A stretch of 64,000 nucleotides of DNA from an uncultured Bacteroidia bacterium (GTDB lineage: Bacteria; Bacteroidota; Bacteroidia; Bacteroidales; UBA932), in NCBI GenBank assembly GCA_902801885.1, contig CADCJX010000012.1:5458-69457 (forward strand), given 5' to 3'. This document shows positions 1 through 64,000 of this stretch, one piece after another (position 1 is the stretch's first letter; each line of letters begins with the position of its first letter). The translations under genes were made by a program, and so were the position numbers. Below the pieces are notes generated by a model that saw only the letters and a list, made by a program, of their open reading frames with translations, ran no database searches and was not told the origin of the DNA.

Positions 1-180
1 ATGCTGATTATGAGGAGTTTTGTTTGGGAGTTGTGCGGTAATCTTAAATTAGTGTGGTATCTGCAGATCTCATTAACTGTAATTATGACTGTGGTCTTGT
101 CATTTGTTCTATCATATTTCTTATCAATGCTTTCTTATGGAAAGTATATTGTTGGTTATCAGATAAAAGGTGAGAGGTAG
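1..180 (+). CDS. C-terminal end of an integral membrane protein (partial)
   Basis: An open frame runs from the window edge to a TAG at 178-180 (59 residues visible) and stops 3 nt before the next gene. It has one long hydrophobic segment (about residues 22-45), then a short basic tail containing YGKYIVG. The ATG at position 1 is probably internal, since the frame is open to the edge. A C-terminal membrane helix with a short basic tail would fit an acyltransferase-3 (OafA-like) protein or a flippase of a polysaccharide locus, and the following genes support such a role. The fragment is too short to decide between them. Confidence 0.5.
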   Translation: MLIMRSFVWELCGNLKLVWYLQISLTVIMTVVLSFVLSYFLSMLSYGKYIVGYQIKGER

Positions 181-183
181 ATT

Positions 184-915
184 ATGATCCCTAAAGTTAT
201 CCATTACTGTTGGTTTGGAAGGAATCCTCTTCGCAAGATGGCGGTTAAATGTATCGCTAGCTGGAAGAAATACCTTCCGGAGTATGAGATTAAGGAATGG
301 AATGAGGATAATTTTGATGTGAATATCATTCCATATACCAAGGATGCCTATGCAGATGGTAAATATGCTTTCGTGAGCGATTACGCTCGTTTCTGGATAC
401 TATACCATTATGGCGGAGTGTATTTTGATACCGATGTCGAGGTAATTAAGCCGCTTGACGATATCATAGAACGTGGACCCTTCATGGGGTTGGAAATCCC
501 TGGAGAAGACTGCAAGATTGCTCCAGGTTTAGGTTTGGCAGTAGAATCTGGGAACCCGATCTATGAAACTATTCTTGAAGGATTTGAGAAGTTAAATTAT
601 CATCTTCCCGATGGTTCAAGGAATCCGTATACTATGATTCCGATGGTGACGGACATTATGAGATCGACGGGACTGAATGGTTCTGATAGTGTCCAAGATG
701 TCGATGGAATCTTTGTTTATGCTCCCGACTATTTCAACCCTCTGGATGACGCGACAGGTCGGTTGAGGATGACTGGAAATACAAGGACTATCCATTGGTT
801 TATGAAGAGTTGGATGCCGAGGGAGTCCTCCTTTATCGTATACTGTAAAAGAATGATGCGTAGACTTCTGGGTACGGGTAATTTATCTGCAATTAAAAGC
901 GTGCTAAAGAAATAG
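184..915 (+). CDS. GT32-like (OCH1-type) glycosyltransferase
   Basis: A 243-residue cytosolic glycosyltransferase. The N-terminus IPKVIHYCWFG and the block DYARFWILYHYGGVYFDTD are characteristic of the DXD-containing sugar transferase family (Gly_transf_sug). The metal- and nucleotide-sugar-binding DXD is D82-T83-D84. There is no signal peptide. It starts 3 nt after the upstream stop and ends 3 nt before the polymerase gene, so it is probably co-transcribed. It likely adds one sugar to a lipid-linked repeat unit; donor and acceptor cannot be read from the sequence. Base composition is AT-rich like the next genes. Confidence 0.85.
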   Translation: MIPKVIHYCWFGRNPLRKMAVKCIASWKKYLPEYEIKEWNEDNFDVNIIPYTKDAYADGKYAFVSDYARFWILYHYGGVYFDTDVEVIKPLDDIIERGPFMGLEIPGEDCKIAPGLGLAVESGNPIYETILEGFEKLNYHLPDGSRNPYTMIPMVTDIMRSTGLNGSDSVQDVDGIFVYAPDYFNPLDDATGRLRMTGNTRTIHWFMKSWMPRESSFIVYCKRMMRRLLGTGNLSAIKSVLKK

Positions 916-918
916 ACT

Positions 919-2022
919 ATGAGGCTATTTGATCCTTTTCTATATGAAAAAGTGCACGAGTTAATTGTACTCGCATTTACTCTATTCTATTTTTCAATTC
1001 TTCAGAAGAAAAATGCACTTAGTATTATTCAACGTAATAAAACTCAACATCTTATATTTCTTTATGCATTGTTATACATCATAGTCGTTGGCTTTCGCCC
1101 TGTATCCGTTGCATTTGGTGATACGACTGTTTATGCCAAAGGCTATGGTAACTTTAGCACAATGGTCGAAATGGGATCATTCAGCAAGGATTCCCTGTTC
1201 TACTCATTCATGTGGATCTGCTCACACTTCATGTCTGTTAATTGGTTCTTTTTTATCATTGAGATATTGTATGTTGTCCCTCTAATCGTGGCATGTTCTC
1301 GACTACTTCACAGGAACTGCGATGTAGGTTTATTATTCTGCTTGTCAGCATTCTCTTTTTTTTCATATTCGGTAAATGGTTTGAGGAATGGGGTCGCTCT
1401 TAGTCTTGTTCTTTTGGCAATTACTTTCATTGAGGGTAATATAACAGATAAGTTAATATGTGGCATCCTTTCTTTCCTTGCTATTTCAATTCATGCCTCT
1501 TCTGCGTTACCATTAGTCTGCATGTTTGTAGCTGTCTTTGTTAAGAGACCACGTGTTTTATTTTATTTTTGGGCCTTTTCAATTATTATCAGTCTGATTG
1601 TTGGTAATTCTATAGCAAATCTTTTTGTAAGCCTCGGGTTTGATGATCGTATAACAGATTTTATTCATCCTGATGTTGAAGAAGATCTTTATACTGTCAC
1701 TGGATTCCGTTGGGATTTTCTACTGTATAGTGCAGCTCCCATTTTATTAGGATGGTATATTACTATTAAAAGAAAGATTATTGATTCTACTTATTTGCTT
1801 ATTCTAGGTACTTATATCTTAGCGAATGCGTTTTGGATCATGGTAATCCGGGCAGAGTTTTCTAACCGTTTTGCATATCTTTCATGGTTCTTGTATCCTA
1901 TAGTGTTGGCCTATCCGTTGTTAAAGCTTAAGATCTGGCCTAAGACTCAAGGGAGAAAAACAGCTGTTTTAATGGCGGCACATTATGCTTTTACTTTCAT
2001 AATGGTATTCCTTCTGAAATAA
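919..2022 (+). CDS. EpsG-family polysaccharide polymerase (Wzy-like)
   Basis: A 367-residue polytopic membrane protein with roughly nine or ten hydrophobic segments. The motif VGFRPVSVAFGDTTVYA near residues 56-72 matches the conserved loop of EpsG-type polymerases (a Phe/Gly-Asp-Thr-x-x-Tyr pattern after the second helix), and the RNGVALSLVLLA block also fits. EpsG/Wzy proteins join lipid-linked repeat units on the outer face of the inner membrane. It lies between glycosyltransferase genes with 3-nt gaps on both sides. It is very AT-rich, as is common for Wzy genes. O-antigen, capsule or exopolysaccharide use cannot be separated from sequence. Confidence 0.8.
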   Translation: MRLFDPFLYEKVHELIVLAFTLFYFSILQKKNALSIIQRNKTQHLIFLYALLYIIVVGFRPVSVAFGDTTVYAKGYGNFSTMVEMGSFSKDSLFYSFMWICSHFMSVNWFFFIIEILYVVPLIVACSRLLHRNCDVGLLFCLSAFSFFSYSVNGLRNGVALSLVLLAITFIEGNITDKLICGILSFLAISIHASSALPLVCMFVAVFVKRPRVLFYFWAFSIIISLIVGNSIANLFVSLGFDDRITDFIHPDVEEDLYTVTGFRWDFLLYSAAPILLGWYITIKRKIIDSTYLLILGTYILANAFWIMVIRAEFSNRFAYLSWFLYPIVLAYPLLKLKIWPKTQGRKTAVLMAAHYAFTFIMVFLLK

Positions 2023-2025
2023 TCT

Positions 2026-2925
2026 ATGCCTTTACTCACTGTCTTTACGCCCGCCTTTAACCGGGCCCATACACTCCCACGAACCTATGGAAGTCTTCTT
2101 TTGCAAACATGTAAGGATTTCGAATGGCTGATTATTGATGACGGATCCTCCGACGGGACAAAGGATCTTGTGAGGCGATGGATTGATGACGGGAAGATTA
2201 GAATCCGCTATATCTACCAGGAAAACCAAGGGATGCACGGGGCCCATAACACGGCGTATAAGAATATCACGACGGAGCTTAACACCTGCATTGATTCCGA
2301 CGATTACATGCCATCTGATGCAGTAGAAAAGATAGTCTCATTCTGGAAGTCCCATGGTTCTGATAAATATGCTGGCATTGTCGGGCTTGATTATGCTGAA
2401 GGCGGGGGACTGATTGGGACGGAGTTCCCGGAAGGAATGACAGAAACCACACTCAATGGTTTCTACGGTAGCGGAGGAAAAGGAGACAAAAAACTTGTGT
2501 ATAGGACTGACGTAGTATTGAAATATCCTGAGTATCCACTTTTTGCGGGAGAACGGTACTTCTCACTTGGCTATAAGTATCTATTGATCGATCAGGATTA
2601 CAAGCTTCTCACAATGAATGAGCCGCTTGTTATTGTGGATTACCAGGCGGATGGCTCCAGCCTTAACATGTATCGTCAGTATTGGAATAATCCCAATGGG
2701 TTCATGTTTTTAAGGAAAGAGCACATGAGGTTGTATCATTCATTCAAGGTGCGGTTTAAGTCTTGTATCCATTATGTCTCGCATTCGATTAGGGCAGGAA
2801 GACGTGAACAGTTGTTCAATAATCCGTGCCCTTTGATGACTGTATTTGCCCTTCTCCCTGGAATCGCGTTGTATTTCAGAACACGGTACATGGTGCATCA
2901 TGGCTTGAAAATGAAGATTAGCTGA
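2026..2925 (+). CDS. GT2 family glycosyltransferase
   Basis: A 299-residue GT-A fold transferase. Near the N-terminus are TVFTPAFNRAHTLPRTYGSL and the nucleotide-binding DDGSSDGT (about residues 38-45). The metal-binding DSDD is at about residues 90-93. These are the standard GT2 landmarks. The C-terminal third contains HHGLKMK and a hydrophobic stretch that may touch the membrane. The start is 3 nt after the polymerase stop and the gene ends 1 nt before the next ATG, so it is in the same transcription unit. Donor and linkage are unknown. Confidence 0.88.
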   Translation: MPLLTVFTPAFNRAHTLPRTYGSLLLQTCKDFEWLIIDDGSSDGTKDLVRRWIDDGKIRIRYIYQENQGMHGAHNTAYKNITTELNTCIDSDDYMPSDAVEKIVSFWKSHGSDKYAGIVGLDYAEGGGLIGTEFPEGMTETTLNGFYGSGGKGDKKLVYRTDVVLKYPEYPLFAGERYFSLGYKYLLIDQDYKLLTMNEPLVIVDYQADGSSLNMYRQYWNNPNGFMFLRKEHMRLYHSFKVRFKSCIHYVSHSIRAGRREQLFNNPCPLMTVFALLPGIALYFRTRYMVHHGLKMKIS

Positions 2926-2926
2926 G

Positions 2927-4057
2927 ATGGAACCAATCAGAGTCTTGCATATCCTTCATTCCATGAACCGTGGCGGAGCGGAGAATGCTATAATGAACTA
3001 TTATCGCCATATCGACAGGAATAAGGTGCAGTTCGATTTCTTACTTACTGAACCTAAGCGATGCCAGTTCGAAGATGAGATCCTAAGCCTAGGTGGGCGA
3101 GTATTCAGAGTCCCTGTATTGACAATGAAGAATCCATTCCCATATTTAACTGGAGTGTGGCGTTCTTACAAATCTCATCCCGATTATCGTATAGTTCATT
3201 CACATACGTCGTCGAAGAGTTTTTTTCCACTATTTCTTGCTAAAAAAGCAGGAATACCAGTTAGGATATCCCATTCCCATAATACCAGATCCGAGGCTGG
3301 TTTGAGTGGTTTTTTCCGAGATTGTCTGAAGTTACCTCTGAAGAAAGTTGCTTCTCATTTCTGTGCATGTGGTGAAGAAGCAGCAATTTGGCTATATGGT
3401 CAAAAATTCTTTAACGCTGGCAAGGTCCGAATTGTTCCAAATGTTATTGAAGCAAAGGAGTTTTGTTACTCTATTGAAAGAAGAAGCGAGATAAGAAATA
3501 TGCTAGGCTTTTCAGACTCTACTGTGGTATTGGGTTGTACAGCTCGTTTTTCTCCTCAGAAGAATCATCGATTCCTGTTGAGTGTGTTTTATGAATTTAA
3601 TAAGATTATAGGTGATTCTGTGATGTTGTTGTTAGGGGGAGGAGAACTCAAATCCGAGATAGAGAGCCAGGTTAAGGAACTTGGATTAGAGGACAGAGTC
3701 TATTTTATCGGGACAGTAGCAAATGTATCAGATTATGAGCAGGCGATGGATTTCTTTTTGCTACCATCAATCAATGAGGGGATACCACTTTCTTTGATTG
3801 AAGCTCAAGTTTCTGGCTTGCGCTGTATCGTTTCTGAAGGAGTTCCACGTGAATCTGACAAAACAGGGTTGGTGTCATTCCTGTCTCTTGATGAAGGCCC
3901 TGAATATTGGGCTAGGCAAATTGCTGACAATATTGAATATCATCGAAACTCTCACCTAGATGATATCGTAAAAGCCGGTTATGATGCGCCTACATCAGCC
4001 CAAAAGTTTGAACAGTTTTATCTTGAAGCATTTAACAATCTAGGCTATGAGAACTAA
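2927..4057 (+). CDS. GT4 family glycosyltransferase
   Basis: A 376-residue GT-B fold transferase. N-terminal VLHILHSMNRGGAEN is the usual acceptor-side glycine-rich loop of GT4 (EpsF-like) enzymes. The C-terminal donor domain contains ARFSPQKNH and the EX7E-type motif INEGIPLSLIEAQ near residue 285. There is no signal peptide or membrane helix. The gene overlaps the following cytidylyltransferase by 11 nt, which suggests translational coupling. It probably acts on the cytosolic face of the inner membrane in repeat-unit assembly. Confidence 0.87.
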   Translation: MEPIRVLHILHSMNRGGAENAIMNYYRHIDRNKVQFDFLLTEPKRCQFEDEILSLGGRVFRVPVLTMKNPFPYLTGVWRSYKSHPDYRIVHSHTSSKSFFPLFLAKKAGIPVRISHSHNTRSEAGLSGFFRDCLKLPLKKVASHFCACGEEAAIWLYGQKFFNAGKVRIVPNVIEAKEFCYSIERRSEIRNMLGFSDSTVVLGCTARFSPQKNHRFLLSVFYEFNKIIGDSVMLLLGGGELKSEIESQVKELGLEDRVYFIGTVANVSDYEQAMDFFLLPSINEGIPLSLIEAQVSGLRCIVSEGVPRESDKTGLVSFLSLDEGPEYWARQIADNIEYHRNSHLDDIVKAGYDAPTSAQKFEQFYLEAFNNLGYEN

Positions 4058-4748
4058 CATTGGAGTCATTCTAGCAGGAGGAACTGGAAACAGACTTGGG
4101 GCAAGCATCCCTAAGCAGTTCCTTAAACTCGGTGACCGACGGGTAATTGAGTACACTGTTGATGCGTTTGAGAAACATCCAGGAATTCAGGAGATCGCGA
4201 TTGTTACACATCGGGAATGGAGAGATCTCGTACATGAACTGACAGAGAAGAACGGTTGGAAAAAAGTTCATCACATTCTGGATGGGGGGAATGAAAGATA
4301 TGAATCCAGCATGGCTGCTATCCGGGAGTATTCAGGGCAAGATGTTAACCTGATTCTTCATGACGCTGTCCGTCCTTTCTTATCTCAACGGATCCTTTCC
4401 GACATTTGCGAAGCATTATTGAAATATAAGGCAATAGACGTGACCGTTCCTTGTACAGACACGATCGTGGAGGTCGCTGGAGATTGCCTGGCTTCCATTC
4501 CTGACCGTTCAAAACTTAATCGTGGTCAGACTCCACAGGCTTTTCGCATCGATGTCATTAAAGATGCTTACGACCGGGCTTTGAAGGATCCTGCTTTCAA
4601 GACGTCTGATGATTGCGGAGTGGTTTGCCGCTATCGTCCTGACGTGCCTGTTTTCATCGTTCGTGGGGAGGAGAGGAATATGAAGATTACCTACCCGGAG
4701 GATCTTGCATTTTTGGAATTATTGCTCAATCAGAATGAAATCTTATAA
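4047..4748 (+). CDS. IspD/TarI-like cytidylyltransferase
   Basis: A 233-residue protein with all IspD-superfamily landmarks: the CTP loop LAGGTGNRLGASIPKQFL at the N-terminus, HDAVRPFLS near residue 107, VPCTDTIVE, and RGQTPQAF. The family makes CDP-methylerythritol (IspD, isoprenoid path) or CDP-ribitol/CDP-polyols (TarI, and human ISPD/CRPPA). Its place inside a glycosyltransferase run, overlapping a LicD gene, favours a CDP-polyol or similar donor for surface polysaccharide. No TarJ-like reductase is visible beside it, so the substrate is open. A second role in isoprenoid synthesis cannot be excluded. Confidence 0.82.
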   Translation: MRTNIGVILAGGTGNRLGASIPKQFLKLGDRRVIEYTVDAFEKHPGIQEIAIVTHREWRDLVHELTEKNGWKKVHHILDGGNERYESSMAAIREYSGQDVNLILHDAVRPFLSQRILSDICEALLKYKAIDVTVPCTDTIVEVAGDCLASIPDRSKLNRGQTPQAFRIDVIKDAYDRALKDPAFKTSDDCGVVCRYRPDVPVFIVRGEERNMKITYPEDLAFLELLLNQNEIL

Positions 4749-5646
4749 GGATCAGATGAACATGGCGGCCAGAGGCAGTTCTATTTTGAAAGAACTGTCC
4801 CTAGAGGAGTCTGCTGCTTTGAAGTCTTGCATCCTTGGCATATTCAAAGCTGTGACGGATTTGTGCAGCCGTCATGGATTGACTTATATGCTTTCTGGAG
4901 GAAGCTGTTTGGGGGCTGTCAGGCATAAGGGCTTCATCCCGTGGGATGATGACCTGGACATGATGATGCCTAGGTCTGATTATCAGACGTTATTGTCGTT
5001 GTTAGACAACGGAGAGTTAGGAGAGGGTTATTCATTCAGCTATCCTGACGGCAAGATGGAGTCTCCTGTTTCGTTCCTTAAAGTTTATAAGAATGATACG
5101 GTTCTTGTTGGGCTGACCGATGGCAAGGATTGTCCCTATCCTCAGAAAGTCTTTCTTGACGTTTTCCCTCTGGACGGTGTCCCTTCCGCTGCATTTGCCA
5201 GAAAGATCAAAGGTTTCATTGCGGATGCTCTTCGGTTCGCAGCAAATACTGTATATGACAGCCGGCCTTGGTCTGAGGTTCAGAAACAGTTTTACCAGTC
5301 CCGTCCTGAGATGATGCGTACCATCAGAAGACGTCGTTTTCTGGGGAAGATTCTGTCTGTCATTCCCCATAGGAAGTGGGTCTATTGGTTCGACCGTTTC
5401 GTCAATGATCCAAGCACTTCTGGCTATATTGGCATCCCGACAGGAAGAAAGAGATATGGTGGAGAAGTTTTCCCTGCCAAGGTCTATCTTCCAACTATTG
5501 ATGGCATGTTTGAAAGCCTGACGGTGCAACTCCCTGGCGGTTGGGATGAGTATCTCCGGAATCTATACAAGAATTATATGGAACTGCCGCCGGTCGAAAA
5601 GAGAGAAAGGCATTTTATCATCTCGATAGAATTGTGGAAAGACTAA
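4735..5646 (+). CDS. LicD family phosphotransferase
   Basis: A 303-residue LicD-superfamily protein. The diagnostic block SGGSCLGAVRHKGFIPWDDD followed by LDMMMPRSDY is near residues 48-78; its aspartates form the nucleotidyltransferase-fold active site. LicD proteins transfer phosphocholine or, in the fukutin/FKRP branch, ribitol phosphate from a CDP donor to a glycan. The ATG at 4735 was chosen; it overlaps the cytidylyltransferase end by 14 nt. An in-frame ATG 30 nt earlier would add ten unlikely residues. The overlap with a CDP-donor synthase suggests that the two gene products act in sequence. Confidence 0.87.
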   Translation: MKSYKDQMNMAARGSSILKELSLEESAALKSCILGIFKAVTDLCSRHGLTYMLSGGSCLGAVRHKGFIPWDDDLDMMMPRSDYQTLLSLLDNGELGEGYSFSYPDGKMESPVSFLKVYKNDTVLVGLTDGKDCPYPQKVFLDVFPLDGVPSAAFARKIKGFIADALRFAANTVYDSRPWSEVQKQFYQSRPEMMRTIRRRRFLGKILSVIPHRKWVYWFDRFVNDPSTSGYIGIPTGRKRYGGEVFPAKVYLPTIDGMFESLTVQLPGGWDEYLRNLYKNYMELPPVEKRERHFIISIELWKD

Positions 5647-5677
5647 TTATCATAGCTATATTAAATAATTGATTGCA

Positions 5678-6655
5678 ATGAATGATCTTGTTTCAATCAT
5701 TGTCCCTGTATACAATGCTGATCGAACATTTGGAGATTTAATTCAGTGTTTGTTCAAACAATCATATGATGAAATCGAGTATGTTTTTGTCGATGATGGT
5801 AGTACAAATGAGTGTATGGCCATCTTATCTGAAATGATAGACCGCTTCCCGCAACGCAAGGATTATGTAAGAGTGATTCACCATGGTGTAAATAAGGGGA
5901 TAGCATCATCCAGGCGGACCGGAGTGCAAGCAGCTAAGGGAACATACATACAATTTGCTGATTCGGATGATATGCTCGACTATGATATGGTATCATATAT
6001 GCATGAATTAATTTGCAACTATCATGCTGATATAGCTGTTTGCGGCTATTCGAGGGAAATGATGACTCATACAAATGAGCAATTGTCCGGTGTCTGTTTG
6101 ATGGAGCCCTATCAATGTATGAAAGATGCCCTATTTGGAGGATCTAATGCTTTGTTATGGAATAAGATGATTCGAAGACAGCTATTTCTGGACAATGAGC
6201 TTTATGCTCCAGAAGGGATGTCAAATTACGAAGATCTTAATCTTATTTACAAAGCTTTCTTTTTTGCAGAGTCTGTGGTTATATGCACTAACAAGTTTTA
6301 TCATTGGCGAGTGAATCTTTCCTCTGTATCACATAATTATTCTAAGAAAGTGGTCTCTCAAGCACCTATGCTTGTTACATCTATTAATCAGATGGAATCT
6401 TTTTTTGATAATAATAGAATCACAGATTCGGAATTAGTGGAAGGTATGATCCATTATGAAAAGCGTGTTATGATAGACTTGGCTTTGTATGGAAATCTCA
6501 CATTTCTTGAAAATAATCGTTCTCTTTTCCACCGTGTTAATTTGAATAGCATACTCCATTCTCAAGGGTTTATATGGTATGCAAATCTTATTGCATTATC
6601 ATTTAAATATAGATTGTACCCTATCTTGTGGTTTTTAAGATTTTTGCGTAAATAG
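5678..6655 (+). CDS. GT2 family glycosyltransferase
   Basis: A 325-residue GT2 transferase. It begins MNDLVSIIVPVYN, has VDDGSTN at about residue 38 and the metal-binding DSDD near residue 95. The region KMIRRQLF and SNYEDLN is typical of bacterial GT2 enzymes that handle polysaccharide repeat units. The ATG at 5678 was chosen over an upstream in-frame TTG because SIIVPVYN normally lies within the first ten residues. There is a 31-nt gap from the LicD gene. The gene is strongly AT-rich, like its downstream neighbour. Specificity is unknown. Confidence 0.86.
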   Translation: MNDLVSIIVPVYNADRTFGDLIQCLFKQSYDEIEYVFVDDGSTNECMAILSEMIDRFPQRKDYVRVIHHGVNKGIASSRRTGVQAAKGTYIQFADSDDMLDYDMVSYMHELICNYHADIAVCGYSREMMTHTNEQLSGVCLMEPYQCMKDALFGGSNALLWNKMIRRQLFLDNELYAPEGMSNYEDLNLIYKAFFFAESVVICTNKFYHWRVNLSSVSHNYSKKVVSQAPMLVTSINQMESFFDNNRITDSELVEGMIHYEKRVMIDLALYGNLTFLENNRSLFHRVNLNSILHSQGFIWYANLIALSFKYRLYPILWFLRFLRK

Positions 6656-6677
6656 TTTGCATAACAATAACCTGAAG

Positions 6678-7727
6678 ATGATAAGTGTTATTATTCCGGT
6701 ATTCAATATAACTAAGAAGCAGCATATTTTTAAAAAAGCAATTCAGTCAGTCAGGAATCAAACATTTTCCGAGTTGGAAATAATAATCGTCAATGATGGT
6801 TCTTCGGATGATTCACAAAGTTTGATCGATCAATTTAAAAGAACGGATCGTAGAGTATACTCATTGGAAAAAGAGAATGGCGGTGTAGAATCTGCGCGTA
6901 GAGAAGGTATTAAAAACGCAAGCGGTGAGTTTATCATCCATATGGATCAAGATGATCTCTATATGCCAGATGCTTTCGAAAGAATGCTTGAAATTGCAAA
7001 TTCATCAGAAGCGGACGTGGTAGTTGCAAATAATAGTAGGTTCTTCTATAATAAAAGATTACAATTTGGCAAAAAAGATACTCCTTCCCTTAAGTATGAA
7101 CAAGTGATAGACCATGACACTTTCATGTCTCATTATTACCAGTCTTTTTTTGGAATTAATGATTTCCCTGTAAACATTTGGAATAAGCTATATCGTAAAT
7201 CTTTTCTTGATTCGATACCTGAACCACCATTGACAAACTGTATCATTGAGGATTTATCATATAATATGCATGTACTCCCTTATGCCAGTCGAATAGCAGT
7301 CATCCCTGATGTTACATATCTTTATCGCTGGGGCGGCTGGACGAATCACTTCGATCCAACTGTGTTAGATACTGCAATAACCGGATACAAGTTGAAAAAG
7401 AATCTTATAGAACAGTATTCTCTTCCTTATATTAAATCAACTTCCATAGAGCTTTTAAACTATCTTAATACTTACTTCTATAACATGCTTGAGTATGAAA
7501 AGGTGTCAGATGCCACATTCAAAGTGGAAGTTAAACGAGTTCTCGGCTTCCCTGAAGTAAAGGAAGCGTGTGCAGTTGTTAAACATGGAATGGAGAGGTT
7601 TCCACATATGGATCCGATAATCAAAGGCGACATTGACGCATTGTATAAGATTGATCAAGCTGTTTTGGATAAGAATCGTCTCCGGAATGCAATGAAAAGA
7701 ATTGCGTTATTCTTTTCGAATCGATAA
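6678..7727 (+). CDS. GT2 family glycosyltransferase
   Basis: A 349-residue GT2 transferase starting MISVIIPVFN, with VNDGSSDDS near residue 37 and DQDD (a variant of the metal-binding DXD) near residue 88. The tail is basic and rich in aromatic residues. The ATG at 6678 was chosen; an in-frame TTG at 6657 would place seven Asn-rich residues ahead of the conserved strand. This is the last gene of the AT-rich block: the gene that starts 5 nt downstream is clearly richer in G and C. Confidence 0.86.
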   Translation: MISVIIPVFNITKKQHIFKKAIQSVRNQTFSELEIIIVNDGSSDDSQSLIDQFKRTDRRVYSLEKENGGVESARREGIKNASGEFIIHMDQDDLYMPDAFERMLEIANSSEADVVVANNSRFFYNKRLQFGKKDTPSLKYEQVIDHDTFMSHYYQSFFGINDFPVNIWNKLYRKSFLDSIPEPPLTNCIIEDLSYNMHVLPYASRIAVIPDVTYLYRWGGWTNHFDPTVLDTAITGYKLKKNLIEQYSLPYIKSTSIELLNYLNTYFYNMLEYEKVSDATFKVEVKRVLGFPEVKEACAVVKHGMERFPHMDPIIKGDIDALYKIDQAVLDKNRLRNAMKRIALFFSNR

Positions 7728-7731
7728 TTTC

Positions 7732-8925
7732 ATGCCCAAACTCATCCGCGTCACGACCGTTGATCTGAGCCTCCATGTGCTGCTGGAGGGACAGCTCGGG
7801 TTCCTGAACAGGGAGTTCGAGGTGGTAGGCGTGGCTGCTGACACGGGGCTGCTGAAGGCAGTGGGGGATCGGGAAGGAATAAGGGTGATCGATGTGCCGA
7901 TGCATCGTGAGATAGCCTTATGGTCGGACATCAAGTGCCTATGCCGGCTTGTCAGGATATTTAAGAAAGAAAAGCCTTTCATCGTCCATTCCAACACTCC
8001 GAAGGGAAGCCTCCTTTCCATGATAGCGGCCAAGTTGACAAGGGTGCCGAACCGGATATATCTGGTGACTGGATTGCGGTTCCAGGGGGAGAGGGGAGCC
8101 AAGAGATGGCTTCTTAAAACCATGGAACGGATCGCCTGCTCCTGTGCGACCAAGGTCATACCGGAAGGACATGGAGTGAAGAAGACCCTCAAAGAGGAGG
8201 GAATCACCCGGAAGCCGCTTGATGTTGTGCATAACGGCAACATCAACGGAATTGAATTGGCGTATTATTCCCCTGAGGCGTGCCCAAAGTCGAGGGAAGA
8301 GATGAGGCGGGAGCTGGATCTAGGGGAGGATGATTTTGCGTTCGTGTTCATCGGGAGGATCGTGGGGGATAAGGGAATGAATGAGTTGGCGGAGATCCTT
8401 CGCTGCGCTCAGGATGACAAAGGTTGCACAGGTGATGGCAGCGGTTGTACTCAGGATGGCAAGGGGGACGCTTTGAGTGATAGGTGCAAACTGATCCTTG
8501 TGGGGCCGTTTGAGTCGGAACTGGATCCATTGGAGGGAAGGAATGAGGAGTTCTTCAGGATGAGCGGGAATGTGCGGTACGTCGGGTATCAGAGCGATGT
8601 ACGACCTTATCTGCTTGCAGCGGATGCACTTGTGTTCCCTTCGTATCGCGAGGGATTCCCGAATGTGGTGATGCAGGCCGGGGCGATGGGGCTGCCTTCG
8701 ATAGTCACCGACATAAACGGCTGCAATGAAATCATCATCGAAGGGGAGAATGGCCGTATTATCCCTCCTCGGGATAAGGAGGCGCTCGGGAATATGATGG
8801 CTTGGTTCGCTGAGCATCCTTCAGAAGTCGCCAGGATGGCCGCCAATGCCCGCGAAATGATTGCCTCCCGCTACGACCGGCAGGATGTCTGGAACGCTCT
8901 ACTGGAGATGTATAAATCACTGTAA
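7732..8925 (+). CDS. GT4 family glycosyltransferase carrying an in-frame palindromic-repeat insertion
   Basis: A 397-residue GT-B fold transferase. The N-terminal part starts MPKLIRVTTVDLSL and includes HSNTPKGSL; the donor domain has FIGRIVGDKGMNELAE, then KLILVGPF, and the EX7E-type FPSYREGFPNVVMQAGA. This pattern fits GT4 enzymes of capsule and exopolysaccharide loci. Between AEI and KLILVG lies an unusual segment of about 25 residues (starting LRCAQDDKG) rich in Gly, Asp, Cys and Gln, encoded by the repeat at 8394-8419 and sequence just after it. That site is normally a short linker, so the enzyme may tolerate the insertion. The ATG at 7732 follows the previous stop by 4 nt. Confidence 0.85.
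   Translation: MPKLIRVTTVDLSLHVLLEGQLGFLNREFEVVGVAADTGLLKAVGDREGIRVIDVPMHREIALWSDIKCLCRLVRIFKKEKPFIVHSNTPKGSLLSMIAAKLTRVPNRIYLVTGLRFQGERGAKRWLLKTMERIACSCATKVIPEGHGVKKTLKEEGITRKPLDVVHNGNINGIELAYYSPEACPKSREEMRRELDLGEDDFAFVFIGRIVGDKGMNELAEILRCAQDDKGCTGDGSGCTQDGKGDALSDRCKLILVGPFESELDPLEGRNEEFFRMSGNVRYVGYQSDVRPYLLAADALVFPSYREGFPNVVMQAGAMGLPSIVTDINGCNEIIIEGENGRIIPPRDKEALGNMMAWFAEHPSEVARMAANAREMIASRYDRQDVWNALLEMYKSL
8394..8419 (+). repeat. Short palindromic dispersed repeat, copy 1 (inside a gene)
   Basis: A 26-bp unit with arms GATCCT and AGGATGACA around the core TCGCTGCGCTC. It is read in frame as ILRCAQDDK in the GT4 gene; the opposite strand would read CHPERSEGS. A related unit is at 13139-13184 and a diverged intergenic unit at 17366-17391. 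From general familiarity, similar sequences recur in many bacterial genomes; this was not checked here. Confidence 0.7.
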
Positions 8926-8929
8926 TTAC

Positions 8930-8970
8930 ATCCACTATAATCGGTCACCGGTTTTAGTGGATGATTTTTT
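8930..8970 (+). terminator. Intrinsic terminator after the first polysaccharide gene block
   Basis: A long inverted repeat (ATCCACTA ... TAGTGGAT with an inner CGGT/ACCGG pairing, about 16 bp with two mismatches) starts 4 nt after the GT4 stop codon and is followed by a run of six T residues at 8965-8970. This has the form of a rho-independent terminator and marks the end of the upstream operon. Confidence 0.75.
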
Positions 8971-8975
8971 ATTAT

Positions 8976-8983
8976 TATATTTG
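8976..8983 (+). promoter_or_regulatory. -7 promoter box for the ATPase gene
   Basis: TATATTTG matches the Bacteroidota -7 consensus TAnnTTTG and lies 17 nt before the ATG at 9001. No clear TTG is seen at the ideal -33 spacing, so the match is partial. Confidence 0.5.
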
Positions 8984-9000
8984 CCTAAACTAAAGTAATA

Positions 9001-10133
9001 ATGAAAGACAATCCGTTCATAATCAAGGGTTACAAATCGCAGATCTGTTTTGTGATAGGGAGAAGGAGACCGAAAAGATACTGAATCTTATCCAAAATTC
9101 GGTTGACATTACACTGATTTCACCAAGAAAATTCGGCAAATCTGGACTGATTCGTCATGTTTTCAATCAGATTTCCCAGCGCAATCTCGACTACAAAACA
9201 ATCTATGTCGACATTTTTTCTACTCTGAATCTAAATGAGTTCATAAAGTCTCTCTCTGAAGCGATTCTTGAACAATTTCCTGAGAAAACGGCTATTGGAA
9301 AAAAGTTCTTCCGGCTTTTGAATTCTTTCCGACCGTTGTTTTCTATTGATCCTCTTTCGGGAAATCTTCAACTGTCGTTTCAGTTCTCTTCGACGTCCGA
9401 ACAAGAAACTTCCTTGAAGCAGATTCTTCAGTTCGTGAATAACCAAGGTTCTAAGGTCGTACTGGCAATTGATGAATTTCAGCAGATTGTTTATTATCCT
9501 GAAAAGAACGTCGAAGCTTTGCTCCGTGAGCAAGTTCAGAACATGCACAATACCAGGTTTATCTTTTGTGGCAGTAAGTCCTCGATGATGAGAGAGATAT
9601 TCGCTGACGCTAAGCGCCCATTCTTTTCCAGTACCCGACAGATAGAAATTGGCAAGATTGACAGTGATCCTTATGCTAAGTTCATTCTTGATAAATTCAC
9701 ATCTGCCGGCCGAGCCATTGACGAAGAATCAGTTGCCTTCATCCTGATGTGGACAAAGAGACATACATACTACACACAAGTTCTTTGTAATGAATTATTT
9801 GCTACTGGAAAAAAGAACATCTCCATTAAAGATGTCCATAAAGTGTGTGACGAAGTCTTAGAGGAGAATGAATCTACTTACATGCAGTATAGGGCACTGC
9901 TGACACAGCAGCAATGGCGCTTTTTGATTGGCCTGGCTAAAGAAGATGAAGTTTTTCAGGTTTATTCCTCAGGCTTTGTGTCAAAGTATAAAATCGGAAA
10001 TTCCACAACCTCTGCCAGAGCTGCGGAATCATTGGTAGATAAAGAGTTGGTGCTTAAGACAATATATAAAGATAAAACTAGCTATCAAGTTTATGATCCT
10101 TTTTTCTCTCGGTGGTTAGCTAGGGAATATTGA
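9001..10133 (+). pseudogene. ATPase_2-family AAA ATPase broken by a single-base frameshift
   Basis: The ATG at 9001 opens a frame reading MKDNPFIIKGYKS and then hits a stop at 9082-9084. From GAT at 9042 the -1 frame stays open to 10133 and reads DLFCDREKETEKIL, then the Walker A-like SPRKFGKSGL, Walker B LAIDEFQQI, and a C-terminal winged-helix-like part. Adding one C near 9040 restores a continuous protein of about 377 residues (KSPDLFCDRE), as expected for the archaeal-type ATPase (ATPase_2) family found across Bacteroidales. It is either a decaying gene or a sequencing error; the rest of the frame shows no other damage. It has its own promoter box and is more AT-rich than the following genes. 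Function of the family is unknown. Confidence 0.8.
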
Positions 10134-10134
10134 T

Positions 10135-10725
10135 ATGTACAAATTTGCACACTTTCTAAGGGATCATCTGCCGTTCATCTGGGACTTCTTGGACTGGATG
10201 AATGGAGTGCTTTTTACATGGCTGTACGGCAGGAAGATGAAGGCTTTGCCGGGGCTCCTTGAAGCGGTGGCAGGGGAGTATAAGATCGTCGAAATGTCAT
10301 CTATCCAAGCAACTGATCTGGAGAGGTTTTTCGCTGCTCAGCCGGAGGAAAGCTTCAAGTTCTTCAAGCCTCATGGATTCGACGCAAAATCCCTCCGTAA
10401 ACTACAGCGGAACAGGGCTTTTCTTGCTTACATAGTGAAATATGACAACTCCCCAGTTGGATACTTTTTCCTGCGCAGTTTCTTCTTCGGGAAAGCGTAT
10501 CTGGGTAAGATGGTTGACCACGATCATCAGGGAAAAGGGATCGGCAAGATGATGTGCCTCTGCGCCATGGACATCGCGTCGACCCTTGGTCTCAGGATGT
10601 TCGAGACTATCTCGAAAGACAATCCTTCCTCTTTGTACTCTACTCAGAATGTGCTCGAGACAAGAATAGACGAGGAAATGCCTGACAATTATCTTATGAT
10701 CGAAGACCTTAGGAGGAAAGAATAA
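10135..10725 (+). CDS. GNAT-fold N-acetyltransferase
   Basis: A 196-residue protein whose central part holds the acetyl-CoA pyrophosphate loop of GNAT enzymes: VDHDHQGKGIGKMM near residues 126-139 (pattern Q-x-x-G-x-G/A). The preceding strand AYIVKYDNSPVGYFFL also fits. The first 35 residues are hydrophobic and aromatic and may bind the membrane. Its stop overlaps the start of the initiating sugar transferase (TAATG). With the DegT aminotransferase and CapD-type dehydratase downstream, acetylation of a 4-amino sugar (as WecD and PseH do in other species) is a reasonable inference, not shown directly. Confidence 0.8.
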   Translation: MYKFAHFLRDHLPFIWDFLDWMNGVLFTWLYGRKMKALPGLLEAVAGEYKIVEMSSIQATDLERFFAAQPEESFKFFKPHGFDAKSLRKLQRNRAFLAYIVKYDNSPVGYFFLRSFFFGKAYLGKMVDHDHQGKGIGKMMCLCAMDIASTLGLRMFETISKDNPSSLYSTQNVLETRIDEEMPDNYLMIEDLRRKE

Positions 10726-11360
10726 TGTGGCTTAAATGGTTGTTTGACAGATTCGTCGCCCTGATCGGACTTATCTTTCTGAGTCCGGTGCTCCTTGTCG
10801 TGGCCGTTCTCGTTGCCGTCAAGACGCCAGGCGGCCCAGTCATATTCAGTCAGAAACGAGTCGGCAAAGACGGCAAGTTGTTCACGATAAGGAAGTTCAG
10901 GACGATGGCCGCGAACCATGGCGGCTCATCAGTCTCGGTGGCAGGGGAGTCAAGGATCACCACTCTGGGCGCGAAATTGCGCCACTACAAGCTTGATGAG
11001 CTTCCGGAGCTATGGAACGTCCTCAAGGGCGATATGAGTTTTGTCGGCCCGCGGCCTGATGTTCCTGGCTACGCTGACCAGCTCAAAGGAGAGGATAGGG
11101 AAGTGCTCAAACTACGTCCTGGAATAACCGGTCCTGCCACTCTTAAGTACCGTGACGAGGAAGACCTCCTTGCCAGGGTCGTAAAAGAAGGGATCGATGG
11201 CTACACCGATCCCGTGAAATACAATGACGAAGTCATCTTCCCTGACAAGGTCCGTCTTAACCGGTTCTACCTGAACCACTATTCTTTCTGGTCAGACATC
11301 AAGATGCTTTTCGCAACCGTCCTTGGCCGCCGTATCGACTACGCCGGCGAACGGATCTAA
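10725..11360 (+). CDS. Initiating phosphosugar transferase (PglC/WcfS-like, bacterial sugar transferase family)
   Basis: A 211-residue monotopic transferase that would move a sugar 1-phosphate from a UDP-sugar to undecaprenyl phosphate, starting repeat-unit synthesis at the inner membrane. The N-terminal hydrophobic re-entrant helix covers about residues 8-33. Family motifs follow in order: PVIFSQKRVGKDGKLFTIRK, KFRTM, LDELPELWNVLKGDMSFVGPRP and LRPGITGPA. The short length, without extra N-terminal helices, matches the PglC-type rather than the WcaJ/WbaP type. Translation is probably coupled to the GNAT gene. Its end overlaps the convergent sulfatase by 4 nt. Confidence 0.92.
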   Translation: MWLKWLFDRFVALIGLIFLSPVLLVVAVLVAVKTPGGPVIFSQKRVGKDGKLFTIRKFRTMAANHGGSSVSVAGESRITTLGAKLRHYKLDELPELWNVLKGDMSFVGPRPDVPGYADQLKGEDREVLKLRPGITGPATLKYRDEEDLLARVVKEGIDGYTDPVKYNDEVIFPDKVRLNRFYLNHYSFWSDIKMLFATVLGRRIDYAGERI

Positions 11361-12946
11361 TATTCATCCACCTTTAATTCTACCCTGAACTTATCCAACT
11401 GCTTCTGGAGCCTGCTTATGCGGCGGGCATAGCGACCCTCAGCGATGCAGTTGTGCATCTCCTGCGGATCCTTCCTGAGATCATAGAATTCGTTGTAATC
11501 TCCGTTTTCTCCACCATAGAAATGAATAAGCTTGAAGCGCTTGTCGGACACGCCGTCATGCTTCAGGACGTTGTGCTCCGACGGCAGGTCGTAGTAGTGG
11601 TAGTACATGTACTTCCTCCACCGCAGCGGCTGTCTTCCTGAATGCTTGATGACCGGCATGAGTGACCTTCCGGACATCTCTTCTGGTTTGTCCACGCCGG
11701 CAACGTCCAGGTAGGTCGGGGCAAAGTCCAGATTCTGGACAAAGGCATTTGACACAAGACCGCCCTTCCCTCCAGGATAGCGGATGATGAGGGGAGTCCT
11801 GAATGACTCTTCGTACATGAACCTCTTGTCGAACCATCCGTGCTCTCCCATGTAGAAGCCCTGGTCGGAAGTGTAGACCACGATCGTGTTGTCCGCAAGT
11901 CCGTGGGTGTCAAGATATTCGAGGATCTCGCCGACCGAATCGTCCACGGAGCGGATGCATCTCAGGTAATCCCTTACATATCGCTGGAACTTCCATTCGA
12001 GGAGTTCCTTCCCCTCGAGATTGCTCTCCAGGAAAGCCAGGTTCCTAGGCCCGTAGGCGGCCTCCCACTTGGCCCTGGAGACTGAATCCATCCTGTTGAG
12101 TCCGTTCAGCAAAGCCCTTTTGGGATGCGGGGCTCCGGTGGGCTCCACGTCCAGTTCTTCCACTTTCAGGTCATAGATCAGGGTCATGTCCTTGTCGACC
12201 GTCATTTTTTGGACATGCGCGGCCTCTCCCTTGTCTGACCATGTGTCATAGTAATTGTCCGGGATGGGGAAGGTGACATCTTCGTAGAGGTCGAGGTATT
12301 TGGTTGAAGGCATCCAGTTGCGGTGCGGTGCCTTGTGATGGACGTAGAGGCAGAAAGGCTTGTCTGGGTCCCTTTGCTCCAGGAAATCTATTGCATGGGC
12401 CGTGACTCTTTCGGTTGCATAGCCTTCTTCCGGGAGATACTGTCCGCCGGAAAGGTGACTCTTGAAAGTAGGGGTGTAGTATTCGCCCTGGCCGCGGAGC
12501 ACATAGAACCAGTCGAAGCCCTTTGGCTCGCATTGCATGTGCCATTTGCCGACGATCGCGGTCTGGTAGCCGGCATCGCGCAGAAGTTCCGAGACGAAGG
12601 TGACCGTAGTGTCAATTCCTTTGCCGAGTGTACGCTGGCCGTTTTGGTGGCTGTAGAGTCCGGTCATCAGGCAGGCGCGGCTGGGAGTCGAAAGGGAATT
12701 CTCGACATAGGCTTTGTCGAACCTGATCCCTTCACTGGCAAGGCGGTCCATGTTGGGCGTGGGAGCCTGGCGGCTGAGAGGGTGACCATAGGCACTGAGA
12801 GCCTGGTAGGAGTGGTCATCCGTCATGATGTGGATGATGTTCATCCTTTTCGGAGCATCTTTCTGCTGGGCAGCTGCCATAGGAGCCAGAGCCGGCAGTG
12901 CGGCCAGAAGGAGGCCGTAGGGAATAGGGTTCGGTAGGTGTTCCAT
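11357..12946 (-). CDS. Exported Ser-type S1 sulfatase
   Basis: A 529-residue sulfatase. The signature STPSRACLMTG (about residues 86-96) carries Ser at the position converted to formylglycine, so an anaerobic sulfatase-maturating enzyme (anSME) would be needed; none is in this window. The metal site MTDDHSYQALSAYG is close to the N-terminus, and HGWFDKRFMYEESFRTPLIIRYPG is typical of the family. A signal peptide (residues 1-25, ending AAAQ) is seen from the ATG at 12946, chosen over an upstream in-frame start that would give 28 unlikely residues. It faces the polysaccharide genes from the other strand. The desulfated substrate is unknown. Confidence 0.9.
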   Translation of the reverse strand: MEHLPNPIPYGLLLAALPALAPMAAAQQKDAPKRMNIIHIMTDDHSYQALSAYGHPLSRQAPTPNMDRLASEGIRFDKAYVENSLSTPSRACLMTGLYSHQNGQRTLGKGIDTTVTFVSELLRDAGYQTAIVGKWHMQCEPKGFDWFYVLRGQGEYYTPTFKSHLSGGQYLPEEGYATERVTAHAIDFLEQRDPDKPFCLYVHHKAPHRNWMPSTKYLDLYEDVTFPIPDNYYDTWSDKGEAAHVQKMTVDKDMTLIYDLKVEELDVEPTGAPHPKRALLNGLNRMDSVSRAKWEAAYGPRNLAFLESNLEGKELLEWKFQRYVRDYLRCIRSVDDSVGEILEYLDTHGLADNTIVVYTSDQGFYMGEHGWFDKRFMYEESFRTPLIIRYPGGKGGLVSNAFVQNLDFAPTYLDVAGVDKPEEMSGRSLMPVIKHSGRQPLRWRKYMYYHYYDLPSEHNVLKHDGVSDKRFKLIHFYGGENGDYNEFYDLRKDPQEMHNCIAEGRYARRISRLQKQLDKFRVELKVDEY

Positions 12947-12969
12947 GGTGTTGAAAATGTGGTGTAACA

Positions 12970-12977
12970 CAAATATA
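12970..12977 (-). promoter_or_regulatory. -7 promoter box for the sulfatase gene
   Basis: On the minus strand TATATTTG matches TAnnTTTG and lies 23 nt before the chosen ATG at 12946, which supports that start. No -33 element is clear. Confidence 0.45.
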
Positions 12978-12982
12978 AATAT

Positions 12983-12990
12983 TATCTTTG
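12983..12990 (+). promoter_or_regulatory. -7 promoter box for the DegT aminotransferase gene
   Basis: TATCTTTG matches the consensus and ends only 4 nt before the ATG at 12995, so the transcript may begin at or next to the start codon. It is divergent from the sulfatase promoter box 5 nt away. Confidence 0.5.
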
Positions 12991-12994
12991 TAAT

Positions 12995-14278
12995 ATGAAT
13001 AATAAAAGAATATACCTCTGTCTCGCTCATATGAGCGGCAACGAGATGAAATATATCCAGGAGGCGTTTGACACCAATTGGGTTGTGCCGCTCGGGCCGA
13101 ATGTCAATGCGTTCGAGGAAGAGTTGAAGAGGTTCGTTGATCCTTCGGCTGCGCTAGATCCTTCGGCTGCGCATCAGGATGACAGGGAAGTGGTGGCGCT
13201 GAGTTCGGGGACGGCGGCGGTTCATCTTGCTTTGATCGCTTGCGGAGTGGGACCCGGCGACGAGGTTATGGTGCAAAGTTTCACTTTCTGCGCTTCGTCT
13301 CATCCTGTTACCTACTTGGGAGCGACCCCGGTGTTCGTCGATTCTGAACCTGATTCATGGAATATCGATCCCGACCTGCTGGACAAAGCCATCGCAGACC
13401 GCATCGAGAAGACCGGCCGCAAGCCCAAGGCCATCATTCCCGTGGCCTTGTACGGAATGCCATACCGGATCGACAGGATCATGGAGATTGGATGCAAGTA
13501 CGGCATCCCCGTCATCGAAGATGCAGCAGAGGGCTTCGGAAGCCGTTTTGAAGGCCAAATCCTGGGGACTTTCGGGGAATATGGCATCTTGAGTTTCAAT
13601 GGAAACAAGATGATTACGACCTCCGGCGGTGGAGCTCTGATCTGCCCCAGTCTGGAAGCCAAGAACAAGATCATGTGGTACGCCACCCAAGCCAGGGAAG
13701 GCTATCCATACTATCAGCACGAGGCGATAGGCTACAACTATCGTCTTTCCAACATCTGCGCCGGTATCGGCCGTGGCCAGATGACGGTTCTCGAGGACCA
13801 TCTGGCTCATCATCGCCATGTCCAGAAGATGTACGAGGATCTTCTGGCTGATGTCAAGGGATTGCATGTCCATGGCCAGGAAGATCCTCGTTTCGATTCG
13901 AATTTCTGGCTCTGCACCCTGACTCTTGATGAGGATTTGAAGATCAAAGGACAGGAGAGGGCGTATGCTGAGGCGATTACCAAAGCAATAGGCGGCGCGG
14001 CGGGTGTTATCCATGCCGGAGGAGGAGTCCACACCGACTGCGAACCGAACGCCAATGTCGAAGCGATCAGGATGTTCCTTGATGAGGCCGGAATCGAGGC
14101 CAGGCCGCTCTGGAAACCTATGCATAAGCAGCCTGTCTACAAGGATTCTCCCGCCTATGTCAACGGCGTTTCTGTAGGTGTATTCAAAAAAGGCCTATGT
14201 CTTCCTGCTGGCCCTTGCGTTACCGAAGACGATGTCCGCTACATCGCAGGAAAGATAAAAGAGGCAATTGATTGCTGA
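12995..14278 (+). CDS. DegT/DnrJ/EryC1/StrS aminotransferase (PglE/WcfR-like)
   Basis: A 427-residue PLP enzyme of the sugar aminotransferase family. VALSSGTAAVHLALIACGVGPGDEV, FVDSEPDSWNIDP and the PLP-lysine block SFNGNKMITTSGGGAL (Lys near residue 205) are diagnostic. These enzymes aminate UDP-4-keto-6-deoxy sugars; PglE and WcfR are known examples. The substrate is probably the product of the CapD-type dehydratase at 15408. Near residues 49-64 the protein holds a repeated peptide DPSAAL/DPSAAH then QDDR, which comes from a palindromic repeat (13139-13184) inserted in frame where homologues have a short connection. The ATG at 12995 is kept because IYLCLAHMSGNE looks like the conserved start. 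Confidence 0.9.
   Translation: MNNKRIYLCLAHMSGNEMKYIQEAFDTNWVVPLGPNVNAFEEELKRFVDPSAALDPSAAHQDDREVVALSSGTAAVHLALIACGVGPGDEVMVQSFTFCASSHPVTYLGATPVFVDSEPDSWNIDPDLLDKAIADRIEKTGRKPKAIIPVALYGMPYRIDRIMEIGCKYGIPVIEDAAEGFGSRFEGQILGTFGEYGILSFNGNKMITTSGGGALICPSLEAKNKIMWYATQAREGYPYYQHEAIGYNYRLSNICAGIGRGQMTVLEDHLAHHRHVQKMYEDLLADVKGLHVHGQEDPRFDSNFWLCTLTLDEDLKIKGQERAYAEAITKAIGGAAGVIHAGGGVHTDCEPNANVEAIRMFLDEAGIEARPLWKPMHKQPVYKDSPAYVNGVSVGVFKKGLCLPAGPCVTEDDVRYIAGKIKEAIDC
13139..13184 (+). repeat. Short palindromic dispersed repeat, copy 2 (inside a gene, with an 18-nt tandem duplication)
   Basis: The unit GATCCTTCGGCTGCGC occurs at 13139-13154 and again at 13157-13172 (period 18 nt, six codons), followed by ATCAGGATGACA. 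The arms match those of copy 1 at 8394. The frame is kept, adding about 15 residues to the aminotransferase. Confidence 0.7.
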
Positions 14279-14283
14279 ATCTG

Positions 14284-15366
14284 ATGGACAACCGCACTGG
14301 ACTTTTCTGCTCCCTCCTGAAGGCCGGGCTCTGGAATGAGACTCTTGACATCCATCTCGATAAAGACGAATTCAAGAGTGTCTGGAACGATGCGACCCGT
14401 CAGGTCACCAGGGGACTGATAGCAAGTGCGCTGGTTTCATCCAATGCCGTACCTCCAAAGGTGGTCGACCGCCTTCAGGACCAACTGCTGAAGATCGCCG
14501 GAGAAAACCTGAAGATGGGGAATGTACTCGCCCAGTCCGTCGGGGCTCTTCGCAGGGAAGGGATAGACCCGGTCCTTTTGAAAGGTCATGGTGTCGCATC
14601 ATTCTATAAGGTTCCAATGCTCCGTGAAAGCGGAGACATCGACCTCTACGTAGGTCAAGTGAACTACCGGAAAGCATTCGACACACTTGTTGCCATGACG
14701 GAGGCTCCGGAATCATTTGAATTCGAGGAACACAGCAAGCATTCCCATGTGGAGATCAATGGCATAACCGTAGAACTTCACCGGTTCTGCGAGGTCCTCC
14801 CGAGGAGATACGACCGCTTCTTCCAAGATGTGGCCCTCAAAGGATTGTCAACAGGGCTTGACCATGTCGCATTAGAAGACATCACGGTCAATACGCCTGA
14901 GCCCACATTCAATGCTTTCTTCCTGTTCAACCACCTTTGGCGTCATTTCGTGACGGAAGGCGTAGGATTGCGGCAGGTTTGCGACTGGACAATGTTCCTT
15001 CATGCCAAGGCCGGTGAAATCGACCGCAGCAGGCTTGAATCCATCATTCGCTCTCTCGACCTGCTGAAAGCATGGCAGGTTTTCGGCCGCGTGGCTGTGG
15101 ATGTCCTGGGCCTCCCTTTCGAAGAGATGCCTTTCGACGAGCCATCATATTCCTCTAAGGTCCCCGGACTGGTGGCCATGATGATCAAGGAAGGTAATTT
15201 CGGACATGAAAGGGAGGACTGGTGGACTGTACCACGGGAGTCTTTCTTCGACAATGTTCATGTCTTCTTCATGATTGCGCAGCGCTATTTTGGCCTTGTT
15301 CCGTCTTTCGGCAGTGTCGTTGTCCATGAATATCTTGACCGGATGCGCAGGAAGTTCTTAGGATAG
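14284..15366 (+). CDS. Nucleotidyltransferase-fold protein (NTP_transf_5 type), function unknown
   Basis: A 360-residue protein. The segment DPVLLKGHGVASFYKVPMLR followed by ESGDIDLYVG near residue 115 has the G-D-I-D-L pattern of the nucleotidyltransferase fold (metal aspartates), as in the NTP_transf_5 family. Members are common in polysaccharide loci of Bacteroidales, but their reaction is not established. A second block, HSHVEINGITVELHRF, also fits the family. It begins 5 nt after the aminotransferase stop; the ATG at 14284 was taken over an overlapping TTG at 14272. No signal peptide or membrane helix is seen. Confidence 0.75.
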   Translation: MDNRTGLFCSLLKAGLWNETLDIHLDKDEFKSVWNDATRQVTRGLIASALVSSNAVPPKVVDRLQDQLLKIAGENLKMGNVLAQSVGALRREGIDPVLLKGHGVASFYKVPMLRESGDIDLYVGQVNYRKAFDTLVAMTEAPESFEFEEHSKHSHVEINGITVELHRFCEVLPRRYDRFFQDVALKGLSTGLDHVALEDITVNTPEPTFNAFFLFNHLWRHFVTEGVGLRQVCDWTMFLHAKAGEIDRSRLESIIRSLDLLKAWQVFGRVAVDVLGLPFEEMPFDEPSYSSKVPGLVAMMIKEGNFGHEREDWWTVPRESFFDNVHVFFMIAQRYFGLVPSFGSVVVHEYLDRMRRKFLG

Positions 15367-15388
15367 GGAATAATTGGATTTTATTTAT

Positions 15389-15396
15389 TAACTTTG
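15389..15396 (+). promoter_or_regulatory. -7 promoter box for the CapD-type dehydratase gene
   Basis: TAACTTTG matches TAnnTTTG and lies 11 nt before the ATG at 15408, in the 41-nt gap after the nucleotidyltransferase gene. No good -33 element is seen. Confidence 0.4.
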
Positions 15397-15407
15397 ACAA
15401 ACAACTT

Positions 15408-17327
15408 ATGAGAAGCATTCGGGAACTGATTGACTGGTACTTTTCGAAAGGGGCATTGCCATATTGGTGTGTCCTTCTTTTCGATTGCCTGGTCATCGTG
15501 TTTTCGAGCATGCTCGTTTACTGGGCCTTGTACAGCGCCTCCTTCCTGCTCGGTAACTTCCTGCCCTTGATGAGGGTCATGGTCATCTACCTCTTAGTGA
15601 CATGCGTTTTCTTCAGGTTGTTCAAGACCTACACCGGGATTATCCGGTATTCTTCTTTCAATGATCTGGTCAGGATTGCGATGGCGATGGCATCAGCCCT
15701 CTTTGTCGCCCTTATCATCCATTATCCCCTCAGCGGCACGCCGCCGACTCTTTTCGTCCACTTGACTGCCAGGGCCCTGATCCTGATCTACCTTCTTTCC
15801 ACGGCTCTGATGTGGTTGGCTAGAATCGTCATAAAGGCCATCTACGATGCCTATTTCCGGACTGAAGCTGCAGTCAATGCCTTCATCTATGGCATCCGTG
15901 CCGGAGGGATAGGACTTGCAAAGTCTGTCCGTGGTGAGAAACCAATGCGCTACCGTGTCAAAGGCTTCATCTCACACGATCCCTCCCTTCATGCGAAAGG
16001 AACCGTCCTTTTAGGTGAGCCAGTCTTCGATGTCGACGAATCCCTTCCGGAGGAGATGGAAAAGCGCAGAGTGAAAGCGGTCCTGGTTGCTCCTGGAAGA
16101 GTCGAACGTTTCAGGGAAGACACTGTACTTCAGGATTATATCCTTAAGACTGGGGCTAAGATATTTTTCTCCCAGGCTGCTGTCGAATGGGACAAAGACT
16201 TAATTGAAGGGACTCCTACTATCCGGGAGGTCCGGATTGAAGACCTTCTTCCCAGGGATGAGATCCAGGTTGACATGGACTCTGTCGAAACTGCACTTAG
16301 GGGGAAGAGGATTCTAATTACGGGTTCTGCCGGAAGCATCGGCAGCGAGATCGTCCGCCAGGTGGCCTCTTTCGGTCCCTCAGAGATGGTGCTCATCGAT
16401 TCGGCAGAAACCCCTCAGCATGACATCCGTCTTATGATGTCGCGTGAGTTTCCTACGGTCAAGGCTTCCACTATCGTGACCAGCATTGTCAACACCACGC
16501 GGATGGAGGCCATATTCAAGGACTTCCGACCTGAATATGTTTTCCATGCCGCAGCCTATAAGCATGTCCCGATGATGGAGGACAATCCTTCTGAGAGCGT
16601 GCTCAACAATGTCGAGGGCACGAAGATCATAGCCGACCTGTCCGTCAAGTACGGTGTCGGCAAATTCGTTATGATCTCCACAGACAAGGCGGTGAATCCT
16701 ACGAATGTGATGGGATGCTCAAAGCGTATTTGCGAGATCTACGTCCAGAGTCTTGACAAGGCTGAGGCTGAGGGAAAGGTTGAAGGACATACCCGTTTCG
16801 TGACGACACGCTTCGGTAACGTGCTTGGTTCCAATGGCTCCGTTATCCCAATTTTCGAAAAGCAGATCAAGGCTGGCGGTCCTGTCACCGTCACCCATCC
16901 CGACATCGTTCGTTATTTCATGCTTATCTCTGAGGCTTGCAAGCTCGTTCTTGAGGCTGCAGCCAAGGGCAGGGGAGGCGAGATTTTCGCCTTTGACATG
17001 GGTAAACCTGTCCGTATCGCAGATCTGGCAAAGAGGATGATCGCTTTGAGCGGAGCTGGTAACATCGAGATCAAATACACCGGCCTCCGTGATGGAGAAA
17101 AGCTCTATGAGGAAGTCCTTGCGTCAGAAGAAGCAACCAAACCGTCTTTCAATGACAAGATAAGGATAGCGGAAGTCCGCGAGTACGATTATTCCCTTGT
17201 CAATGACCAGATAGAGAAGCTCATCAACGTCTCGAAGGCTTACGACGACCTCAAGACAGTGGCTGCGATGAAGCGTATTGTTCCTGAATATGTGAGCAGC
17301 CACTCTGTCTATTCCGTTCTGGATTAG
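15408..17327 (+). CDS. Membrane-bound UDP-sugar 4,6-dehydratase (CapD/WbpM/PglF family)
   Basis: A 639-residue protein with four hydrophobic helices in the first 150 residues, a CoA-binding-like middle domain and a C-terminal extended-SDR domain. The Rossmann motif ITGSAGSIGSE is at about residues 303-313. The active-site block NPTNVMGCSKR (about 429-439) has Met instead of the usual Tyr of the YxxxK pair, which is the norm for this inverting/non-inverting dehydratase family. It would convert UDP-GlcNAc to a UDP-4-keto-6-deoxy sugar at the inner membrane. With the DegT aminotransferase, GNAT protein and PglC-like transferase it completes a 4-amino-sugar route. It is the last polysaccharide gene. 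Confidence 0.93.
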   Translation: MRSIRELIDWYFSKGALPYWCVLLFDCLVIVFSSMLVYWALYSASFLLGNFLPLMRVMVIYLLVTCVFFRLFKTYTGIIRYSSFNDLVRIAMAMASALFVALIIHYPLSGTPPTLFVHLTARALILIYLLSTALMWLARIVIKAIYDAYFRTEAAVNAFIYGIRAGGIGLAKSVRGEKPMRYRVKGFISHDPSLHAKGTVLLGEPVFDVDESLPEEMEKRRVKAVLVAPGRVERFREDTVLQDYILKTGAKIFFSQAAVEWDKDLIEGTPTIREVRIEDLLPRDEIQVDMDSVETALRGKRILITGSAGSIGSEIVRQVASFGPSEMVLIDSAETPQHDIRLMMSREFPTVKASTIVTSIVNTTRMEAIFKDFRPEYVFHAAAYKHVPMMEDNPSESVLNNVEGTKIIADLSVKYGVGKFVMISTDKAVNPTNVMGCSKRICEIYVQSLDKAEAEGKVEGHTRFVTTRFGNVLGSNGSVIPIFEKQIKAGGPVTVTHPDIVRYFMLISEACKLVLEAAAKGRGGEIFAFDMGKPVRIADLAKRMIALSGAGNIEIKYTGLRDGEKLYEEVLASEEATKPSFNDKIRIAEVREYDYSLVNDQIEKLINVSKAYDDLKTVAAMKRIVPEYVSSHSVYSVLD

Positions 17328-17365
17328 GATCCCTTGTAGAAGTTTATTTGAGACTGAGCAAAAGT

Positions 17366-17391
17366 GATTCTTCACTTTGTTCAGAATGACA
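17366..17391 (+). repeat. Short palindromic dispersed repeat, copy 3 (intergenic, diverged)
   Basis: A 26-bp unit with arms GATTCT and AGAATGACA lies in the 183-nt gap between the dehydratase and iorA. Against copy 1 the two arms have changed together (ATCCT/AGGAT to ATTCT/AGAAT), so pairing is kept. The remainder of the gap shows nothing else I can name. Confidence 0.6.
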
Positions 17392-17510
17392 GTCGGCCTC
17401 TTTCTATTTTTATTTGCTAGTCCAAATAATAATTAAAACTGAAAGAAATTTTTGATTATTAGGATTTTTTTGTAACTTGAGGTCGCAGTAACACGATAAC
17501 TTTTAAACTA

Positions 17511-19136
17511 ATGGCTGATAAATTTCTTTTGCTAGGCGATGAGGCTCTCGCGCTCGGTGCTTTGCATGCCGGCCTGTCAGGAGTCTACGCTTATCCAGGT
17601 ACTCCATCGACAGAGATCACGGAGTACATCCAGAATCATCCTCTCACCAAAGAGAGAGGAATCCACAGCGTATGGTGCACCAATGAGAAGACTGCCATGG
17701 AAGCGGCCTTGGGAGTTTCCTATGCAGGTAAACGAGCACTTGTCTGCATGAAGCACGTCGGTATGAATGTCTGTGCCGATGCCTTTGTCAATTCCGCGGT
17801 GACGGGAGCCAACGGCGGCCTTGTCATCGCAGCTTGTGACGATCCTTCTCAGCATTCTTCCCAGAACGAGCAGGACTCCAGGTTCTATGCAGACTTCGCC
17901 ATGATGCCATGTTTTGAGCCATCGAACCAGCAGGAGGCCTACGACATGGTTCAGGAAGCCTTTGACTATTCCGAGGCCAACCATATTCCTGTACTCATCA
18001 GGTTGACCACCCGCATGGCTCACTCCCGCGCTGTGGTGAAAGCCCGCGCTCCACGCCCTCAGAACGAGATGCATTTCCCTCCTAAGGACATTGCGAAGTA
18101 CTGGGTTACACTTCCGGGCATCTCACGCGTGAAGGTCAAGGAACTTGCCGAAGTCCAGCACAAGTTCCGTCATGATTCGGAACTTTCGGAGGACAACTAC
18201 TATGAAGGAGGCCCGGATCACAGCCTGGGCATAGTCACCTGTGGCATTGCTTATAACTATCTCATGGAGAACTTCCCGGATGGTTGCATCTATCCTACCC
18301 TTAAGGTAACGAGATATCCTTTCCCCACCAAGCTTCTTCGCAGGATGACTGAGTCCTGCAAGACCATCCTTGTGATCGAAGAAGGCCAGCCACTAATCGA
18401 AGAGCGCCTGCGAGGCATCCTGTATGATGAGGAAGAAGGCAACGGAAAGATATTCGTAAAAGGAAGGCTGGACGGGACCCTGCCCAGGACCGGCGAGTTG
18501 AATCCTGACTACATCCGCAAGGCTCTTGGTTTGAAGTCTGGAGAGACTTTCGCTGTGTCTGACAAGACGGTCGCACGTCCGCCAGCACTCTGTCAGGGCT
18601 GCGGCCACAGGGACTTCTACACGGCGCTCAATGCAGTGCTTGCCAAGTACGAAGGATCAAGGGTTTTCGGGGACATCGGCTGTTACACCCTTGGTTACAT
18701 GCCTCCTTTCCATGCCATCCATTCCTGCGTGGAGATGGGAGCCTCGCTCACCATGGCTATCGGAGCTGCCAATTCCGGAGTCTGGCCTTCAGTCGGAGTC
18801 ATCGGGGATTCCACCTTCACCCACAGCGGCATGACGGGCCTTCTCGATGCTGTCAATTCCAATGCCGACATCACTCTCTGCATTTCCGACAACCTGACAA
18901 CTGGTATGACCGGTGGACAGGATTCTGCCGGAACCGGAAAGCTGGAGATGATCTGTGCCGCGATCGGAGTTCCTGAAGAGCACATCCGAACCATTATCCC
19001 CCTGCCGAAGAACTATCCGGACATGGAACGGGTGATAGAAGAAGAGATCAATTATCACGGAGTTTCCGTAGTGATCTGCCGCCGGGAATGCATCCAGACG
19101 GCGAAGCGTCATGCGGCAGCTAAAAACAGGCAGTAA
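17511..19136 (+). CDS. iorA: Indolepyruvate:ferredoxin oxidoreductase, alpha subunit
   Basis: A 541-residue TPP enzyme. It begins LLLGDEALALGALHAGL and YAYPGTPSTEITEYI, the standard IorA N-terminus. The C-terminal TPP domain has PPALCQGCGHRDFYTALNAV, FGDIGCYTLG and GDSTFTHSGMTG. IorAB oxidatively decarboxylates 2-keto acids from aromatic amino acids to aryl-acetyl-CoA, reducing ferredoxin. Unlike many IorA proteins of about 600 residues, this one stops right after the TPP domain and has no C-terminal CxxCxxC ferredoxin-like domain. It heads a tight four-gene unit with iorB, an aminotransferase and a CoA-transferase. The start follows a 183-nt gap with no clear promoter box. Confidence 0.92.
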   Translation: MADKFLLLGDEALALGALHAGLSGVYAYPGTPSTEITEYIQNHPLTKERGIHSVWCTNEKTAMEAALGVSYAGKRALVCMKHVGMNVCADAFVNSAVTGANGGLVIAACDDPSQHSSQNEQDSRFYADFAMMPCFEPSNQQEAYDMVQEAFDYSEANHIPVLIRLTTRMAHSRAVVKARAPRPQNEMHFPPKDIAKYWVTLPGISRVKVKELAEVQHKFRHDSELSEDNYYEGGPDHSLGIVTCGIAYNYLMENFPDGCIYPTLKVTRYPFPTKLLRRMTESCKTILVIEEGQPLIEERLRGILYDEEEGNGKIFVKGRLDGTLPRTGELNPDYIRKALGLKSGETFAVSDKTVARPPALCQGCGHRDFYTALNAVLAKYEGSRVFGDIGCYTLGYMPPFHAIHSCVEMGASLTMAIGAANSGVWPSVGVIGDSTFTHSGMTGLLDAVNSNADITLCISDNLTTGMTGGQDSAGTGKLEMICAAIGVPEEHIRTIIPLPKNYPDMERVIEEEINYHGVSVVICRRECIQTAKRHAAAKNRQ

Positions 19137-19138
19137 TT

Positions 19139-19726
19139 ATGAAACAGGACATCATACTTTCAGGCGTTGGAGGACAAGGAATCCTTTCGATTGCCACGGT
19201 CATAGGTTGGGCCGCACTTGAAGAGAACCTCCATCTCAAGCAGGCGGAAGTCCATGGAATGAGCCAGAGGGGAGGCGACGTCCAGAGCAACCTCCGCCTT
19301 TCTTCCGAGGCCATATTCAGTGACCTGATTCCGAAAGGGGAGTGCGACCTCATCCTTTCGCTTGAGCCGATGGAGGCCTTGAGGTATCTGCCATGGCTCT
19401 CCAGAAGGGGCTGGATCGTGACCAATACAACTCCTTTCGTGAATATCCCTAACTATCCTCCTATTGAAGAGGTCATGGAAGCGCTTTCAGCCGTTCCGAA
19501 TGTCATCACTCTCGACTGCGATGCCATTGCACGCGAGACCGGATCTCCCCGGAGCGCGAATATGGTTCTGCTCGGAGCTTCAGCCGCAGTCCTTGACATC
19601 ATATCCCCTGAAAAACTGCGGGAGGGTATTGCAGCAATCTTTTCCCGCAAGGGTGAGGCCATCGTCGCGGCTAATATAGCGGCTTTCAATGCCGGATTGG
19701 AAGAATCTAAAAAGTTTGTGAAATGA
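19139..19726 (+). CDS. iorB: Indolepyruvate:ferredoxin oxidoreductase, beta subunit
   Basis: A 195-residue gamma-domain partner of IorA. The motif ILSGVGGQGILSIATVIG at the N-terminus, then AEVHGMSQRGGDVQSNLRLS, is typical of the IorB/POR-gamma family. It begins 2 nt after iorA, and its TGA overlaps the ATG of the aminotransferase (ATGA), so translation is likely coupled. It is cytosolic, with no signal peptide. Together with IorA it forms the 2-ketoacid oxidoreductase that produces an acyl-CoA for the downstream CoA-transferase. Confidence 0.93.
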   Translation: MKQDIILSGVGGQGILSIATVIGWAALEENLHLKQAEVHGMSQRGGDVQSNLRLSSEAIFSDLIPKGECDLILSLEPMEALRYLPWLSRRGWIVTNTTPFVNIPNYPPIEEVMEALSAVPNVITLDCDAIARETGSPRSANMVLLGASAAVLDIISPEKLREGIAAIFSRKGEAIVAANIAAFNAGLEESKKFVK

Positions 19727-21039
19727 AAGTGATTTCTAAAGCCAGCCTGGACGATGTCCTGAGGGGCATGAATATAAATGACATTTCTCATGCAACGATC
19801 AGGCAGTGTGTCAACATTGCCCAGGAACTGGAACGCATCTCCGGAGAGAAGTTTGTGCATCTAGAATTCGGTGTCCCAGGGATCAAGGCCTCCCAGTTCG
19901 GTGTAGACATGCAGAAACTGGCGCTTGATGCCGGTATAGCAGCTGTCTATCCGCCGACTGCGGGTATTCCAGAATTCAAGTGGAACGCCTCAGCCTTCAT
20001 CAAGGCCTTTGTAGGGGTCGACATCTTCCCGGACTGTGTGGTCCCGACAGTCGGTTCCATGCAAGGCTGCTTCAATCTCCTGATGGAGTGTTCCCAGCTT
20101 CATCCAGACAGGACGGCCGTAATCTACATCAGTCCCGGCTTTCCTTCGCATTATCTCCAGGCTAAGGTCCTCGGCCTTGAGCAAAGGACCTTCGACATCT
20201 ACGACAATCGTGGGGAGAAGTTGGGCGCCAAGCTTGAGGAACTGATGTCTGACGGAAAGGTCTGCGCCATTGTCTATTCCAACCCCAACAATCCTTCATG
20301 GGTCAACCTGACGGAAGGTGAATTGAAGACTATCGGTGAATTGTGCACCAAGTACGACGTGATCGCCCTTGAAGACATGGCCTATCTTTGCATGGACTTC
20401 AGGAAAGACATGTCGAAGCCTTTCCAGCCTCCGTTCCAGCCTACGGTCGCACGCTACACCGACAATTGTGCCATCATGATCTCTGCTTCCAAGATCTTCA
20501 GCTATGCAGGAGAGAGGGTAGGCCTGGTGGCCATGTCAAAGAAACTGTACGATCGGGAGTATCCTGAATTGAAAGCCCGCTATGGACTGGCTGGTTTTGG
20601 AGAGAATTTCGTCCTTACCTTTATCTACGTCAACACTTCAGGTTGTTCGCGTTCTGCTCAGAACGCAATGTCCGAGATGATGGAAGCTTCTGTCAGTGGA
20701 AAATACGATTTCGTCGCCGAGATGAGGGAATATGCCCGGAGAGCCCATCGGGCCAAGGAAATATTCTTCAAGCACGGCTTCTCCCTCGTCTACGCCAAGG
20801 ATCTGGACCAGGATGTAAGTGACGGCTTCTTCTTCACGATTGGCTACGATGGCATGGATGGAAGCCGTCTGCTCTATGACCTGATGCGTTGTGGAATCTG
20901 CGCCATAACCTTGACAGCCACCAGAAGCAATCAGCAAGGGCTCAGGGTCTGCGTGTCGATGCTTAATTCGGACGAAGATTTCGCCCTCCTTGACGAGCGG
21001 CTGGGCCAGTTTGCCGACCTTCAAAAATCAGAAAGCTAA
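19723..21039 (+). CDS. PLP-dependent class I/II aminotransferase (probably aromatic amino acid)
   Basis: A 438-residue fold-type I aminotransferase. VYPPTAGIPEFK matches the N-terminal substrate loop, YSNPNNPSWVNLT holds the PLP-contacting Asn, and SASKIFSYAGERVG holds the PLP Lys and phosphate-binding Arg. The gene overlaps iorB by 4 nt and is followed 5 nt later by the CoA-transferase. The likely role, inferred from position, is removal of the amino group of Phe, Tyr, Trp or a branched-chain amino acid to give the 2-keto acid used by IorAB. The exact substrate cannot be read from the sequence. Confidence 0.85.
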   Translation: MKVISKASLDDVLRGMNINDISHATIRQCVNIAQELERISGEKFVHLEFGVPGIKASQFGVDMQKLALDAGIAAVYPPTAGIPEFKWNASAFIKAFVGVDIFPDCVVPTVGSMQGCFNLLMECSQLHPDRTAVIYISPGFPSHYLQAKVLGLEQRTFDIYDNRGEKLGAKLEELMSDGKVCAIVYSNPNNPSWVNLTEGELKTIGELCTKYDVIALEDMAYLCMDFRKDMSKPFQPPFQPTVARYTDNCAIMISASKIFSYAGERVGLVAMSKKLYDREYPELKARYGLAGFGENFVLTFIYVNTSGCSRSAQNAMSEMMEASVSGKYDFVAEMREYARRAHRAKEIFFKHGFSLVYAKDLDQDVSDGFFFTIGYDGMDGSRLLYDLMRCGICAITLTATRSNQQGLRVCVSMLNSDEDFALLDERLGQFADLQKSES

Positions 21040-21044
21040 TAGAG

Positions 21045-22346
21045 ATGAAATACATGTCCGCCGACGAGGCTATGACCCTCGTCAAGTCTGGGGACTGGGT
21101 GTTTTTTCAGGGCAGCACTTCGGTTCCGGTAATCCTTCAGGAAGCTCTTGCCCGCCGGCATGAGGAACTGCGTGATGTCCAGATCGTATCTGGTTTCAAC
21201 GTGACTAAGGGGCCAGCCCCTTTCTGCAAGCCTGAGTACAAGGATTCTTTCGTAGTCAACAGCTTGTTTCTCTGTGCAGACCAGAGACAGTACGTCGCCC
21301 AGGGTTATGGAAGCCTTATTCCCGGCTTCCTGAGTGATCTGCCTGCCCTGATTAGGAGGAAAGAGATTCCCATTGATGTTGCATGTATCAATTGCTCGCT
21401 TCCGGATGAGAACGGTTACTGCAGCTATAACATTTCAGCCGACCTTGCCCAGCCTGCTGTCGAAGCTGCCAGAGTCGTTATAGCCCAGGTCAACAAGAGC
21501 ATCCCTTATCTCTACGGAACTGCCATGATCCATGAATCCGAGATAACTGCTGCCGTGGAATGCGACGATCCGCCCGTGGACATGCAGTTCGGGGCTCCAA
21601 CGGAGATCGAGGCTGCGATCGGCGCCCACATTGCAGAGGAGATTCCAGATGGGGCAACGCTCCAGATCGGAGTAGGGGGCATCCCCAATGCCACTCTGAA
21701 TGGCTTGAAGAACCACAAGCATCTTGGTCTTCACACTGAGGCAATGACCGATGGAGTGTTCCGTCTCATGCAGTCCGGAGTGATAGACAATTCGATGAAG
21801 AAATATGAGCCTGGCCGCAGCGTGGCATCTCTCGCCTTGGGATCCAGGCAGATGTACGAATTCATCGACCACAACAGGGACTGCGTTTTCTTCGATGTCG
21901 GAGTGACCAATGATCCTTCTCTGATCCGCCAGAATCCTAAAGCAGTGGCTATCAATTCTGCCATTGAGGTCGACCTGACCGGACAGATCTGTGCAGACAG
22001 CATTGGAGAGATGATATTCTCATCCGTTGGTGGCCAGCATGACTTCATGTATGGGGCGTCACTTTCTGAGGGAGGCAAGACCTTCATAGCAATGCCGGCC
22101 CGAACTGCCAAGGGGAGGGGAAAGATAGTCGCCAACCTTGCTCCCGGCGCGGGAGTAGTCACAACCCGTTTCCAGACGCAGTACGTCGTCACTGAATATG
22201 GTTGTGTGTATCTCAGAAACAAGAACCTGGCCCAGAGGGCCAAGGCATTGATCTCAATTGCGCATCCAGATGACCGTGAAGCCCTGGAGCGTGCCGCCCT
22301 CGAGCGCTTCGGCTACATTTACCACCGCCTCTCGATGCAGCCTTAG
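21045..22346 (+). CDS. Acetyl-CoA hydrolase/CoA-transferase family protein
   Basis: A 433-residue class I CoA-transferase of the 4-hydroxybutyrate/acetate CoA-transferase (Cat1/Cat2) type. It has IGVGGIPNA (CoA-binding glycine loop, about residue 208) and INSAIEVDLTGQICADSIG, whose Glu is the expected residue forming the enzyme-CoA thioester. The late motif YVVTEYGCVYLRNKNLAQRA is also standard. As the last gene of the ior unit it would pass CoA from the aryl- or acyl-acetyl-CoA to acetate or another acid, conserving the thioester for ATP. A pair-hairpin follows 49 nt downstream. Confidence 0.87.
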   Translation: MKYMSADEAMTLVKSGDWVFFQGSTSVPVILQEALARRHEELRDVQIVSGFNVTKGPAPFCKPEYKDSFVVNSLFLCADQRQYVAQGYGSLIPGFLSDLPALIRRKEIPIDVACINCSLPDENGYCSYNISADLAQPAVEAARVVIAQVNKSIPYLYGTAMIHESEITAAVECDDPPVDMQFGAPTEIEAAIGAHIAEEIPDGATLQIGVGGIPNATLNGLKNHKHLGLHTEAMTDGVFRLMQSGVIDNSMKKYEPGRSVASLALGSRQMYEFIDHNRDCVFFDVGVTNDPSLIRQNPKAVAINSAIEVDLTGQICADSIGEMIFSSVGGQHDFMYGASLSEGGKTFIAMPARTAKGRGKIVANLAPGAGVVTTRFQTQYVVTEYGCVYLRNKNLAQRAKALISIAHPDDREALERAALERFGYIYHRLSMQP

Positions 22347-22394
22347 GCCTTAAGGCGACATTATAACTAGAGATCTTATCCCTTCCACCATCTT

Positions 22395-22441
22395 AAACGC
22401 CACGGCCACGGATCCCTTTATTTCCCCGGCCGTGGCTAAAG
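22395..22441 (+). terminator. Hairpin element, copy A (probable bidirectional terminator)
   Basis: A 9-bp perfect stem GCCACGGCC (22399-22407) with GGCCGTGGC (22428-22436) encloses a 20-nt loop. It lies between convergent genes and touches the stop codon of the minus-strand gene at 22436. The 39-nt core recurs in opposite orientation, with one difference, at 24995-25042. There is no long T run, so a repeat-element role is possible as well. Confidence 0.6.
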
Positions 22442-22999
22442 TTGCTTGTTGAGCCGGCGGACTATTCGTTCGACATCGGTAGAGAGGACGGTGCCTTTAA
22501 TTGCTACGAGAGACTGGTCGTACATGATTATGATCAAGTCTGAAACATGCTTACCATCATCCGACCTGTAGCCATACGTTTCGTCAAAGATTTGACTGCC
22601 AGCGCCGTTGCTCAAGATAAGATATTCCTTGGCCATCTTTCCCTTCACGGCTGCTTCGATCTCTTCCCTTGTGGAAGGGGCACTTTCACTGTATTCAAGC
22701 ATGTAAACGGTACTCACTCTCTTGAAGGCCTTTGCAACCTTGCGTGTCCATTCCCCTCCTGCGCGGCCGACGGTCTTGCCCATGGACATGGCAAGCTTTC
22801 CAAGTTTCATGAGTGAGACATTGCTTCTGCCCTCGTACTGTTCCATCACGGCAACTACTCCGTCGAAGATCTCTTCATAGCCGGCAACAGATTCCTGACC
22901 TTCGACAACGATTCCAGCCTCAGGCGATTGGCCCGCAACCGGAATCATGGTGCACAGGAATATTGCTCCTGCAAGTATAATAGGTTTCAGATCGATCAT
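22436..22999 (-). CDS. Small exported protein of DUF4252 type
   Basis: A 187-residue protein. From the ATG at 22999 it has a hydrophobic signal (residues 5-20, ending IPVAGQ), suggesting export. The rest contains SNVSLMKLGKLAMSMGKTVG and a C-terminal LVAIKGTVLSTDVERIVRRL, similar in layout to DUF4252 proteins (a conserved IKG-x-hydrophobic element near the end). The longer start at 23047 would put a Cys/Arg-rich 16-residue tail ahead of the signal and was rejected. It is the last gene of the sigma-factor operon. Family assignment is tentative and function is unknown. Confidence 0.65.
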   Translation of the reverse strand: MIDLKPIILAGAIFLCTMIPVAGQSPEAGIVVEGQESVAGYEEIFDGVVAVMEQYEGRSNVSLMKLGKLAMSMGKTVGRAGGEWTRKVAKAFKRVSTVYMLEYSESAPSTREEIEAAVKGKMAKEYLILSNGAGSQIFDETYGYRSDDGKHVSDLIIIMYDQSLVAIKGTVLSTDVERIVRRLNKQL

Positions 23000-23021
23000 A
23001 GCAGTGCCAAAGATACGAAAA

Positions 23022-23513
23022 TTACAACAAATCCTTTGCTGCTGCACCTATGGCATTCTCAACATCATCTCTCTTTATCAGGCCATCAATTGAAATGAAC
23101 GTCGTTTCGTTCCCTTGGAAGGCTGTGAAAAGAAGGCTCTTCAGGAAATTCTTGTCGCCGAGCGAGAATACGTTCACACGCTCTCCCTTATCCTTGACCT
23201 CCATCAAGGTTTCGAACTTGTGGCCGTTTACAACCTTGCTGACATCCTTGAATATCTTGTCTGCCAAATCCTTGTCCTCAGTCTGGAGAAGGTAGAATCC
23301 GGTCATGGACTTGATCATGGGCCCGAAATCAACACCATTGTCTTCGATCTTTACTTCCGGGAGTTTCCCGATAAGTTTGAACATGGCCGGTGAGATGTAG
23401 ACAGCTGTTACACGCTCGTCGTCGGAATATTTCTGGTAAAGGCTCTTGTAGTCCTGGGCCTGCATGGCGATGGAAGCCATCAATGCGATGATAATTAATG
23501 ATATCTTTTTCAT
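23022..23513 (-). CDS. DUF4252-type exported protein
   Basis: A 163-residue protein with an N-terminal signal MKKISLIIIALMASIAMQAQ. The mature part begins DYKSLYQKYSDDERVTAVYISPAMFKLIG and ends with TTFISIDGLIKRDDVENAIG, the pattern of DUF4252 proteins of Bacteroidota, which often sit beside ECF sigma genes. It is probably periplasmic; no lipobox is seen. It lies 9 nt from the candidate anti-sigma gene and 22 nt from the next DUF4252-like gene. No function is established for the family. Confidence 0.78.
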   Translation of the reverse strand: MKKISLIIIALMASIAMQAQDYKSLYQKYSDDERVTAVYISPAMFKLIGKLPEVKIEDNGVDFGPMIKSMTGFYLLQTEDKDLADKIFKDVSKVVNGHKFETLMEVKDKGERVNVFSLGDKNFLKSLLFTAFQGNETTFISIDGLIKRDDVENAIGAAAKDLL

Positions 23514-23522
23514 GATTTCTTT

Positions 23523-23906
23523 CTATTTACTTGATTCTTCAGTGTTTATTGAACGAATCACTTCTGATGGTTTAAGTATTATGTCCCTGCCCTTTTCAAC
23601 AGATTTGATGCAGACATCGACATTCTGTGACATCCTTTCAAGTGCTTCCTCGATTGCGGCATAGGCAAGGGCGGGATCGTCAAAGGTGTCTTCTAGTGGT
23701 CTGGAACGATCATACCATGTCAAGCCTATCCCTGCGAGGATAGCAAGAGAAGCTGCGATGCCGATAAACGGCTTCCATGCCTGAAGGCCGGTCCTATGAG
23801 GGAATACACGAGACTCCAAGCCGTCAGGAACGGGAATTGACTCGTCTGCGGAAATCCGCTCCAGGTCCTCTATGCTCAATTTCTCTATTTCTTCAATCGT
23901 CTTCAT
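23523..23906 (-). CDS. Single-pass membrane protein, candidate anti-sigma factor
   Basis: A 127-residue protein with a soluble N-terminal part (MKTIEEIEKLSIEDLERISA) of about 42 residues, one membrane helix (IGIAASLAILAGIGLTW, about 48-64) and an acidic C-terminal domain. It overlaps the sigma factor gene by 14 nt. Small single-helix proteins in this position commonly hold the sigma factor at the membrane, so an anti-sigma role is inferred from layout; no ZAS-type zinc motif (HxxxCxxC) is present, and no family is recognised. Confidence 0.6.
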   Translation of the reverse strand: MKTIEEIEKLSIEDLERISADESIPVPDGLESRVFPHRTGLQAWKPFIGIAASLAILAGIGLTWYDRSRPLEDTFDDPALAYAAIEEALERMSQNVDVCIKSVEKGRDIILKPSEVIRSINTEESSK

Positions 23907-24402
23907 GTTCGATCATTCTTTTAAGATTCTTGCGGGCGTTACTTAACTTCACCCTCACATTGACTTCGGACATCCCGGTCCGGTTTGCTATTTCCTGGAA
24001 AGAAAGACCTTTGAATACTCTTGATTCCAGGACTTCGCGCTGTTTGTCGGGCAGCCTTGCCATGCAGGAGCGGATCTTTTCAAGGTTTTGCTTTCCAATC
24101 AAGCTCGCGTTCAGGTCGGCTTCAGGATCAGGTACGCTTTCAAAGACCTCAGGAGCAGGCTTTATTGTCCTGTTTGCCTGTTTGCTGCGAATCTTGTCAA
24201 GGCAGATGTTCCTTATGACCGTTATACCGAAAGCAACTGGATTCTTGACCGACCCAAGCGAATCCCTCATCTTCCATAGCCTTGAAAACAAATCCTGTAC
24301 CGCATCCTCTGCATCCTCCTGTGATTCCAGGATGTAAAAGGCCACGCGATAGAACCGTCCTGAAAGCGGGAGCCAGATGCTCTTGAATTCCTCGGAGTTC
24401 AT
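23893..24402 (-). CDS. ECF-type RNA polymerase sigma factor
   Basis: A 169-residue sigma-70 family protein of group 4. Region 2 is RVAFYILESQEDAEDAVQDLFSRLW followed by the NPVAFGITVIRNICLDKIR helix. Region 4 is LPDKQREVLESRVFKGLSFQEIANRTGMSEVNVRVKLSNARKNLK, with a clear helix-turn-helix. A variable linker of about 40 residues separates them. It starts 5 nt after the first DUF4252-like gene and overlaps the membrane protein gene. It probably directs its own operon and other targets. Confidence 0.92.
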   Translation of the reverse strand: MNSEEFKSIWLPLSGRFYRVAFYILESQEDAEDAVQDLFSRLWKMRDSLGSVKNPVAFGITVIRNICLDKIRSKQANRTIKPAPEVFESVPDPEADLNASLIGKQNLEKIRSCMARLPDKQREVLESRVFKGLSFQEIANRTGMSEVNVRVKLSNARKNLKRMIEHEDD

Positions 24403-24407
24403 CTTTT

Positions 24408-24914
24408 CTATTTGGTCTGAGACTCAAGGATCCTGGCAACTTCTGACATCGGAATAGAACCTTTGATGCAGATCAGGGCCCCGCTGGCAGGTGCGTTGAT
24501 TATCAGATCTGTAACTGCATTTTCGGATGAAAAGGTGTCTCCATAGATCTCCACGGTCTCGCCGGAATCCTTTGCTTGAAGCAGGAGAGTATCCTTATTC
24601 AGGATTCTGGACAGCTTGGATGCGAAGCGTTCCTTGACTGAAGAATCACAGTCTTCGTAGCTTGCTATCGTAATCCGCTTCACGTTCCGGACTGCAGCAA
24701 GAAGCATCCTGGTGTCCTCATCCATGTCGGCCTTGATCAGCGCCTTGACGAAACTGAGGCCGAGTCTTCCGAAACTCAGCACTTGGAAGTCCGGTTCCAG
24801 GGAGTATTCCTTGACCAGGATATTGACCTTGCTCATCTCCTTGGAATCGGCACTCAATGAAGTTCCTAAGGAAGGAAGCAAGGTGATGATAATAAAAATG
24901 ATAAGCCTTTTCAT
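24408..24914 (-). CDS. DUF4252-type exported protein, first gene of the sigma operon
   Basis: A 168-residue protein. The start at 24914 gives a good signal peptide (MKRLIIFIIITLLPSLGTSLSA); the longer frame from 24992 begins upstream of the promoter and was rejected. The mature part has SFGRLGLSFVKALIKADMDEDT and a C-terminal GALICIKGSIPMSEVARIL, the DUF4252-like IKG element. The promoter -7 box ends 5 nt before the ATG. It is the first of three related small exported proteins in this operon, with the sigma and anti-sigma genes between them. Confidence 0.72.
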   Translation of the reverse strand: MKRLIIFIIITLLPSLGTSLSADSKEMSKVNILVKEYSLEPDFQVLSFGRLGLSFVKALIKADMDEDTRMLLAAVRNVKRITIASYEDCDSSVKERFASKLSRILNKDTLLLQAKDSGETVEIYGDTFSSENAVTDLIINAPASGALICIKGSIPMSEVARILESQTK

Positions 24915-24919
24915 TTCTG

Positions 24920-24949
24920 CAAATTTAATGTTTTTGTAGCATGCTACAA
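24920..24949 (-). promoter_or_regulatory. Promoter of the ECF operon with a perfect 16-bp palindrome on the -33 element
   Basis: Minus strand: TTG at 24949-24947, a 19-nt spacer, then TAAATTTG at 24927-24920, an ideal Bacteroidota promoter. The TTG is the first part of the perfect palindrome TTGTAGCATGCTACAA (24934-24949), a likely protein-binding site. The ATG follows the -7 box by 5 nt. Confidence 0.7.
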
Positions 24950-24994
24950 TCATAGACGGAGAAGTCGCAAAAATGTAACGACCATCATTCAAAT

Positions 24995-25042
24995 AAACGC
25001 CACGGCCGGGGAAATAAAGGAATCCGTGGCCGTGGCGTAAAG
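24995..25042 (-). terminator. Hairpin element, copy B (probable terminator of nadE)
   Basis: Stem GCCACGGCC (24999-25007) with GGCCGTGGC (25028-25036), extended by one C-G pair. Read on the minus strand it has the same sequence as copy A at 22395 apart from one base in the 39-nt core. It starts 15 nt after the nadE stop codon, and the minus-strand flank is moderately T-rich (GTTTATTTG). Confidence 0.6.
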
Positions 25043-25056
25043 TGATGTTAAGGACG

Positions 25057-27096
25057 TTAAGTGAGCTTCTCCAGCTCGTCTATCCAGAGTTTTACTTTGG
25101 CATCGGAAGGCATACGGAAGTCGCCGCGGGGCGAGAAACTCACCTGGCTGATCTTTGGACCGTCCGGCATGCAAGAGCGCTTGAACTGTTGTGAGAAGAA
25201 GCGCCAATAGAACTTCTTGAGCCACTTCAGGATCGTAGGCCCGTCGTAATTGTCGAACGCACGGCATGCGAGGAAGTAAATCTTGGCAGGGGAGAAGCCG
25301 TAACGCATCAGGTTGTAGATGAAGAAATCATGCAGTTCATAAGGGCCGATCAGGTCCTCGGTCTTCTGCTTGATCTCTCCTCCTTCATTCGCAGGCATCA
25401 ACTCAGGACTGATAGGAGTCTCTGTCACATCGAGGAGGATTTCTGTGGCGGATCGACCGGAAGCAGACTTGGCTCCTGAGAAGAGGTTGTTGGCAGCCCA
25501 GCGGACTAAATGCTTTATCAGTGTCTTCGGAACGGAAGCGTTGACTCCGTACATCGACATGTGGTCTCCATTGTAGGTGCACCATCCCAGGGCCAGTTCG
25601 GACAAATCTCCGGTTCCGATGACAAGCCCGTTCTCCTGGTTGGCCATGTCCATCAGGATCTGAGTCCTTTCCCGAGCCTGGGCGTTCTCATATGTGGAAT
25701 CAATGACTGCAGGATCGTGACCTATGTCCTTGAAATGCTGTTCGACCGCAGGCACGACCGATATCTCCTTTGCCGTGATTCCCAATGCTTCCATCAAGTC
25801 TACGGCATTGGATTTCGTCCGTGTTGTTGTGCCGAGCCCTGGCATTGTGATTCCGATTATCCCGGAGCGGTCAAGTCCAAGCTTATCGAATGCCATGGAA
25901 GCTACGATAAGGGCAAGGGTGCTGTCCAAACCTCCTGAGACTCCGATAATCGCTTTCTTGCAGCCGATGTGTTCCATCCTGGCAGCAAGGCCGGTTGATT
26001 GTATTCTCAGGATCTCCCTGGACCTCTTGGCGATTTCAGTGGCATTGCCTTCAGGGAGGAACGGATGTGGTTCGACTTTCCTGTAGAGTTTGGCTGCGAA
26101 GTCAGTTGGAGCAGCATCTCCAAGGTCCATTCTGGAATAGAGGCCTGAATACTCGCTGGCCGAGGTACCGTCAGGTGCCATTCCCCTGAAGGAATTCTTT
26201 TTCTGACGCTGGATGTTCAGCTTTGCGATGTCCAGATCGGCATATATGACCGAATCATCCATCTGGAAGCGTTTGTTCTCTGCGACTAATTTTCCGTTCT
26301 CACAGATGATGGAGGCTCCGCCGTAGACAGTATCCATGGTGGATTCTCCATAGCCGGCAGAACAGTAAATGTAACCTGAAACCGTCCGTCCGGACTGATT
26401 GGAGATCAGTTCCTTGCGCTGATGATGCTTGGCCATCACCTCATTCGAGGCTGAAATGTTTACGATCACCTGCGCTCCGGAAGGTGCAAGGAATGAAGAC
26501 GGAGGAATAGGTGTCCAGAAGTCTTCGCAGATTTCTATTCCGAAAGTTGTCTCTCCGACGGTGAACAGCATGTTCGGGGATATGTTGCAGCGCTGGCCGC
26601 AGTACTTTATGTCTGAATCAAAACCGTCCCTGTAGTAATTGCGTCCGTCATCCACGAAACGTCCCGAAACCTGGCGTCCGGGCGAGAGGAAGTCCGAACC
26701 CGAAGCGAACCAACGGCTCTCGTCGAATTCAGCGTAAGTGGGGAGATAGATCTTCGGAACTATTCCCTTGATTCCTCCGTTCCTGATGACGACTGCCGAG
26801 TTGTAGAGCCTTCCGCGGAAGCGTACCGGAGCGCCCAGAACAACTGTGACATGCTTTCCCCTGGTGTGCCAGCAGATCTGTCCGACAGCCTCGTCAGACT
26901 TGTTCAGAAGCAGGTCCTGGCCGAAAAGGTCCATGCATGTGTAACCAGTGATTGAAAGTTCCGGGAAGACGACGAGAGATGTGCCCTCAGCTTCGACCCT
27001 GTCAATCAAACGGCAGATCGCTTCCTTGTTGAATCCGACGTCAGCAACTTTCACGCGCGGCACTGCAGCCGCGACCCTGAAGAAACCGTAATCCAT
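25057..27096 (-). CDS. nadE: Glutamine-dependent NAD+ synthetase
   Basis: A 679-residue two-domain enzyme that makes NAD from nicotinic acid adenine dinucleotide using glutamine. The N-terminal nitrilase-type glutaminase has the Glu-Lys-Cys triad in VVFPELSITGYTC, IVPKIYLPTYAEFDE and FGIEICEDFW. The C-terminal synthetase domain has the ATP P-loop GVSGGLDSTLALIVA and GTGDLSELALGWCTYNGDHM. Length is normal for the class. It begins 11 nt after a small membrane protein gene and ends just before the hairpin at 25042. The gene order mtaD, pnp, small membrane protein, nadE suggests one nucleoside and cofactor salvage operon. Confidence 0.95.
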   Translation of the reverse strand: MDYGFFRVAAAVPRVKVADVGFNKEAICRLIDRVEAEGTSLVVFPELSITGYTCMDLFGQDLLLNKSDEAVGQICWHTRGKHVTVVLGAPVRFRGRLYNSAVVIRNGGIKGIVPKIYLPTYAEFDESRWFASGSDFLSPGRQVSGRFVDDGRNYYRDGFDSDIKYCGQRCNISPNMLFTVGETTFGIEICEDFWTPIPPSSFLAPSGAQVIVNISASNEVMAKHHQRKELISNQSGRTVSGYIYCSAGYGESTMDTVYGGASIICENGKLVAENKRFQMDDSVIYADLDIAKLNIQRQKKNSFRGMAPDGTSASEYSGLYSRMDLGDAAPTDFAAKLYRKVEPHPFLPEGNATEIAKRSREILRIQSTGLAARMEHIGCKKAIIGVSGGLDSTLALIVASMAFDKLGLDRSGIIGITMPGLGTTTRTKSNAVDLMEALGITAKEISVVPAVEQHFKDIGHDPAVIDSTYENAQARERTQILMDMANQENGLVIGTGDLSELALGWCTYNGDHMSMYGVNASVPKTLIKHLVRWAANNLFSGAKSASGRSATEILLDVTETPISPELMPANEGGEIKQKTEDLIGPYELHDFFIYNLMRYGFSPAKIYFLACRAFDNYDGPTILKWLKKFYWRFFSQQFKRSCMPDGPKISQVSFSPRGDFRMPSDAKVKLWIDELEKLT

Positions 27097-27107
27097 CTCA
27101 GAATGAT

Positions 27108-27338
27108 TTATGCATTGGCCGGGTCATTGTCATTGTCCTCGGCATTGAGGCGCTCGCGTTCCCTGCGATGGGCGTTGTTGACAGTCACGGCTATTCCCCT
27201 GTAGAGGAAATAAAGGCCGATGAGGACTATGCAGATGTTGACCCAAAGTTTACCTTCGCCACCGAGGAGAGTTGCAATGCCGAAATAAAGGATGAAGGCA
27301 GCGAAGAGAAAATAGATGATATTGATGTATCTTGACAT
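27108..27338 (-). CDS. Small two-helix membrane protein, function unknown
   Basis: A 76-residue protein with two predicted membrane helices (about residues 6-24 and 31-50) joined by a short GGEGK loop, then a basic and acidic tail (NNAHRRERERLNAEDNDNDPANA). No family is recognised. It lies 11 nt ahead of nadE and 3 nt after the phosphorylase gene, so it is co-transcribed. The tail would face the cytosol by the positive-inside rule. Confidence 0.7.
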   Translation of the reverse strand: MSRYINIIYFLFAAFILYFGIATLLGGEGKLWVNICIVLIGLYFLYRGIAVTVNNAHRRERERLNAEDNDNDPANA

Positions 27339-27341
27339 GGC

Positions 27342-28169
27342 TTAAAGCGATTCGATCAGTTTCTTGAATATGGAACACATGCGGTCGGCAGCAGCGTCTG
27401 CGGCCTTGATTACATCGTCTCCGTCATTCTTGTAGTCGGCGGTGTAGTCGTCATGGGCCTCATTGGTCACGACTGACATTCCGAACACGGGGATGTCGGA
27501 GTGGCGGGCGGTGATGACTTCGGGGATGGTGGACATTCCGGTCACATCTCCGCCTATTATGCGGATGTATTTGTACTCGGACGGCGTCTCATAAGTAGGT
27601 CCTGTGCCGCCGTAGTAGACTCCCTTGTGGACCTTTATTCCCATTCCGGTTGCGATCTCCTCGGCTTTTGCGATGAGACCCAGATCGTAAGGCCTCGTCA
27701 TGTCAGGGAAACGGGGACCGAATTCATCCATGTTGGGCCCGATCAGGGGATTGGGCTGCTGGCAGATATGATCCTTGATGATCATGAGGTCGCCGATCTT
27801 GTAGTCGTAATTGACTCCTCCGGCGGCGTTCGAGACGAATAGGTACTTGATGCCTGCAAGGATCATGACCCTTGTCGGGAGGGTAACCATGTCCATTGAA
27901 TATCCTTCGTAAAAGTGTATCCTGCCCTGCATCATGATGACTTCCTTCCCTCCGAGTTCGCCTATGATGAAATTGCCTTTGTGGCCGATGGCTGTGGATG
28001 CAGGGAAGCCAGGGATCGCCTTGTAAGGGATGACCAATGGATTGCTGACTTCATCTGCAAGCCTTCCGAGGCCGCTGCCAAGGACTATGCCCACGATGGG
28101 CTTCCTGTCGCCCAGCTGCTCCTTCAGGTAGTCAGCTGCGCTGTGGATTCTTTCTAATCTCGGGTCCAT
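27342..28169 (-). CDS. Purine nucleoside phosphorylase (PNP/MTAP family)
   Basis: A 275-residue member of the trimeric PNP family. IVGIVLGSGLGRLADEV is the phosphate-binding loop, MQGRIHFYEGYSMDMVTLPTR holds the phosphate His and the base-side region, and GGDVTGMSTIPEVITARH contains the family's E/N-side motif. It cleaves purine nucleosides with phosphate to a base and (deoxy)ribose 1-phosphate in the cytosol. It is 11 nt downstream of an MTA/SAH deaminase gene, so methylthioinosine could be one of its substrates, as reported for a PNP-like enzyme in Pseudomonas. The pairing is suggestive only. Confidence 0.92.
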   Translation of the reverse strand: MDPRLERIHSAADYLKEQLGDRKPIVGIVLGSGLGRLADEVSNPLVIPYKAIPGFPASTAIGHKGNFIIGELGGKEVIMMQGRIHFYEGYSMDMVTLPTRVMILAGIKYLFVSNAAGGVNYDYKIGDLMIIKDHICQQPNPLIGPNMDEFGPRFPDMTRPYDLGLIAKAEEIATGMGIKVHKGVYYGGTGPTYETPSEYKYIRIIGGDVTGMSTIPEVITARHSDIPVFGMSVVTNEAHDDYTADYKNDGDDVIKAADAAADRMCSIFKKLIESL

Positions 28170-28180
28170 ATTATTATATA

Positions 28181-29461
28181 TTATTTGTCAATATTTTTAA
28201 GTAACTCAAGTTCCGCCCTTCCGCCTTCGAGGATCTCCCTCTCGGCAGGGACTTTCCGGTCCCTCATTACGAAACGTCCTCCGCTGATAAGAGAGACTAT
28301 GCAGTCACTGTGGGCGGAATAAACAAAGTTGGCGAGGAACGGGCCGGGGGAGAGGAAGAAGGTGCTGTCGGTGTCGATTATCTGAAGGTCGGCTTCATAC
28401 CCTTCCTCTATCTTTCCCGAGTTGGCTCCGAGGGCCTTGGCGCCGTTGGCCGTGGCCATCTTGAGCAGGTCATGCAAAGGAAGCGCAGCCGGATCATGGC
28501 GCATGGCCTTCTGGACGATTGCCGTAGTCTTCATTGCCTCCAGCATGTCCAGGTTGTTCGATGAAGCACATCCATCGGTTCCGAGACAGATGTTGGCGCC
28601 GGCGGCTGCTAGTTCATCCGCCTTGAAGAAATTGCCGGAAGCAAGCTTAAGGTTCGAGTTGATGTTGTGCACGCAGTTGACTTTCCGGCTTCCAAGGATC
28701 TCGATATCCTTGTCGGAAAGCCATAGGGTGTGCGCAGCTATGACATCAGGGCCGAGAACACCCAGCGAATCAAGGTATTCGACAGGGGAGAGCCCGCCGT
28801 GGGCCTTCCTGCAATCGACGACTTCCTTTTCAGTTTCGGCAATATGGACATGGATCTTTAGACCATGCTTTCTGGCATATTCAGTGACCCAGAGGATGAG
28901 AGGCTCGCTGACGGTGTACACAGAATGGATGCTGACGGCGAATGAAGACCGTGGTCCCCAGGAGGGGACAGTCTCATGCATGGCTATGCAGCTTTCCTTC
29001 TGATGCTCAGCCGCTGAAGGGTCGAAATTGTCGAGGAAGGTGAACGAAACCAAATTCCTGAGCCCGACTTCTTCGGCCGCTTTCCTTGCAATGGGGGAGA
29101 ACCAGTACATGTCATTGAAAGCGGTCGTACCGGTCTTTATCATCTCCAGGGCGGCCACCTTGGTGCCCCAGTAGATGAAGGGCTCGTCAAGGTGGGCTTC
29201 GATGGCCCAGATGTGGTCCAGCCAGTCCGAAAGGCACATGTCTTCTCCGATTCCCCTCATGAGGGTCATCGCAGCGTGGGTGTGCATGTTGACGAAGCCG
29301 GGCATCGCAGTCTTGCCTGAGCAGTCCACGATTTCAGCGCCTTCTGCCGCCAGGGGAGTCTCGCAGGAATGAGGGGTAATCGAGGTGAAGATGCCATCGG
29401 AGATGAATATGTCCACCTGCCTGCCGTCGAGGGTTATGTTTTTCAGGAATATCCTGTCCAT
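28181..29461 (-). CDS. mtaD: 5-methylthioadenosine/S-adenosylhomocysteine deaminase (amidohydrolase)
   Basis: A 426-residue amidohydrolase-superfamily enzyme. PGFVNMHTHAAMTLMRGIGED holds the HxH metal site. HVHIAETEKEV and HTLWLSD carry the next metal and catalytic residues, and TDGCASSNNLDMLEAM is a family mark. It would deaminate MTA and SAH to the inosine forms. The ATG at 29461 is chosen over one 9 nt upstream, because the promoter -7 box ends 17 nt before it rather than 8 nt. It heads a likely operon with purine nucleoside phosphorylase and nadE. A related 8-oxoguanine or cytosine-type deaminase specificity cannot be excluded by eye. Confidence 0.88.
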   Translation of the reverse strand: MDRIFLKNITLDGRQVDIFISDGIFTSITPHSCETPLAAEGAEIVDCSGKTAMPGFVNMHTHAAMTLMRGIGEDMCLSDWLDHIWAIEAHLDEPFIYWGTKVAALEMIKTGTTAFNDMYWFSPIARKAAEEVGLRNLVSFTFLDNFDPSAAEHQKESCIAMHETVPSWGPRSSFAVSIHSVYTVSEPLILWVTEYARKHGLKIHVHIAETEKEVVDCRKAHGGLSPVEYLDSLGVLGPDVIAAHTLWLSDKDIEILGSRKVNCVHNINSNLKLASGNFFKADELAAAGANICLGTDGCASSNNLDMLEAMKTTAIVQKAMRHDPAALPLHDLLKMATANGAKALGANSGKIEEGYEADLQIIDTDSTFFLSPGPFLANFVYSAHSDCIVSLISGGRFVMRDRKVPAEREILEGGRAELELLKNIDK

Positions 29462-29478
29462 AGGGTTCACATATTTTT

Positions 29479-29486
29479 CAAATTTA
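29479..29486 (-). promoter_or_regulatory. -7 promoter box for the mtaD operon
   Basis: Minus-strand TAAATTTG matches TAnnTTTG, 17 nt before the ATG at 29461 (8 nt before the alternative at 29470). It favours the downstream start codon. Confidence 0.5.
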
Positions 29487-29504
29487 AGAAAAAATGTGAT
29501 AATA

Positions 29505-29535
29505 TGAAAAGAGGGCCCCGATTCCGGAGCCCTCT
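29505..29535 (-). terminator. Intrinsic terminator for the sugar isomerase operon
   Basis: Read on the minus strand, an 11-bp stem (AGAGGGCTCCG with CGGGGCCCTCT, one G-T wobble) around a 4-nt loop is followed by TTTT. It lies 20 nt after the stop of the gene ending at 29555, on the expected strand. Confidence 0.85.
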
Positions 29536-29554
29536 TCAGGATTGCAAGTTGACC

Positions 29555-30445
29555 TTATTCTGAATAGGTCTTCTTGACGAAGTCAGACTTGAGAAGGTAG
29601 TCAGCGCACATCTTGATGCTCTCCTTCCAGTCACCGTTGGTGTAACCCTCAAGCTCGACGATGTAGTCTTTCATGCCTGCGGTGGAAGCATTGTTGAAGA
29701 TAGCGTCGAAACCGACCATGCCGCTCTCTCCAAGCTCAAGATGATCCTTGATGTGGAGCATGGTGAAACGGCCGGGATACTTCCTGAAGTACTCGACGGG
29801 ATAGGCACGACCCATGCAAGCCCAGTAAACATCCATCTCGAAGAAAACGTAGTTCGGATCGGTGTTCTCGAGCATGAAGTCGTAGATGACCTTGTCCTCG
29901 ATCTTATTGAACTCATGGGAGTGGTTGTGGTAACCGTACTTGATTCCGTTCTCAGCGCACTTCTTTCCAATCGCGTTGAAATAGTCGCAGTAGGTCTTCA
30001 GGCCTTCGAGAGTCTCAGGGATGCGGAAGCTGGGGGTAACGATGTACTTGCAGCCGGCAGCCTTGTGGGCGGCGATAGCCTGGTCCCACCATTTCATTGA
30101 CTCCTCGAAATTGCCGGAGGCCAGCTCCTCAGGGGAGAGGTTGTGGCCGATGTGGCTTGAGAGAGACTTCAGTCCGGCAGCCTCAAGGTCAGCCTTGTAC
30201 TGTGCAGGATCCACACCATAGAGCTTGCCATCGTTGTAGCTGGCAGCTTCGACTGCAGTGTAACCCATCTCAGCAAGGGCCTTGAAAGCTTCCTCGTGAT
30301 TCTTGGCGTAGAGATCAGGATTGCCGATGACGCTCCTGATGCTGTAGAGCTGGAGACCGATTTCCTTCTTGACCGGCTCGGCAGGCTTCTGTGCGCAGCT
30401 GGCAAGCAATGCGACAGCAGACAAAAGAATAAGGATACGCTTCAT
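29555..30445 (-). CDS. Lipoprotein of the sugar isomerase/epimerase TIM-barrel family
   Basis: A 296-residue protein. The N-terminus ends in the lipobox LLASC (about residues 13-17), so it should be a lipoprotein facing the periplasm or outer membrane. The rest is a TIM barrel of the xylose isomerase-like (AP_endonuc_2) family: GLQLYSIRSVIGN, MGYTAVEAASY, YGYHNHSHEF and YVFFEMDVYWACMG. These hold the usual His and Glu metal ligands. It lies 2 nt downstream of the DUF1080 lipoprotein. The family acts on sugars or keto-sugars; its exported form together with DUF1080 and Gfo/Idh/MocA genes suggests work on 3-keto-glycosides. Substrate is not known. Confidence 0.86.
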   Translation of the reverse strand: MKRILILLSAVALLASCAQKPAEPVKKEIGLQLYSIRSVIGNPDLYAKNHEEAFKALAEMGYTAVEAASYNDGKLYGVDPAQYKADLEAAGLKSLSSHIGHNLSPEELASGNFEESMKWWDQAIAAHKAAGCKYIVTPSFRIPETLEGLKTYCDYFNAIGKKCAENGIKYGYHNHSHEFNKIEDKVIYDFMLENTDPNYVFFEMDVYWACMGRAYPVEYFRKYPGRFTMLHIKDHLELGESGMVGFDAIFNNASTAGMKDYIVELEGYTNGDWKESIKMCADYLLKSDFVKKTYSE

Positions 30446-30447
30446 CT

Positions 30448-31302
30448 TTAGTCGAGGATTTTGACACGGATGTTACGATACCATACATCGTTGCCATGAT
30501 CCTGGAAGCCGATGTAGCCTTCGTGGGCGTCGCCACCGAGGTTGTTCAGCAGCTCGAATGCGAGCGGCCATGCCTCCTCGGAGAACTTGCTGGCCTGGAG
30601 CATCTCAGTCCACTTCGGAGTCCAGAGATGGTACTCGAGGACGTTCACGCCGTTCTGAGCGTGGACGACGGTGCCCTGGTAGACCATGATGCTGCCGCTG
30701 TTCCACTCACCGAAAGGATTCTGGTTCTGGGGAACTGCAGGGATCATGTCATAGAGGGAAGCGCTCTGACGATTGCCATCCTTTCCGAGCTTTGCATCCG
30801 GGTGGTTGGCATTGTCGAGAACCTGATACTCAGGAGAGGAGATGTAGATAGGCTCGTACTGCTCCTTGCCATCCTTGACGGTCTTGACCTCGCGGGCGAG
30901 ATAGAAGACACCGGAGTTTCCTCCCTTGGAGATCTTCCAGTCAAACTTCAGCTCGAAGTTCTTGAACTTCTTGGTGAAGATGATGTCGCCACCGTCTCCG
31001 GACTGTGACTCACCAGCACCGGTGCCGGTGAACTTCAGGCAACCATCCTCGATTGTCCAGCGGGCAGGGACATTGTCCTTACCGTAGCCTCTCCAACCAT
31101 TGAGGGAAGTTCCGTCGAAAATAACGATATATCCTTCGTCGTCAACAGGGAATCCTGCCAGGTCGACCTGGGGGTTCTCAACCACTTCGTAAGCAGGCAC
31201 TGCGCTGGTCTCTTCAGCAGCGGGTGCAGCCTTCTTGTTCTTGCATGATGCCAGGCTGAGGACAGCGGCAGCGCATGCGACATAAAGCAAAACTTTCTTC
31301 AT
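30448..31302 (-). CDS. DUF1080 lipoprotein (3-keto-disaccharide hydrolase family)
   Basis: A 284-residue protein with lipobox LASC (residues 17-20) and a Lys/Ala-rich linker. The domain opens VIFDGTSLNGWRGYG, has KFKNFELKFDWKISKGGNSGVFYL and ends SGKEAWPL-like and GYIGFQDHGNDVWYRNIRVK, all diagnostic of the DUF1080 beta-sandwich. DUF1080 members have been linked to breaking glycosides oxidised at C3. It is placed 27 nt after the Gfo/Idh/MocA gene and 2 nt before the isomerase gene. The role as a 3-keto-glycoside lyase or hydrolase is inferred from family and context. Confidence 0.88.
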   Translation of the reverse strand: MKKVLLYVACAAAVLSLASCKNKKAAPAAEETSAVPAYEVVENPQVDLAGFPVDDEGYIVIFDGTSLNGWRGYGKDNVPARWTIEDGCLKFTGTGAGESQSGDGGDIIFTKKFKNFELKFDWKISKGGNSGVFYLAREVKTVKDGKEQYEPIYISSPEYQVLDNANHPDAKLGKDGNRQSASLYDMIPAVPQNQNPFGEWNSGSIMVYQGTVVHAQNGVNVLEYHLWTPKWTEMLQASKFSEEAWPLAFELLNNLGGDAHEGYIGFQDHGNDVWYRNIRVKILD

Positions 31303-31329
31303 GACTTTATTTGTGTTTGTGTGTTTCGA

Positions 31330-32832
31330 TTATTCAGGCATCTCAGGGAGAGTGTAACCCTCACGGTACTGGCGCTTGATGAGGCTGGCAGCAAACTCGC
31401 GGGCGTTGACAGGCTCTGAGTAAGTCTTGTTGAATGTCGGGTGGCCTTCCTTGATGGTGAAGCCGTCATGGATCTGGAACCTGACCTTGGCGTCAGCAGG
31501 GATGTTGGTGAACTTCATGTTCGGGCCATCCCATTCGAGAACCTGGTTGAGTCCCTGGAGCCTGACAGCGGCGACGCCGAGGTCGACCATCTCCACGAAC
31601 GGACCAGCCTCGCAGAAGTCGGAGTTGGAACGGACGAAGTTGTCGGGATCGGTCATGCACTCCTTGCAAGCACGGATCCAGTCCTGCTGATGGGAAACCG
31701 TAACCTCACGGAGGACGTGGGGAACCTCAGGCTTCCTTCCGGAAAGGAGATAAGGCTTGTTGCCATAGCAACCGACGACCATGATGTCCTTTGTTCCGTA
31801 GAAGATGCTGCAGCCACCATCGGTGTTGAGATTGACACCAGCGGGAAGTCCCTCGGGACGCTCGGGCTTGAAGCCACCGTCGTACCAGCGGACCTCGACC
31901 TCGGGAAGGGCGAGCTTAGGCATGTTGTCACGAGCAGGGAAGGTAAGCTTGATCATCTCGGCGCTAGGGCAGCAGTCGGTAAGGACCGGAGTGGAGCTGG
32001 CCTGAGCCTTGATAGGATAACCGAGCTTGAGGCCCTTGAAAGGAACGTGCATGATATGGCAAGCCATGTCACCCATTGCACCGGTTCCGAAGTCCCACCA
32101 GCCGCGGAAGTTCCAAGGATGGTAGATCTCGTTGTAGTCACGCATCGGAGCGGGTCCGATGAAAGCATCCCAGTTCAGGGTTGAAGGAATAGGCTGGACC
32201 TCTGAGGGTTTCTCGAGACCCTGAGGCCAGATAGGACGGTCGGTGAAGCAGTCGACGCGGGTGACCTCTCCAATCTCACCGTTCCACAGCCACTCGAGAG
32301 CCTGGCGGGTGCCGGGGCTGGAAGCTCCCTGGTTACCCATCTGGGTAGCGACTTTGTACTTGGCAGCGAGCTTGGTAAGGAGCCTGGCCTCATAGACTGT
32401 GAGGGTGAGCGGCTTCTCGCAGTAGACATGCTTGCCGGCAGCGATTGCCTGGGCAGCGATGACGGCGTGGGTATGGTCGGCGGTTGCGATCATGACGGCG
32501 TCAGCCTGGTCGAGCATCTCGTCGAACATCTTGCGATAGTCGTTGTACTTCTTTGCCTGAGGATATTTCTTGAACACAGGGTCAGCGTACTTCCAGTCGA
32601 CGTCGCAGAGTCCGATGAAGTTCTCGGTCTCCATTTCACGGAGGTCAGCGGCTCCACGGCCACCGATACCGACACCGAGGATGTTCAGTTTGTCGATGGG
32701 AGCGACTTTCTTCTTCTTTTTGTTGTCCTTAGGGGTCTCACCGGCGATGATGATTCCTGGGGCTACCGCCAGACCGGCGGCCATTGCTGTTCCCTTCTTG
32801 AGGAAAGAGCGTCTTGACATGTCGTTGCTCAT
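31330..32832 (-). CDS. Tat-exported Gfo/Idh/MocA family oxidoreductase
   Basis: A 500-residue protein whose N-terminus SRRSFLKKGTAMAAGLAVAPG is a clear twin-arginine signal (cut to the motif here: SRRSFLK). The NAD(P)-binding domain has ILGVGIGGRGAADL and the conserved EKPLTLTVYEA. The C-terminal substrate domain includes WWDFGTGAMGDMACHIMH. The family oxidises sugar hydroxyls, including C3 of glycosides. Tat export fits a protein that folds with its cofactor before translocation. TatA and TatC genes are at 54 kb. It is the first gene of a unit with DUF1080 and an isomerase-like lipoprotein. No promoter box is seen in the 34-nt gap from the DUF3276 gene. Confidence 0.9.
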   Translation of the reverse strand: MSNDMSRRSFLKKGTAMAAGLAVAPGIIIAGETPKDNKKKKKVAPIDKLNILGVGIGGRGAADLREMETENFIGLCDVDWKYADPVFKKYPQAKKYNDYRKMFDEMLDQADAVMIATADHTHAVIAAQAIAAGKHVYCEKPLTLTVYEARLLTKLAAKYKVATQMGNQGASSPGTRQALEWLWNGEIGEVTRVDCFTDRPIWPQGLEKPSEVQPIPSTLNWDAFIGPAPMRDYNEIYHPWNFRGWWDFGTGAMGDMACHIMHVPFKGLKLGYPIKAQASSTPVLTDCCPSAEMIKLTFPARDNMPKLALPEVEVRWYDGGFKPERPEGLPAGVNLNTDGGCSIFYGTKDIMVVGCYGNKPYLLSGRKPEVPHVLREVTVSHQQDWIRACKECMTDPDNFVRSNSDFCEAGPFVEMVDLGVAAVRLQGLNQVLEWDGPNMKFTNIPADAKVRFQIHDGFTIKEGHPTFNKTYSEPVNAREFAASLIKRQYREGYTLPEMPE

Positions 32833-32866
32833 AAAAATAGTGTGATTATGTGTTTGATTGATTGTG

Positions 32867-33205
32867 TTAAAAAACTTCTGAATCCTGTTCTGTCTCCGGA
32901 CCGTTGTGCTCGGGGACGTCTTTAAGCAGGTTGTCCTTCATGTAGGCTATGACCTCTTGGAGTCCTTCCTGGAATTTGTCGAAATCTTCCTTGTAAAGGA
33001 AAATCTTATGCTTGTCGAAGGAAAAACTGCCATCGGCTTCCTGTCTGCGCTTGCTTTCAGTTATGGTCAGATAGTAGTCGTTGTTGCCCTTTGTCGTCTT
33101 GACGTCGAAAAAATAGGTCCGCTTTCCAGCCCTGACAGGCTTGGACCAGACATCATCAGAATTGCGGTCACCAAAACCGGACCGATCAAAATCGTCTCTG
33201 TACAT
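32867..33205 (-). CDS. DUF3276 protein (PUR-alpha-like nucleic-acid-binding fold)
   Basis: A 112-residue cytosolic protein. The block VRAGKRTYFFDVKTTKGNNDYYLTITESKRR is diagnostic of the DUF3276/PUR family, which has the Whirly-like fold of Pur-alpha and binds single-stranded nucleic acid in the cases studied. Many Bacteroidota genomes have one copy near nusB, as here (divergent, 82 nt). The tail is acidic (PEHNGPETEQDSEVF). A -7 box lies 23 nt upstream. Confidence 0.85.
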   Translation of the reverse strand: MYRDDFDRSGFGDRNSDDVWSKPVRAGKRTYFFDVKTTKGNNDYYLTITESKRRQEADGSFSFDKHKIFLYKEDFDKFQEGLQEVIAYMKDNLLKDVPEHNGPETEQDSEVF

Positions 33206-33228
33206 GCGCAGATTAGTTTGTAAACATA

Positions 33229-33236
33229 CAAAATTA
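33229..33236 (-). promoter_or_regulatory. -7 promoter box for the DUF3276 gene
   Basis: Minus-strand TAATTTTG matches TAnnTTTG and lies 23 nt before the ATG at 33205. Confidence 0.45.
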
Positions 33237-33258
33237 AGAAAAATCTGAAATAGTATGC

Positions 33259-33266
33259 TATCTTTG
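33259..33266 (+). promoter_or_regulatory. -7 promoter box for nusB
   Basis: TATCTTTG matches the consensus and lies 21 nt before the ATG at 33288. This argues for that start over an in-frame ATG at 33255, which would lie ahead of the box. Confidence 0.55.
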
Positions 33267-33287
33267 CATAAAAATTTACGTCAAGCA

Positions 33288-34244
33288 ATGCTAAACAGAA
33301 GAATATTGCGGATAAAAGCCTTCAAAGTTTTATTCAGTTATGCCGAGAATCCATCGATGACACTCGCTGAAGCAGAGTCACAGCTTCAGACTTCATGCGA
33401 GGCCACCAGATCCCTATACCTGTTCATGTTGGGCATCATTCCCTATGTGACACGGGAGGCTGCAACAAGGATTGAAAATGCCGGCAGGAAATTCAATCCT
33501 ACCGAGGAAGAGAAGAATCCGAACATGAAGTTCGTCGCCAACGGCATTTCTCCGCTCCTGGAGAACGATCCTGATTTCAGGAAGCTCATGGACCGGAGGA
33601 AACTTTCCTGGGAGCCCTATGACGCTTTCATCAGGGACGTTTACACTTCCATGCTCCAGAAAGATTATTTCAAGGAATATATGGCCGATCCGGAGCGTTC
33701 GCTCGGGCAGGATGCAGCTCTCTTCGTGAAGATGTTCGAAGAAGAGTTCGTGGATTCTGAGGAACTCGCCAAGATACTCGAGGACATGTCGATCTGGTGG
33801 AATGACGACCTTGCATATTCACTGGGAATATGCTGCGACACCATGAAGTCCCTCGCGAAAGGGAAGAGGTGGGAACTCCCTCCTCTCTACCGGAGTGAGA
33901 TGACTCCCTCCAAATCCAGTGGCAGCGACAAGGCCTTTGTCACAAAGCTGCTGAGGACTTCATATTCATGCTACGAGAAGTATTTCCCGCTCGTCGCTGC
34001 AAGCACAGACCAGTGGCAGGACGACCGACTCTTCACCACCGACACCGTCCTGATAATCATGGGCCTTGGGGAAGCAAAGGCATTCCCCGAAATGCCGGTC
34101 AGGGTGACTATCAATGAATATGTTGAAATCTCCAAGTACTACAGCACGCCCAAGAGCAAGGCCTTTGTCAACGGTCTCCTTGACAAGCTCATCAAGCAAC
34201 TTGTCGGCACGGGAGAGATTGTAAAGACCGAGAATTTTGATTAG
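33288..34244 (+). CDS. nusB: NusB-type transcription antitermination protein, long Bacteroidota form
   Basis: A 318-residue protein starting MLNRRILRIKAFKVLFSYAE, the first helix of the NusB fold. The C-terminal part has TDQWQDDRLFTTDTVLIIMGLGEAKAFPEMPVRVTINEYVEISKYY, where the NEYVE-type segment matches the NusB core. Bacteroidota NusB proteins carry a large middle insertion, giving over 300 residues, as here. It takes part in rRNA antitermination with NusE/S10. It is followed by yajC, ybbR and coaE, a conserved order in the phylum. Confidence 0.88.
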   Translation: MLNRRILRIKAFKVLFSYAENPSMTLAEAESQLQTSCEATRSLYLFMLGIIPYVTREAATRIENAGRKFNPTEEEKNPNMKFVANGISPLLENDPDFRKLMDRRKLSWEPYDAFIRDVYTSMLQKDYFKEYMADPERSLGQDAALFVKMFEEEFVDSEELAKILEDMSIWWNDDLAYSLGICCDTMKSLAKGKRWELPPLYRSEMTPSKSSGSDKAFVTKLLRTSYSCYEKYFPLVAASTDQWQDDRLFTTDTVLIIMGLGEAKAFPEMPVRVTINEYVEISKYYSTPKSKAFVNGLLDKLIKQLVGTGEIVKTENFD

Positions 34245-34270
34245 ATTTGTACAAATTAATACTTGCTGAA

Positions 34271-34609
34271 ATGAATATCCTAGCAATCACCCTTCTGCAG
34301 ACTTCTGCAGGTGCCCCGGGAGCCGCCCCTGCTGGTGGCAGTGGAATGTTCTGGATCATGATGATCCTCCTGTTCGTTATCATGTGGGCCTTCATGATCA
34401 GGCCTCAGCGCAAGCAGCAGAAAGAACTTGAGAAATTCCGTAACGAATTGAAGCGCGGCGACAAGGTCGTTACTGCAGGCGGTATCTACGGAATCGTCGA
34501 CGAGATCAAGGAAAGAAGTGTCCTGATCAAGGTTGACGGAGACGTGAAACTGAGGGTGGACAAGAACTCCATCGTAAGGGATTTCACTGAGGACGCTCCC
34601 AAGGCTTAA
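34271..34609 (+). CDS. yajC: YajC, Sec translocase accessory subunit
   Basis: A 112-residue membrane protein. After a short Gly/Ala/Pro-rich periplasmic part comes one helix (MFWIMMILLFVIMWAFMI) and then the signature RPQRKQQKELEKFRNELKRGDKVVTAGGIYG. YajC associates with SecDF-YidC. The ATG at 34271 was chosen; an in-frame TTG at 34247 lies only 2 nt after the nusB stop. It is followed 20 nt later by ybbR. Confidence 0.93.
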   Translation: MNILAITLLQTSAGAPGAAPAGGSGMFWIMMILLFVIMWAFMIRPQRKQQKELEKFRNELKRGDKVVTAGGIYGIVDEIKERSVLIKVDGDVKLRVDKNSIVRDFTEDAPKA

Positions 34610-34629
34610 GCCGTCCCTGGCTTCATGGA

Positions 34630-35616
34630 ATGAGGACGGACTGGCTAAATAAGCTTCAAGAACGTTTGAAACTGAAAAATGGCGGGAGGGACTTCGGAGT
34701 TTTCCTGATGTCTCTCTTGCTGGCTTTCGGTATCTGGCTGATTCACAATCTTTCCCTGTCTTATTCAGACACCATGATCGTGCCGGTCATTGCCGAATGC
34801 AACATTGATGGCCATTCCAACATCTCTTCAAATTCGAGTTCGATTGCGGCCAGGTGCAGGACCACCGGTTTCAGCCTCCTGAGAAACAGGCATAAGGCAA
34901 AGAAGGAAGCTATCCATATCCGCTTCGACACAAAAGACATGCATCATTCAGAAGGGGAAATGTTCTACATCTCTTCTGCTGAACTTGGCAACTATGTCAC
35001 CGAGATCTTCGGCGACGGGGTCCGGCTTGAATCCTTCCTTTCGGAGACGGTCCAGTTCAGGTTCCCGTACGAGAATAATAAGAAAGTGCCTGTGCAGGCC
35101 GTGACTGTGCTATCTTTCAAGCCACAGTACATGGCTATTTCTCCTATCCGGCTGCAGCCTGATTCGATAACTGTCTACGGCGAACCCTTCCATTTGGAAA
35201 ATGTCGACAGGGTCTTCACCAGGACCATAGACCTGCCCAACCTGAAATCCAGTGCCCATGGTTCGGTCAAGCTCGAACCGATCCTGGGGGTCAGGATGTC
35301 CGACACCGAGGTGAATTATTCCCTTGATGTATCCCGCTTCGTTGAGATCAAGGAAGAAGTCCAGGTGACTACCAGGGGAGTGCCGGCCGGAGTGAGACTC
35401 TCGGTATATCCGTCGACAGCAAAGGTTGTCTACAAGTGTACCTTCCCGCTTTCGCATGATCCGAGGGACGTGGTACGTTTCTACATAGACTACCGTGAGT
35501 TCGAGAAATCGATAGGCGGTCGTTGCATGGCTCATTCAACGGCGATTCCGGACGGCGTGATCGAGTATTCAATCGATCCGGAAGTGTTCGACTGCGTGGA
35601 GGAGGGAAGGCAATGA
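34630..35616 (+). CDS. YbbR/CdaR-like domain protein
   Basis: A 328-residue protein with one N-terminal membrane helix (FGVFLMSLLLAFGIWLIHNL, about residues 23-42) followed by exported YbbR-type beta-rich repeats (LRLPDSITVYGE-like, seen as IRLQPDSITVYGE, and a preceding VPVQAVTV strand). In Firmicutes the family member CdaR controls a di-adenylate cyclase; in Bacteroidota it stands between yajC and coaE and its role is not established. Its stop overlaps the coaE start (ATGA). Confidence 0.8.
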   Translation: MRTDWLNKLQERLKLKNGGRDFGVFLMSLLLAFGIWLIHNLSLSYSDTMIVPVIAECNIDGHSNISSNSSSIAARCRTTGFSLLRNRHKAKKEAIHIRFDTKDMHHSEGEMFYISSAELGNYVTEIFGDGVRLESFLSETVQFRFPYENNKKVPVQAVTVLSFKPQYMAISPIRLQPDSITVYGEPFHLENVDRVFTRTIDLPNLKSSAHGSVKLEPILGVRMSDTEVNYSLDVSRFVEIKEEVQVTTRGVPAGVRLSVYPSTAKVVYKCTFPLSHDPRDVVRFYIDYREFEKSIGGRCMAHSTAIPDGVIEYSIDPEVFDCVEEGRQ

Positions 35617-36206
35617 AGACAGTTGCGGTCACAGGTGGAATCGGCAGCGGAAAGTCAACGGTCTGCAGCATCCTTTCCGCCAGTGGGATTCCCGTCTATG
35701 AGGCCGATTCGGCAGCTAAAAGACTCTATGCCAAGGACGATTCCCTTCTGGATGCAATCGAGGAGGCCTATGGTTGCAGCATCCGTCTTCCCGGAGGTGC
35801 GCTCGACACCCGAAAACTGGCAGGGATAGCGTTCTCATCTCCTGACAAACTCAAGGTTCTCGAGGGTATCGTGCACCCCGCCGTACTCAAGGATTTCCTA
35901 AGGTGGAAAGCACTTCAGTCGACTCTGCATGGCGATAAGCCTTATTGCGTGATTGAATCTGCAATAATCCTTGAGAAGCCGGAGTTCCTTTCGCACGTGG
36001 ATAAGGTGGTGCTTGTTGATGCGTCCCTCTCAACCAGGCTCAAAAGGGCTTGCGAGCGTGACGGCGCCGAGCCTGAGGAGATTATCCGGAGGATGTCCGC
36101 CCAACATTTCGACCTGTCGAAGGTAGATGCGATTTTGAGGAACGAAGGTTCTGAAGCAGATCTTCAGACCGAGACCCTGCGTGTCTTCCGCGGCCTCGAT
36201 TTATGA
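35613..36206 (+). CDS. coaE: Dephospho-CoA kinase
   Basis: A 197-residue kinase for the last step of CoA synthesis. The P-loop VTGGIGSGKSTV is at residues 5-16, followed by the family marks GIPVYEADSAAKRLY and VHPAVLKDF, and VVLVDASLSTRLKRACERDG near residue 135. The ATG at 35613 overlaps the ybbR stop by 4 nt, while the open frame extends upstream to 35523 within ybbR; the P-loop position decides the start. Length is typical. Confidence 0.95.
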   Translation: MKTVAVTGGIGSGKSTVCSILSASGIPVYEADSAAKRLYAKDDSLLDAIEEAYGCSIRLPGGALDTRKLAGIAFSSPDKLKVLEGIVHPAVLKDFLRWKALQSTLHGDKPYCVIESAIILEKPEFLSHVDKVVLVDASLSTRLKRACERDGAEPEEIIRRMSAQHFDLSKVDAILRNEGSEADLQTETLRVFRGLDL

Positions 36207-36239
36207 TTAATTGAATAAAAATGATTAAATTTAACAGAT

Positions 36240-36671
36240 ATGAAAACAGATCTTTCAAAAATCCTTTCAATCTCGGGCCAGCATGGACTCTACCTCTATC
36301 TGGCCCAGGCACGTGCAGGTGCCATTGTTGAGAATCTTTCCGACAAGAAGAGGACCGTCGTGGATGCCAAGAACCGCATCACGACCCTTGAAGACATATC
36401 CATCTACACATCTGAGGGCGAGACCAAGCTTCGCGAAGTCATGCTTAAGATGAAGGAAGTCCTTGGAGACAATGCTGCTCCTTCACCTAAGGCTGATCCC
36501 AAAGAACTCAAGGATCTCTTCAAGAAAGCTCTTCCGGATTACGACGAGGAGCGTTTCTACGTCTCCCACATGAAAAAGGTCGTCGAATGGTACAATGAGA
36601 TCAGGGAATATGCTTCCTTCGATTTCGTGAACCCGGACGAAGAAACTGAAGCTGAAGAAAAGAGCGAATAG
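36240..36671 (+). CDS. DUF5606 protein
   Basis: A 143-residue soluble protein. The N-terminal domain KILSISGQHGLYLYLAQARAGAIVENL matches the small DUF5606 fold found in Bacteroidota, followed by a helical region and an acidic tail (PDEETEAEEKSE). Its function is not known. It lies 33 nt after coaE, and its TAG overlaps the GTG start of rimO by 1 nt, implying co-translation. Confidence 0.8.
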   Translation: MKTDLSKILSISGQHGLYLYLAQARAGAIVENLSDKKRTVVDAKNRITTLEDISIYTSEGETKLREVMLKMKEVLGDNAAPSPKADPKELKDLFKKALPDYDEERFYVSHMKKVVEWYNEIREYASFDFVNPDEETEAEEKSE

Positions 36672-37984
36672 TGAAGTCATTGCAGGTCATAACTCTGGGT
36701 TGTTCCAAGAACACGGTTGACACCGAGCACCTTCTTTCGATGCTCCGGGGGGAGTATGTGATCGTTCCCGAGAATGAATCCTCTCCGTCGGTTGACGTCC
36801 TTCTGGTCAACACCTGTGGCTTCATAGGTGACGCTAAGGAGGAGTCAATCCAAGCAGTCCTTTCTGCCGCTGAGCGGAAGAAGGCAGGAGAAGTAGGGAA
36901 GTTGATGGTGTTCGGCTGCCTGTCGCAGAGGTACATGTCCCAGTTGCCTGACCTTATCCCTGAGGTAGACTGCTGGTTCGGCGCCAGGGATCTGACTCCC
37001 GTTGCCAAGGCTCTTGGAGTCGTTCCTCCTGCCCAGACAGGCCGGTACAGGACGGATTCGCATGCTTATGCCTATTTGAAAATATCCGAAGGTTGTGACC
37101 GTCGCTGTGCCTACTGCGCCATTCCGTTCATCAGGGGGCCTCACAGGTCTGTCCCGATGGAAATCCTTGTCAAGGAAGCTGAGACGCTTGCAGCTTCCGG
37201 TGTCAAGGAACTGATCCTCATTGCCCAGGACACTACCTATTATGGACTCGATCTCTACCACCGGAGGGCTCTGGCGGAGTTGATCAGGAAACTGTCCGCC
37301 GTAGATGGCATAGAATGGATCAGGATTCACTATTCTTATCCCGCAGACTTCCCGGAGGATGTCCTCGATGAGATGGCATGCAATCCTAAAGTCTGCAAGT
37401 ACCTTGACATCCCTCTCCAGCACATTTCCGATAAGGTGCTTTCGATGATGCATCGGCAGGTTGACGGAGCTTGGACAAGGGAACTCGTCAGGAAACTTCG
37501 TGAAAGGATTCCTGGAGTCGTCCTTAGGACTACGATGATCGTAGGACATCCGGGAGAAGGGAAGAGGGATTTCGAAGAACTGCTCGACTTCGTACGTGAG
37601 GCCCGTTTCGAAAGACTTGGGGCTTTCATGTATTCAGAGGAAGAAGGAACTTTCGGCGCAGACAATTATCGTGACAGGATTTCAAAGAACGAGAAGCGGC
37701 GCAGACTTGAAGAGTTGATGCAGGTTCAACGTGAGATCTCCCTGTCATTCAATCAATCAAGGATTTCTACGACTGAGCGGGTACTGGTTGACGATTTCAA
37801 CGATGGAGTGTTTGTGTGCAGAAGTTCCTCGGAGAGCCCGGATGTGGACGGTGAGATTCTCGTCCGCTACAAACCGGAGCTTTTCGGTGGAAAAACACCC
37901 GAGGAAATCTGCGGCAAGTTTCTTGAAGTTAAGATAACGGCTGCCGATGAATATGATCTCATCGCCAGCCCATCAAAAAGATAA
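36671..37984 (+). CDS. rimO: Ribosomal protein uS12 methylthiotransferase
   Basis: A 437-residue radical SAM enzyme that methylthiolates an Asp of ribosomal protein S12. The N-terminal MTTase domain has ITLGCSKNTVDTE and LLVNTCGFI plus VFGCLSQRY, holding the three Cys of the second cluster. The radical SAM motif is CDRRCAYC (about residues 141-148) followed by AIPFIRGPHRS. A C-terminal TRAM domain closes the protein. The start is GTG at 36671, since the conserved LQVITLGCSKN must be at the N-terminus. Confidence 0.95.
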   Translation: MKSLQVITLGCSKNTVDTEHLLSMLRGEYVIVPENESSPSVDVLLVNTCGFIGDAKEESIQAVLSAAERKKAGEVGKLMVFGCLSQRYMSQLPDLIPEVDCWFGARDLTPVAKALGVVPPAQTGRYRTDSHAYAYLKISEGCDRRCAYCAIPFIRGPHRSVPMEILVKEAETLAASGVKELILIAQDTTYYGLDLYHRRALAELIRKLSAVDGIEWIRIHYSYPADFPEDVLDEMACNPKVCKYLDIPLQHISDKVLSMMHRQVDGAWTRELVRKLRERIPGVVLRTTMIVGHPGEGKRDFEELLDFVREARFERLGAFMYSEEEGTFGADNYRDRISKNEKRRRLEELMQVQREISLSFNQSRISTTERVLVDDFNDGVFVCRSSSESPDVDGEILVRYKPELFGGKTPEEICGKFLEVKITAADEYDLIASPSKR

Positions 37985-37988
37985 ACAG

Positions 37989-38948
37989 ATGAAAACAACT
38001 TCACTCAAAGGTATTTTCCTGGTGTCGGCCTTGCTGGCACTCGTGTCCTGCGCTCCGCAGGCTTTTGTTGTAAGACCTGAGATGCGAGGCGCTTCCAAGT
38101 CAGGTCTCAATCTTAACGGAAAGACTTTTGCCGTAGTCTACGTGACCGGTAACGAGGCTAATGAGAATGCTTTCAATGCGGCTGTGGCAGACGGTTTCGC
38201 AACCAGGCTGGAAGAAGACTATTTCGGTGGCTCGAGGGAAGTCGGCCTGTTCAAGATGGCATCAGTTCCTGGTGCTGACTTTTCCGCCAAGGATACCCTT
38301 GTCAACCTGGTCATGGAATCCGGGAAAGACGTAGTGTTCCTGTTCGACATTCCTGAACTCGGCTCTCCGATCGTGGGCGAACCTTTGAAAGTCACATCAA
38401 CCAAGCCTGTTCCGGCGGATTCTGCTTACGTTTCCAACGTAGCGATGCCATTCACTACCAAGGTCTACGTCTACGACTCCATGAACAAGGAGGACAAAGT
38501 CTTCGGATTCACCGGCAGCAAGTCGCTTGCTACGGACGTTTATTCGGACGGAAAGGCTTCGAAGAACAAGATCGCTGCAGCTTCCCTGCGTAGCATTCCC
38601 GAGATGGCCGAAAAGGCGGGAAGCCTTGCTGCCGCATCCTTCCTTTCCACATGGGTCCAGGACTCATTCTATGTCATCTATTATGATGGGGCTGAGAAAG
38701 CATGGAACACGGCGGCGAACTACGCCTATTCATTTGAATGGGACAAGGCCATAAAGGAATGGATGACACTGGTAGGCAACAAGAATTCAGAGAAAAGGTC
38801 ATGCGCGGCCTATAACATAGCCCTTGGATGCTTCATGTCCGGACAGCCAGGACTTGCCCTCGAATGGCTCGACCGTTCCGACAAGGACATGCCCGTCAGT
38901 CTTTCGAAGCAGCTGAGGGATAAAATCAAGCAATATACAGGACGTTAA
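37989..38948 (+). CDS. Lipoprotein, DUF6340-like
   Basis: A 319-residue protein with lipobox LVSC (near residues 18-21) after MKTTSLKGIFLVSALLA. It has the segment KTFAVVYVTGNEANENAF and a C-terminal part resembling tetratricopeptide-like helices (AAYNIALGCFMSGQPGLALEWL). I place it near the DUF6340 lipoproteins of Bacteroidota; that assignment is tentative. The ATG at 37989 is selected for the signal; a start at 37947 lies inside rimO. Function is unknown. Its end abuts glpA (1-nt overlap). Confidence 0.7.
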   Translation: MKTTSLKGIFLVSALLALVSCAPQAFVVRPEMRGASKSGLNLNGKTFAVVYVTGNEANENAFNAAVADGFATRLEEDYFGGSREVGLFKMASVPGADFSAKDTLVNLVMESGKDVVFLFDIPELGSPIVGEPLKVTSTKPVPADSAYVSNVAMPFTTKVYVYDSMNKEDKVFGFTGSKSLATDVYSDGKASKNKIAAASLRSIPEMAEKAGSLAAASFLSTWVQDSFYVIYYDGAEKAWNTAANYAYSFEWDKAIKEWMTLVGNKNSEKRSCAAYNIALGCFMSGQPGLALEWLDRSDKDMPVSLSKQLRDKIKQYTGR

Positions 38949-40546
38949 TGGAAGAATTTGATGTAATCGTCGTTGGAGGTGGCATAACAGGTGCCGGAAC
39001 CGCAAGGGACTGCGCCTTGAGAGGTTTGAAAGTCCTCCTTATTGAGAGGGGAGACATCGCTACCGGAGCCACCGGACGTAATCACGGTTTGTTGCACAGC
39101 GGTGCTCGTTATGCAGTTACTGACAAGGAGTCTGCCGCTGAGTGCATCGAGGAGAACATGATTCTCAAGAAAATTGCACGTCATTGCGTCGACGACACTT
39201 CAGGTCTATTCATAACCCTGCCCGAAGATGATCTAGAGTATCAGTCTACCTTCGTAAAGGCCTGTACTGCTGCAGGTATCAAGGCTGAAGTCATGGATCC
39301 GAAAGAGGCGATAGCCCTGGAACCTTCCGTCAATCCATCTATCATCGGTGCTGTCAAGGTTCCTGACGGCTCAGTCGATCCGTTCCGTCTCTGCGCGGCA
39401 AACATGTTCGACGCCAAGCTTCACGGGGCGAAAATCCTGGTCCACTCTGAAGTCGTCGGCTTCATAAAGGACGGTGACACTGTCAGGGGAGTCAAGGTTC
39501 TCGACCATGATTCCAATTCCGTCACGGACTATTATGCACAGGTTACTGTCAATGCCGGCGGTATTTGGGGGCATAACATTGCCCTGATGGCCGGTGCCAA
39601 TATCGGCATGTTCCCTGCGAAAGGTGCCTTGCTCATCTTTGCTCACAGGGTAAACGGAGTCGTACTGAACCGTTGCCGAAAGCCAGCCAACGCTGACATC
39701 CTGGTGCCTGGTGACACTGTCTGTATAATCGGTACTACCTCCACCAGGGTACCTTACGAAGAGTGCGACGGAATAAAGGTTACTCCGGATGAAGTCGACC
39801 TCCTCCTAACGGAAGGTGCGAAACTCGCTCCCAGCCTTGCACAGACCAGGATTCTAAGGGCCTATGCAGGTGTCCGTCCGTTGGTCTCTGCCGACAATGA
39901 TCCTTCGGGAAGGAATATCAGCCGTGGTATTGTCTGCCTCGATCACGAAAAGCGTGACGGCATCAAGGGCTTCATCAGCATCACTGGTGGTAAACTCATG
40001 ACCTACAGGCTGATGGCAGAAATGGCTACCGACGCGGTCTGCAAGAAACTTGGTGTCAACGTGGTCTGTACTACCGCCAAGACTCCGCTTCCGGGATCGG
40101 AATCTGGAGGTATCGAAAAAGTAGCCAAGAAGATCTGGGATGTCCCTACGACGGCTCAGAAAGCCTCGGTTGGACGTTTTGGTTCAAGGGCTGCCAATCT
40201 CGATTTCGATGATGACAACGGAAGCCTTGTCTGCGAGTGCGAACAGGTCTCTGTCGCTGAAGTCGATTCAGCCTTAAAGAACCTTGAGGTCAATGACTTG
40301 GTAGACCTGCGCCGAAGGACTCGCGTAGGTATGGGTACTTGCCAGGGTGAGTTGTGCGCCTGCAGGGCAGCGGGTCGTTTTGCCAAGGCTACAGAATGTG
40401 CTGCGGCAGCAAGGGCAAATCTGAAATCCTTCATGAATGAACGTTGGAAAGGAATGTTCCCTGTCGCATGGGGAGAAACCCTGCGTGAAAGTGCCTACAC
40501 CCAGTGGGTATATTCAGAGGTCCTTGGCTTGAATGAAGAAATATGA
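38948..40546 (+). CDS. glpA: Anaerobic glycerol-3-phosphate dehydrogenase, FAD subunit A
   Basis: A 532-residue FAD protein. The N-terminal dinucleotide fold is VIVVGGGITGAGTARDCALRG and GRNHGLLHSGARYAV is the usual DAO-family active-site stretch. The C-terminal part carries a [2Fe-2S]-binding BFD-like domain: CECEQVSV and GTCQGELCACRA. This matches GlpA rather than the aerobic GlpD. With GlpB and GlpC it oxidises glycerol 3-phosphate to dihydroxyacetone phosphate at the inner membrane, passing electrons to the quinone pool. It overlaps glpB by 4 nt. Confidence 0.95.
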   Translation: MEEFDVIVVGGGITGAGTARDCALRGLKVLLIERGDIATGATGRNHGLLHSGARYAVTDKESAAECIEENMILKKIARHCVDDTSGLFITLPEDDLEYQSTFVKACTAAGIKAEVMDPKEAIALEPSVNPSIIGAVKVPDGSVDPFRLCAANMFDAKLHGAKILVHSEVVGFIKDGDTVRGVKVLDHDSNSVTDYYAQVTVNAGGIWGHNIALMAGANIGMFPAKGALLIFAHRVNGVVLNRCRKPANADILVPGDTVCIIGTTSTRVPYEECDGIKVTPDEVDLLLTEGAKLAPSLAQTRILRAYAGVRPLVSADNDPSGRNISRGIVCLDHEKRDGIKGFISITGGKLMTYRLMAEMATDAVCKKLGVNVVCTTAKTPLPGSESGGIEKVAKKIWDVPTTAQKASVGRFGSRAANLDFDDDNGSLVCECEQVSVAEVDSALKNLEVNDLVDLRRRTRVGMGTCQGELCACRAAGRFAKATECAAAARANLKSFMNERWKGMFPVAWGETLRESAYTQWVYSEVLGLNEEI

Positions 40547-41829
40547 AATTTGACACAATATTGATAGGCGGTGGAATGTCCGCCCTTGTCTGCGGAATCA
40601 GACTGCAAAAAGCCGGTCGCAAGTGCCTAATGGTTTCAGCCGGCCAGAATGCCCTTCATTTTTCATCCGGAGCATTTGGACTGCTTGGTCGTCTGTCAGA
40701 TGGTACTCCGGTAACTGAGCCCCTGAAAGTCCTGTTCTCGCTCCCGGAAAAGCATCCCTATTCGAAGATCGGTACCGACAAGCTCACTGAATATGTGGCC
40801 GCGGTTCCTGCTTTCTTCAAGGAATGTGGAATAGAGCTTCATCAGGTTTCTCCTTCAGATACTTCCCGTTCCGAAGTTGGCGAGGCAATCGTACGCAATG
40901 GGTACAGGATGACGCCTATGGGTACCCTGAAGCCTGCATGGCTGGCGATGAAGGATGTGACTCTTCTCGAATCCAAGGACCAGATGCTTGGCAGTAAGGC
41001 GCTGATAGTCAATTTCGCAGGATTCCTCGACTTTAACACCCGTTTCATAGCGGAAGGCCTCGAAAGAAGAGGCACTTCCTGCAGGATAGAAGTTGTGAAG
41101 CTCAATGATGTCGAGAACATCAGGAAGAACCCGACTGAGATGCGTTCAGTCAATATAGCCCGCGTGATGACCCGTGAGGAGAATTGGAAAGAATTCGGTC
41201 ACAAGGTCGGCGGACTCGTCAAGGACGAGGACCTGGTAATTCTCCCCGAAGTCTTCGGGCTCGTGAACGATGAGATTACCGGTTGGCTCAGGGAGATGAT
41301 TCCGGCCAAGGTTATGTTCATCGGAACCATGCCCCCCTCTGTCCCTGGTATCCGTGCGCAAATGCTTCTCAAGAAGGCTTTTGAAGCAGCGGGAGGCACC
41401 TTCCTGATGGGTGACACCGCTGTCGATCCGGTCATTGAAGATGGTATGGTCAAGAGCATCAAGACCCAGAATCTTGGAGAGATCCGTCTTGAAGCGGACA
41501 ACTTCGTACTTGCCAGCGGCAACCTGTTCGGTAAAGGATTGGAAGCTACTCCTGACAAAGTTACTGAACCAGTCTTCGGACTTGACGTGGATTTCCCTGA
41601 AGGAAGGAAAGACTGGTGTGACGAGGATTTCTTCGCTCCCCAGAATTTCTCAGGATTCGGCGTAGTGACCGACAATAAGTTCCGTGCTGTCAAGGGAGGC
41701 GAGACCATAGGGAACCTCTTCGTTGCCGGCTCTGAAGTCGGTGGATGCAATTCTCTCCAGGAAGGCAGCGGCGCTGGGGTAGCCATCCTCACTGCAATGA
41801 GCGTTGCTGATAACATTTTAGCGCTTTAG
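40543..41829 (+). CDS. glpB: Anaerobic glycerol-3-phosphate dehydrogenase, subunit B
   Basis: A 428-residue flavoprotein. The N-terminus DTILIGGGMSALVCGIRLQKAG is the dinucleotide-binding fold; ALHFSSGAFGLLG and later VAGSEVGGCNSLQEGSGAGVAILTA are GlpB family marks. It pairs with GlpA in the GlpABC complex. The ATG overlaps glpA by 4 nt and glpC begins 5 nt after its stop, so the three genes are one operon. No glycerol kinase or facilitator gene is in the window. Confidence 0.93.
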   Translation: MKFDTILIGGGMSALVCGIRLQKAGRKCLMVSAGQNALHFSSGAFGLLGRLSDGTPVTEPLKVLFSLPEKHPYSKIGTDKLTEYVAAVPAFFKECGIELHQVSPSDTSRSEVGEAIVRNGYRMTPMGTLKPAWLAMKDVTLLESKDQMLGSKALIVNFAGFLDFNTRFIAEGLERRGTSCRIEVVKLNDVENIRKNPTEMRSVNIARVMTREENWKEFGHKVGGLVKDEDLVILPEVFGLVNDEITGWLREMIPAKVMFIGTMPPSVPGIRAQMLLKKAFEAAGGTFLMGDTAVDPVIEDGMVKSIKTQNLGEIRLEADNFVLASGNLFGKGLEATPDKVTEPVFGLDVDFPEGRKDWCDEDFFAPQNFSGFGVVTDNKFRAVKGGETIGNLFVAGSEVGGCNSLQEGSGAGVAILTAMSVADNILAL

Positions 41830-41834
41830 GAACC

Positions 41835-43076
41835 ATGCAGGAAAGTAATGTAAGCTTCAATAATTTCGAGCAGTGCATAAAGTGTACGATCTGTACCGCA
41901 TATTGCCCGGTAGTCGCAGTCAATCCATCCTACCCGGGTCCGAAACAAGCTGGGCCTGACGGAGAAAGACTCCGCCTGAAGGACAAGTACTTCTTTGATG
42001 AGAATCTCAAGTACTGCATGAACTGCAAGCGCTGTGAAGTCGCCTGTCCATCCGGAGTTAAGATTGCCGACCTTATCCATTCTGCCAGAAGGAGATATTC
42101 CCGTGAGATGCCGGATCTCCGTGACAGGATACTTGCAAATACTGATTTCATGGGTAAGGTCGCCAGGCCTGTAGCCCCTCTCGTCAATTCGATTGTCAAG
42201 ATGAAACCGGTCAAAGGAATCATGGATGTCATGCTCGACATCGATAAGGAGAGGACCTTCCCGCAGTACCAGCGAAAGGGTTTCGAAAGCTGGTTCAGGA
42301 AGGAGGCCCGCAATGAACAGGGAAGATTCTCCGACAAGGTTGCTTTCTTCCATGGCTGTTCAACGGAATTCCAGCAGCCGGAGGTCGGTAAAGCCTTCGT
42401 CAAAGTGATGAATGCACTTGGTTGGGGAGTTGAACTGATGGATGAGAAATGCTGTGGTGTTGCAATGATTTCCAATGGTTTATGGGATTCAGCCAAACGC
42501 CATGCCGATCATAACGTCAAGGTGTTCGGCAAAGCCGTTGAAAAGGGAATGCCTATAGTGGCCACCTCTTCGACCTGCGTCTTTACCATGAGAGATGAAT
42601 ATCCGGATGTCCTAGATGTTGACAACTCAGCAGTAAGGGACAGCATAACTATGGTCGAGAAGTTCCTGTTCGAACTTGTCGATTCCGGAAAGGCCAAGTT
42701 GGTGTTCCGTGACGACTATCGCGCAAGGGTCGCTTACCATGTGCCATGCCACATGGAGAAACTCGGATGGGGAATATTCACCCGCAGTCTGATGAGTATG
42801 ATACCGGGAGTTTCCCTGACCGTACTTGACAGCCATTGCTGCGGCATGGCAGGAACTTATGGGTTCAAGAAAGAGAACTACAAGTATTCACAGGAGATCG
42901 GACGTCCTCTTTTCGAGCAGATCAAGTCCCTCGCTCCGGACTTCGTCTGCTGCGAGTGTGAGACCTGCAAGTGGCAGATTGAGATGTCCACAGGCTACAA
43001 CGTCCTCAATCCTATCCTGATCCTTGCCGATGCCCTCGACCTGGAAGCTACGGCCAAGGCTAACGGAGTCAACTGA
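41835..43076 (+). CDS. glpC: Anaerobic glycerol-3-phosphate dehydrogenase, iron-sulfur subunit C
   Basis: A 413-residue iron-sulfur protein. The first [4Fe-4S] site is CIKCTICTAYCPV (about residues 14-26), the second CMNCKRCEVACPSGV. The two CCG domains are seen as CCGVAMISNG and CCGMAGTYG with their partner Cys motifs. It anchors the GlpAB dimer and transfers electrons to menaquinone. The product is the last of glpABC; the RNase P RNA promoter lies 27 nt after its stop. Confidence 0.95.
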   Translation: MQESNVSFNNFEQCIKCTICTAYCPVVAVNPSYPGPKQAGPDGERLRLKDKYFFDENLKYCMNCKRCEVACPSGVKIADLIHSARRRYSREMPDLRDRILANTDFMGKVARPVAPLVNSIVKMKPVKGIMDVMLDIDKERTFPQYQRKGFESWFRKEARNEQGRFSDKVAFFHGCSTEFQQPEVGKAFVKVMNALGWGVELMDEKCCGVAMISNGLWDSAKRHADHNVKVFGKAVEKGMPIVATSSTCVFTMRDEYPDVLDVDNSAVRDSITMVEKFLFELVDSGKAKLVFRDDYRARVAYHVPCHMEKLGWGIFTRSLMSMIPGVSLTVLDSHCCGMAGTYGFKKENYKYSQEIGRPLFEQIKSLAPDFVCCECETCKWQIEMSTGYNVLNPILILADALDLEATAKANGVN

Positions 43077-43103
43077 AGGTAGTCTTCTTTAGCACATTTT
43101 TTG

Positions 43104-43111
43104 TAAATTTG
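43104..43111 (+). promoter_or_regulatory. -7 promoter box for RNase P RNA
   Basis: TAAATTTG matches TAnnTTTG and ends about 7 nt before the expected RNA 5' end. The -33 region is only weakly recognisable. Confidence 0.55.
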
Positions 43112-43118
43112 CCGGCTA

Positions 43119-43438
43119 TAAAGGTGGGGCGATCTGTCGCGCCGTGAGTTTCGGCTCCCGGTGAGGAAAGTCCGGACAGGAAAGGGCACCCTGCTGAGGA
43201 AAGCTCAGATGGGAGTGATCTTATAGCACCGTAACAGAAAACAACCGCCGTAAGGTAAGGGTGAAAACGCGAGGTAAGAGCTCACGACATGCGTCGGCGA
43301 CGCCGCATGGGTACGGTGCCAGGGCCTGCAAGACCAAATATACTGGCAGATGAGGGCTGCCCGTCCGATGCCAGGGGGTAGGTTGCGAAGATAAATGACA
43401 GATTTAAAAACAGAAACCGGCTTACGGCCCCTCCTTTT
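43119..43438 (+). ncRNA. rnpB: RNase P RNA, class A
   Basis: The catalytic RNA of RNase P, which trims tRNA 5' leaders. The near-universal segment GAGGAAAGTCCGGAC is at 43163-43177, and the 3' consensus ACAGAAACCGGCTTA is near 43410-43424. The 5' AAGGTGGGGC and 3' GGCCCCTCCTTTT pair as helix P1, fixing the ends at roughly 43119 and 43438. The T-rich 3' flank can serve as terminator. This RNA accounts for the 381-nt gap between glpC and the next coding start at 43458. Confidence 0.95.
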
Positions 43439-43457
43439 TATTTTGAATTATTCAGTC

Positions 43458-44234
43458 ATGAGAACTGGGAGGAACATACTTGCAATCTTCATGATGGCAC
43501 TCTGGGTGTTGTCTGCTTCATCCTGTGCTGATGCCAAGGTCAGGCAGTACAAGATCAAGGTTGTGAAAGAATATCCCCATGACGAAATGTCCTACACACA
43601 GGGACTTTTCTTCCAGGGCGACAAGATGATCGAGACCACTGGCCAATGGGGCGAATCTACCTTGAGGCTGGTCGACCTGGCCACCGGTAAGGCGCTGAAG
43701 AAATTCGATTTTGACAAGAAGTACTTTCTTGAAGGATCGGTCCAGCTCGGTGACAACATCTACATCCTGACCTGGAAGAACAAGGTTGCCTTCATCTACG
43801 ACGCAAAGACGCTCGACTACAAGCAGACCTACAGTTATGCACGTGAGGGCTGGGGGCTGACTACTGATGGCAAGAGCCTGATAGCCAGTGACGGCACTTC
43901 CCGTCTGTATTGGCTTGACGAGCAGTTCAAGCAGCAGAAGGCCCTGACAGTCAAGATGAACGGTCGTCCTGTCAATCAACTTAACGAACTTGAATGGATT
44001 GACGGAAAGGTCTGGGCCAATGTCTACATGACGGACATGATTGTGATCATCAATCCCCAGAGTGGGGAGGTTGAAGCTACCGTCGACTGCACAGGCCTGC
44101 TTCCAAGGCATCTTAGGGACCAGTATACTGACGTTCTTAACGGGATAGCTTACAATCCTGCCACAAAGAAAGTCTACCTTACCGGAAAGTACTGGAAAAG
44201 ACTCTATGAAGTGGAGCTTGTAGAGAAAAAATAG
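43458..44234 (+). CDS. Glutaminyl-peptide cyclotransferase-type lipoprotein (plant-type QC family)
   Basis: A 258-residue beta-propeller-type protein. The N-terminus ends with the lipobox-like SASSC (near residues 18-22). The body contains YPHDEMSYTQGLFFQG, FDKKYFLEGSVQLGDNIYILTWKN, GWGLTTDGKSLIASDG and LNGIAYNPATKKVYLTGKYW, all marks of the Glu_cyclase_2 family, which forms N-terminal pyroglutamate on exported proteins. The ATG at 43458 is chosen because the longer frame from 43395 lies inside the RNase P RNA. It is likely an exported lipoprotein modifying other secreted proteins, as described for gut Bacteroidota members. Confidence 0.85.
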   Translation: MRTGRNILAIFMMALWVLSASSCADAKVRQYKIKVVKEYPHDEMSYTQGLFFQGDKMIETTGQWGESTLRLVDLATGKALKKFDFDKKYFLEGSVQLGDNIYILTWKNKVAFIYDAKTLDYKQTYSYAREGWGLTTDGKSLIASDGTSRLYWLDEQFKQQKALTVKMNGRPVNQLNELEWIDGKVWANVYMTDMIVIINPQSGEVEATVDCTGLLPRHLRDQYTDVLNGIAYNPATKKVYLTGKYWKRLYEVELVEKK

Positions 44235-44235
44235 C

Positions 44236-44243
44236 TATCTTTG
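44236..44243 (+). promoter_or_regulatory. -7 promoter box ahead of the TPP riboswitch
   Basis: TATCTTTG matches the consensus, starts 1 nt after the preceding stop codon, and ends 11 nt before the aptamer, so transcription would start just ahead of the riboswitch. Confidence 0.6.
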
Positions 44244-44253
44244 CATCGAAATA

Positions 44254-44332
44254 AGCGGGGGTACCGGCGTAGTCCGGTTGAGATCATACCCATTGAACCT
44301 GATGCGGGTAATGCCGCCGAAGGGAAGCATAA
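44254..44332 (+). promoter_or_regulatory. TPP (THI-box) riboswitch
   Basis: The aptamer core is easy to see: the P1/P2 start GCGGGGGTACC, TTGAGATCATACCC (consensus CTGAGA), TTGAACCTGATGCGGG and TAATGCCGCCGAAGGGAA. These are the conserved thi-box blocks that bind thiamine pyrophosphate. Two hairpins follow before and across the receptor start: ACGCC/GGCGT at 44341-44355, and the terminator-like stem at 44359-44393. It should lower receptor expression when TPP is plentiful. Confidence 0.95.
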
Positions 44333-44358
44333 TCTCACAAACGCCTTTTGGGCGTCCC

Positions 44359-44393
44359 CTCGCATGAATATTTATTTATTATGCGAGTTTTTT
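44359..44393 (+). terminator. Terminator-like hairpin of the TPP riboswitch overlapping the receptor start codon
   Basis: CTCGCAT (44359-44365) pairs with ATGCGAG (44381-44387), with two further pairs inside, and six T residues follow at 44388-44393. The ATG of the receptor is the start of the 3' arm, so the hairpin could end transcription or hide the start codon. Confidence 0.65.
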
Positions 44394-46771
44394 ATTTAAT
44401 GCCCATGGCCGCAGCCCTTCTGTCAGCTGCAGTCTCTACCAATGCCCAGGATCTTAGCGACACGACGAGGGCCGAAGTCCTGGAAGCCTCTGTCGTAAAA
44501 GGTGTCACGGTCTCCAAGGATGCACCCTTTGCAGTAGCCAACATCGACTACAAGGAACTCGGTTCCTTCTCAAAATCAGGGAAAGAGATTCCGTTCCTGC
44601 TTTCTACCACTCCGGGAGTTCTATCTTGGAGTGAGAACGGGGTCGGGACCGGTACCACATTCCTGCGCATACGTGGAGCAGGGGATTCGAGGATCAATGT
44701 CACAATTGATGGGGTACCTCTCAATTCCCCGGAGGACCAGAGTGTTTTCTGGGCCAACATGAACAGCTATTCCCACTTCCTGGAAAGCATCCAGATACAA
44801 AGGGGAGTCGGAACTTCCACCAATGGTGACGGTGCCTTCGGAGGAAGCGTCGCACTGCGCACGAGAGCGATTTCCTATGATCCAAACGCCCAGTTCGATG
44901 TCTCTTATGGGAGCTACAACACTTACAATACCGGCCTGTCACTTTCTACCGGCCTGCTTTGGAACAGGCTGGTAGCAGATGCTGCATTCCACACAACCGG
45001 CACTGACGGCTATGTCCACGGTACAGCAGGTAAGTCTGGTTCATGGTACGGTGGCCTGACATGGCTGGGACGTTCATTCATCCTCAAATACAGGAATATA
45101 GGCAACTATGAGCAGACCGGTCAGGCTTGGAACGCCGTTACGGCGGGCAACGGGGATTACAGCTTGATGGACGGAAGCTATGACGATGGAACTTGGAGTT
45201 ACACTACCAAGACCGGTATAAAGACTTACAAGGACATGTACAGGGTCGGCCTGGGAGGATTCAACAGTCTTTATGAGAGACTTGTCACCGGACCAGACGG
45301 CCTATTCGTCAAGAACGAGGAAGGAAAGTATGCCACTGAGCGTTACAAGATGCGCGACGGCTCGTTCTGGCCTCAGACTACGGATAATTTCTGGCAGGAC
45401 CATAACATCCTTTCCATTGCAATCAATCCCGCCGATTATTGGATAATCAACCTCGCCGCCCATTACACCCACGGCCATGGTTATTATGAAGAGTTCCGTC
45501 CCGACAACAAGCTCAAGAAGTTCGGCCTGACTGATCCTGACTTGGTGAGGACAGACTTCGTACGCAGGAAGGGTCTCACCCAGGATACATACGGTGTGGT
45601 CGGAAGCATCAGCTACGAGAATGACAAATGGGATGTCATCGGAGGTTTCTCGGTCCAGCAGTTCGACGGCAACCACTACGGCTTCCTTACCTATGTCAAG
45701 GATCAGGCTCTTGCCGACAGGATCCTTGCCTCAGGGCCTTACAGCTATTATGATTCTGATGCTGCCAAGTTCGATGGGAGCGCCTATCTCAAGGCCACAT
45801 ATTCCTTCGCACCGGACTGGGAGGTCTTTGCTGATGCCCAATACCGCCGCGTGAGGTACATCACCGACGGAATCAACGACAAGTTCTACGAAGAGGGTGG
45901 CCGTTGGTACAACCAGCCCCTTGACATTGACGAGACTTACAACTTTTTCAATCCGAAGTTAGGCCTCAGTTGGGTGAAGGATTACAATCATCTCTATGCC
46001 TCCGCCGCAGTCAGCCACAGGGAACCGCAGAGGGATAATTTTACGGACAACTACAAATATCCCTTCCCGGTTGCCGAGCGCGTGTTCGACTACGAGCTTG
46101 GTTATAATTACACAGCCTACAAGTTCCAGGCAGGCGCCAACCTCTACTACATGGATTATGACAACCAGCTTGTACAGACCGGAGAGCTGAGCGAGATAGG
46201 GGAGCCCCTTACGGCGAATGTCAAGAAGTCATTCAGGTCAGGTGTCGAATTGACGGCAGCATGGAATGTGTCCAGGCTCCTTACCCTGGAAGGGAACGCT
46301 GCCTTAAGCGTCAACAAGTTGAAAGATTTCACCGAGATGGCCAGTGTCGACTGGGATGACTCGTTCAGGCCGATCCACTATGATGATGCCACCCTGGCAT
46401 TCTCACCTTCATGCATCTTGAACGGGTTCATTAGATTCCATCATAAAGGATTCGAGGCAGTCTGGCACACCAACTTCGTTTCGAGACAGTACCTTGACAA
46501 CTCCCAGAACATTGACCGGTCGCTGCCAGCATATACCTTCTCCGACCTGAACTTCACGTATTCAAAGAGCTTCCCCAAGCTCCTTGTCAAGGAGGCCGTG
46601 TTCGGACTTAGGTTCGGGAATATATTCAATGCCCATTATGCCACAAGCGGATGGGTATATTCTTCGATCCTTGAAGACTACAACCACCCGGACAGCAACC
46701 GCTACTATCAGATCGGCTTCGTTCCGATGGCAGGATTCAATGTGATGGGAACCCTCTCGCTAAGGTTCTGA
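44381..46771 (+). CDS. TonB-dependent outer membrane receptor, probably for thiamine or a precursor
   Basis: A 796-residue receptor. From the ATG at 44381 the first 23 residues (MRVFYLMPMAAALLSAAVSTNAQ) form a signal peptide. The plug domain has EIPFLLSTTPGVLSWSENGVG and LRIRGAGDSRINVTIDGVPLN; the barrel ends FNVMGTLSLRF with the terminal Phe needed for outer membrane assembly. The usual CarboxypepD regulatory-like domain is absent. Because a TPP riboswitch precedes it, uptake of thiamine or a thiamine moiety across the outer membrane is the likely role (as proposed for TPP-riboswitch-linked receptors of the phylum). The start ATG lies inside a hairpin arm. Confidence 0.92.
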   Translation: MRVFYLMPMAAALLSAAVSTNAQDLSDTTRAEVLEASVVKGVTVSKDAPFAVANIDYKELGSFSKSGKEIPFLLSTTPGVLSWSENGVGTGTTFLRIRGAGDSRINVTIDGVPLNSPEDQSVFWANMNSYSHFLESIQIQRGVGTSTNGDGAFGGSVALRTRAISYDPNAQFDVSYGSYNTYNTGLSLSTGLLWNRLVADAAFHTTGTDGYVHGTAGKSGSWYGGLTWLGRSFILKYRNIGNYEQTGQAWNAVTAGNGDYSLMDGSYDDGTWSYTTKTGIKTYKDMYRVGLGGFNSLYERLVTGPDGLFVKNEEGKYATERYKMRDGSFWPQTTDNFWQDHNILSIAINPADYWIINLAAHYTHGHGYYEEFRPDNKLKKFGLTDPDLVRTDFVRRKGLTQDTYGVVGSISYENDKWDVIGGFSVQQFDGNHYGFLTYVKDQALADRILASGPYSYYDSDAAKFDGSAYLKATYSFAPDWEVFADAQYRRVRYITDGINDKFYEEGGRWYNQPLDIDETYNFFNPKLGLSWVKDYNHLYASAAVSHREPQRDNFTDNYKYPFPVAERVFDYELGYNYTAYKFQAGANLYYMDYDNQLVQTGELSEIGEPLTANVKKSFRSGVELTAAWNVSRLLTLEGNAALSVNKLKDFTEMASVDWDDSFRPIHYDDATLAFSPSCILNGFIRFHHKGFEAVWHTNFVSRQYLDNSQNIDRSLPAYTFSDLNFTYSKSFPKLLVKEAVFGLRFGNIFNAHYATSGWVYSSILEDYNHPDSNRYYQIGFVPMAGFNVMGTLSLRF

Positions 46772-46774
46772 TTT

Positions 46775-46806
46775 TTTGTTTCCCAGCAGGATTTTGCGTA
46801 AGTTTG
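46775..46806 (+). promoter_or_regulatory. Promoter for the CNNM-type gene
   Basis: TTTG at 46775-46778 and TAAGTTTG at 46799-46806 are 20 nt apart, a near-ideal Bacteroidota promoter. The box ends 19 nt before the ATG at 46826, supporting that start rather than a TTG at 46811. Confidence 0.7.
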
Positions 46807-46825
46807 CATATTGATTTACGAATCT

Positions 46826-47905
46826 ATGGGTTTGCTGTTCACTTTCCTGCTGGGAACGCTCTGCGTTTCATTCCTCTGTTCCATCCTGGAGTCTGTCCTG
46901 ATGTCGACTCCTCTCTCGTTCATTACCATGAAGAAGGAACAGGGCTACAAACTTGCAGACAAGTTCCTGGACTACAAGACTGACACGGAGAAACCATTGG
47001 CGGCAATCCTCTCGCTGAACACTATTGCGAACACGATCGGCGCCGCTGGTGTCGGCCGTCAGGCTACGATCCTTTTTGGCAGCACATGGTTCGGAATCAT
47101 TTCTGCTATCACCACTCTGCTTATCCTGATCTTCGCTGAGATAGTTCCGAAAACCATCGGCACTTCCTACTGGAAGAACCTTATGGGGTTCACGACAAGG
47201 GCTATTTCGATCCTGATCGTACTCATGTACCCACTCGTCCTTCTGGCAAGCCTCATCGTCAGGATGATGTCCACCGGAGACGAGGATGAGGCGACAGTCA
47301 GCAGGGAAGAGGTGACTGCTATGGCAAACATCGGTGTGGAAGAGGGAGTAATCGATTCAGACGAGAACAAGGTCATCCAGAATATAATGAAACTGGATAA
47401 TGTCCAGGCCTATGAGGCCATGACTCCGAGGATCGTGGCGATGACTGCCCAGGAGAACATGACCCTTAAGAACTTCTACAAGAACGACCAGTACCTCCAT
47501 TACTCCAGGATTCCTGTCTATGGTGACTCTCCGGAATATATCACCGGCTACATCCTCCTGAGCGATGCGCTCGAAGGACTCGCCGACGATGAGTTCGACA
47601 AGAGGCTCAAGGAGCTTAAGAGGCCGATTTCCTATTTCAAGGAGGAAGAGTCGCTCAGCACGGTCTGGGAAGAACTCCTCAAGAAGCGTGAACAGATGGC
47701 CCTGATTATCGATGAATATGGATGCTTCCAGGGAATCGTCACCTTGGAGGACATCATCGAAACTATCCTCGGCCTCGAGATCATCGATGAGAACGACCAG
47801 GCCATAGACATGCAGCAATTTGCACGCGAACGCTGGGAGCGTCGCCAGAAGCGCTTCCGTACTACCATCAATCTCCCCAAGGAGGAAGAAAAACCTCAGG
47901 AATAA
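46826..47905 (+). CDS. CNNM/CorC-type transporter or hemolysin-like protein
   Basis: A 359-residue protein. Four hydrophobic segments in the first 165 residues form a DUF21/CNNM membrane domain, with the polar LILIFAEIVPKTIG signature at about residues 96-110. Two CBS domains follow (AMTPRIVAMTAQENMTLKNF and QMALIIDEYGCFQGIVTLEDIIETILGLEI). The C-terminal CorC_HlyC domain seen in longer relatives is missing, since the sequence ends soon after the second CBS. Family members are linked to magnesium or cobalt efflux. It is convergent with dtd with no space between their stops. Confidence 0.88.
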   Translation: MGLLFTFLLGTLCVSFLCSILESVLMSTPLSFITMKKEQGYKLADKFLDYKTDTEKPLAAILSLNTIANTIGAAGVGRQATILFGSTWFGIISAITTLLILIFAEIVPKTIGTSYWKNLMGFTTRAISILIVLMYPLVLLASLIVRMMSTGDEDEATVSREEVTAMANIGVEEGVIDSDENKVIQNIMKLDNVQAYEAMTPRIVAMTAQENMTLKNFYKNDQYLHYSRIPVYGDSPEYITGYILLSDALEGLADDEFDKRLKELKRPISYFKEEESLSTVWEELLKKREQMALIIDEYGCFQGIVTLEDIIETILGLEIIDENDQAIDMQQFARERWERRQKRFRTTINLPKEEEKPQE

Positions 47906-48355
47906 TTATCTGTTCTTGGAATCCAGGATTATAGTGACTGGACCGTCATTCAGAAGATCGACCTTCATGTAAGCTCCGAATTCCCCTGTACCTACAGGTT
48001 TGCCGATCGCGTCGGACATGCAGCGGCAGAATTCTTCGTAGAGAGGAATGGAAATCTCGTGCCGTGCCGCCTTTATGTAGGATGGGCGGTTGCCTCGCCT
48101 GCAGTCAGCCATGAGGGTGAACTGGCTGACCACAAGGACTTCACCTCCGATGTCCATTACGGAAAGGTTCATGACTCCGTCAGTATCATCGAAAATCCGC
48201 ATGGCGGAAATCTTCCTTACCAGCCAGGCGATGTCTTCCTGTCCGTCATCTTCTCCGACTCCAAGGAGGACAAGAAGTCCCTGACCTATTGAGGATTTAA
48301 GGTTTCCTTTGATCGTTACGCTCGCATTAGCTACTCTTTGGATCACAGCTTTCAT
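47906..48355 (-). CDS. dtd: D-aminoacyl-tRNA deacylase
   Basis: A 149-residue enzyme that removes D-amino acids and glycine from mischarged tRNA. The start MKAVIQRVANASVTI and the blocks VVSQFTLMADCRRGNRPSYIKAA and FGAYMKVDLLNDGPVTIILDS are the signatures of the DTD family, including the SQFTL motif and the Gly-cis-Pro-type turn. The ATG at 48355 is the canonical one. A -7 box ends 5 nt before it. The stop abuts that of the convergent CNNM-type gene. Confidence 0.95.
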   Translation of the reverse strand: MKAVIQRVANASVTIKGNLKSSIGQGLLVLLGVGEDDGQEDIAWLVRKISAMRIFDDTDGVMNLSVMDIGGEVLVVSQFTLMADCRRGNRPSYIKAARHEISIPLYEEFCRCMSDAIGKPVGTGEFGAYMKVDLLNDGPVTIILDSKNR

Positions 48356-48360
48356 GAATG

Positions 48361-48368
48361 CAAATCTA
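48361..48368 (-). promoter_or_regulatory. -7 promoter box for dtd
   Basis: Minus-strand TAGATTTG matches TAnnTTTG and ends 5 nt before the ATG at 48355, suggesting a leaderless or nearly leaderless mRNA. Confidence 0.45.
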
Positions 48369-48416
48369 CTCAAAAAAGGCAAGATTATTGCAGAAACAGC
48401 TCCCGTTCGATACTAC

Positions 48417-49436
48417 ATGATGAAGAAATCCTTAAGCATAATAGCATTCCTGCTTCTATTACTTCCGCAATATGCGTATTCCCAATTGATTTCACACCAC
48501 GGAGTTGTACCCGGAGGCTATGATTTCTGGGTCTATGTACCGCAGGAGCGCCAGGCTCGTGACACGACAAAGCTTCCGCTGGTCCTCTTCCTGCACGGAA
48601 AGAGCCTCAGCGGCAGCAATCTTGAAAAGGTGCGTAACTATGGCCCTTTGGAGGCCCTGAAATTCGGTCGCAGGATAGACGCTCTCATACTTGCCCCTCA
48701 GGCCCAGAACGGATGGACGCCCTCCAGGGTTTTGAAGGTTCTCGACTGGACCGAAGACAACTATCCTGTCGACACGAACAGGATTTACGTTTTCGGAATG
48801 AGCATGGGAGGCTACGGAACAATCGACTTCGTGGGGACCTATCCCGACAAGGTTGCAGCAGCTATCGCGATGTGCGGTGGTGGGACGATAAAGGATTATT
48901 CAGGGCTGAACAATGTCCCTCTATGGATAATACATGGTACCTCTGATTCTGCTGTGCCTTACAAGGAGTCTGAGAAGGTGGTCGACGCCATGAAGGCCGC
49001 AGGTCCGACGGACCTTCTGAGATTTGACCTGATTAAGGGGGCTAGTCATTCCAGGCTTGGCAGGGTCTTCTATATGAGCGAGCCTTACGAGTGGTTCTCT
49101 AAGCATTCTTTGGCAGATTCCGTGCGGACCCTTGACACAAGTGTCCAGATCACCGATGCTGGAATGACGAATGCTTACCGGAGCATGCCGGGACGCAGGA
49201 ACCTAAAGGTCATTGAATATAAGAGGCCGGCGAAGGTCCATGAGCCTGTCGAAAAGATCGAAAGGACCGATGCCGTCGAACCGACAGCATCCACGGACAG
49301 TATCTACATAGTGAAAGCAGGCGACACCCTAGCCAAGATTGCCAAGAAGTACGGCACGACTGTCGATTCGCTGTGTGAAAAGAACAATATTACCAGGCGG
49401 ACGATACTCCGGATAGGCAGGAGGCTCATCCTATAG
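48417..49436 (+). CDS. Exported alpha/beta-hydrolase (esterase-like) fused to a C-terminal LysM domain
   Basis: A 339-residue secreted protein. From the ATG at 48417 the signal peptide ends LLPQYAYSQ. The alpha/beta-hydrolase domain has LPLVLFLHGKSLSG (oxyanion region), the nucleophile elbow GMSMGG (G-x-S-x-G), HGTSDSAVPYKESE (acid) and GASHSRLGR (catalytic His). The last 45 residues are a LysM domain: IYIVKAGDTLAKIAKKYGTT and SLCEKNNI, which binds N-acetylglucosamine-type glycans such as peptidoglycan. A cell-wall-attached esterase or deacylase is inferred; substrate is unknown. It is divergent from dtd and overlaps maf by 6 nt convergently. Confidence 0.85.
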   Translation: MMKKSLSIIAFLLLLLPQYAYSQLISHHGVVPGGYDFWVYVPQERQARDTTKLPLVLFLHGKSLSGSNLEKVRNYGPLEALKFGRRIDALILAPQAQNGWTPSRVLKVLDWTEDNYPVDTNRIYVFGMSMGGYGTIDFVGTYPDKVAAAIAMCGGGTIKDYSGLNNVPLWIIHGTSDSAVPYKESEKVVDAMKAAGPTDLLRFDLIKGASHSRLGRVFYMSEPYEWFSKHSLADSVRTLDTSVQITDAGMTNAYRSMPGRRNLKVIEYKRPAKVHEPVEKIERTDAVEPTASTDSIYIVKAGDTLAKIAKKYGTTVDSLCEKNNITRRTILRIGRRLIL

Positions 49437-49994
49437 GAAAGCCTGCAGCTCTTCGTAAAAGCGCTGGGTAGGGAAGCCCATTACATTGTAGAAGGATCCT
49501 TCTATACCTGTAATACCTATATATCCTATCCATTCCTGGATGCCATAGGCGCCGGCTTTGTCAAACGGCTTGTAGTTGTCGATATAATAATCTATCTCCT
49601 TATCCGACAGGTTTTTGAAGAAAACATTTGAAGTGACGGAGAAGGTCTTTTCGCGATCTTTGCTGCGGATTGTCACTGCAGTTATGACCTGATGCTCGCG
49701 CCCTGATAGAAGCTTCAGCATCCTGACGGCATCACTGCGGTCGTGCGGTTTGCCGAGTATCTCCTCTCCGCAAAGGACCATCGTGTCGGAAGTTACCAGT
49801 ACCTCATCTTCTTCGAGTTGCCGGTGGAAGCCATGGGACTTGCCTGAGGACATCAGCTCAGGCACCTTGACATGAGGAGTCTCAGGGGAATATGTCTCCA
49901 CGAAAGATGTACCGGTGTCGACAGTGAAATCGAGACCGAGGGCAGCCATGAGTTCCCTTCGCCTGGGGGAGTTGGAAGCTAGGATAATCTTCAT
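49431..49994 (-). CDS. maf: Maf family nucleotide pyrophosphatase
   Basis: A 187-residue Maf protein. ILASNSPRRRELM at the N-terminus is the nucleotide-binding motif, and VTSDTMVLCGEEILGKP and YGIQEWIGYIGITGIEGSFYNVMGFP complete the family pattern. These enzymes hydrolyse dTTP, UTP or modified nucleotides. Its gene ends within the LysM gene's stop region and its start abuts kdsC (1 nt shared), so it is co-transcribed with the kdsC gene. Confidence 0.93.
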   Translation of the reverse strand: MKIILASNSPRRRELMAALGLDFTVDTGTSFVETYSPETPHVKVPELMSSGKSHGFHRQLEEDEVLVTSDTMVLCGEEILGKPHDRSDAVRMLKLLSGREHQVITAVTIRSKDREKTFSVTSNVFFKNLSDKEIDYYIDNYKPFDKAGAYGIQEWIGYIGITGIEGSFYNVMGFPTQRFYEELQAFL

Positions 49995-50518
49995 CAGAAC
50001 TTGTTCTTGTAGACCTGGACGTCAAAGTTCCAGTGTCCCTGTGCCTTCATGACCTCTTCCATGTGGTGTCGGACGCAACCCTTGCCACCAGGGAAAGTCG
50101 AGACAATGTCGGCGGCAGCCCTCGCTTCTTCACATGCGTCAGAAGGTGCGATACCAATGCCTGCTGCAAGGATTACCGGGATGTCAGGGATATCATCGCC
50201 GAAATACATGACTTCGGAATGCTCCAGGCCATATCTCCTGCAAAAGTCCTCAAAGTCGGCAAGTTTGTCGCGTGAACCGAGGTAGATGTCCTCCGGGGGG
50301 ATTCCGTTGCCTTTGTATCTGGCACGTACGCTCTGGGAACGGGCTCCGGTGATTACCGCAACAGGGTAGCCGTTCATGGAAGCCATCCTGACTGCAAATC
50401 CGTCCTTGGCATCGAATGTACGGTAGAGCTGGCCTTCCAAGTCAGCAAGTATTCCACCGTCAGTCATCACGCCGTCGATGTCGAACGCGAAACCTTTGAT
50501 GTCTTTAAGATCGGTCAT
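49994..50518 (-). CDS. kdsC: KdsC-like 3-deoxy-D-manno-octulosonate 8-phosphate phosphatase
   Basis: A 174-residue HAD phosphatase without a cap domain. The nucleophile motif is FDIDGVMTDGG, followed by KDGFAVRMASMNG, VITGARS and YFGDDIPDIPVILAAGIGIAPSDA. These fit the KdsC branch, which makes free Kdo for lipopolysaccharide. Its start lies 3 nt after the DUF3467 stop, and it overlaps maf by 1 nt. Other HAD phosphatases of the same size are possible but the motifs favour KdsC. Confidence 0.9.
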   Translation of the reverse strand: MTDLKDIKGFAFDIDGVMTDGGILADLEGQLYRTFDAKDGFAVRMASMNGYPVAVITGARSQSVRARYKGNGIPPEDIYLGSRDKLADFEDFCRRYGLEHSEVMYFGDDIPDIPVILAAGIGIAPSDACEEARAAADIVSTFPGGKGCVRHHMEEVMKAQGHWNFDVQVYKNKF

Positions 50519-50521
50519 AAC

Positions 50522-50848
50522 CTATGATTTATTTCCTCCTTGACCGAACTGGGGAAGGTCTCCGAGGTTGAAAGTCCCACCAGGCTGGGGCTGGCCGCCA
50601 AGTTGGATCAGGCCGAACTGGGATTCATACTTCGTAACATTGTCCATCAGGGCGTTCAGAAGCCTCTTCGCATGCTCGGGAGTCATTATGATCCTGTTAC
50701 CGATGTCGGGCTTGGGGAGTCCAGGCAACATTGTGGCGAAATCAATGATGAATTCGCTGTGTGAGTGGGTGATTATTGCAAGGTTAGAATAGGTTCCCTT
50801 GGCGATCTCGGGTCTGATCTCGAGACTTATTTCCTTTTTCTCTTCCAT
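50522..50848 (-). CDS. DUF3467 protein
   Basis: A 108-residue soluble protein. LEIRPEIAKGTYSNLAIITHSHSEFIIDF and IIMTPEHAKRLLNALMDNVTKYE are the DUF3467 marks. The tail is Gly/Gln/Pro-rich. Function is unknown; the family is common in Bacteroidota. The start at 50848 is chosen on similarity and because the minus-strand frame extends far upstream antisense to valS (440 codons in all), which is not a real gene. A -7 box sits 20 nt upstream. Confidence 0.85.
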   Translation of the reverse strand: MEEKKEISLEIRPEIAKGTYSNLAIITHSHSEFIIDFATMLPGLPKPDIGNRIIMTPEHAKRLLNALMDNVTKYESQFGLIQLGGQPQPGGTFNLGDLPQFGQGGNKS

Positions 50849-50868
50849 GATAGTCTGGTATTGTGAAG

Positions 50869-50876
50869 CAAAATTA
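50869..50876 (-). promoter_or_regulatory. -7 promoter box for the DUF3467-kdsC-maf unit
   Basis: Minus-strand TAATTTTG matches TAnnTTTG, 20 nt before the ATG at 50848. Confidence 0.5.
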
Positions 50877-50889
50877 GTGAAAAATATGC

Positions 50890-50897
50890 TATATTTG
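50890..50897 (+). promoter_or_regulatory. -7 promoter box for valS
   Basis: TATATTTG matches the consensus, 17 nt before the ATG at 50915. It is divergent from the DUF3467 box 13 nt away. No -33 element is clear. Confidence 0.5.
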
Positions 50898-50914
50898 TAA
50901 TTCTTGAATGCAGT

Positions 50915-53587
50915 ATGAACGATATGAGCGAGAAAAAAGAACTCTCCGCAAAGTACAATCCGGCCGAAGTCGAGGACAAATGGTACTCCTGGTGGCTGGA
51001 GCACGGATGTTTCCATTCCGAGCCCGATGAAAGGGATCCTTACACCATAGTAATACCTCCGCCCAACGTGACCGGTATCCTTCACATGGGCCATGTCCTG
51101 AACAACACTCTTAATGACGTGCTGATCCGCAAGGCTCGCATGGACGGAAAGAACGCATGCTGGGTTCCCGGCACAGACCACGCATCCATCGCAACCGAAA
51201 GCAAGGTCGTAGCCAGGCTTAAGGAAAGAGGGATTTCCAAGGAAGACATCACTCGTGAGGAATTCATGAAATACGCCTGGGAGTGGAAGGAAGAGCATGG
51301 AGGCATTATCCTCCAGCAGCTTCGCAAACTCGGCGCCTCCTGCGACTGGGACCGGACCAAGTTCACCATGGATCCTGAACTCTCCGATGCTGTCATCGCT
51401 ACCTTCTGCTATTTCTACAAGAAGGGCTTGATTTACAGGGGAGTGAGGATGGTCAACTGGGATCCTGTGGCCCTCACCGCCATAAGTGATGACGAAGTTA
51501 TCCACAAGGACACGAAGAGCCATTTCTATCACCTTAGATATTATATATCTGACGGTAAGGGCAATCCTACCGACAAGTATCTTGTGATTGCTACAACCCG
51601 TCCTGAGACAATAATGGCCGACTCCGCCATCTGCGTCAATCCTGCAGACGAGCGCTATCACTGGCTTAAGGGCAAGAAGGTCCTTATCCCTCTGATCGGC
51701 AGGGAAATACCCGTGATCGAAGACAGCTATGTCGAGATGGATTTCGGTACCGGCTGCCTCAAGGTGACTCCTGCCCACGATGCACATGACTATGAAATCG
51801 GTCTTAGGCACAACCTTCCTATCATCAACATAATTGACGACCATGGCCGCCTGACTGAAGATGCTACCATACTGGTGGGTGAAGACAGGTTCGTGGCCAG
51901 GAAGAAGATCGTAAGGATGCTGGAGGAAGCCGGCAATCTCGAGAAGGTCGAGGAATATGTTTCCCCGGTCGGATATTCAGAAAGGACTGACGCCGTCATA
52001 GAACCGAAGCTGTCCGCACAGTGGTTCCTGAAGATGGAAGACCTTGCTGCATCGGCCCTCGACAAGGTCGAGTCCGGCAGGATCAAGTTCATTCCTGACA
52101 AGTACCGCAACACCTACCGTCATTGGATGGAGAATGTCCACGACTGGTGCATTTCCCGCCAGCTCTGGTGGGGACAGAGGATTCCTGCCTACTACCTGCC
52201 TGATGGACAGATAGTTGTCGAAGAAACTCCTGAAAAGGCTCTTGAAGCGGCCAGGAAGATCAATCCGGCTTATACAGCTGCAGACCTCAAGCAAGACGAA
52301 GACGTACTTGACACCTGGTTCTCCAGCTGGCTGTGGCCGATCTCCGTCTTTGATGCAAAGCGTCCAGGACACCCTGAGCATGAGCCTAACAAGGACCTTT
52401 CCTACTACTATCCTACAAGCGACCTTGTGACCGGCCCAGACATCATTTTCTTCTGGGTGGCCAGGATGATCATGGCAGGAGGGGAGTTCATGAACGACAT
52501 TCCATTCAGCAATGTCTACTTTACCGGAATTGTCCGTGACAAGCTCGGACGCAAGATGAGCAAGACTCTCGGCAATTCACCGGATCCACTTGTGCTGATA
52601 GAGAAGTATGGAGCGGATGCCGTGAGGATCGGAATGCTTCTCTGCTCCTCAGCGGGCAATGACATCTTCTACGATGAAAGCCAGGTGGAGCAGGGCAGGA
52701 ATTTCTGCAACAAGATCTGGAATTCCTTCCGCCTCGTCCAGGGATGGAAAGTTGATGAAACACTTCAGCAGAGTGCAGTTAATGCCCTTGCGGTCAAATG
52801 GTTCGATAGCAAACTCAGTCAAACTATCCAATCAGTCGAAGAGCATTATTCCAAGTTCAGGATATCTGATGCCCTGATGGCAATCTATAAGCTTTTCTGG
52901 GACGATTACTGCTCATGGTACCTTGAGGCCGTGAAGCCTGCTTTTGGAGAGGCCATCGACAAGGCTACCATGGATGCAACCCAGGTATTCCTCGAGAAGC
53001 TCCTGAAGTTGATCCATCCTGTCATGCCTTTCATCAGCGAGGAACTTTGGCAGTCACTCGCAGGACGCAAGGAAGGGGAGACGATCATGTACCAGCCCAG
53101 TCCGGTTGCAGGAGAGATTGATGAAACCATCATAAACGGATTCGAAGCAGCCAAGGAGCTTGCAGGTGGAGTCCGCGCAACGAGGCAGCAGAAGAATATT
53201 CCTCCGAAAGAACCCCTTGATATAAAGGTGAAGGGTGATTTCCCTATGGAGATGATCCCGGTTGTGGCGAAGCTTGCCAACCTTGGTTCGGCAGAAAAGA
53301 TCACTGAGTCTGTCGAAGGGAACGGCATTTCATTCATGGTCGGAACGGTGGAGATATTCATCCCGCTGGACGGACTGGTGGATGCCGGAGCAGAGATCGC
53401 CAAGATGGAATCTGAGCTCTCGAGGCTCCGTGGTTTCCTCGAAGGTGTACGCAAAAAGCTCTCGAACGAGGCTTTCACAGCCCATGCACCGGAGAAAGTC
53501 GTCGCCATGGAGCGCAAGAAGGAGGCTGATGCCCTCCTGAAGATTGAAAACTTAGAAAAGAGCCTTAATGCTCTGAAAAACAAGTAG
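50915..53587 (+). CDS. valS: Valyl-tRNA synthetase
   Basis: An 890-residue class I synthetase. The HIGH-type motif is PPPNVTGILHMGHVLNNT (about residues 46-63) and the KMSKS motif RKMSKTLGNSPDP is near residue 548. The editing domain includes TTRPETIMADSAICV, and TGPDIIFFWVARMIMAG is a family mark. The last 60 residues form a coiled coil typical of ValRS. Length is normal. It is a single-gene unit followed by a weak terminator-like hairpin. Confidence 0.97.
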   Translation: MNDMSEKKELSAKYNPAEVEDKWYSWWLEHGCFHSEPDERDPYTIVIPPPNVTGILHMGHVLNNTLNDVLIRKARMDGKNACWVPGTDHASIATESKVVARLKERGISKEDITREEFMKYAWEWKEEHGGIILQQLRKLGASCDWDRTKFTMDPELSDAVIATFCYFYKKGLIYRGVRMVNWDPVALTAISDDEVIHKDTKSHFYHLRYYISDGKGNPTDKYLVIATTRPETIMADSAICVNPADERYHWLKGKKVLIPLIGREIPVIEDSYVEMDFGTGCLKVTPAHDAHDYEIGLRHNLPIINIIDDHGRLTEDATILVGEDRFVARKKIVRMLEEAGNLEKVEEYVSPVGYSERTDAVIEPKLSAQWFLKMEDLAASALDKVESGRIKFIPDKYRNTYRHWMENVHDWCISRQLWWGQRIPAYYLPDGQIVVEETPEKALEAARKINPAYTAADLKQDEDVLDTWFSSWLWPISVFDAKRPGHPEHEPNKDLSYYYPTSDLVTGPDIIFFWVARMIMAGGEFMNDIPFSNVYFTGIVRDKLGRKMSKTLGNSPDPLVLIEKYGADAVRIGMLLCSSAGNDIFYDESQVEQGRNFCNKIWNSFRLVQGWKVDETLQQSAVNALAVKWFDSKLSQTIQSVEEHYSKFRISDALMAIYKLFWDDYCSWYLEAVKPAFGEAIDKATMDATQVFLEKLLKLIHPVMPFISEELWQSLAGRKEGETIMYQPSPVAGEIDETIINGFEAAKELAGGVRATRQQKNIPPKEPLDIKVKGDFPMEMIPVVAKLANLGSAEKITESVEGNGISFMVGTVEIFIPLDGLVDAGAEIAKMESELSRLRGFLEGVRKKLSNEAFTAHAPEKVVAMERKKEADALLKIENLEKSLNALKNK

Positions 53588-53591
53588 TGCA

Positions 53592-53618
53592 ACTTAAAAG
53601 TTTTAAGTATTAACTTTT
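53592..53618 (+). terminator. Terminator-like hairpin after valS
   Basis: ACTTAAAA and TTTTAAGT form a perfect 8-bp inverted repeat around one G, then ATTAACTTTTTT gives a short T run. The stem is AT-only, so it is weak. The next gene starts at 53624. Confidence 0.4.
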
Positions 53619-53623
53619 TTGTT

Positions 53624-54037
53624 ATGGTATATTCCGAGACATTTTTCCCGGTCAGATACTACGAAACGGACCAGATGGGCATAGTCCATCACTCGAATTA
53701 CATAAGGTATTTCGAGTGCGCCCGCAACAACATGATGCGAGAGTTCGGTTATCCGATCGAGAGATGCGAGGAGGACGGTGTGACCATACCCCTGGTCTCC
53801 CTTGAGTGCCGCTATAAGTTTCCGGCCAAGATGGGGGATGACCTTAAGGTTATCGCCACGATAGAAGAAGAACCGCTGGCCAAGCTCAAGATCAAGCAGG
53901 CCGTCTACAATCAGGACGGTGTGCTTTGCGCAGACGGACTAGTCGTGCTCGGCTTCCTCAGCAAGGCCACCGGCCGTCCTACGCGGTGCCCGGAACCGCT
54001 TGTGGAAGCTATCCGTTCCCACATGGGTGACAGATAA
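53624..54037 (+). CDS. Acyl-CoA thioesterase (4-hydroxybenzoyl-CoA thioesterase/YbgC family)
   Basis: A 137-residue hotdog-fold protein. YYETDQMGIVHHSNYIRYFECARNNMMREFGYP is the signature, with the catalytic Asp in YETDQ and the His in VHHSNY. The family hydrolyses acyl-CoA or acyl-ACP thioesters and some members associate with phospholipid synthesis. It is 24 nt ahead of tatA. Cytosolic, single domain, normal length. Confidence 0.9.
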   Translation: MVYSETFFPVRYYETDQMGIVHHSNYIRYFECARNNMMREFGYPIERCEEDGVTIPLVSLECRYKFPAKMGDDLKVIATIEEEPLAKLKIKQAVYNQDGVLCADGLVVLGFLSKATGRPTRCPEPLVEAIRSHMGDR

Positions 54038-54061
54038 TATATTTAGAAACCTTTAATATTC

Positions 54062-54313
54062 ATGAATATGCTTACATTTATTCCATTAGGTGTCGTAGGG
54101 CCCTGGCAGATTGTCATCATCGCCCTCGTTATTCTCCTCCTTTTCGGCGGAAAGAAGATTCCTGAGCTCATGCATGGACTTGGCAAGGGCATGAAGAGCT
54201 TCAAGGAAGGCATGAACGAAGTCGAGAAGCAGATTGATGACATCGACAAGGACATCAACTCTGCAGCCAAGAGCCCGGACAAGATCGAGAAGAAGGACGA
54301 ATACAACAAGTAA
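54062..54313 (+). CDS. tatA: TatA/TatE twin-arginine translocase subunit
   Basis: An 83-residue protein with one N-terminal membrane helix ([22 protein letters not shown]) followed by the amphipathic helix [14 protein letters not shown] and an acidic and Lys-rich tail. The FGGKKIPEL hinge is the family mark. It polymerises into the Tat pore. It is directly followed (4 nt) by tatC, and no tatB-like gene is present, as is common in minimal Tat systems. A Tat-signal protein is encoded at 31330. Confidence 0.93.
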
Positions 54314-54317
54314 GACT

Positions 54318-55124
54318 GTGGCAGAAGAAGAGAAAAAGCTCCAGGATGGTGCTGAGATGTCCTTCTGGGACCATCTCGAAGTACTGAGAGGAACCTTGTT
54401 CCGCTCATTGCTTGCTATTACCGTCATCAGCGTCATCGTCTTCTGCTTCAAGAAGTTCGTCTTCGACGACGTGGTCCTTGCTCCGACGAGGAGTGATTTC
54501 TGGGTCTACAGGCTTTTCAAGATGGATTTGAACATGAACCTGGTGAATCTCGAGATTTCCACCCAGTTCTTCGTCCATCTGAAGGTTGCCTTCCAGCTGG
54601 GATTTATCCTATCCTTCCCTTTCATTATCTGGGAGATTTGGAAATTCATAGCCCCGGCTCTCTACCAGAATGAGAAAAAGACGATCAGCGGTGTCTTCAT
54701 CGCTGCCTCGTTCCTTTTCTACCTCGGCCTGTACATCGGCTATATCCTGATCGTACCGATCTCGCTCAACTTCTTCCTTGGTTACAAGATCAGTGATACT
54801 ATAGTGAATACGATATCGCTCAATTCGTACATATCATTGTTCACATCTTGTATCCTGGCGTTCGGAATCGTGTTTGAGTTCCCTGCTGTGATAGTCATAC
54901 TCAACAAGCTTGGCATCATCTACAGGGACACTCTGACCAAGTACCGCAAGCATGCAATCGTGGTTGTCCTCTGTATTGCAGCCTTGATTACACCGGCGGA
55001 TCCCTTCTCCATGATGATCGCAGCTGCTCCGTTGCTGCTGCTTTACGAGGCCAGCATCCTGTGCTGCAAGCCGCGGCCTGAAGAGGAAGGGGAGACCCTG
55101 CCGGCCAACGTCTCTGAGGAATGA
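54318..55124 (+). CDS. tatC: TatC twin-arginine translocase subunit
   Basis: A 268-residue protein with six membrane helices. MSFWDHLEVLRGTLFRSLLA near the N-terminus is the TatC entry motif that binds the twin-arginine signal, and FEFPAVIVILNKLGI and RKHAIVVVLCIAALITPADPFSMM complete it. The start is taken as GTG at 54318, 4 nt after tatA; the upstream open frame overlaps tatA and has no conserved residues. Its stop overlaps the ABC-F start. Confidence 0.93.
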   Translation: MAEEEKKLQDGAEMSFWDHLEVLRGTLFRSLLAITVISVIVFCFKKFVFDDVVLAPTRSDFWVYRLFKMDLNMNLVNLEISTQFFVHLKVAFQLGFILSFPFIIWEIWKFIAPALYQNEKKTISGVFIAASFLFYLGLYIGYILIVPISLNFFLGYKISDTIVNTISLNSYISLFTSCILAFGIVFEFPAVIVILNKLGIIYRDTLTKYRKHAIVVVLCIAALITPADPFSMMIAAAPLLLLYEASILCCKPRPEEEGETLPANVSEE

Positions 55125-57094
55125 TCTCCATTAACGGGCTGACTGTAGCCTACGGCGGGTTTACACTGCTGGACAACATAGATTTCCACATTAGCGGGTC
55201 AGACAAGATCGGACTCGTAGGTAAGAATGGTGCCGGCAAGTCGACAGTAATGAAGCTCATCTGTGGAATCCAGAATCCGACCTCGGGGTCTGTGGACATG
55301 CCTAACGATTTGAGGATAGGGTACCTGCCCCAGATCATGGAACACTCGAAGGGCCGGACCGTGCTTGAAGAAACGCTTACGGCTTTCGATCACATCAATT
55401 CAATCAACGACGAGATCGAAGGGATCAATCTTCAGCTGGCGGAGAGGACTGATTATGAGTCTGCATCGTACCTGGAGCTGATTACACGCCTGAATGATCT
55501 TACCGACAGCCTTGCGATGACTCATAGTGAGCCTCTCGAAGTCCTGGCAGAAAAGACGCTGCTTGGATTGGGTTTCAAGGACTCCGACTTCAACCGAAAG
55601 ACAGAGACATTCAGCCAAGGCTGGAACATGAGGATCGAACTTGCCAAGGTCCTGCTTTCTTCTCCTGATGCCCTGCTGCTCGACGAGCCGACCAATCACC
55701 TTGACATTGAGTCGATTGAGTGGCTGGAAGATTATCTGAAATCTTACAGGGGCGCATTGTTGCTGGTCTCCCATGACAGGAAGTTCCTGGACAACGTGAC
55801 GAACAGGACTGTCGAGATCATGCTCGGGCACATCCACGACTACAAGGTCCCCTATAGCAAATATCAGGAACTTAGGAAGGAGAGGCTCGAACAACAGACT
55901 GCTGCCTACGAAAACCAGCAGAGGATGATCGAGAAGACTGAGGATTTCATCAACCGGTTCCGTTACAAACCTACCAAGTCCAACCAAGTCCAGTCAAGGA
56001 TCAAACAGCTTGAGAAACTGGACAGGATTGAGGTAGATGAGACTGACAATGTGACTCTTACGGTGAAATTCCCACCGGCTCCGAGGGCTGGTGACATTGT
56101 CTTCAAGGCTTCCGGCCTCTCTGCAGGTTATCCAGGCAAGGTAGTCTTCACTGGTGCCGACATCGAAGTAAAGAGGGGAGAGAAAGTAGCCCTGATCGGG
56201 CGAAACGGCGAAGGCAAGACCACTCTGATGCGTGTGATTACGGGTGAATTGTCCCCGCTGGACGGCGAAGCCAAGACAGGCTACAATGTCAGCATGGGCT
56301 ACTATGCCCAGAATCAGGAAGATATACTCGACGGAAGCCTTACGGTCTGGGAGACCCTGGAGAGAATAGCGGTCGGAGACATAAGGACCAAGCTAAGGGA
56401 TATCCTGGCCCAGTTCCTTTTCAGGGGCGAGGACATCGACAAGAAGGTAAGCATCCTTTCCGGAGGGGAGCGTGCACGCCTCGGTATGGCTAAGTTCATG
56501 CTTCAACCCTATAATCTCCTGGCGCTTGACGAACCTACTAACCACATGGACATCAAGTCCAAGGAAATTCTCAAGCAGGCTCTCAAGGCTTATGATGGCA
56601 CGTTGATTGTTGTGTCTCATGACAGGGATTTCCTGGATGGCCTCGTGGACAAAATGTATGAATTCCGTGACGGCAAAGTCCGGGAACACCTTGGTAGCAT
56701 CAGTGACTTCCTTGAAAAGAGGAAGATAGAAAGCCTGCAGGAGCTTGAAAGGCGTTTTCCTGCTGCCGAATCAAACGTCCCGGACAGTTCACCGACGATT
56801 GGACAGGTAAGTACATCAACGGCAGTGACAGGAAAGAAGGAACAAGCGAAGCAGAATTTTGAGCAGCGCAGGAGTGAATCCAAGGAAATCAGGCGCATTA
56901 AACATCGTGTAGAGTTCCTTGAAGGCGAGATAGGTAAGGTGGAAGCCAAAATGAAAGAGATTGAAAAGATCCTATCAAATCCTACCTCTAGCGACGACAT
57001 TATGGAACTCACCAGGACCTATCTGGAATCAAAGAGGGAACTGGATGCAAAAACAGCTGAATGGGAGGACCTGATGCTTAAGTTAGATGAATAG
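55121..57094 (+). CDS. ABC-F family ATP-binding protein
   Basis: A 657-residue protein with two ATPase domains. Walker A motifs are GLVGKNGAGKST and ALIGRNGEGKTT; signature motifs are FSQGWNMRIELAKVLL and LSGGERARLGMAKFML; Walker B motifs end LLLDEPTNHLD and LALDEPTNHMD. A linker rich in Lys and Gln (about residues 235-310) separates them and a coiled-coil tail follows. There is no membrane domain. ABC-F proteins act on the ribosome (Uup, EttA-like) or protect it from antibiotics; which one cannot be told from sequence alone. It starts within the tatC stop (ATGA). Confidence 0.9.
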   Translation: MISINGLTVAYGGFTLLDNIDFHISGSDKIGLVGKNGAGKSTVMKLICGIQNPTSGSVDMPNDLRIGYLPQIMEHSKGRTVLEETLTAFDHINSINDEIEGINLQLAERTDYESASYLELITRLNDLTDSLAMTHSEPLEVLAEKTLLGLGFKDSDFNRKTETFSQGWNMRIELAKVLLSSPDALLLDEPTNHLDIESIEWLEDYLKSYRGALLLVSHDRKFLDNVTNRTVEIMLGHIHDYKVPYSKYQELRKERLEQQTAAYENQQRMIEKTEDFINRFRYKPTKSNQVQSRIKQLEKLDRIEVDETDNVTLTVKFPPAPRAGDIVFKASGLSAGYPGKVVFTGADIEVKRGEKVALIGRNGEGKTTLMRVITGELSPLDGEAKTGYNVSMGYYAQNQEDILDGSLTVWETLERIAVGDIRTKLRDILAQFLFRGEDIDKKVSILSGGERARLGMAKFMLQPYNLLALDEPTNHMDIKSKEILKQALKAYDGTLIVVSHDRDFLDGLVDKMYEFRDGKVREHLGSISDFLEKRKIESLQELERRFPAAESNVPDSSPTIGQVSTSTAVTGKKEQAKQNFEQRRSESKEIRRIKHRVEFLEGEIGKVEAKMKEIEKILSNPTSSDDIMELTRTYLESKRELDAKTAEWEDLMLKLDE

Positions 57095-57103
57095 AAACTG
57101 TAA

Positions 57104-58027
57104 ATGATTATGAATATGAAAGCTTTGATTTACAAGACTGTTGCAGTGGCCACTTTGACCATGGCTTCAGTATTCGGGTTTGCACAGACCCGTACTATCG
57201 AACATGATTTTTCTCCGTTCGACGCCATTGAAGCTTCCAACGGATTCAAGGTCTCCACTTCGGCCAGTGATTCCTACGGTGTCAAGCTTACAGTAGACGA
57301 TGCACTCGAAAGCTATGTCGAATGCTATGTCAAAGCCGGAACCCTCCACATCTCCCTGGATGACAAGAGTATTCCCAAAGACTTGAAGAGGCAGTACAAA
57401 GGTCGCAATTCAAGCGATCCTACACTTGTAGCGATTGTTTATTTGCCAACACTTAAATCATTAACCCTTAATGATGATTCGGAGTTTTTAAACTCACCAA
57501 ATTTCAGTGGCGAGTCATTTACTCTGGCCATGAACGGCACATCCAAGATCAACAACATGAAGGTTGTGGCTAAGGTTGTGAACATAAACCTCACCAAGAA
57601 TGCCAAGCTTACCGGAGCCAAGGTGACTTCCGAAGGTGACATTGCAATCAATGCTGACGGCAAGGTTGCCGTGGATATGGAATGTGCTGCGGAGAATCTT
57701 CTCATTTCAGCCTCCGGGTCGTCGGATCTTAATCTCAATGTGAAAGTCGAGAAAAAGGTGGATCAGGCAATCGCCGGTTCTTCAAAAACAACACTTTCCG
57801 GTTCATCGGAATCCCTTGTTGTCAATGGCAAGGCCATCTCATCCAAGATAGAGGCTGCTGGTCTGAAAGTAGCATCAGCCGTCCTGACAGTCACTGGTGC
57901 CGACGTCAATGTCTCTCCCACCGATAGCATTGAATTCGACCTGGGCAGGGGAAGCCAGGTGACTTATTCAGGAGATCCTGTCGTCAAGATTGCCAAGATT
58001 CAGAACGCAACAGTCATACATCAGTAA
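57104..58027 (+). CDS. DUF2807 (GIN domain) exported protein
   Basis: A 307-residue protein with a signal peptide ending VFGFAQ. The mature protein starts TRTIEHDFSPFDAIEASNGFKV, the DUF2807 start, and consists of beta-helix-like repeats (SGSSDLNLNVKV, ALTGAKVTSEGDI). The family is abundant in Bacteroidota; its function is not established. The ATG at 57104 is used, with in-frame alternatives at 57110 and 57116 that leave the signal intact. It overlaps the dipeptidase start by 1 nt. Confidence 0.85.
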   Translation: MIMNMKALIYKTVAVATLTMASVFGFAQTRTIEHDFSPFDAIEASNGFKVSTSASDSYGVKLTVDDALESYVECYVKAGTLHISLDDKSIPKDLKRQYKGRNSSDPTLVAIVYLPTLKSLTLNDDSEFLNSPNFSGESFTLAMNGTSKINNMKVVAKVVNINLTKNAKLTGAKVTSEGDIAINADGKVAVDMECAAENLLISASGSSDLNLNVKVEKKVDQAIAGSSKTTLSGSSESLVVNGKAISSKIEAAGLKVASAVLTVTGADVNVSPTDSIEFDLGRGSQVTYSGDPVVKIAKIQNATVIHQ

Positions 58028-58992
58028 TGTTTGTTCTTGATTCCCATTGTGATACGCCCACAATGATGATGCGTGGGCTGGACCTGGGCGCAGTGAAAGG
58101 CTGCGGTCATGTCGATATCGACAAGCTCAAAAGGGGAGGCGTTGATGCCTCCTTTTTTGCCTTGTACACCTCAGCTGAACTATCTCCTGACGAATCGACA
58201 AGGTACACCCTGGAGATGTTGGGAAAGATTTACGATGCCCTGGACGTCTACAAGGACAGCATAGCCCTGGCAACATCTCCATCCGAAGCCTTGCGAAATA
58301 AAGAAAATGGACTGATTTCCATATTCATAGGCATGGAAAACGGTTCTCCTATACAGAAGTCGCTTTCCCTTCTAAGGATGTATTATCGTTTCGGTGTCAT
58401 GTACATGACACTTACTCATAACGGGGACAACGAGATTGCAGATGCCGCGGCAGAGGGACATCGGTGGCATGGATTGAGCCCGTTCGGAAGGGAAGTGGTT
58501 GAAGAGATGAACCGCCTCGGAATGATTGTAGACGTCGCGCATGTCTCCGACGAGACATTCTACGATGTCATCAGATGCTCTAAGGCCCCGATTGTCTCCA
58601 CTCACTCTTGCTGCAGGGCCCTGGCAAGTCATCCCAGGAACATGACTGACGAGATGATCAGGACAATGGCGGACAGGGGAGGTGTCATCCAGATCAACTT
58701 CTATCCGGCATTCCTTTCTGACGCTTACCAGGAGAGGATGCCTTCGGTTAAAGACATAGCCGCCCACATCGACCATGCTGTCAAGGTCGGAGGGATTGAA
58801 CATGTAGGGATAGGAACCGATTACGATGGCATTGAAATCACGCCCGAAGGCATGGAAGACATTTCAAAGCTGCCGAAGATTTTCGACGAATTGACAATAA
58901 GAGGCTACACCGAAGACGAAATTGAGAAGATAGCAGGCGGAAATTTCATCAGAGTCTTTAACGAAGTGATTTCATGTTCGTTAGGGCAATAG
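58027..58992 (+). CDS. Membrane dipeptidase-like metalloenzyme (peptidase M19)
   Basis: A 321-residue member of the renal dipeptidase (M19) amidohydrolase fold. LDSHCDTPTMMM holds the HxD metal ligands, and VDVAHVSDETFYDVIRCSKAPIVSTHSCCRAL holds the following His ligands; VGIGTDYDGIE holds the terminal Asp. It cleaves dipeptides or D-amino-acid-containing substrates with two zinc ions. No signal peptide is seen, so it is probably cytosolic. It overlaps the DUF2807 gene by 1 nt. An inverted repeat follows after 18 nt. Confidence 0.92.
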   Translation: MFVLDSHCDTPTMMMRGLDLGAVKGCGHVDIDKLKRGGVDASFFALYTSAELSPDESTRYTLEMLGKIYDALDVYKDSIALATSPSEALRNKENGLISIFIGMENGSPIQKSLSLLRMYYRFGVMYMTLTHNGDNEIADAAAEGHRWHGLSPFGREVVEEMNRLGMIVDVAHVSDETFYDVIRCSKAPIVSTHSCCRALASHPRNMTDEMIRTMADRGGVIQINFYPAFLSDAYQERMPSVKDIAAHIDHAVKVGGIEHVGIGTDYDGIEITPEGMEDISKLPKIFDELTIRGYTEDEIEKIAGGNFIRVFNEVISCSLGQ

Positions 58993-59010
58993 TCCTGCCT
59001 GATAATGATT

Positions 59011-59053
59011 TATGCAACATAAATGTTAATAGTTATAACACTTATGTTGCATA
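59011..59053. terminator. Bidirectional terminator-like hairpin between dipeptidase and cinA
   Basis: A perfect 12-bp inverted repeat, TATGCAACATAA (59011-59022) and TTATGTTGCATA (59042-59053), encloses 19 nt that can pair further (GTTA/TAAC). It lies between convergent stop codons, 18 nt and 9 nt from them. The stem is AT-rich with AT-rich flanks on both sides. Confidence 0.6.
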
Positions 59054-59062
59054 TATTATTTA

Positions 59063-60334
59063 TTAATGTTTTAAGTCATTCAGCACAAATAGACGGAGAG
59101 CATCGATTGCAGCTGACGAGAATCTCTCAATATTCGTCTTTCTGTCATTCTTGAAGACCTTTGTGAGGGTGGTGGTACCGTTAGGACCGGAGAGCCCGAT
59201 CCACACAGTTCCGACTGGGTTCCTGTCATCACCGCCAGGGCCTGCCAGACCTGTAGTGGCCACCGCATAGGTACTGCCTGTCAGCTTCCGGACTCCGTCG
59301 GCCATTGCGGCTGCAACTTCGGAACTGACGACTCCATAGGATATGATATCGTCCGGATGAACATCAAGTACCCTTTGCTTGACCGCTATTGCATAAGAGG
59401 TCACCGAGCCGAGAAAATATTCAGAAGCACCCGGAACGGAGGTTATCAAGGATGCTATCATGCCTCCTGTGCAGGATTCTGCCGCGCTGATAGTCATTCC
59501 AGTGCCTCTGAATAGGGATCCAAGCGCATTCTGAAGAGTGTCGTCCTGGTAGGAATAGATCATATCGCCAAGGATGGGACGAAGTTTTGCAAACTCCTCA
59601 TCTATGCGTTTTTCCTCTTCTTCACGGTTCCCGCCATAGATGGAAAGCCTGAGCCTGACACCAGTTAGCTGATTGGGGAGGTAGGCGAGATGCATGTCGG
59701 ATGGAAGATTGTCCTCCCAATCCTCTATCTTCTTCGAAAGTGCGGATTCAGCCATGCCGGAGACCATGATACACTTATGGAATATGTCTGAAAGGGGATT
59801 GTGCGACTTAATGTCGCTGACCACGTCCGGCAAGGCTCCAATAGCCTCAAAAGGCACTCCTGGAAGTGAATATAAGGTCGCCGGGTGGCCGAATCTCTCT
59901 TCAGGGAAACGGAAGACCATGACCGGGGCGGTTCCTTTCTGGTTGGGGATAACCTCACAAGTGTCAGGGACAAGTGCCTGAGCCCTGTTGATGTCAAGCA
60001 CGTCAAGGCCGCGGGCTTTAAGAATCCTGTGTACGATCTCGAGCTGGGGCTCGTTCATAACATATCCCTTGCTGCCGGAAAGTTCAGCAAGGGCGGCTTT
60101 GGTGATGTCGTCCTTGGTTGGACCAAGACCTCCGGTAGAAATAACTATCTGATTATGTTCCAACTCATTGCGAAGATTGTCTATGATTGTATCATGATCA
60201 TCGCCAATCGACAGCATACGGGTCACCATTACACCGTTTTCCTCGAGTGTCCTTGCAATTACGGATGAATTGGTGTCAAGGATCTGTCCTATCAAGATCT
60301 CGTCACCTATCGTACAGATTGAAGCCTGTGTCAT
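59063..60334 (-). CDS. cinA: CinA family protein (nicotinamide-nucleotide amidase with MoCF domain)
   Basis: A 423-residue protein. The N-terminal molybdopterin-binding-like domain has ICTIGDEILIGQILDTNS and VISTGGLGPTKDDITKAAL. The C-terminal PncC-type amidase domain has SAAESCTGGMIASLITSVPG and YAVATTGLAGPGGDDRNPVG. CinA proteins handle damaged nicotinamide nucleotides or competence. Its ATG shares 1 nt with the pyrD stop, and so it is the second gene of a pyrD-cinA unit. Confidence 0.92.
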   Translation of the reverse strand: MTQASICTIGDEILIGQILDTNSSVIARTLEENGVMVTRMLSIGDDHDTIIDNLRNELEHNQIVISTGGLGPTKDDITKAALAELSGSKGYVMNEPQLEIVHRILKARGLDVLDINRAQALVPDTCEVIPNQKGTAPVMVFRFPEERFGHPATLYSLPGVPFEAIGALPDVVSDIKSHNPLSDIFHKCIMVSGMAESALSKKIEDWEDNLPSDMHLAYLPNQLTGVRLRLSIYGGNREEEEKRIDEEFAKLRPILGDMIYSYQDDTLQNALGSLFRGTGMTISAAESCTGGMIASLITSVPGASEYFLGSVTSYAIAVKQRVLDVHPDDIISYGVVSSEVAAAMADGVRKLTGSTYAVATTGLAGPGGDDRNPVGTVWIGLSGPNGTTTLTKVFKNDRKTNIERFSSAAIDALRLFVLNDLKH

Positions 60335-61362
60335 TATTTTAAATTCTTGAGTATGTTTTTCACTGCGCTGGGGCCCTCATAAACGAAACCAGTGCAGATT
60401 TCTATCAGCGATGCACCAGCCTGCAGCATCTGGGTTGCCTGGTCGGCATTCATTATGCCACCGACACCGATCACCGGGAGACGTCCTTCTGTCTTGTCAT
60501 GGATGTAGCGTACCAATGCCAGGCTGCGCTCGAAGAGAGGTGCTCCGGACAAGCCTCCGTTACCGATCTTTTCAACTTTTTCGCGGGGTGTTGTCAGGCC
60601 CTCACGTGAAGTGGTGGTGTTTCCGGCCACGATTCCGTCGATTCCTGAGATCAGGCAGTAGTTCAGGATCTCGTCCAGTTCCTCATGAGGGATGTCAGGG
60701 GAGACCTTGACCAGAAGTGGCTTGTAGGTGTCGTAGCAGACCCTCAGGTCCAGGAGTGGATCAACTAGATCAGAAAGGTAGGAAACGTCCTGTAGGTGCT
60801 GCAAACCCTCTACATTCGGGCATGAGACGTTGATAGTGAACATGTCCACGAAATCGTAGAGATACGAAAACGCCTTCTTGTAGTCATTTACGATGTCTGC
60901 TTCTGAAGCAGAGGAACTGTTCTTTGCAATGCTGGCACAGATAATGGTCCTGGGAGGGTCGGACTTGATCCGGTTTATGGCATGCAGCATTCCCTTGTTA
61001 TTGATTCCCATCCTGTTTATCAGGGCCCTGTCCTGGGGAAGGCGGAATAGCCTGGGACGTGGATTGCCATCCTGTGGCTCAGGCGTCAGGGAACCTATCT
61101 CAATGAAGGAAAAACCGAACCAGGCAAGCTCATTATAATGGTCTCCATTCTTGTCTATTCCGGCTGCAAGACCAACCGGATTGGGGAATTCCAGTCCGAA
61201 CAGATTGCGCCTCAGAGAAGGATCGTCATACTTGAAAAATAACCTCAAGGCTTTCCCCAGGAGAGGGATCCTGCGGGCTACACCAAGCATCCGGAGGGTG
61301 ATGTTGTGTACACGTTCCGGTGAAAGCTTGAACAGAATGGGACGGATAAGCTGCTTGTACAT
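60334..61362 (-). CDS. pyrD: Dihydroorotate dehydrogenase, class 2 layout
   Basis: A 342-residue enzyme with an N-terminal amphipathic helix (about residues 1-40) for membrane contact, followed by the barrel: NPVGLAAGIDKNG, IEIGSLTPEPQDGNPRPRLFRL, VSCPNVEGLQ, VKVSPDI and GNGGLSGAPL. Length and N-terminus are class 2 (quinone-dependent). However the motif VSCPN has Cys where well-known class 2 enzymes have Ser as catalytic base. The ATG at 61362 is preferred to a GTG 6 nt upstream. A -7 box ends 5 nt before the ATG. Confidence 0.92.
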   Translation of the reverse strand: MYKQLIRPILFKLSPERVHNITLRMLGVARRIPLLGKALRLFFKYDDPSLRRNLFGLEFPNPVGLAAGIDKNGDHYNELAWFGFSFIEIGSLTPEPQDGNPRPRLFRLPQDRALINRMGINNKGMLHAINRIKSDPPRTIICASIAKNSSSASEADIVNDYKKAFSYLYDFVDMFTINVSCPNVEGLQHLQDVSYLSDLVDPLLDLRVCYDTYKPLLVKVSPDIPHEELDEILNYCLISGIDGIVAGNTTTSREGLTTPREKVEKIGNGGLSGAPLFERSLALVRYIHDKTEGRLPVIGVGGIMNADQATQMLQAGASLIEICTGFVYEGPSAVKNILKNLK

Positions 61363-61367
61363 GAGCA

Positions 61368-61375
61368 CAAATATA
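61368..61375 (-). promoter_or_regulatory. -7 promoter box for pyrD
   Basis: Minus-strand TATATTTG in the 17-nt gap after the XRE gene, ending 5 nt before the ATG at 61362. It suggests a nearly leaderless transcript separate from that of the regulator. Confidence 0.5.
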
Positions 61376-61379
61376 GCAT

Positions 61380-61733
61380 TTACTCGAATTCTTTGAAAGT
61401 CCCGTTGTCAAAGAATATGACAACCTTTGTAATACGCGGCGAGCCGGCCCTCGGAACATCGGGAGCCTGCTCCGGTGCGGCGTCAGGTCCTGGGATCTGT
61501 TCCTGGAATGTATCGACCGGTATGTCCTTATACATACGTCCGCGGCCGCTGATCAACCATTCGAGGTTAAGGTGGGGAAATTCGCGTGCCATGCTCTCGA
61601 TGAAATCGAAACCTGGTTTGTTCCTGCCGGCAAGGATATGGGAAACGCTAGCCTTTGCGACACCGATCAATTCAGCGAATTGGGATTGAGTGATGTTCTC
61701 TGCATTAAGGAACTGTTGAAGGCGTTTGTTCAT
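61380..61733 (-). CDS. XRE-type helix-turn-helix regulator
   Basis: A 117-residue DNA-binding protein. MNKRLQQFLNAENITQSQFAELIGVAKASVSHILAGRNKPGFDFI (about residues 1-45) is a clear Cro/C1-type HTH, then LNLEWLISGRGRMY. The C-terminal half is Pro-rich with a final beta-strand. Bacteroidota have many such regulators of unknown role. A short inverted repeat sits 11 nt before its start and may be its operator. It has its own -7 box. Confidence 0.85.
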   Translation of the reverse strand: MNKRLQQFLNAENITQSQFAELIGVAKASVSHILAGRNKPGFDFIESMAREFPHLNLEWLISGRGRMYKDIPVDTFQEQIPGPDAAPEQAPDVPRAGSPRITKVVIFFDNGTFKEFE

Positions 61734-61743
61734 GGCATTGAGG

Positions 61744-61759
61744 TTTGTTTACAAATTTA
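61744..61759 (-). promoter_or_regulatory. Promoter box and candidate operator for the XRE gene
   Basis: Minus-strand TAAATTTG at 61752-61759 matches TAnnTTTG (18 nt before the ATG). It overlaps the palindrome TTTGTTTACAAA (61744-61755), a plausible site for the XRE protein itself. Confidence 0.45.
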
Positions 61760-62127
61760 ACAAATAAATTCGTAACAACACAATGCATTTGGCATGTTAC
61801 AGAAGTTAAATAGCTTTGTTAATAGCCGTAAATAATCTAAATATTAATTTAGCTAAACGAACATAACTATCTGAACATTAGTATAATAATTATCAAAAAT
61901 CAGTTCATATGGCTAATTATTGAGAGTTCAGGGTAGTGAGTTTACTCGATATTGTTATATCAATGTTTTAATTAAATACGATAATTATCTGATAATACGT
62001 TAATTGCATATATGATAACATTATGATTATTAAAACTAATTTTACAAATATAATCCCAACGCAAAAATTTGTGAAAATTTACAAATGTATACTGCTAGCC
62101 GCAGGAAAAACAGCATTAGGATGAGAA
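61760..62127. other. AT-rich intergenic stretch without recognised genes
   Basis: About 370 nt with high AT content and several imperfect inverted repeats (for example ATTATC with GATAAT near 61984-61996). No open frame of meaningful length, no tRNA, and no cluster of DnaA boxes (TTATCCACA) could be found. It separates the XRE gene from the divergent queA promoter. I see no defined feature in it. Confidence 0.5.
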
Positions 62128-62158
62128 TTTGAAATTCACGGAGTAAGGGTTAACTTTG
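62128..62158 (+). promoter_or_regulatory. Promoter for queA
   Basis: TTTG at 62128-62131 and TAACTTTG at 62151-62158 are separated by 19 nt, a near-perfect Bacteroidota promoter. The box ends 22 nt before the ATG at 62181. Confidence 0.75.
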
Positions 62159-62180
62159 CATCAGATTTTGAATTCTCGCG

Positions 62181-63407
62181 ATGATACCTATTATTCACAT
62201 CGACGATTACAAATACGATCTTCCTGAAGGAAGAATCGCTAAATATCCCCTTCCCGAAAGGGATTCCTCAAAGTTGCTTCGCTACGAGGGAGGAAAAGTG
62301 GAAGAATACGTGTTCAAGGATATACCCGGATTGCTTCCGAAGGATTCCATGATGGTTTTCAACGAAACCAAGGTCGTACCTGCGCGTATGCATTTCCAGA
62401 GAGAATCCGGAGCCCATATCGAGATATTCTGCTTGGAACCGATAGATCCTCCGGAGTACAACACATCCTTCGCAGCTGTTGGGAAGTGTTCTTGGAAATG
62501 CGTTATCGGCAATGCAAAGAAATGGAAAGGTGATGTCCTATCGCTTTCCAATCCGGAAAATGACGTTTCCGTGTCGCAAATGGACCTGAAGGCGTCACTC
62601 ATTGAACGGGACGGCCAGACTGGCACTGTCGAGTTCAGATGGAACGGAGATTACCCTTTCTCGAGAGTCCTCGAGATATGCGGCACCATTCCTATTCCTC
62701 CATATCTCAACCGAGACACCGAGGCCATAGATCTTGAACGCTACCAAACCCTTTACGCCAAGATCAGAGGCTCAGTCGCCGCTCCGACTGCAGGCCTTCA
62801 TTTTACTACTAGGGTATTGGATGGAATCAAAGACAGAGGCATAGAAATCGACAATGTCTGCCTGCATGTCGGTGCTGGAACCTTCCTGCCTGTCAAGAGC
62901 CGCGATGTCTCTGAACATCCGATGCATCGGGAGCCTTTCGCCGTAAGCCTAGATCTGCTCAGGAAACTGAGAGACAAGAAAACCAGCCTTATAGCTGTGG
63001 GAACCACATCGGTCAGGACACTCGAATCACTTTACTATGTCGGTGTCAGCTGTATCGAGGATGGATGTCCTTCCGATGTCCGCCAATGGGCCCCTTATGA
63101 CAGGGACTATCCCTATTCGACGGAAGAAGCGATTGATGCCATAATCAAATACCTGGAAGACAATGGAATGACCGAACTAAGGGCGGGAACGAGGATCATC
63201 ATTGTACCTGGCTTCAAATTCCGTCTCGTAGATGTCCTCGTCACCAATTTCCATCAGCCGGAAAGCACCTTGATCCTGCTTATCTCGGCATTCGTCGGAG
63301 GCGACTGGAAGACAATCTATGACTATGCCCTGCAGCACGACTTCCGTTTCCTGAGTTACGGCGACAGCTCGTTACTTTTCCGCAGCGATATTGCTATTGG
63401 CTCATAA
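62181..63407 (+). CDS. queA: S-adenosylmethionine:tRNA ribosyltransferase-isomerase
   Basis: A 408-residue enzyme that adds the epoxycyclopentane unit to 7-deazaguanine in tRNA during queuosine synthesis. Signatures include YDLPEGRIAKYPLPERDSSKLL, VFNETKVVPARMHFQRESG, IPIPPYLNRDTEAID, GSVAAPTAGLHFT, HVGAGTFLPVKSRDV and LVTNFHQPESTLILLISAF. Length is longer than in Enterobacteria but usual for Bacteroidota. The promoter is ideal, and the next gene's promoter lies at its 3' end. Confidence 0.95.
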   Translation: MIPIIHIDDYKYDLPEGRIAKYPLPERDSSKLLRYEGGKVEEYVFKDIPGLLPKDSMMVFNETKVVPARMHFQRESGAHIEIFCLEPIDPPEYNTSFAAVGKCSWKCVIGNAKKWKGDVLSLSNPENDVSVSQMDLKASLIERDGQTGTVEFRWNGDYPFSRVLEICGTIPIPPYLNRDTEAIDLERYQTLYAKIRGSVAAPTAGLHFTTRVLDGIKDRGIEIDNVCLHVGAGTFLPVKSRDVSEHPMHREPFAVSLDLLRKLRDKKTSLIAVGTTSVRTLESLYYVGVSCIEDGCPSDVRQWAPYDRDYPYSTEEAIDAIIKYLEDNGMTELRAGTRIIIVPGFKFRLVDVLVTNFHQPESTLILLISAFVGGDWKTIYDYALQHDFRFLSYGDSSLLFRSDIAIGS

Positions 63408-63420
63408 TTTGTTAAATTTG
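63391..63420 (+). promoter_or_regulatory. Promoter for the acyltransferase gene
   Basis: TTG at 63391-63393 and TAAATTTG at 63413-63420 are 19 nt apart. The -33 element lies inside the end of queA. The ATG at 63447 follows the box by 26 nt. Confidence 0.65.
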
Positions 63421-63446
63421 TCTTTCAGACAAAAAATCACCGAAAG

Positions 63447-64000
63447 ATGGTTGAAACATCCGAATTTGAAAGCATTTGTCCCTATAATGACGAGGAAGCT
63501 GTAGCGGCTCTTAACAAAGTCGCCAACCACCCCGCCGTCCTGGCGATTTCAGAATATCTTTTCCCTGACCAGCCGGTCACCTATCTTCGCAACGCCTTGA
63601 AGTCCGTCCGGAGCATAGACGAGTTTCAGGAGGTTGTGATGAACGATGCCGTGACCTGGTGCATAGACCACACTGTCCACAACTTCTCCTACGATGGCAT
63701 CAGCTACATCAAGGGGATAAAGGGCAAGTTCCTGGCCATGTCCAACCACAGGGACATCATCCTCGATCCGGCCATAACCCAGTTGGTCTTCTACCGTAAC
63801 GGAATCCCGATGACCGAGATCTGCGTCGGTGACAACCTCATCAAGCAGAGCAAGACAGTCGAGTACCTGCTGCGTTCCAACAGGATGATAAAGGTCATAC
63901 GAGGTATCTCCGCCAGGGACCTCTACCTTTCGTCGCAGATGCTTTCCCGTTATATCCGCCAGACCATCACTTCCGGAAAGGCATCCATCTGGCTGGCCCA
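63447..64000 (+). CDS. 1-acyl-glycerol-3-phosphate acyltransferase-like protein (partial, cut by the window end)
   Basis: An open frame from the ATG at 63447 to the window edge (184 residues). It begins MVETSEFESICPYNDEEAVAAL and contains FLAMSNHRDIILDPAI, a variant of the H-x4-D acyltransferase motif common in Bacteroidota PlsC-type proteins, then IKQSKTVEYLLRSNRM. The 3' end is not in the window. It should acylate a phospholipid precursor in the membrane, but lysophospholipid or other acceptors are possible. Confidence 0.78.
   Translation, partial: MVETSEFESICPYNDEEAVAALNKVANHPAVLAISEYLFPDQPVTYLRNALKSVRSIDEFQEVVMNDAVTWCIDHTVHNFSYDGISYIKGIKGKFLAMSNHRDIILDPAITQLVFYRNGIPMTEICVGDNLIKQSKTVEYLLRSNRMIKVIRGISARDLYLSSQMLSRYIRQTITSGKASIWLA

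Follow-up and report, generated by a model that had tools for sequence, protein, structure and literature searches.

A dispersed 27-nucleotide palindrome lies in frame in a variable loop of a DegT-type aminotransferase of a Bacteroidia bacterium, its left half most probably duplicated in place

RESULTS

The window, i.e., the whole 64,000-nt stretch (64 kb) of Bacteroidia DNA that was analyzed, encodes a PglE-like aminotransferase that matches the Pfam family DegT_DnrJ_EryC1 with 275 bits, above the cut-off (Table 1). The closest solved structures are PglE (PDB 4ztc) and 1o61, which we take to be the same Campylobacter enzyme, and the host protein has its fold and sequence family in common with these PglE-type aminotransferases. 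The best NCBIfam model is that of the LegC family, and membership in it was rejected since the score of 321 bits lies under the cut-off of 420. A Bac_transf sugar transferase (above the Pfam cut-off) and a UDP-GlcNAc 4,6-dehydratase-like protein, for which all listed NCBIfam scores are below their model cut-offs, are encoded in the neighborhood, and these genes fit a nucleotide-sugar or exopolysaccharide locus. The relatives of the aminotransferase by protein are Bacteroidia, mostly labeled Bacteroidales, and a plasmid search with the protein gave more distant homologues only.

Table 1. Features of the analyzed locus (positions in the window)
Feature	Position	Strand	Description
E1 copy 1	8393-8419	+	0 mismatches to consensus; in frame in a GT4-type glycosyltransferase (EILRCAQDDK)
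Three 21-nt units	8402-8464	+	By eye, right half of copy 1 multiplied in tandem
Sugar transferase	10725-11360		Bac_transf
Aminotransferase	12995-14278	+	DegT/DnrJ/EryC1/StrS type, 427 aa, PglE-like
Compound E1 copy	13139-13184	+	Left half twice (period 18), then right half; encodes DPSAALDPSAAHQDD
Unit 1	13139-13156	+	18 nt, six codons, GATCCTTCGGCTGCGCTA
Unit 2	13157-13174	+	18 nt, runs into the E1 right half
Loop	13139-13189	+	Codons 49-65 of the aminotransferase, 17 aa
Dehydratase-like protein	15408-17327		UDP-GlcNAc 4,6-dehydratase-like
Third E1 copy	17365-17391	+	Older, intergenic, 4 mismatches; between the dehydratase gene and the next gene

Residues 49 to 63 of the 427 in the aminotransferase read DPSAAL DPSAAH QDD (DPSAALDPSAAHQDD) and stand immediately before VVALSSGTAAVHL. 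In the DNA, GATCCTTCGGCTGCGC is found at 13139-13154 and again at 13157-13172, with 0 mismatches and a period of 18, and ATCAGGATGACA follows directly after the second copy (13173-13184). The preliminary description had given this sequence, its period, the ATCAGGATGACA end, and the place of the peptide, all of which were confirmed on the letters. It had also regarded the stretch as the same element as copy 1, lying in frame with a tandem duplication that preserves the frame, and this is upheld by our assignment, through the family consensus, to an element that we call E1. At up to 3 mismatches the 16-mer is not rare within the 64-kb window alone, where 17 of 100 shuffles had at least two matches; chance does not account for the exact 16-mer pair at a distance of 18 nt or for the counts over the genome. 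Both 18-nt units contain CTTCGGCTGCGC, which has one G more than the consensus CTTCGCTKCGC, and since the extra G is common to both units, it suggests copying in place.

E1 is a dispersed palindrome. E1 is an imperfect palindrome of 27 nt (nine codons) with the consensus AGATYCTTCGCTKCGCTCAGRATGACA, dispersed through the genome. At up to 3 mismatches, the consensus was found at 74 places in the 2.46-Mb genome (G000, a 31-contig draft) versus 0 for the reversed control, and the core TGCGCTCAGGATGACA was found at 129 places versus 4 for the reversed pattern. All 68 core places with at most 2 mismatches were fetched and read, and 57 of them held a complete element of fixed spacing that departs from AGATYCTTCGCTKCGCTCAGRATGACA by no more than 4 mismatches (the limit was set at 5). 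The borders are sharp at 27 nt, the only conservation outside them being a weak G behind the element (39 of 68). The consensus folds into an outer stem of 5 bp, followed by a 2x2 mismatch, a further 2 bp, and a 3-nt loop. Since its folding energy is that of a weak hairpin (z of -0.8), we used covariation as the evidence for the hairpin. Among the 57 copies, stem pair 5-21 is CG in 33, TA in 21, and TG in 3, while pair 10-16 is GC in 50, AT in 6, and AC in 1. Paired positions thus change together, which indicates that the palindrome is maintained as a palindrome. In the intergenic copy of the window, pair 10-16 is A-T instead of G-C, and the third 21-nt unit behind copy 1 holds an extra right arm that the scan detected at offset 42.

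The occurrence of the element in two genes of one locus had appeared notable at the outset, as if the locus were a target. This did not hold up: 74 copies in 2.46 Mb predict about 1.9 per 64 kb, so that two E1-bearing genes in one locus are close to what chance would give.

With the 27-nt borders taken as exact, the direct repeats abutting E1 were 0 to 1 nt long in 56 of the 57 copies and 6 nt long in one. Two matches to Y1_Tnp (IS200/RAYT type) were found in the genome (L141 and L142), both barely above the Pfam cut-off, and the loci fetched around these two genes, with about 1.5 kb on each side, were free of E1 cores when up to 3 mismatches were allowed. Mobility of E1 is therefore putative, given that neither an abutting target-site duplication nor an E1 core beside the Y1 genes was seen. 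An Rfam search of positions 6000 to 20000 at the gathering threshold gave no match. A literature search for the encoded peptides and a consensus stretch, which covered few subscription papers, returned nothing relevant; the letters SAAKDL occur in a peptide-design paper.

The spread of E1 is patchy. In a sample at the level of the order, 33 of 198 genomes, own genome included, matched the 27-mer at one or more places when up to 3 mismatches were allowed, with 74 matches in the own genome and 50 to 62 in three others; there were none in G130 and G248, the single further genomes of the genus and of the family, respectively, in that sample.

E1 inside genes. Thirty-seven of the 57 full copies (65%) lie inside open reading frames (ORFs) of at least 150 aa with at least 10 aa on each side. 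For random places in the same 62 loci the figure is 5220 of 6200 (84%), and E1 is thus depleted in ORFs, as would be expected if many insertions are harmful. Two of the three reading frames of E1 are open on each strand, i.e., four of six overall, so that insertions into genes can survive, and only two phases per strand are used by the 37 copies. These copies correspond to 33 ORFs, 30 of which were scanned against Pfam (left out were L005, which is the window's own glycosyltransferase, L011, and L027). A family above the cut-off was found in 23 of the 30, in L013 and L022 only by weak PD40 matches; L004 had matches only below the cut-off, and six ORFs had none (L003, L153, L028, L146, L157, and L161). 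Among the 23 are the ORFs for EPSP synthase (AroA), UvrB, cysteinyl-tRNA synthetase (CysS), FtsA, S-adenosylhomocysteinase (SahH), diaminopimelate epimerase, and a UbiE methyltransferase. E1 stands between or behind the matched domains in several of them (e.g., UvrB, CysS, and FtsA) and within a matched domain in others (e.g., AroA, UbiE, and DcuC). In the uvrB copy (L020, 170-2077, minus strand), it is in frame behind the UvrB domain, and REPs in uvrB of R. conorii are also mentioned in the sections of PMC3733652 considered here.

CysS and AroA were compared across the genus, with 14 further genomes supplying orthologues, of which one for AroA was too short. The E1 stretch varies in both length and sequence among the orthologues, with the E1 peptides present in G072 and G042 and absent in G033 and the other rows shown. 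In AroA of G042, E1 lies at a shifted position, perhaps as the result of a separate event. No base-exact empty site was found in CysS or AroA, the orthologous stretches being too variable.

The loop is variable and has taken up other repeats. Of 592 confirmed loci, 80 were kept, and 79 relatives were aligned after removal of the partial L110. The loop between RFV and VVALS has 5 aa in 30 of the 79 and 6 to 42 aa in 49, and with L034 as the reference the E1 loop is the position at which the largest number of sequences have inserts. In both alignments of solved homologues, 13 residues are absent at the E1 loop in the PglE-type structures (1o61 and 4ztc). It had been conceivable that many DegT enzymes carry a similar peptide here, and this was not borne out: DPSAA was found at the site in 0 of the 79 relatives, and the only other carrier of the insert that we saw was G072, in a comparison of the loci whose loop was recognized by its pattern, a set without L125, L126, L129, and the distant L130 to L140. 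In a structure model with the insert, residues 52 to 61 have a pLDDT below 50 and lie between a helix (37-48) and a strand (65-69); the mean pLDDT is 72, i.e., of moderate quality, and the model therefore gives a rough placement of the loop, which is probably exposed on the surface.

The repeat patterns seen in the loops were counted in 24 distinct genomes. The two carriers of the E1 loop were also the two genomes richest in E1 core places (129 and 186), the next having 61 and the reversed-pattern background being at most 21. The genome with 61 is that of L036, whose loop is at most suggestive of an origin from E1. In L031, the closest other relative (88%; genome G033), the loop insert at 6136-6177 contains GTTCGACAAGCTCACCAAC, which at up to 2 mismatches has 14 places in G033, the loop copy included, with 0 for the control and at most 3 in each of the other 23 genomes. 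Inserts of a CCCC..GGG-type palindrome are present in L064, L066, L077, L082, and L085, with 6, 16, 14, 7, and 21 genome matches, respectively. Since the inserts themselves served to define the pattern, the total of each carrier includes its own insert, and overlap has caused a few matches to be scored twice. The pattern also had 10 and 8 matches in G119 and G120, the genomes of the look-alike inserts of L101 and L107; among the remaining 17 genomes, 16 had 0 and one had 1, and the control was 0 in all 24. The L075 insert holds CCCTGAGCCCGTCGAAGGG, found at up to 3 mismatches at 62 places in its own genome and also abundant in three genomes without it in the loop (74, 61, and 54). L063 was left uncounted as a carrier of a CTCGCAATGACG repeat, since its own genome has the exact pattern at a single place, with 2 mismatches at each of 10 more, and is surpassed by two other genomes (15 and 19). 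The longest insert, of 42 aa (L090, 1355-1480), and those of L060, L109, and L045 are repeat-like by eye and were likewise uncounted.

Loop segments of at least 30 nt from 46 relatives and the window, 47 in all, were also matched against the flanking sequences of the loci as one pool. With a minimum of 36 bits, one of five thresholds, those above 30 bits having been chosen after the 30-bit result, 7 of the 47 segments had a match versus 1 of 940 same-length control segments of the same genes; L064, L077, and L082 are near-identical and match the same copy, which leaves 5 independent cases of the 7. At 30 bits, the flank-only test was weaker (12 of 47 versus 79 of 940). This loop has captured unrelated repeats several times. 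Targeted insertion is unnecessary as an explanation, since a permissive loop and survival suffice, and the sections of PMC3733652 considered here describe an earlier case of this kind from Xanthomonas, where two recB genes carry different REPs at nearly the same position.

Half-element duplications inside ORFs mostly keep the reading frame. The aminotransferase of the sister species G072 is 97% identical in protein, with about 90% DNA identity in the region. The same two 18-nt units are present at the orthologous place in G072, with CCTCAGG for CATCAGG in the window, and the insert differs by one residue (H/P). The 18-nt duplication thus predates the split of the window species and G072.

In the own genome, 18 of the 57 copies have an extra half-element within 10 to 60 nt, while control stretches 300 to 350 nt away had one left and one right arm, i.e., at most 2 of 57 copies. 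The exact doubled-end pattern was found at 30 places in G072, 11 in G042, and 4 in G000 and at none in G033 and the controls. These 45 places returned 30 loci, in which we counted 27 separate arrays from the three genomes. All 20 arrays that lie in ORFs have a period divisible by 3 (15, 18, or 21), compared with 2 of the 7 outside (Fisher P of 0.0003), and the difference remained (17 of 17 versus 2 of 7; P of 0.0005) without the G072 orthologue and the arrays that lack an upstream TGTCA. With looser arms and one offset per copy, multiples of 3 in the own genome made up 11 of 12 in-gene periods versus 3 of 6 outside, the sole exception among the 12 being L157, with 17 nt. The test is conditioned on intact ORFs, i.e., it says that survivors keep the frame and nothing of whether duplication itself occurs in codon steps. 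Selection for frame, which the preliminary description had called plausible for this copy, is hereby supported at the level of the E1 family.

DISCUSSION

Repeats that reside in frame in genes are best known from Rickettsia, and E1 is a much shorter case in Bacteroidia. Rickettsia palindromic elements (Ogata et al. 2000) are described in the sections of the review PMC2229807 considered here as dispersed palindromes of 105 to 146 bp with long stem-loops, in frame within genes of conserved proteins. E1 is alike in being a dispersed palindrome in frame in conserved genes and differs in its 27 nt, its 5-bp outer stem, its occurrence in Bacteroidia, and its tandem growth by half-elements. The aminotransferase copy belongs to a genome-wide pattern that resembles the gene-invading Rickettsia repeats. 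What E1 offers in addition is its residence in housekeeping genes, a visible step of growth, and a clear frame signal, in a group with many sequenced relatives.

E1 also has features of the CGTC-tagged REPs. In the sections of PMC3733652 considered here, these have stems of 8 to 9 bp and loops of 4 to 5 nt (with some deviating loops), one end with an unpaired CGTC (or TGTC/CCTC), a stem starting with AT, and a short tail, mostly CCA, at the other end; the superfamily is described from several phyla, Bacteroidetes included, intragenic units are known, and a dedicated transposase is not. On its minus strand, E1 likewise starts with an unpaired TGTC followed by AT. Its other end has an unpaired tail of 2 nt (CT on the minus strand, in place of CCA). 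However, its stem of 5 bp, a 2x2 mismatch, and 2 bp fits only when the mismatches are counted, and its loop of 3 is outside the limits; for these two reasons, we do not file E1 as a CGTC REP. Most published REPs are intergenic according to the same sections, in contrast to the 37 of 57 E1 copies in ORFs, and we found no mention of half-element arrays there. With the GTAG REPs and their RAYT transposases, E1 shares the form of a short dispersed palindrome and differs in having no GTAG end and no core in the two Y1_Tnp loci. MITEs have terminal inverted repeats and a target-site duplication, and E1 was rejected as a MITE because of the direct repeats of 0 to 1 nt at 56 of its 57 copies.

It is very probable that the stretch at 13139-13184 is a dispersed E1 in a permissive loop, whose left half was duplicated in place by 18 nt under the constraint of the reading frame. 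E1 would have landed in the loop that joins the second helix to the strand preceding the SSGT motif; this loop accepts peptides of widely differing length in the enzyme family, and within genes the lasting arrivals would generally be those that are in frame, free of stops, and in tolerant places. Single-strand insertion of the IS200/IS605 type leaves no target-site duplication, and the absence of such duplications at E1 would fit an insertion of this kind. Once E1 was in place, and while the window species and G072 had not yet separated, 18 nt of the left half would have been duplicated in tandem. Replication slippage is the probable cause, and later slippage could add further half-elements. 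Inside genes, such additions would persist almost exclusively in lengths divisible by three, since any other length would disrupt the gene.

A compound with two left halves that was ready-made and moved into the aminotransferase gene as a unit would give the same arrangement, and similar compounds with an 18-nt period are indeed seen at other places, AroA of G072 and further ORFs among them (30 in G072, 11 in G042, and 4 in G000). The periods of such compounds vary, however (15, 17, 18, 19, 21, 22, 23, and 24), and their linkers differ; the extra G of CTTCGGCTGCGC, present in both units, has no counterpart in the family consensus; and a frame bias that is seen in ORFs only fits growth in place under selection. 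We therefore regard import as a unit as unlikely. The retention of the insert in two species with only one residue changed (H/P) could also mean that it has been co-opted for a function in contact, regulation, or stability, with selection acting on the peptide and not on the frame alone. Against this, an unrelated repeat occupies the same place in the closest other relative (88%), 30 of 79 relatives manage with only 5 aa, and residues 52 to 61 are modeled with low confidence. Co-option thus seems quite improbable, and the effect of the insert on the enzyme is presumably near neutral.

That the peptide is ordinary length polymorphism with an accidental likeness to a repeat would agree with the range of 5 to 42 aa in this loop among 79 relatives, yet two exact 16-nt stretches and a 12-nt end match a genome-wide repeat for which the control counts are near zero, the two genomes with an E1 loop rank highest in core places among 24 (129 and 186; next, 61), and loop segments match flanks in 7 of 47 cases (5 independent) versus 1 of 940 at 36 bits, which makes such a coincidence extremely improbable. 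An assembly or binning artefact, which the preliminary description had already considered for the two units and which the draft state of the genome (31 contigs) might invite, is scarcely credible, since the separately assembled G072 (97% protein and about 90% DNA identity) carries both units and differs from the window by the C/A base just behind them.

Having weighed these alternatives, we prefer duplication of a resident E1 in place, and a wider reading can tentatively be proposed, although we think that it is somewhat more likely to be wrong than right. Certain loops in conserved enzymes of Bacteroidia may be recurrent landing places, in which unrelated repeats (E1, GTTCGACAAGCTCACCAAC, the CCCC..GGG palindromes, CCCTGAGCCYGTCGAAGGG, and others) replace one another without loss of frame and lengthen by whole codons. 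If this is true, the repeats of a genome would continually supply such loops with new peptides. Whether such repeats are passengers or raw material for protein change is a question that can be tested directly in sister species whose repeats in one loop differ. A further observation concerns L229 of G072, where a 599-aa ORF contains a triple tandem array of an 18-nt half-element (SAAKDLGAAKDLGAAKDLGA), whose copy number may vary among strains.
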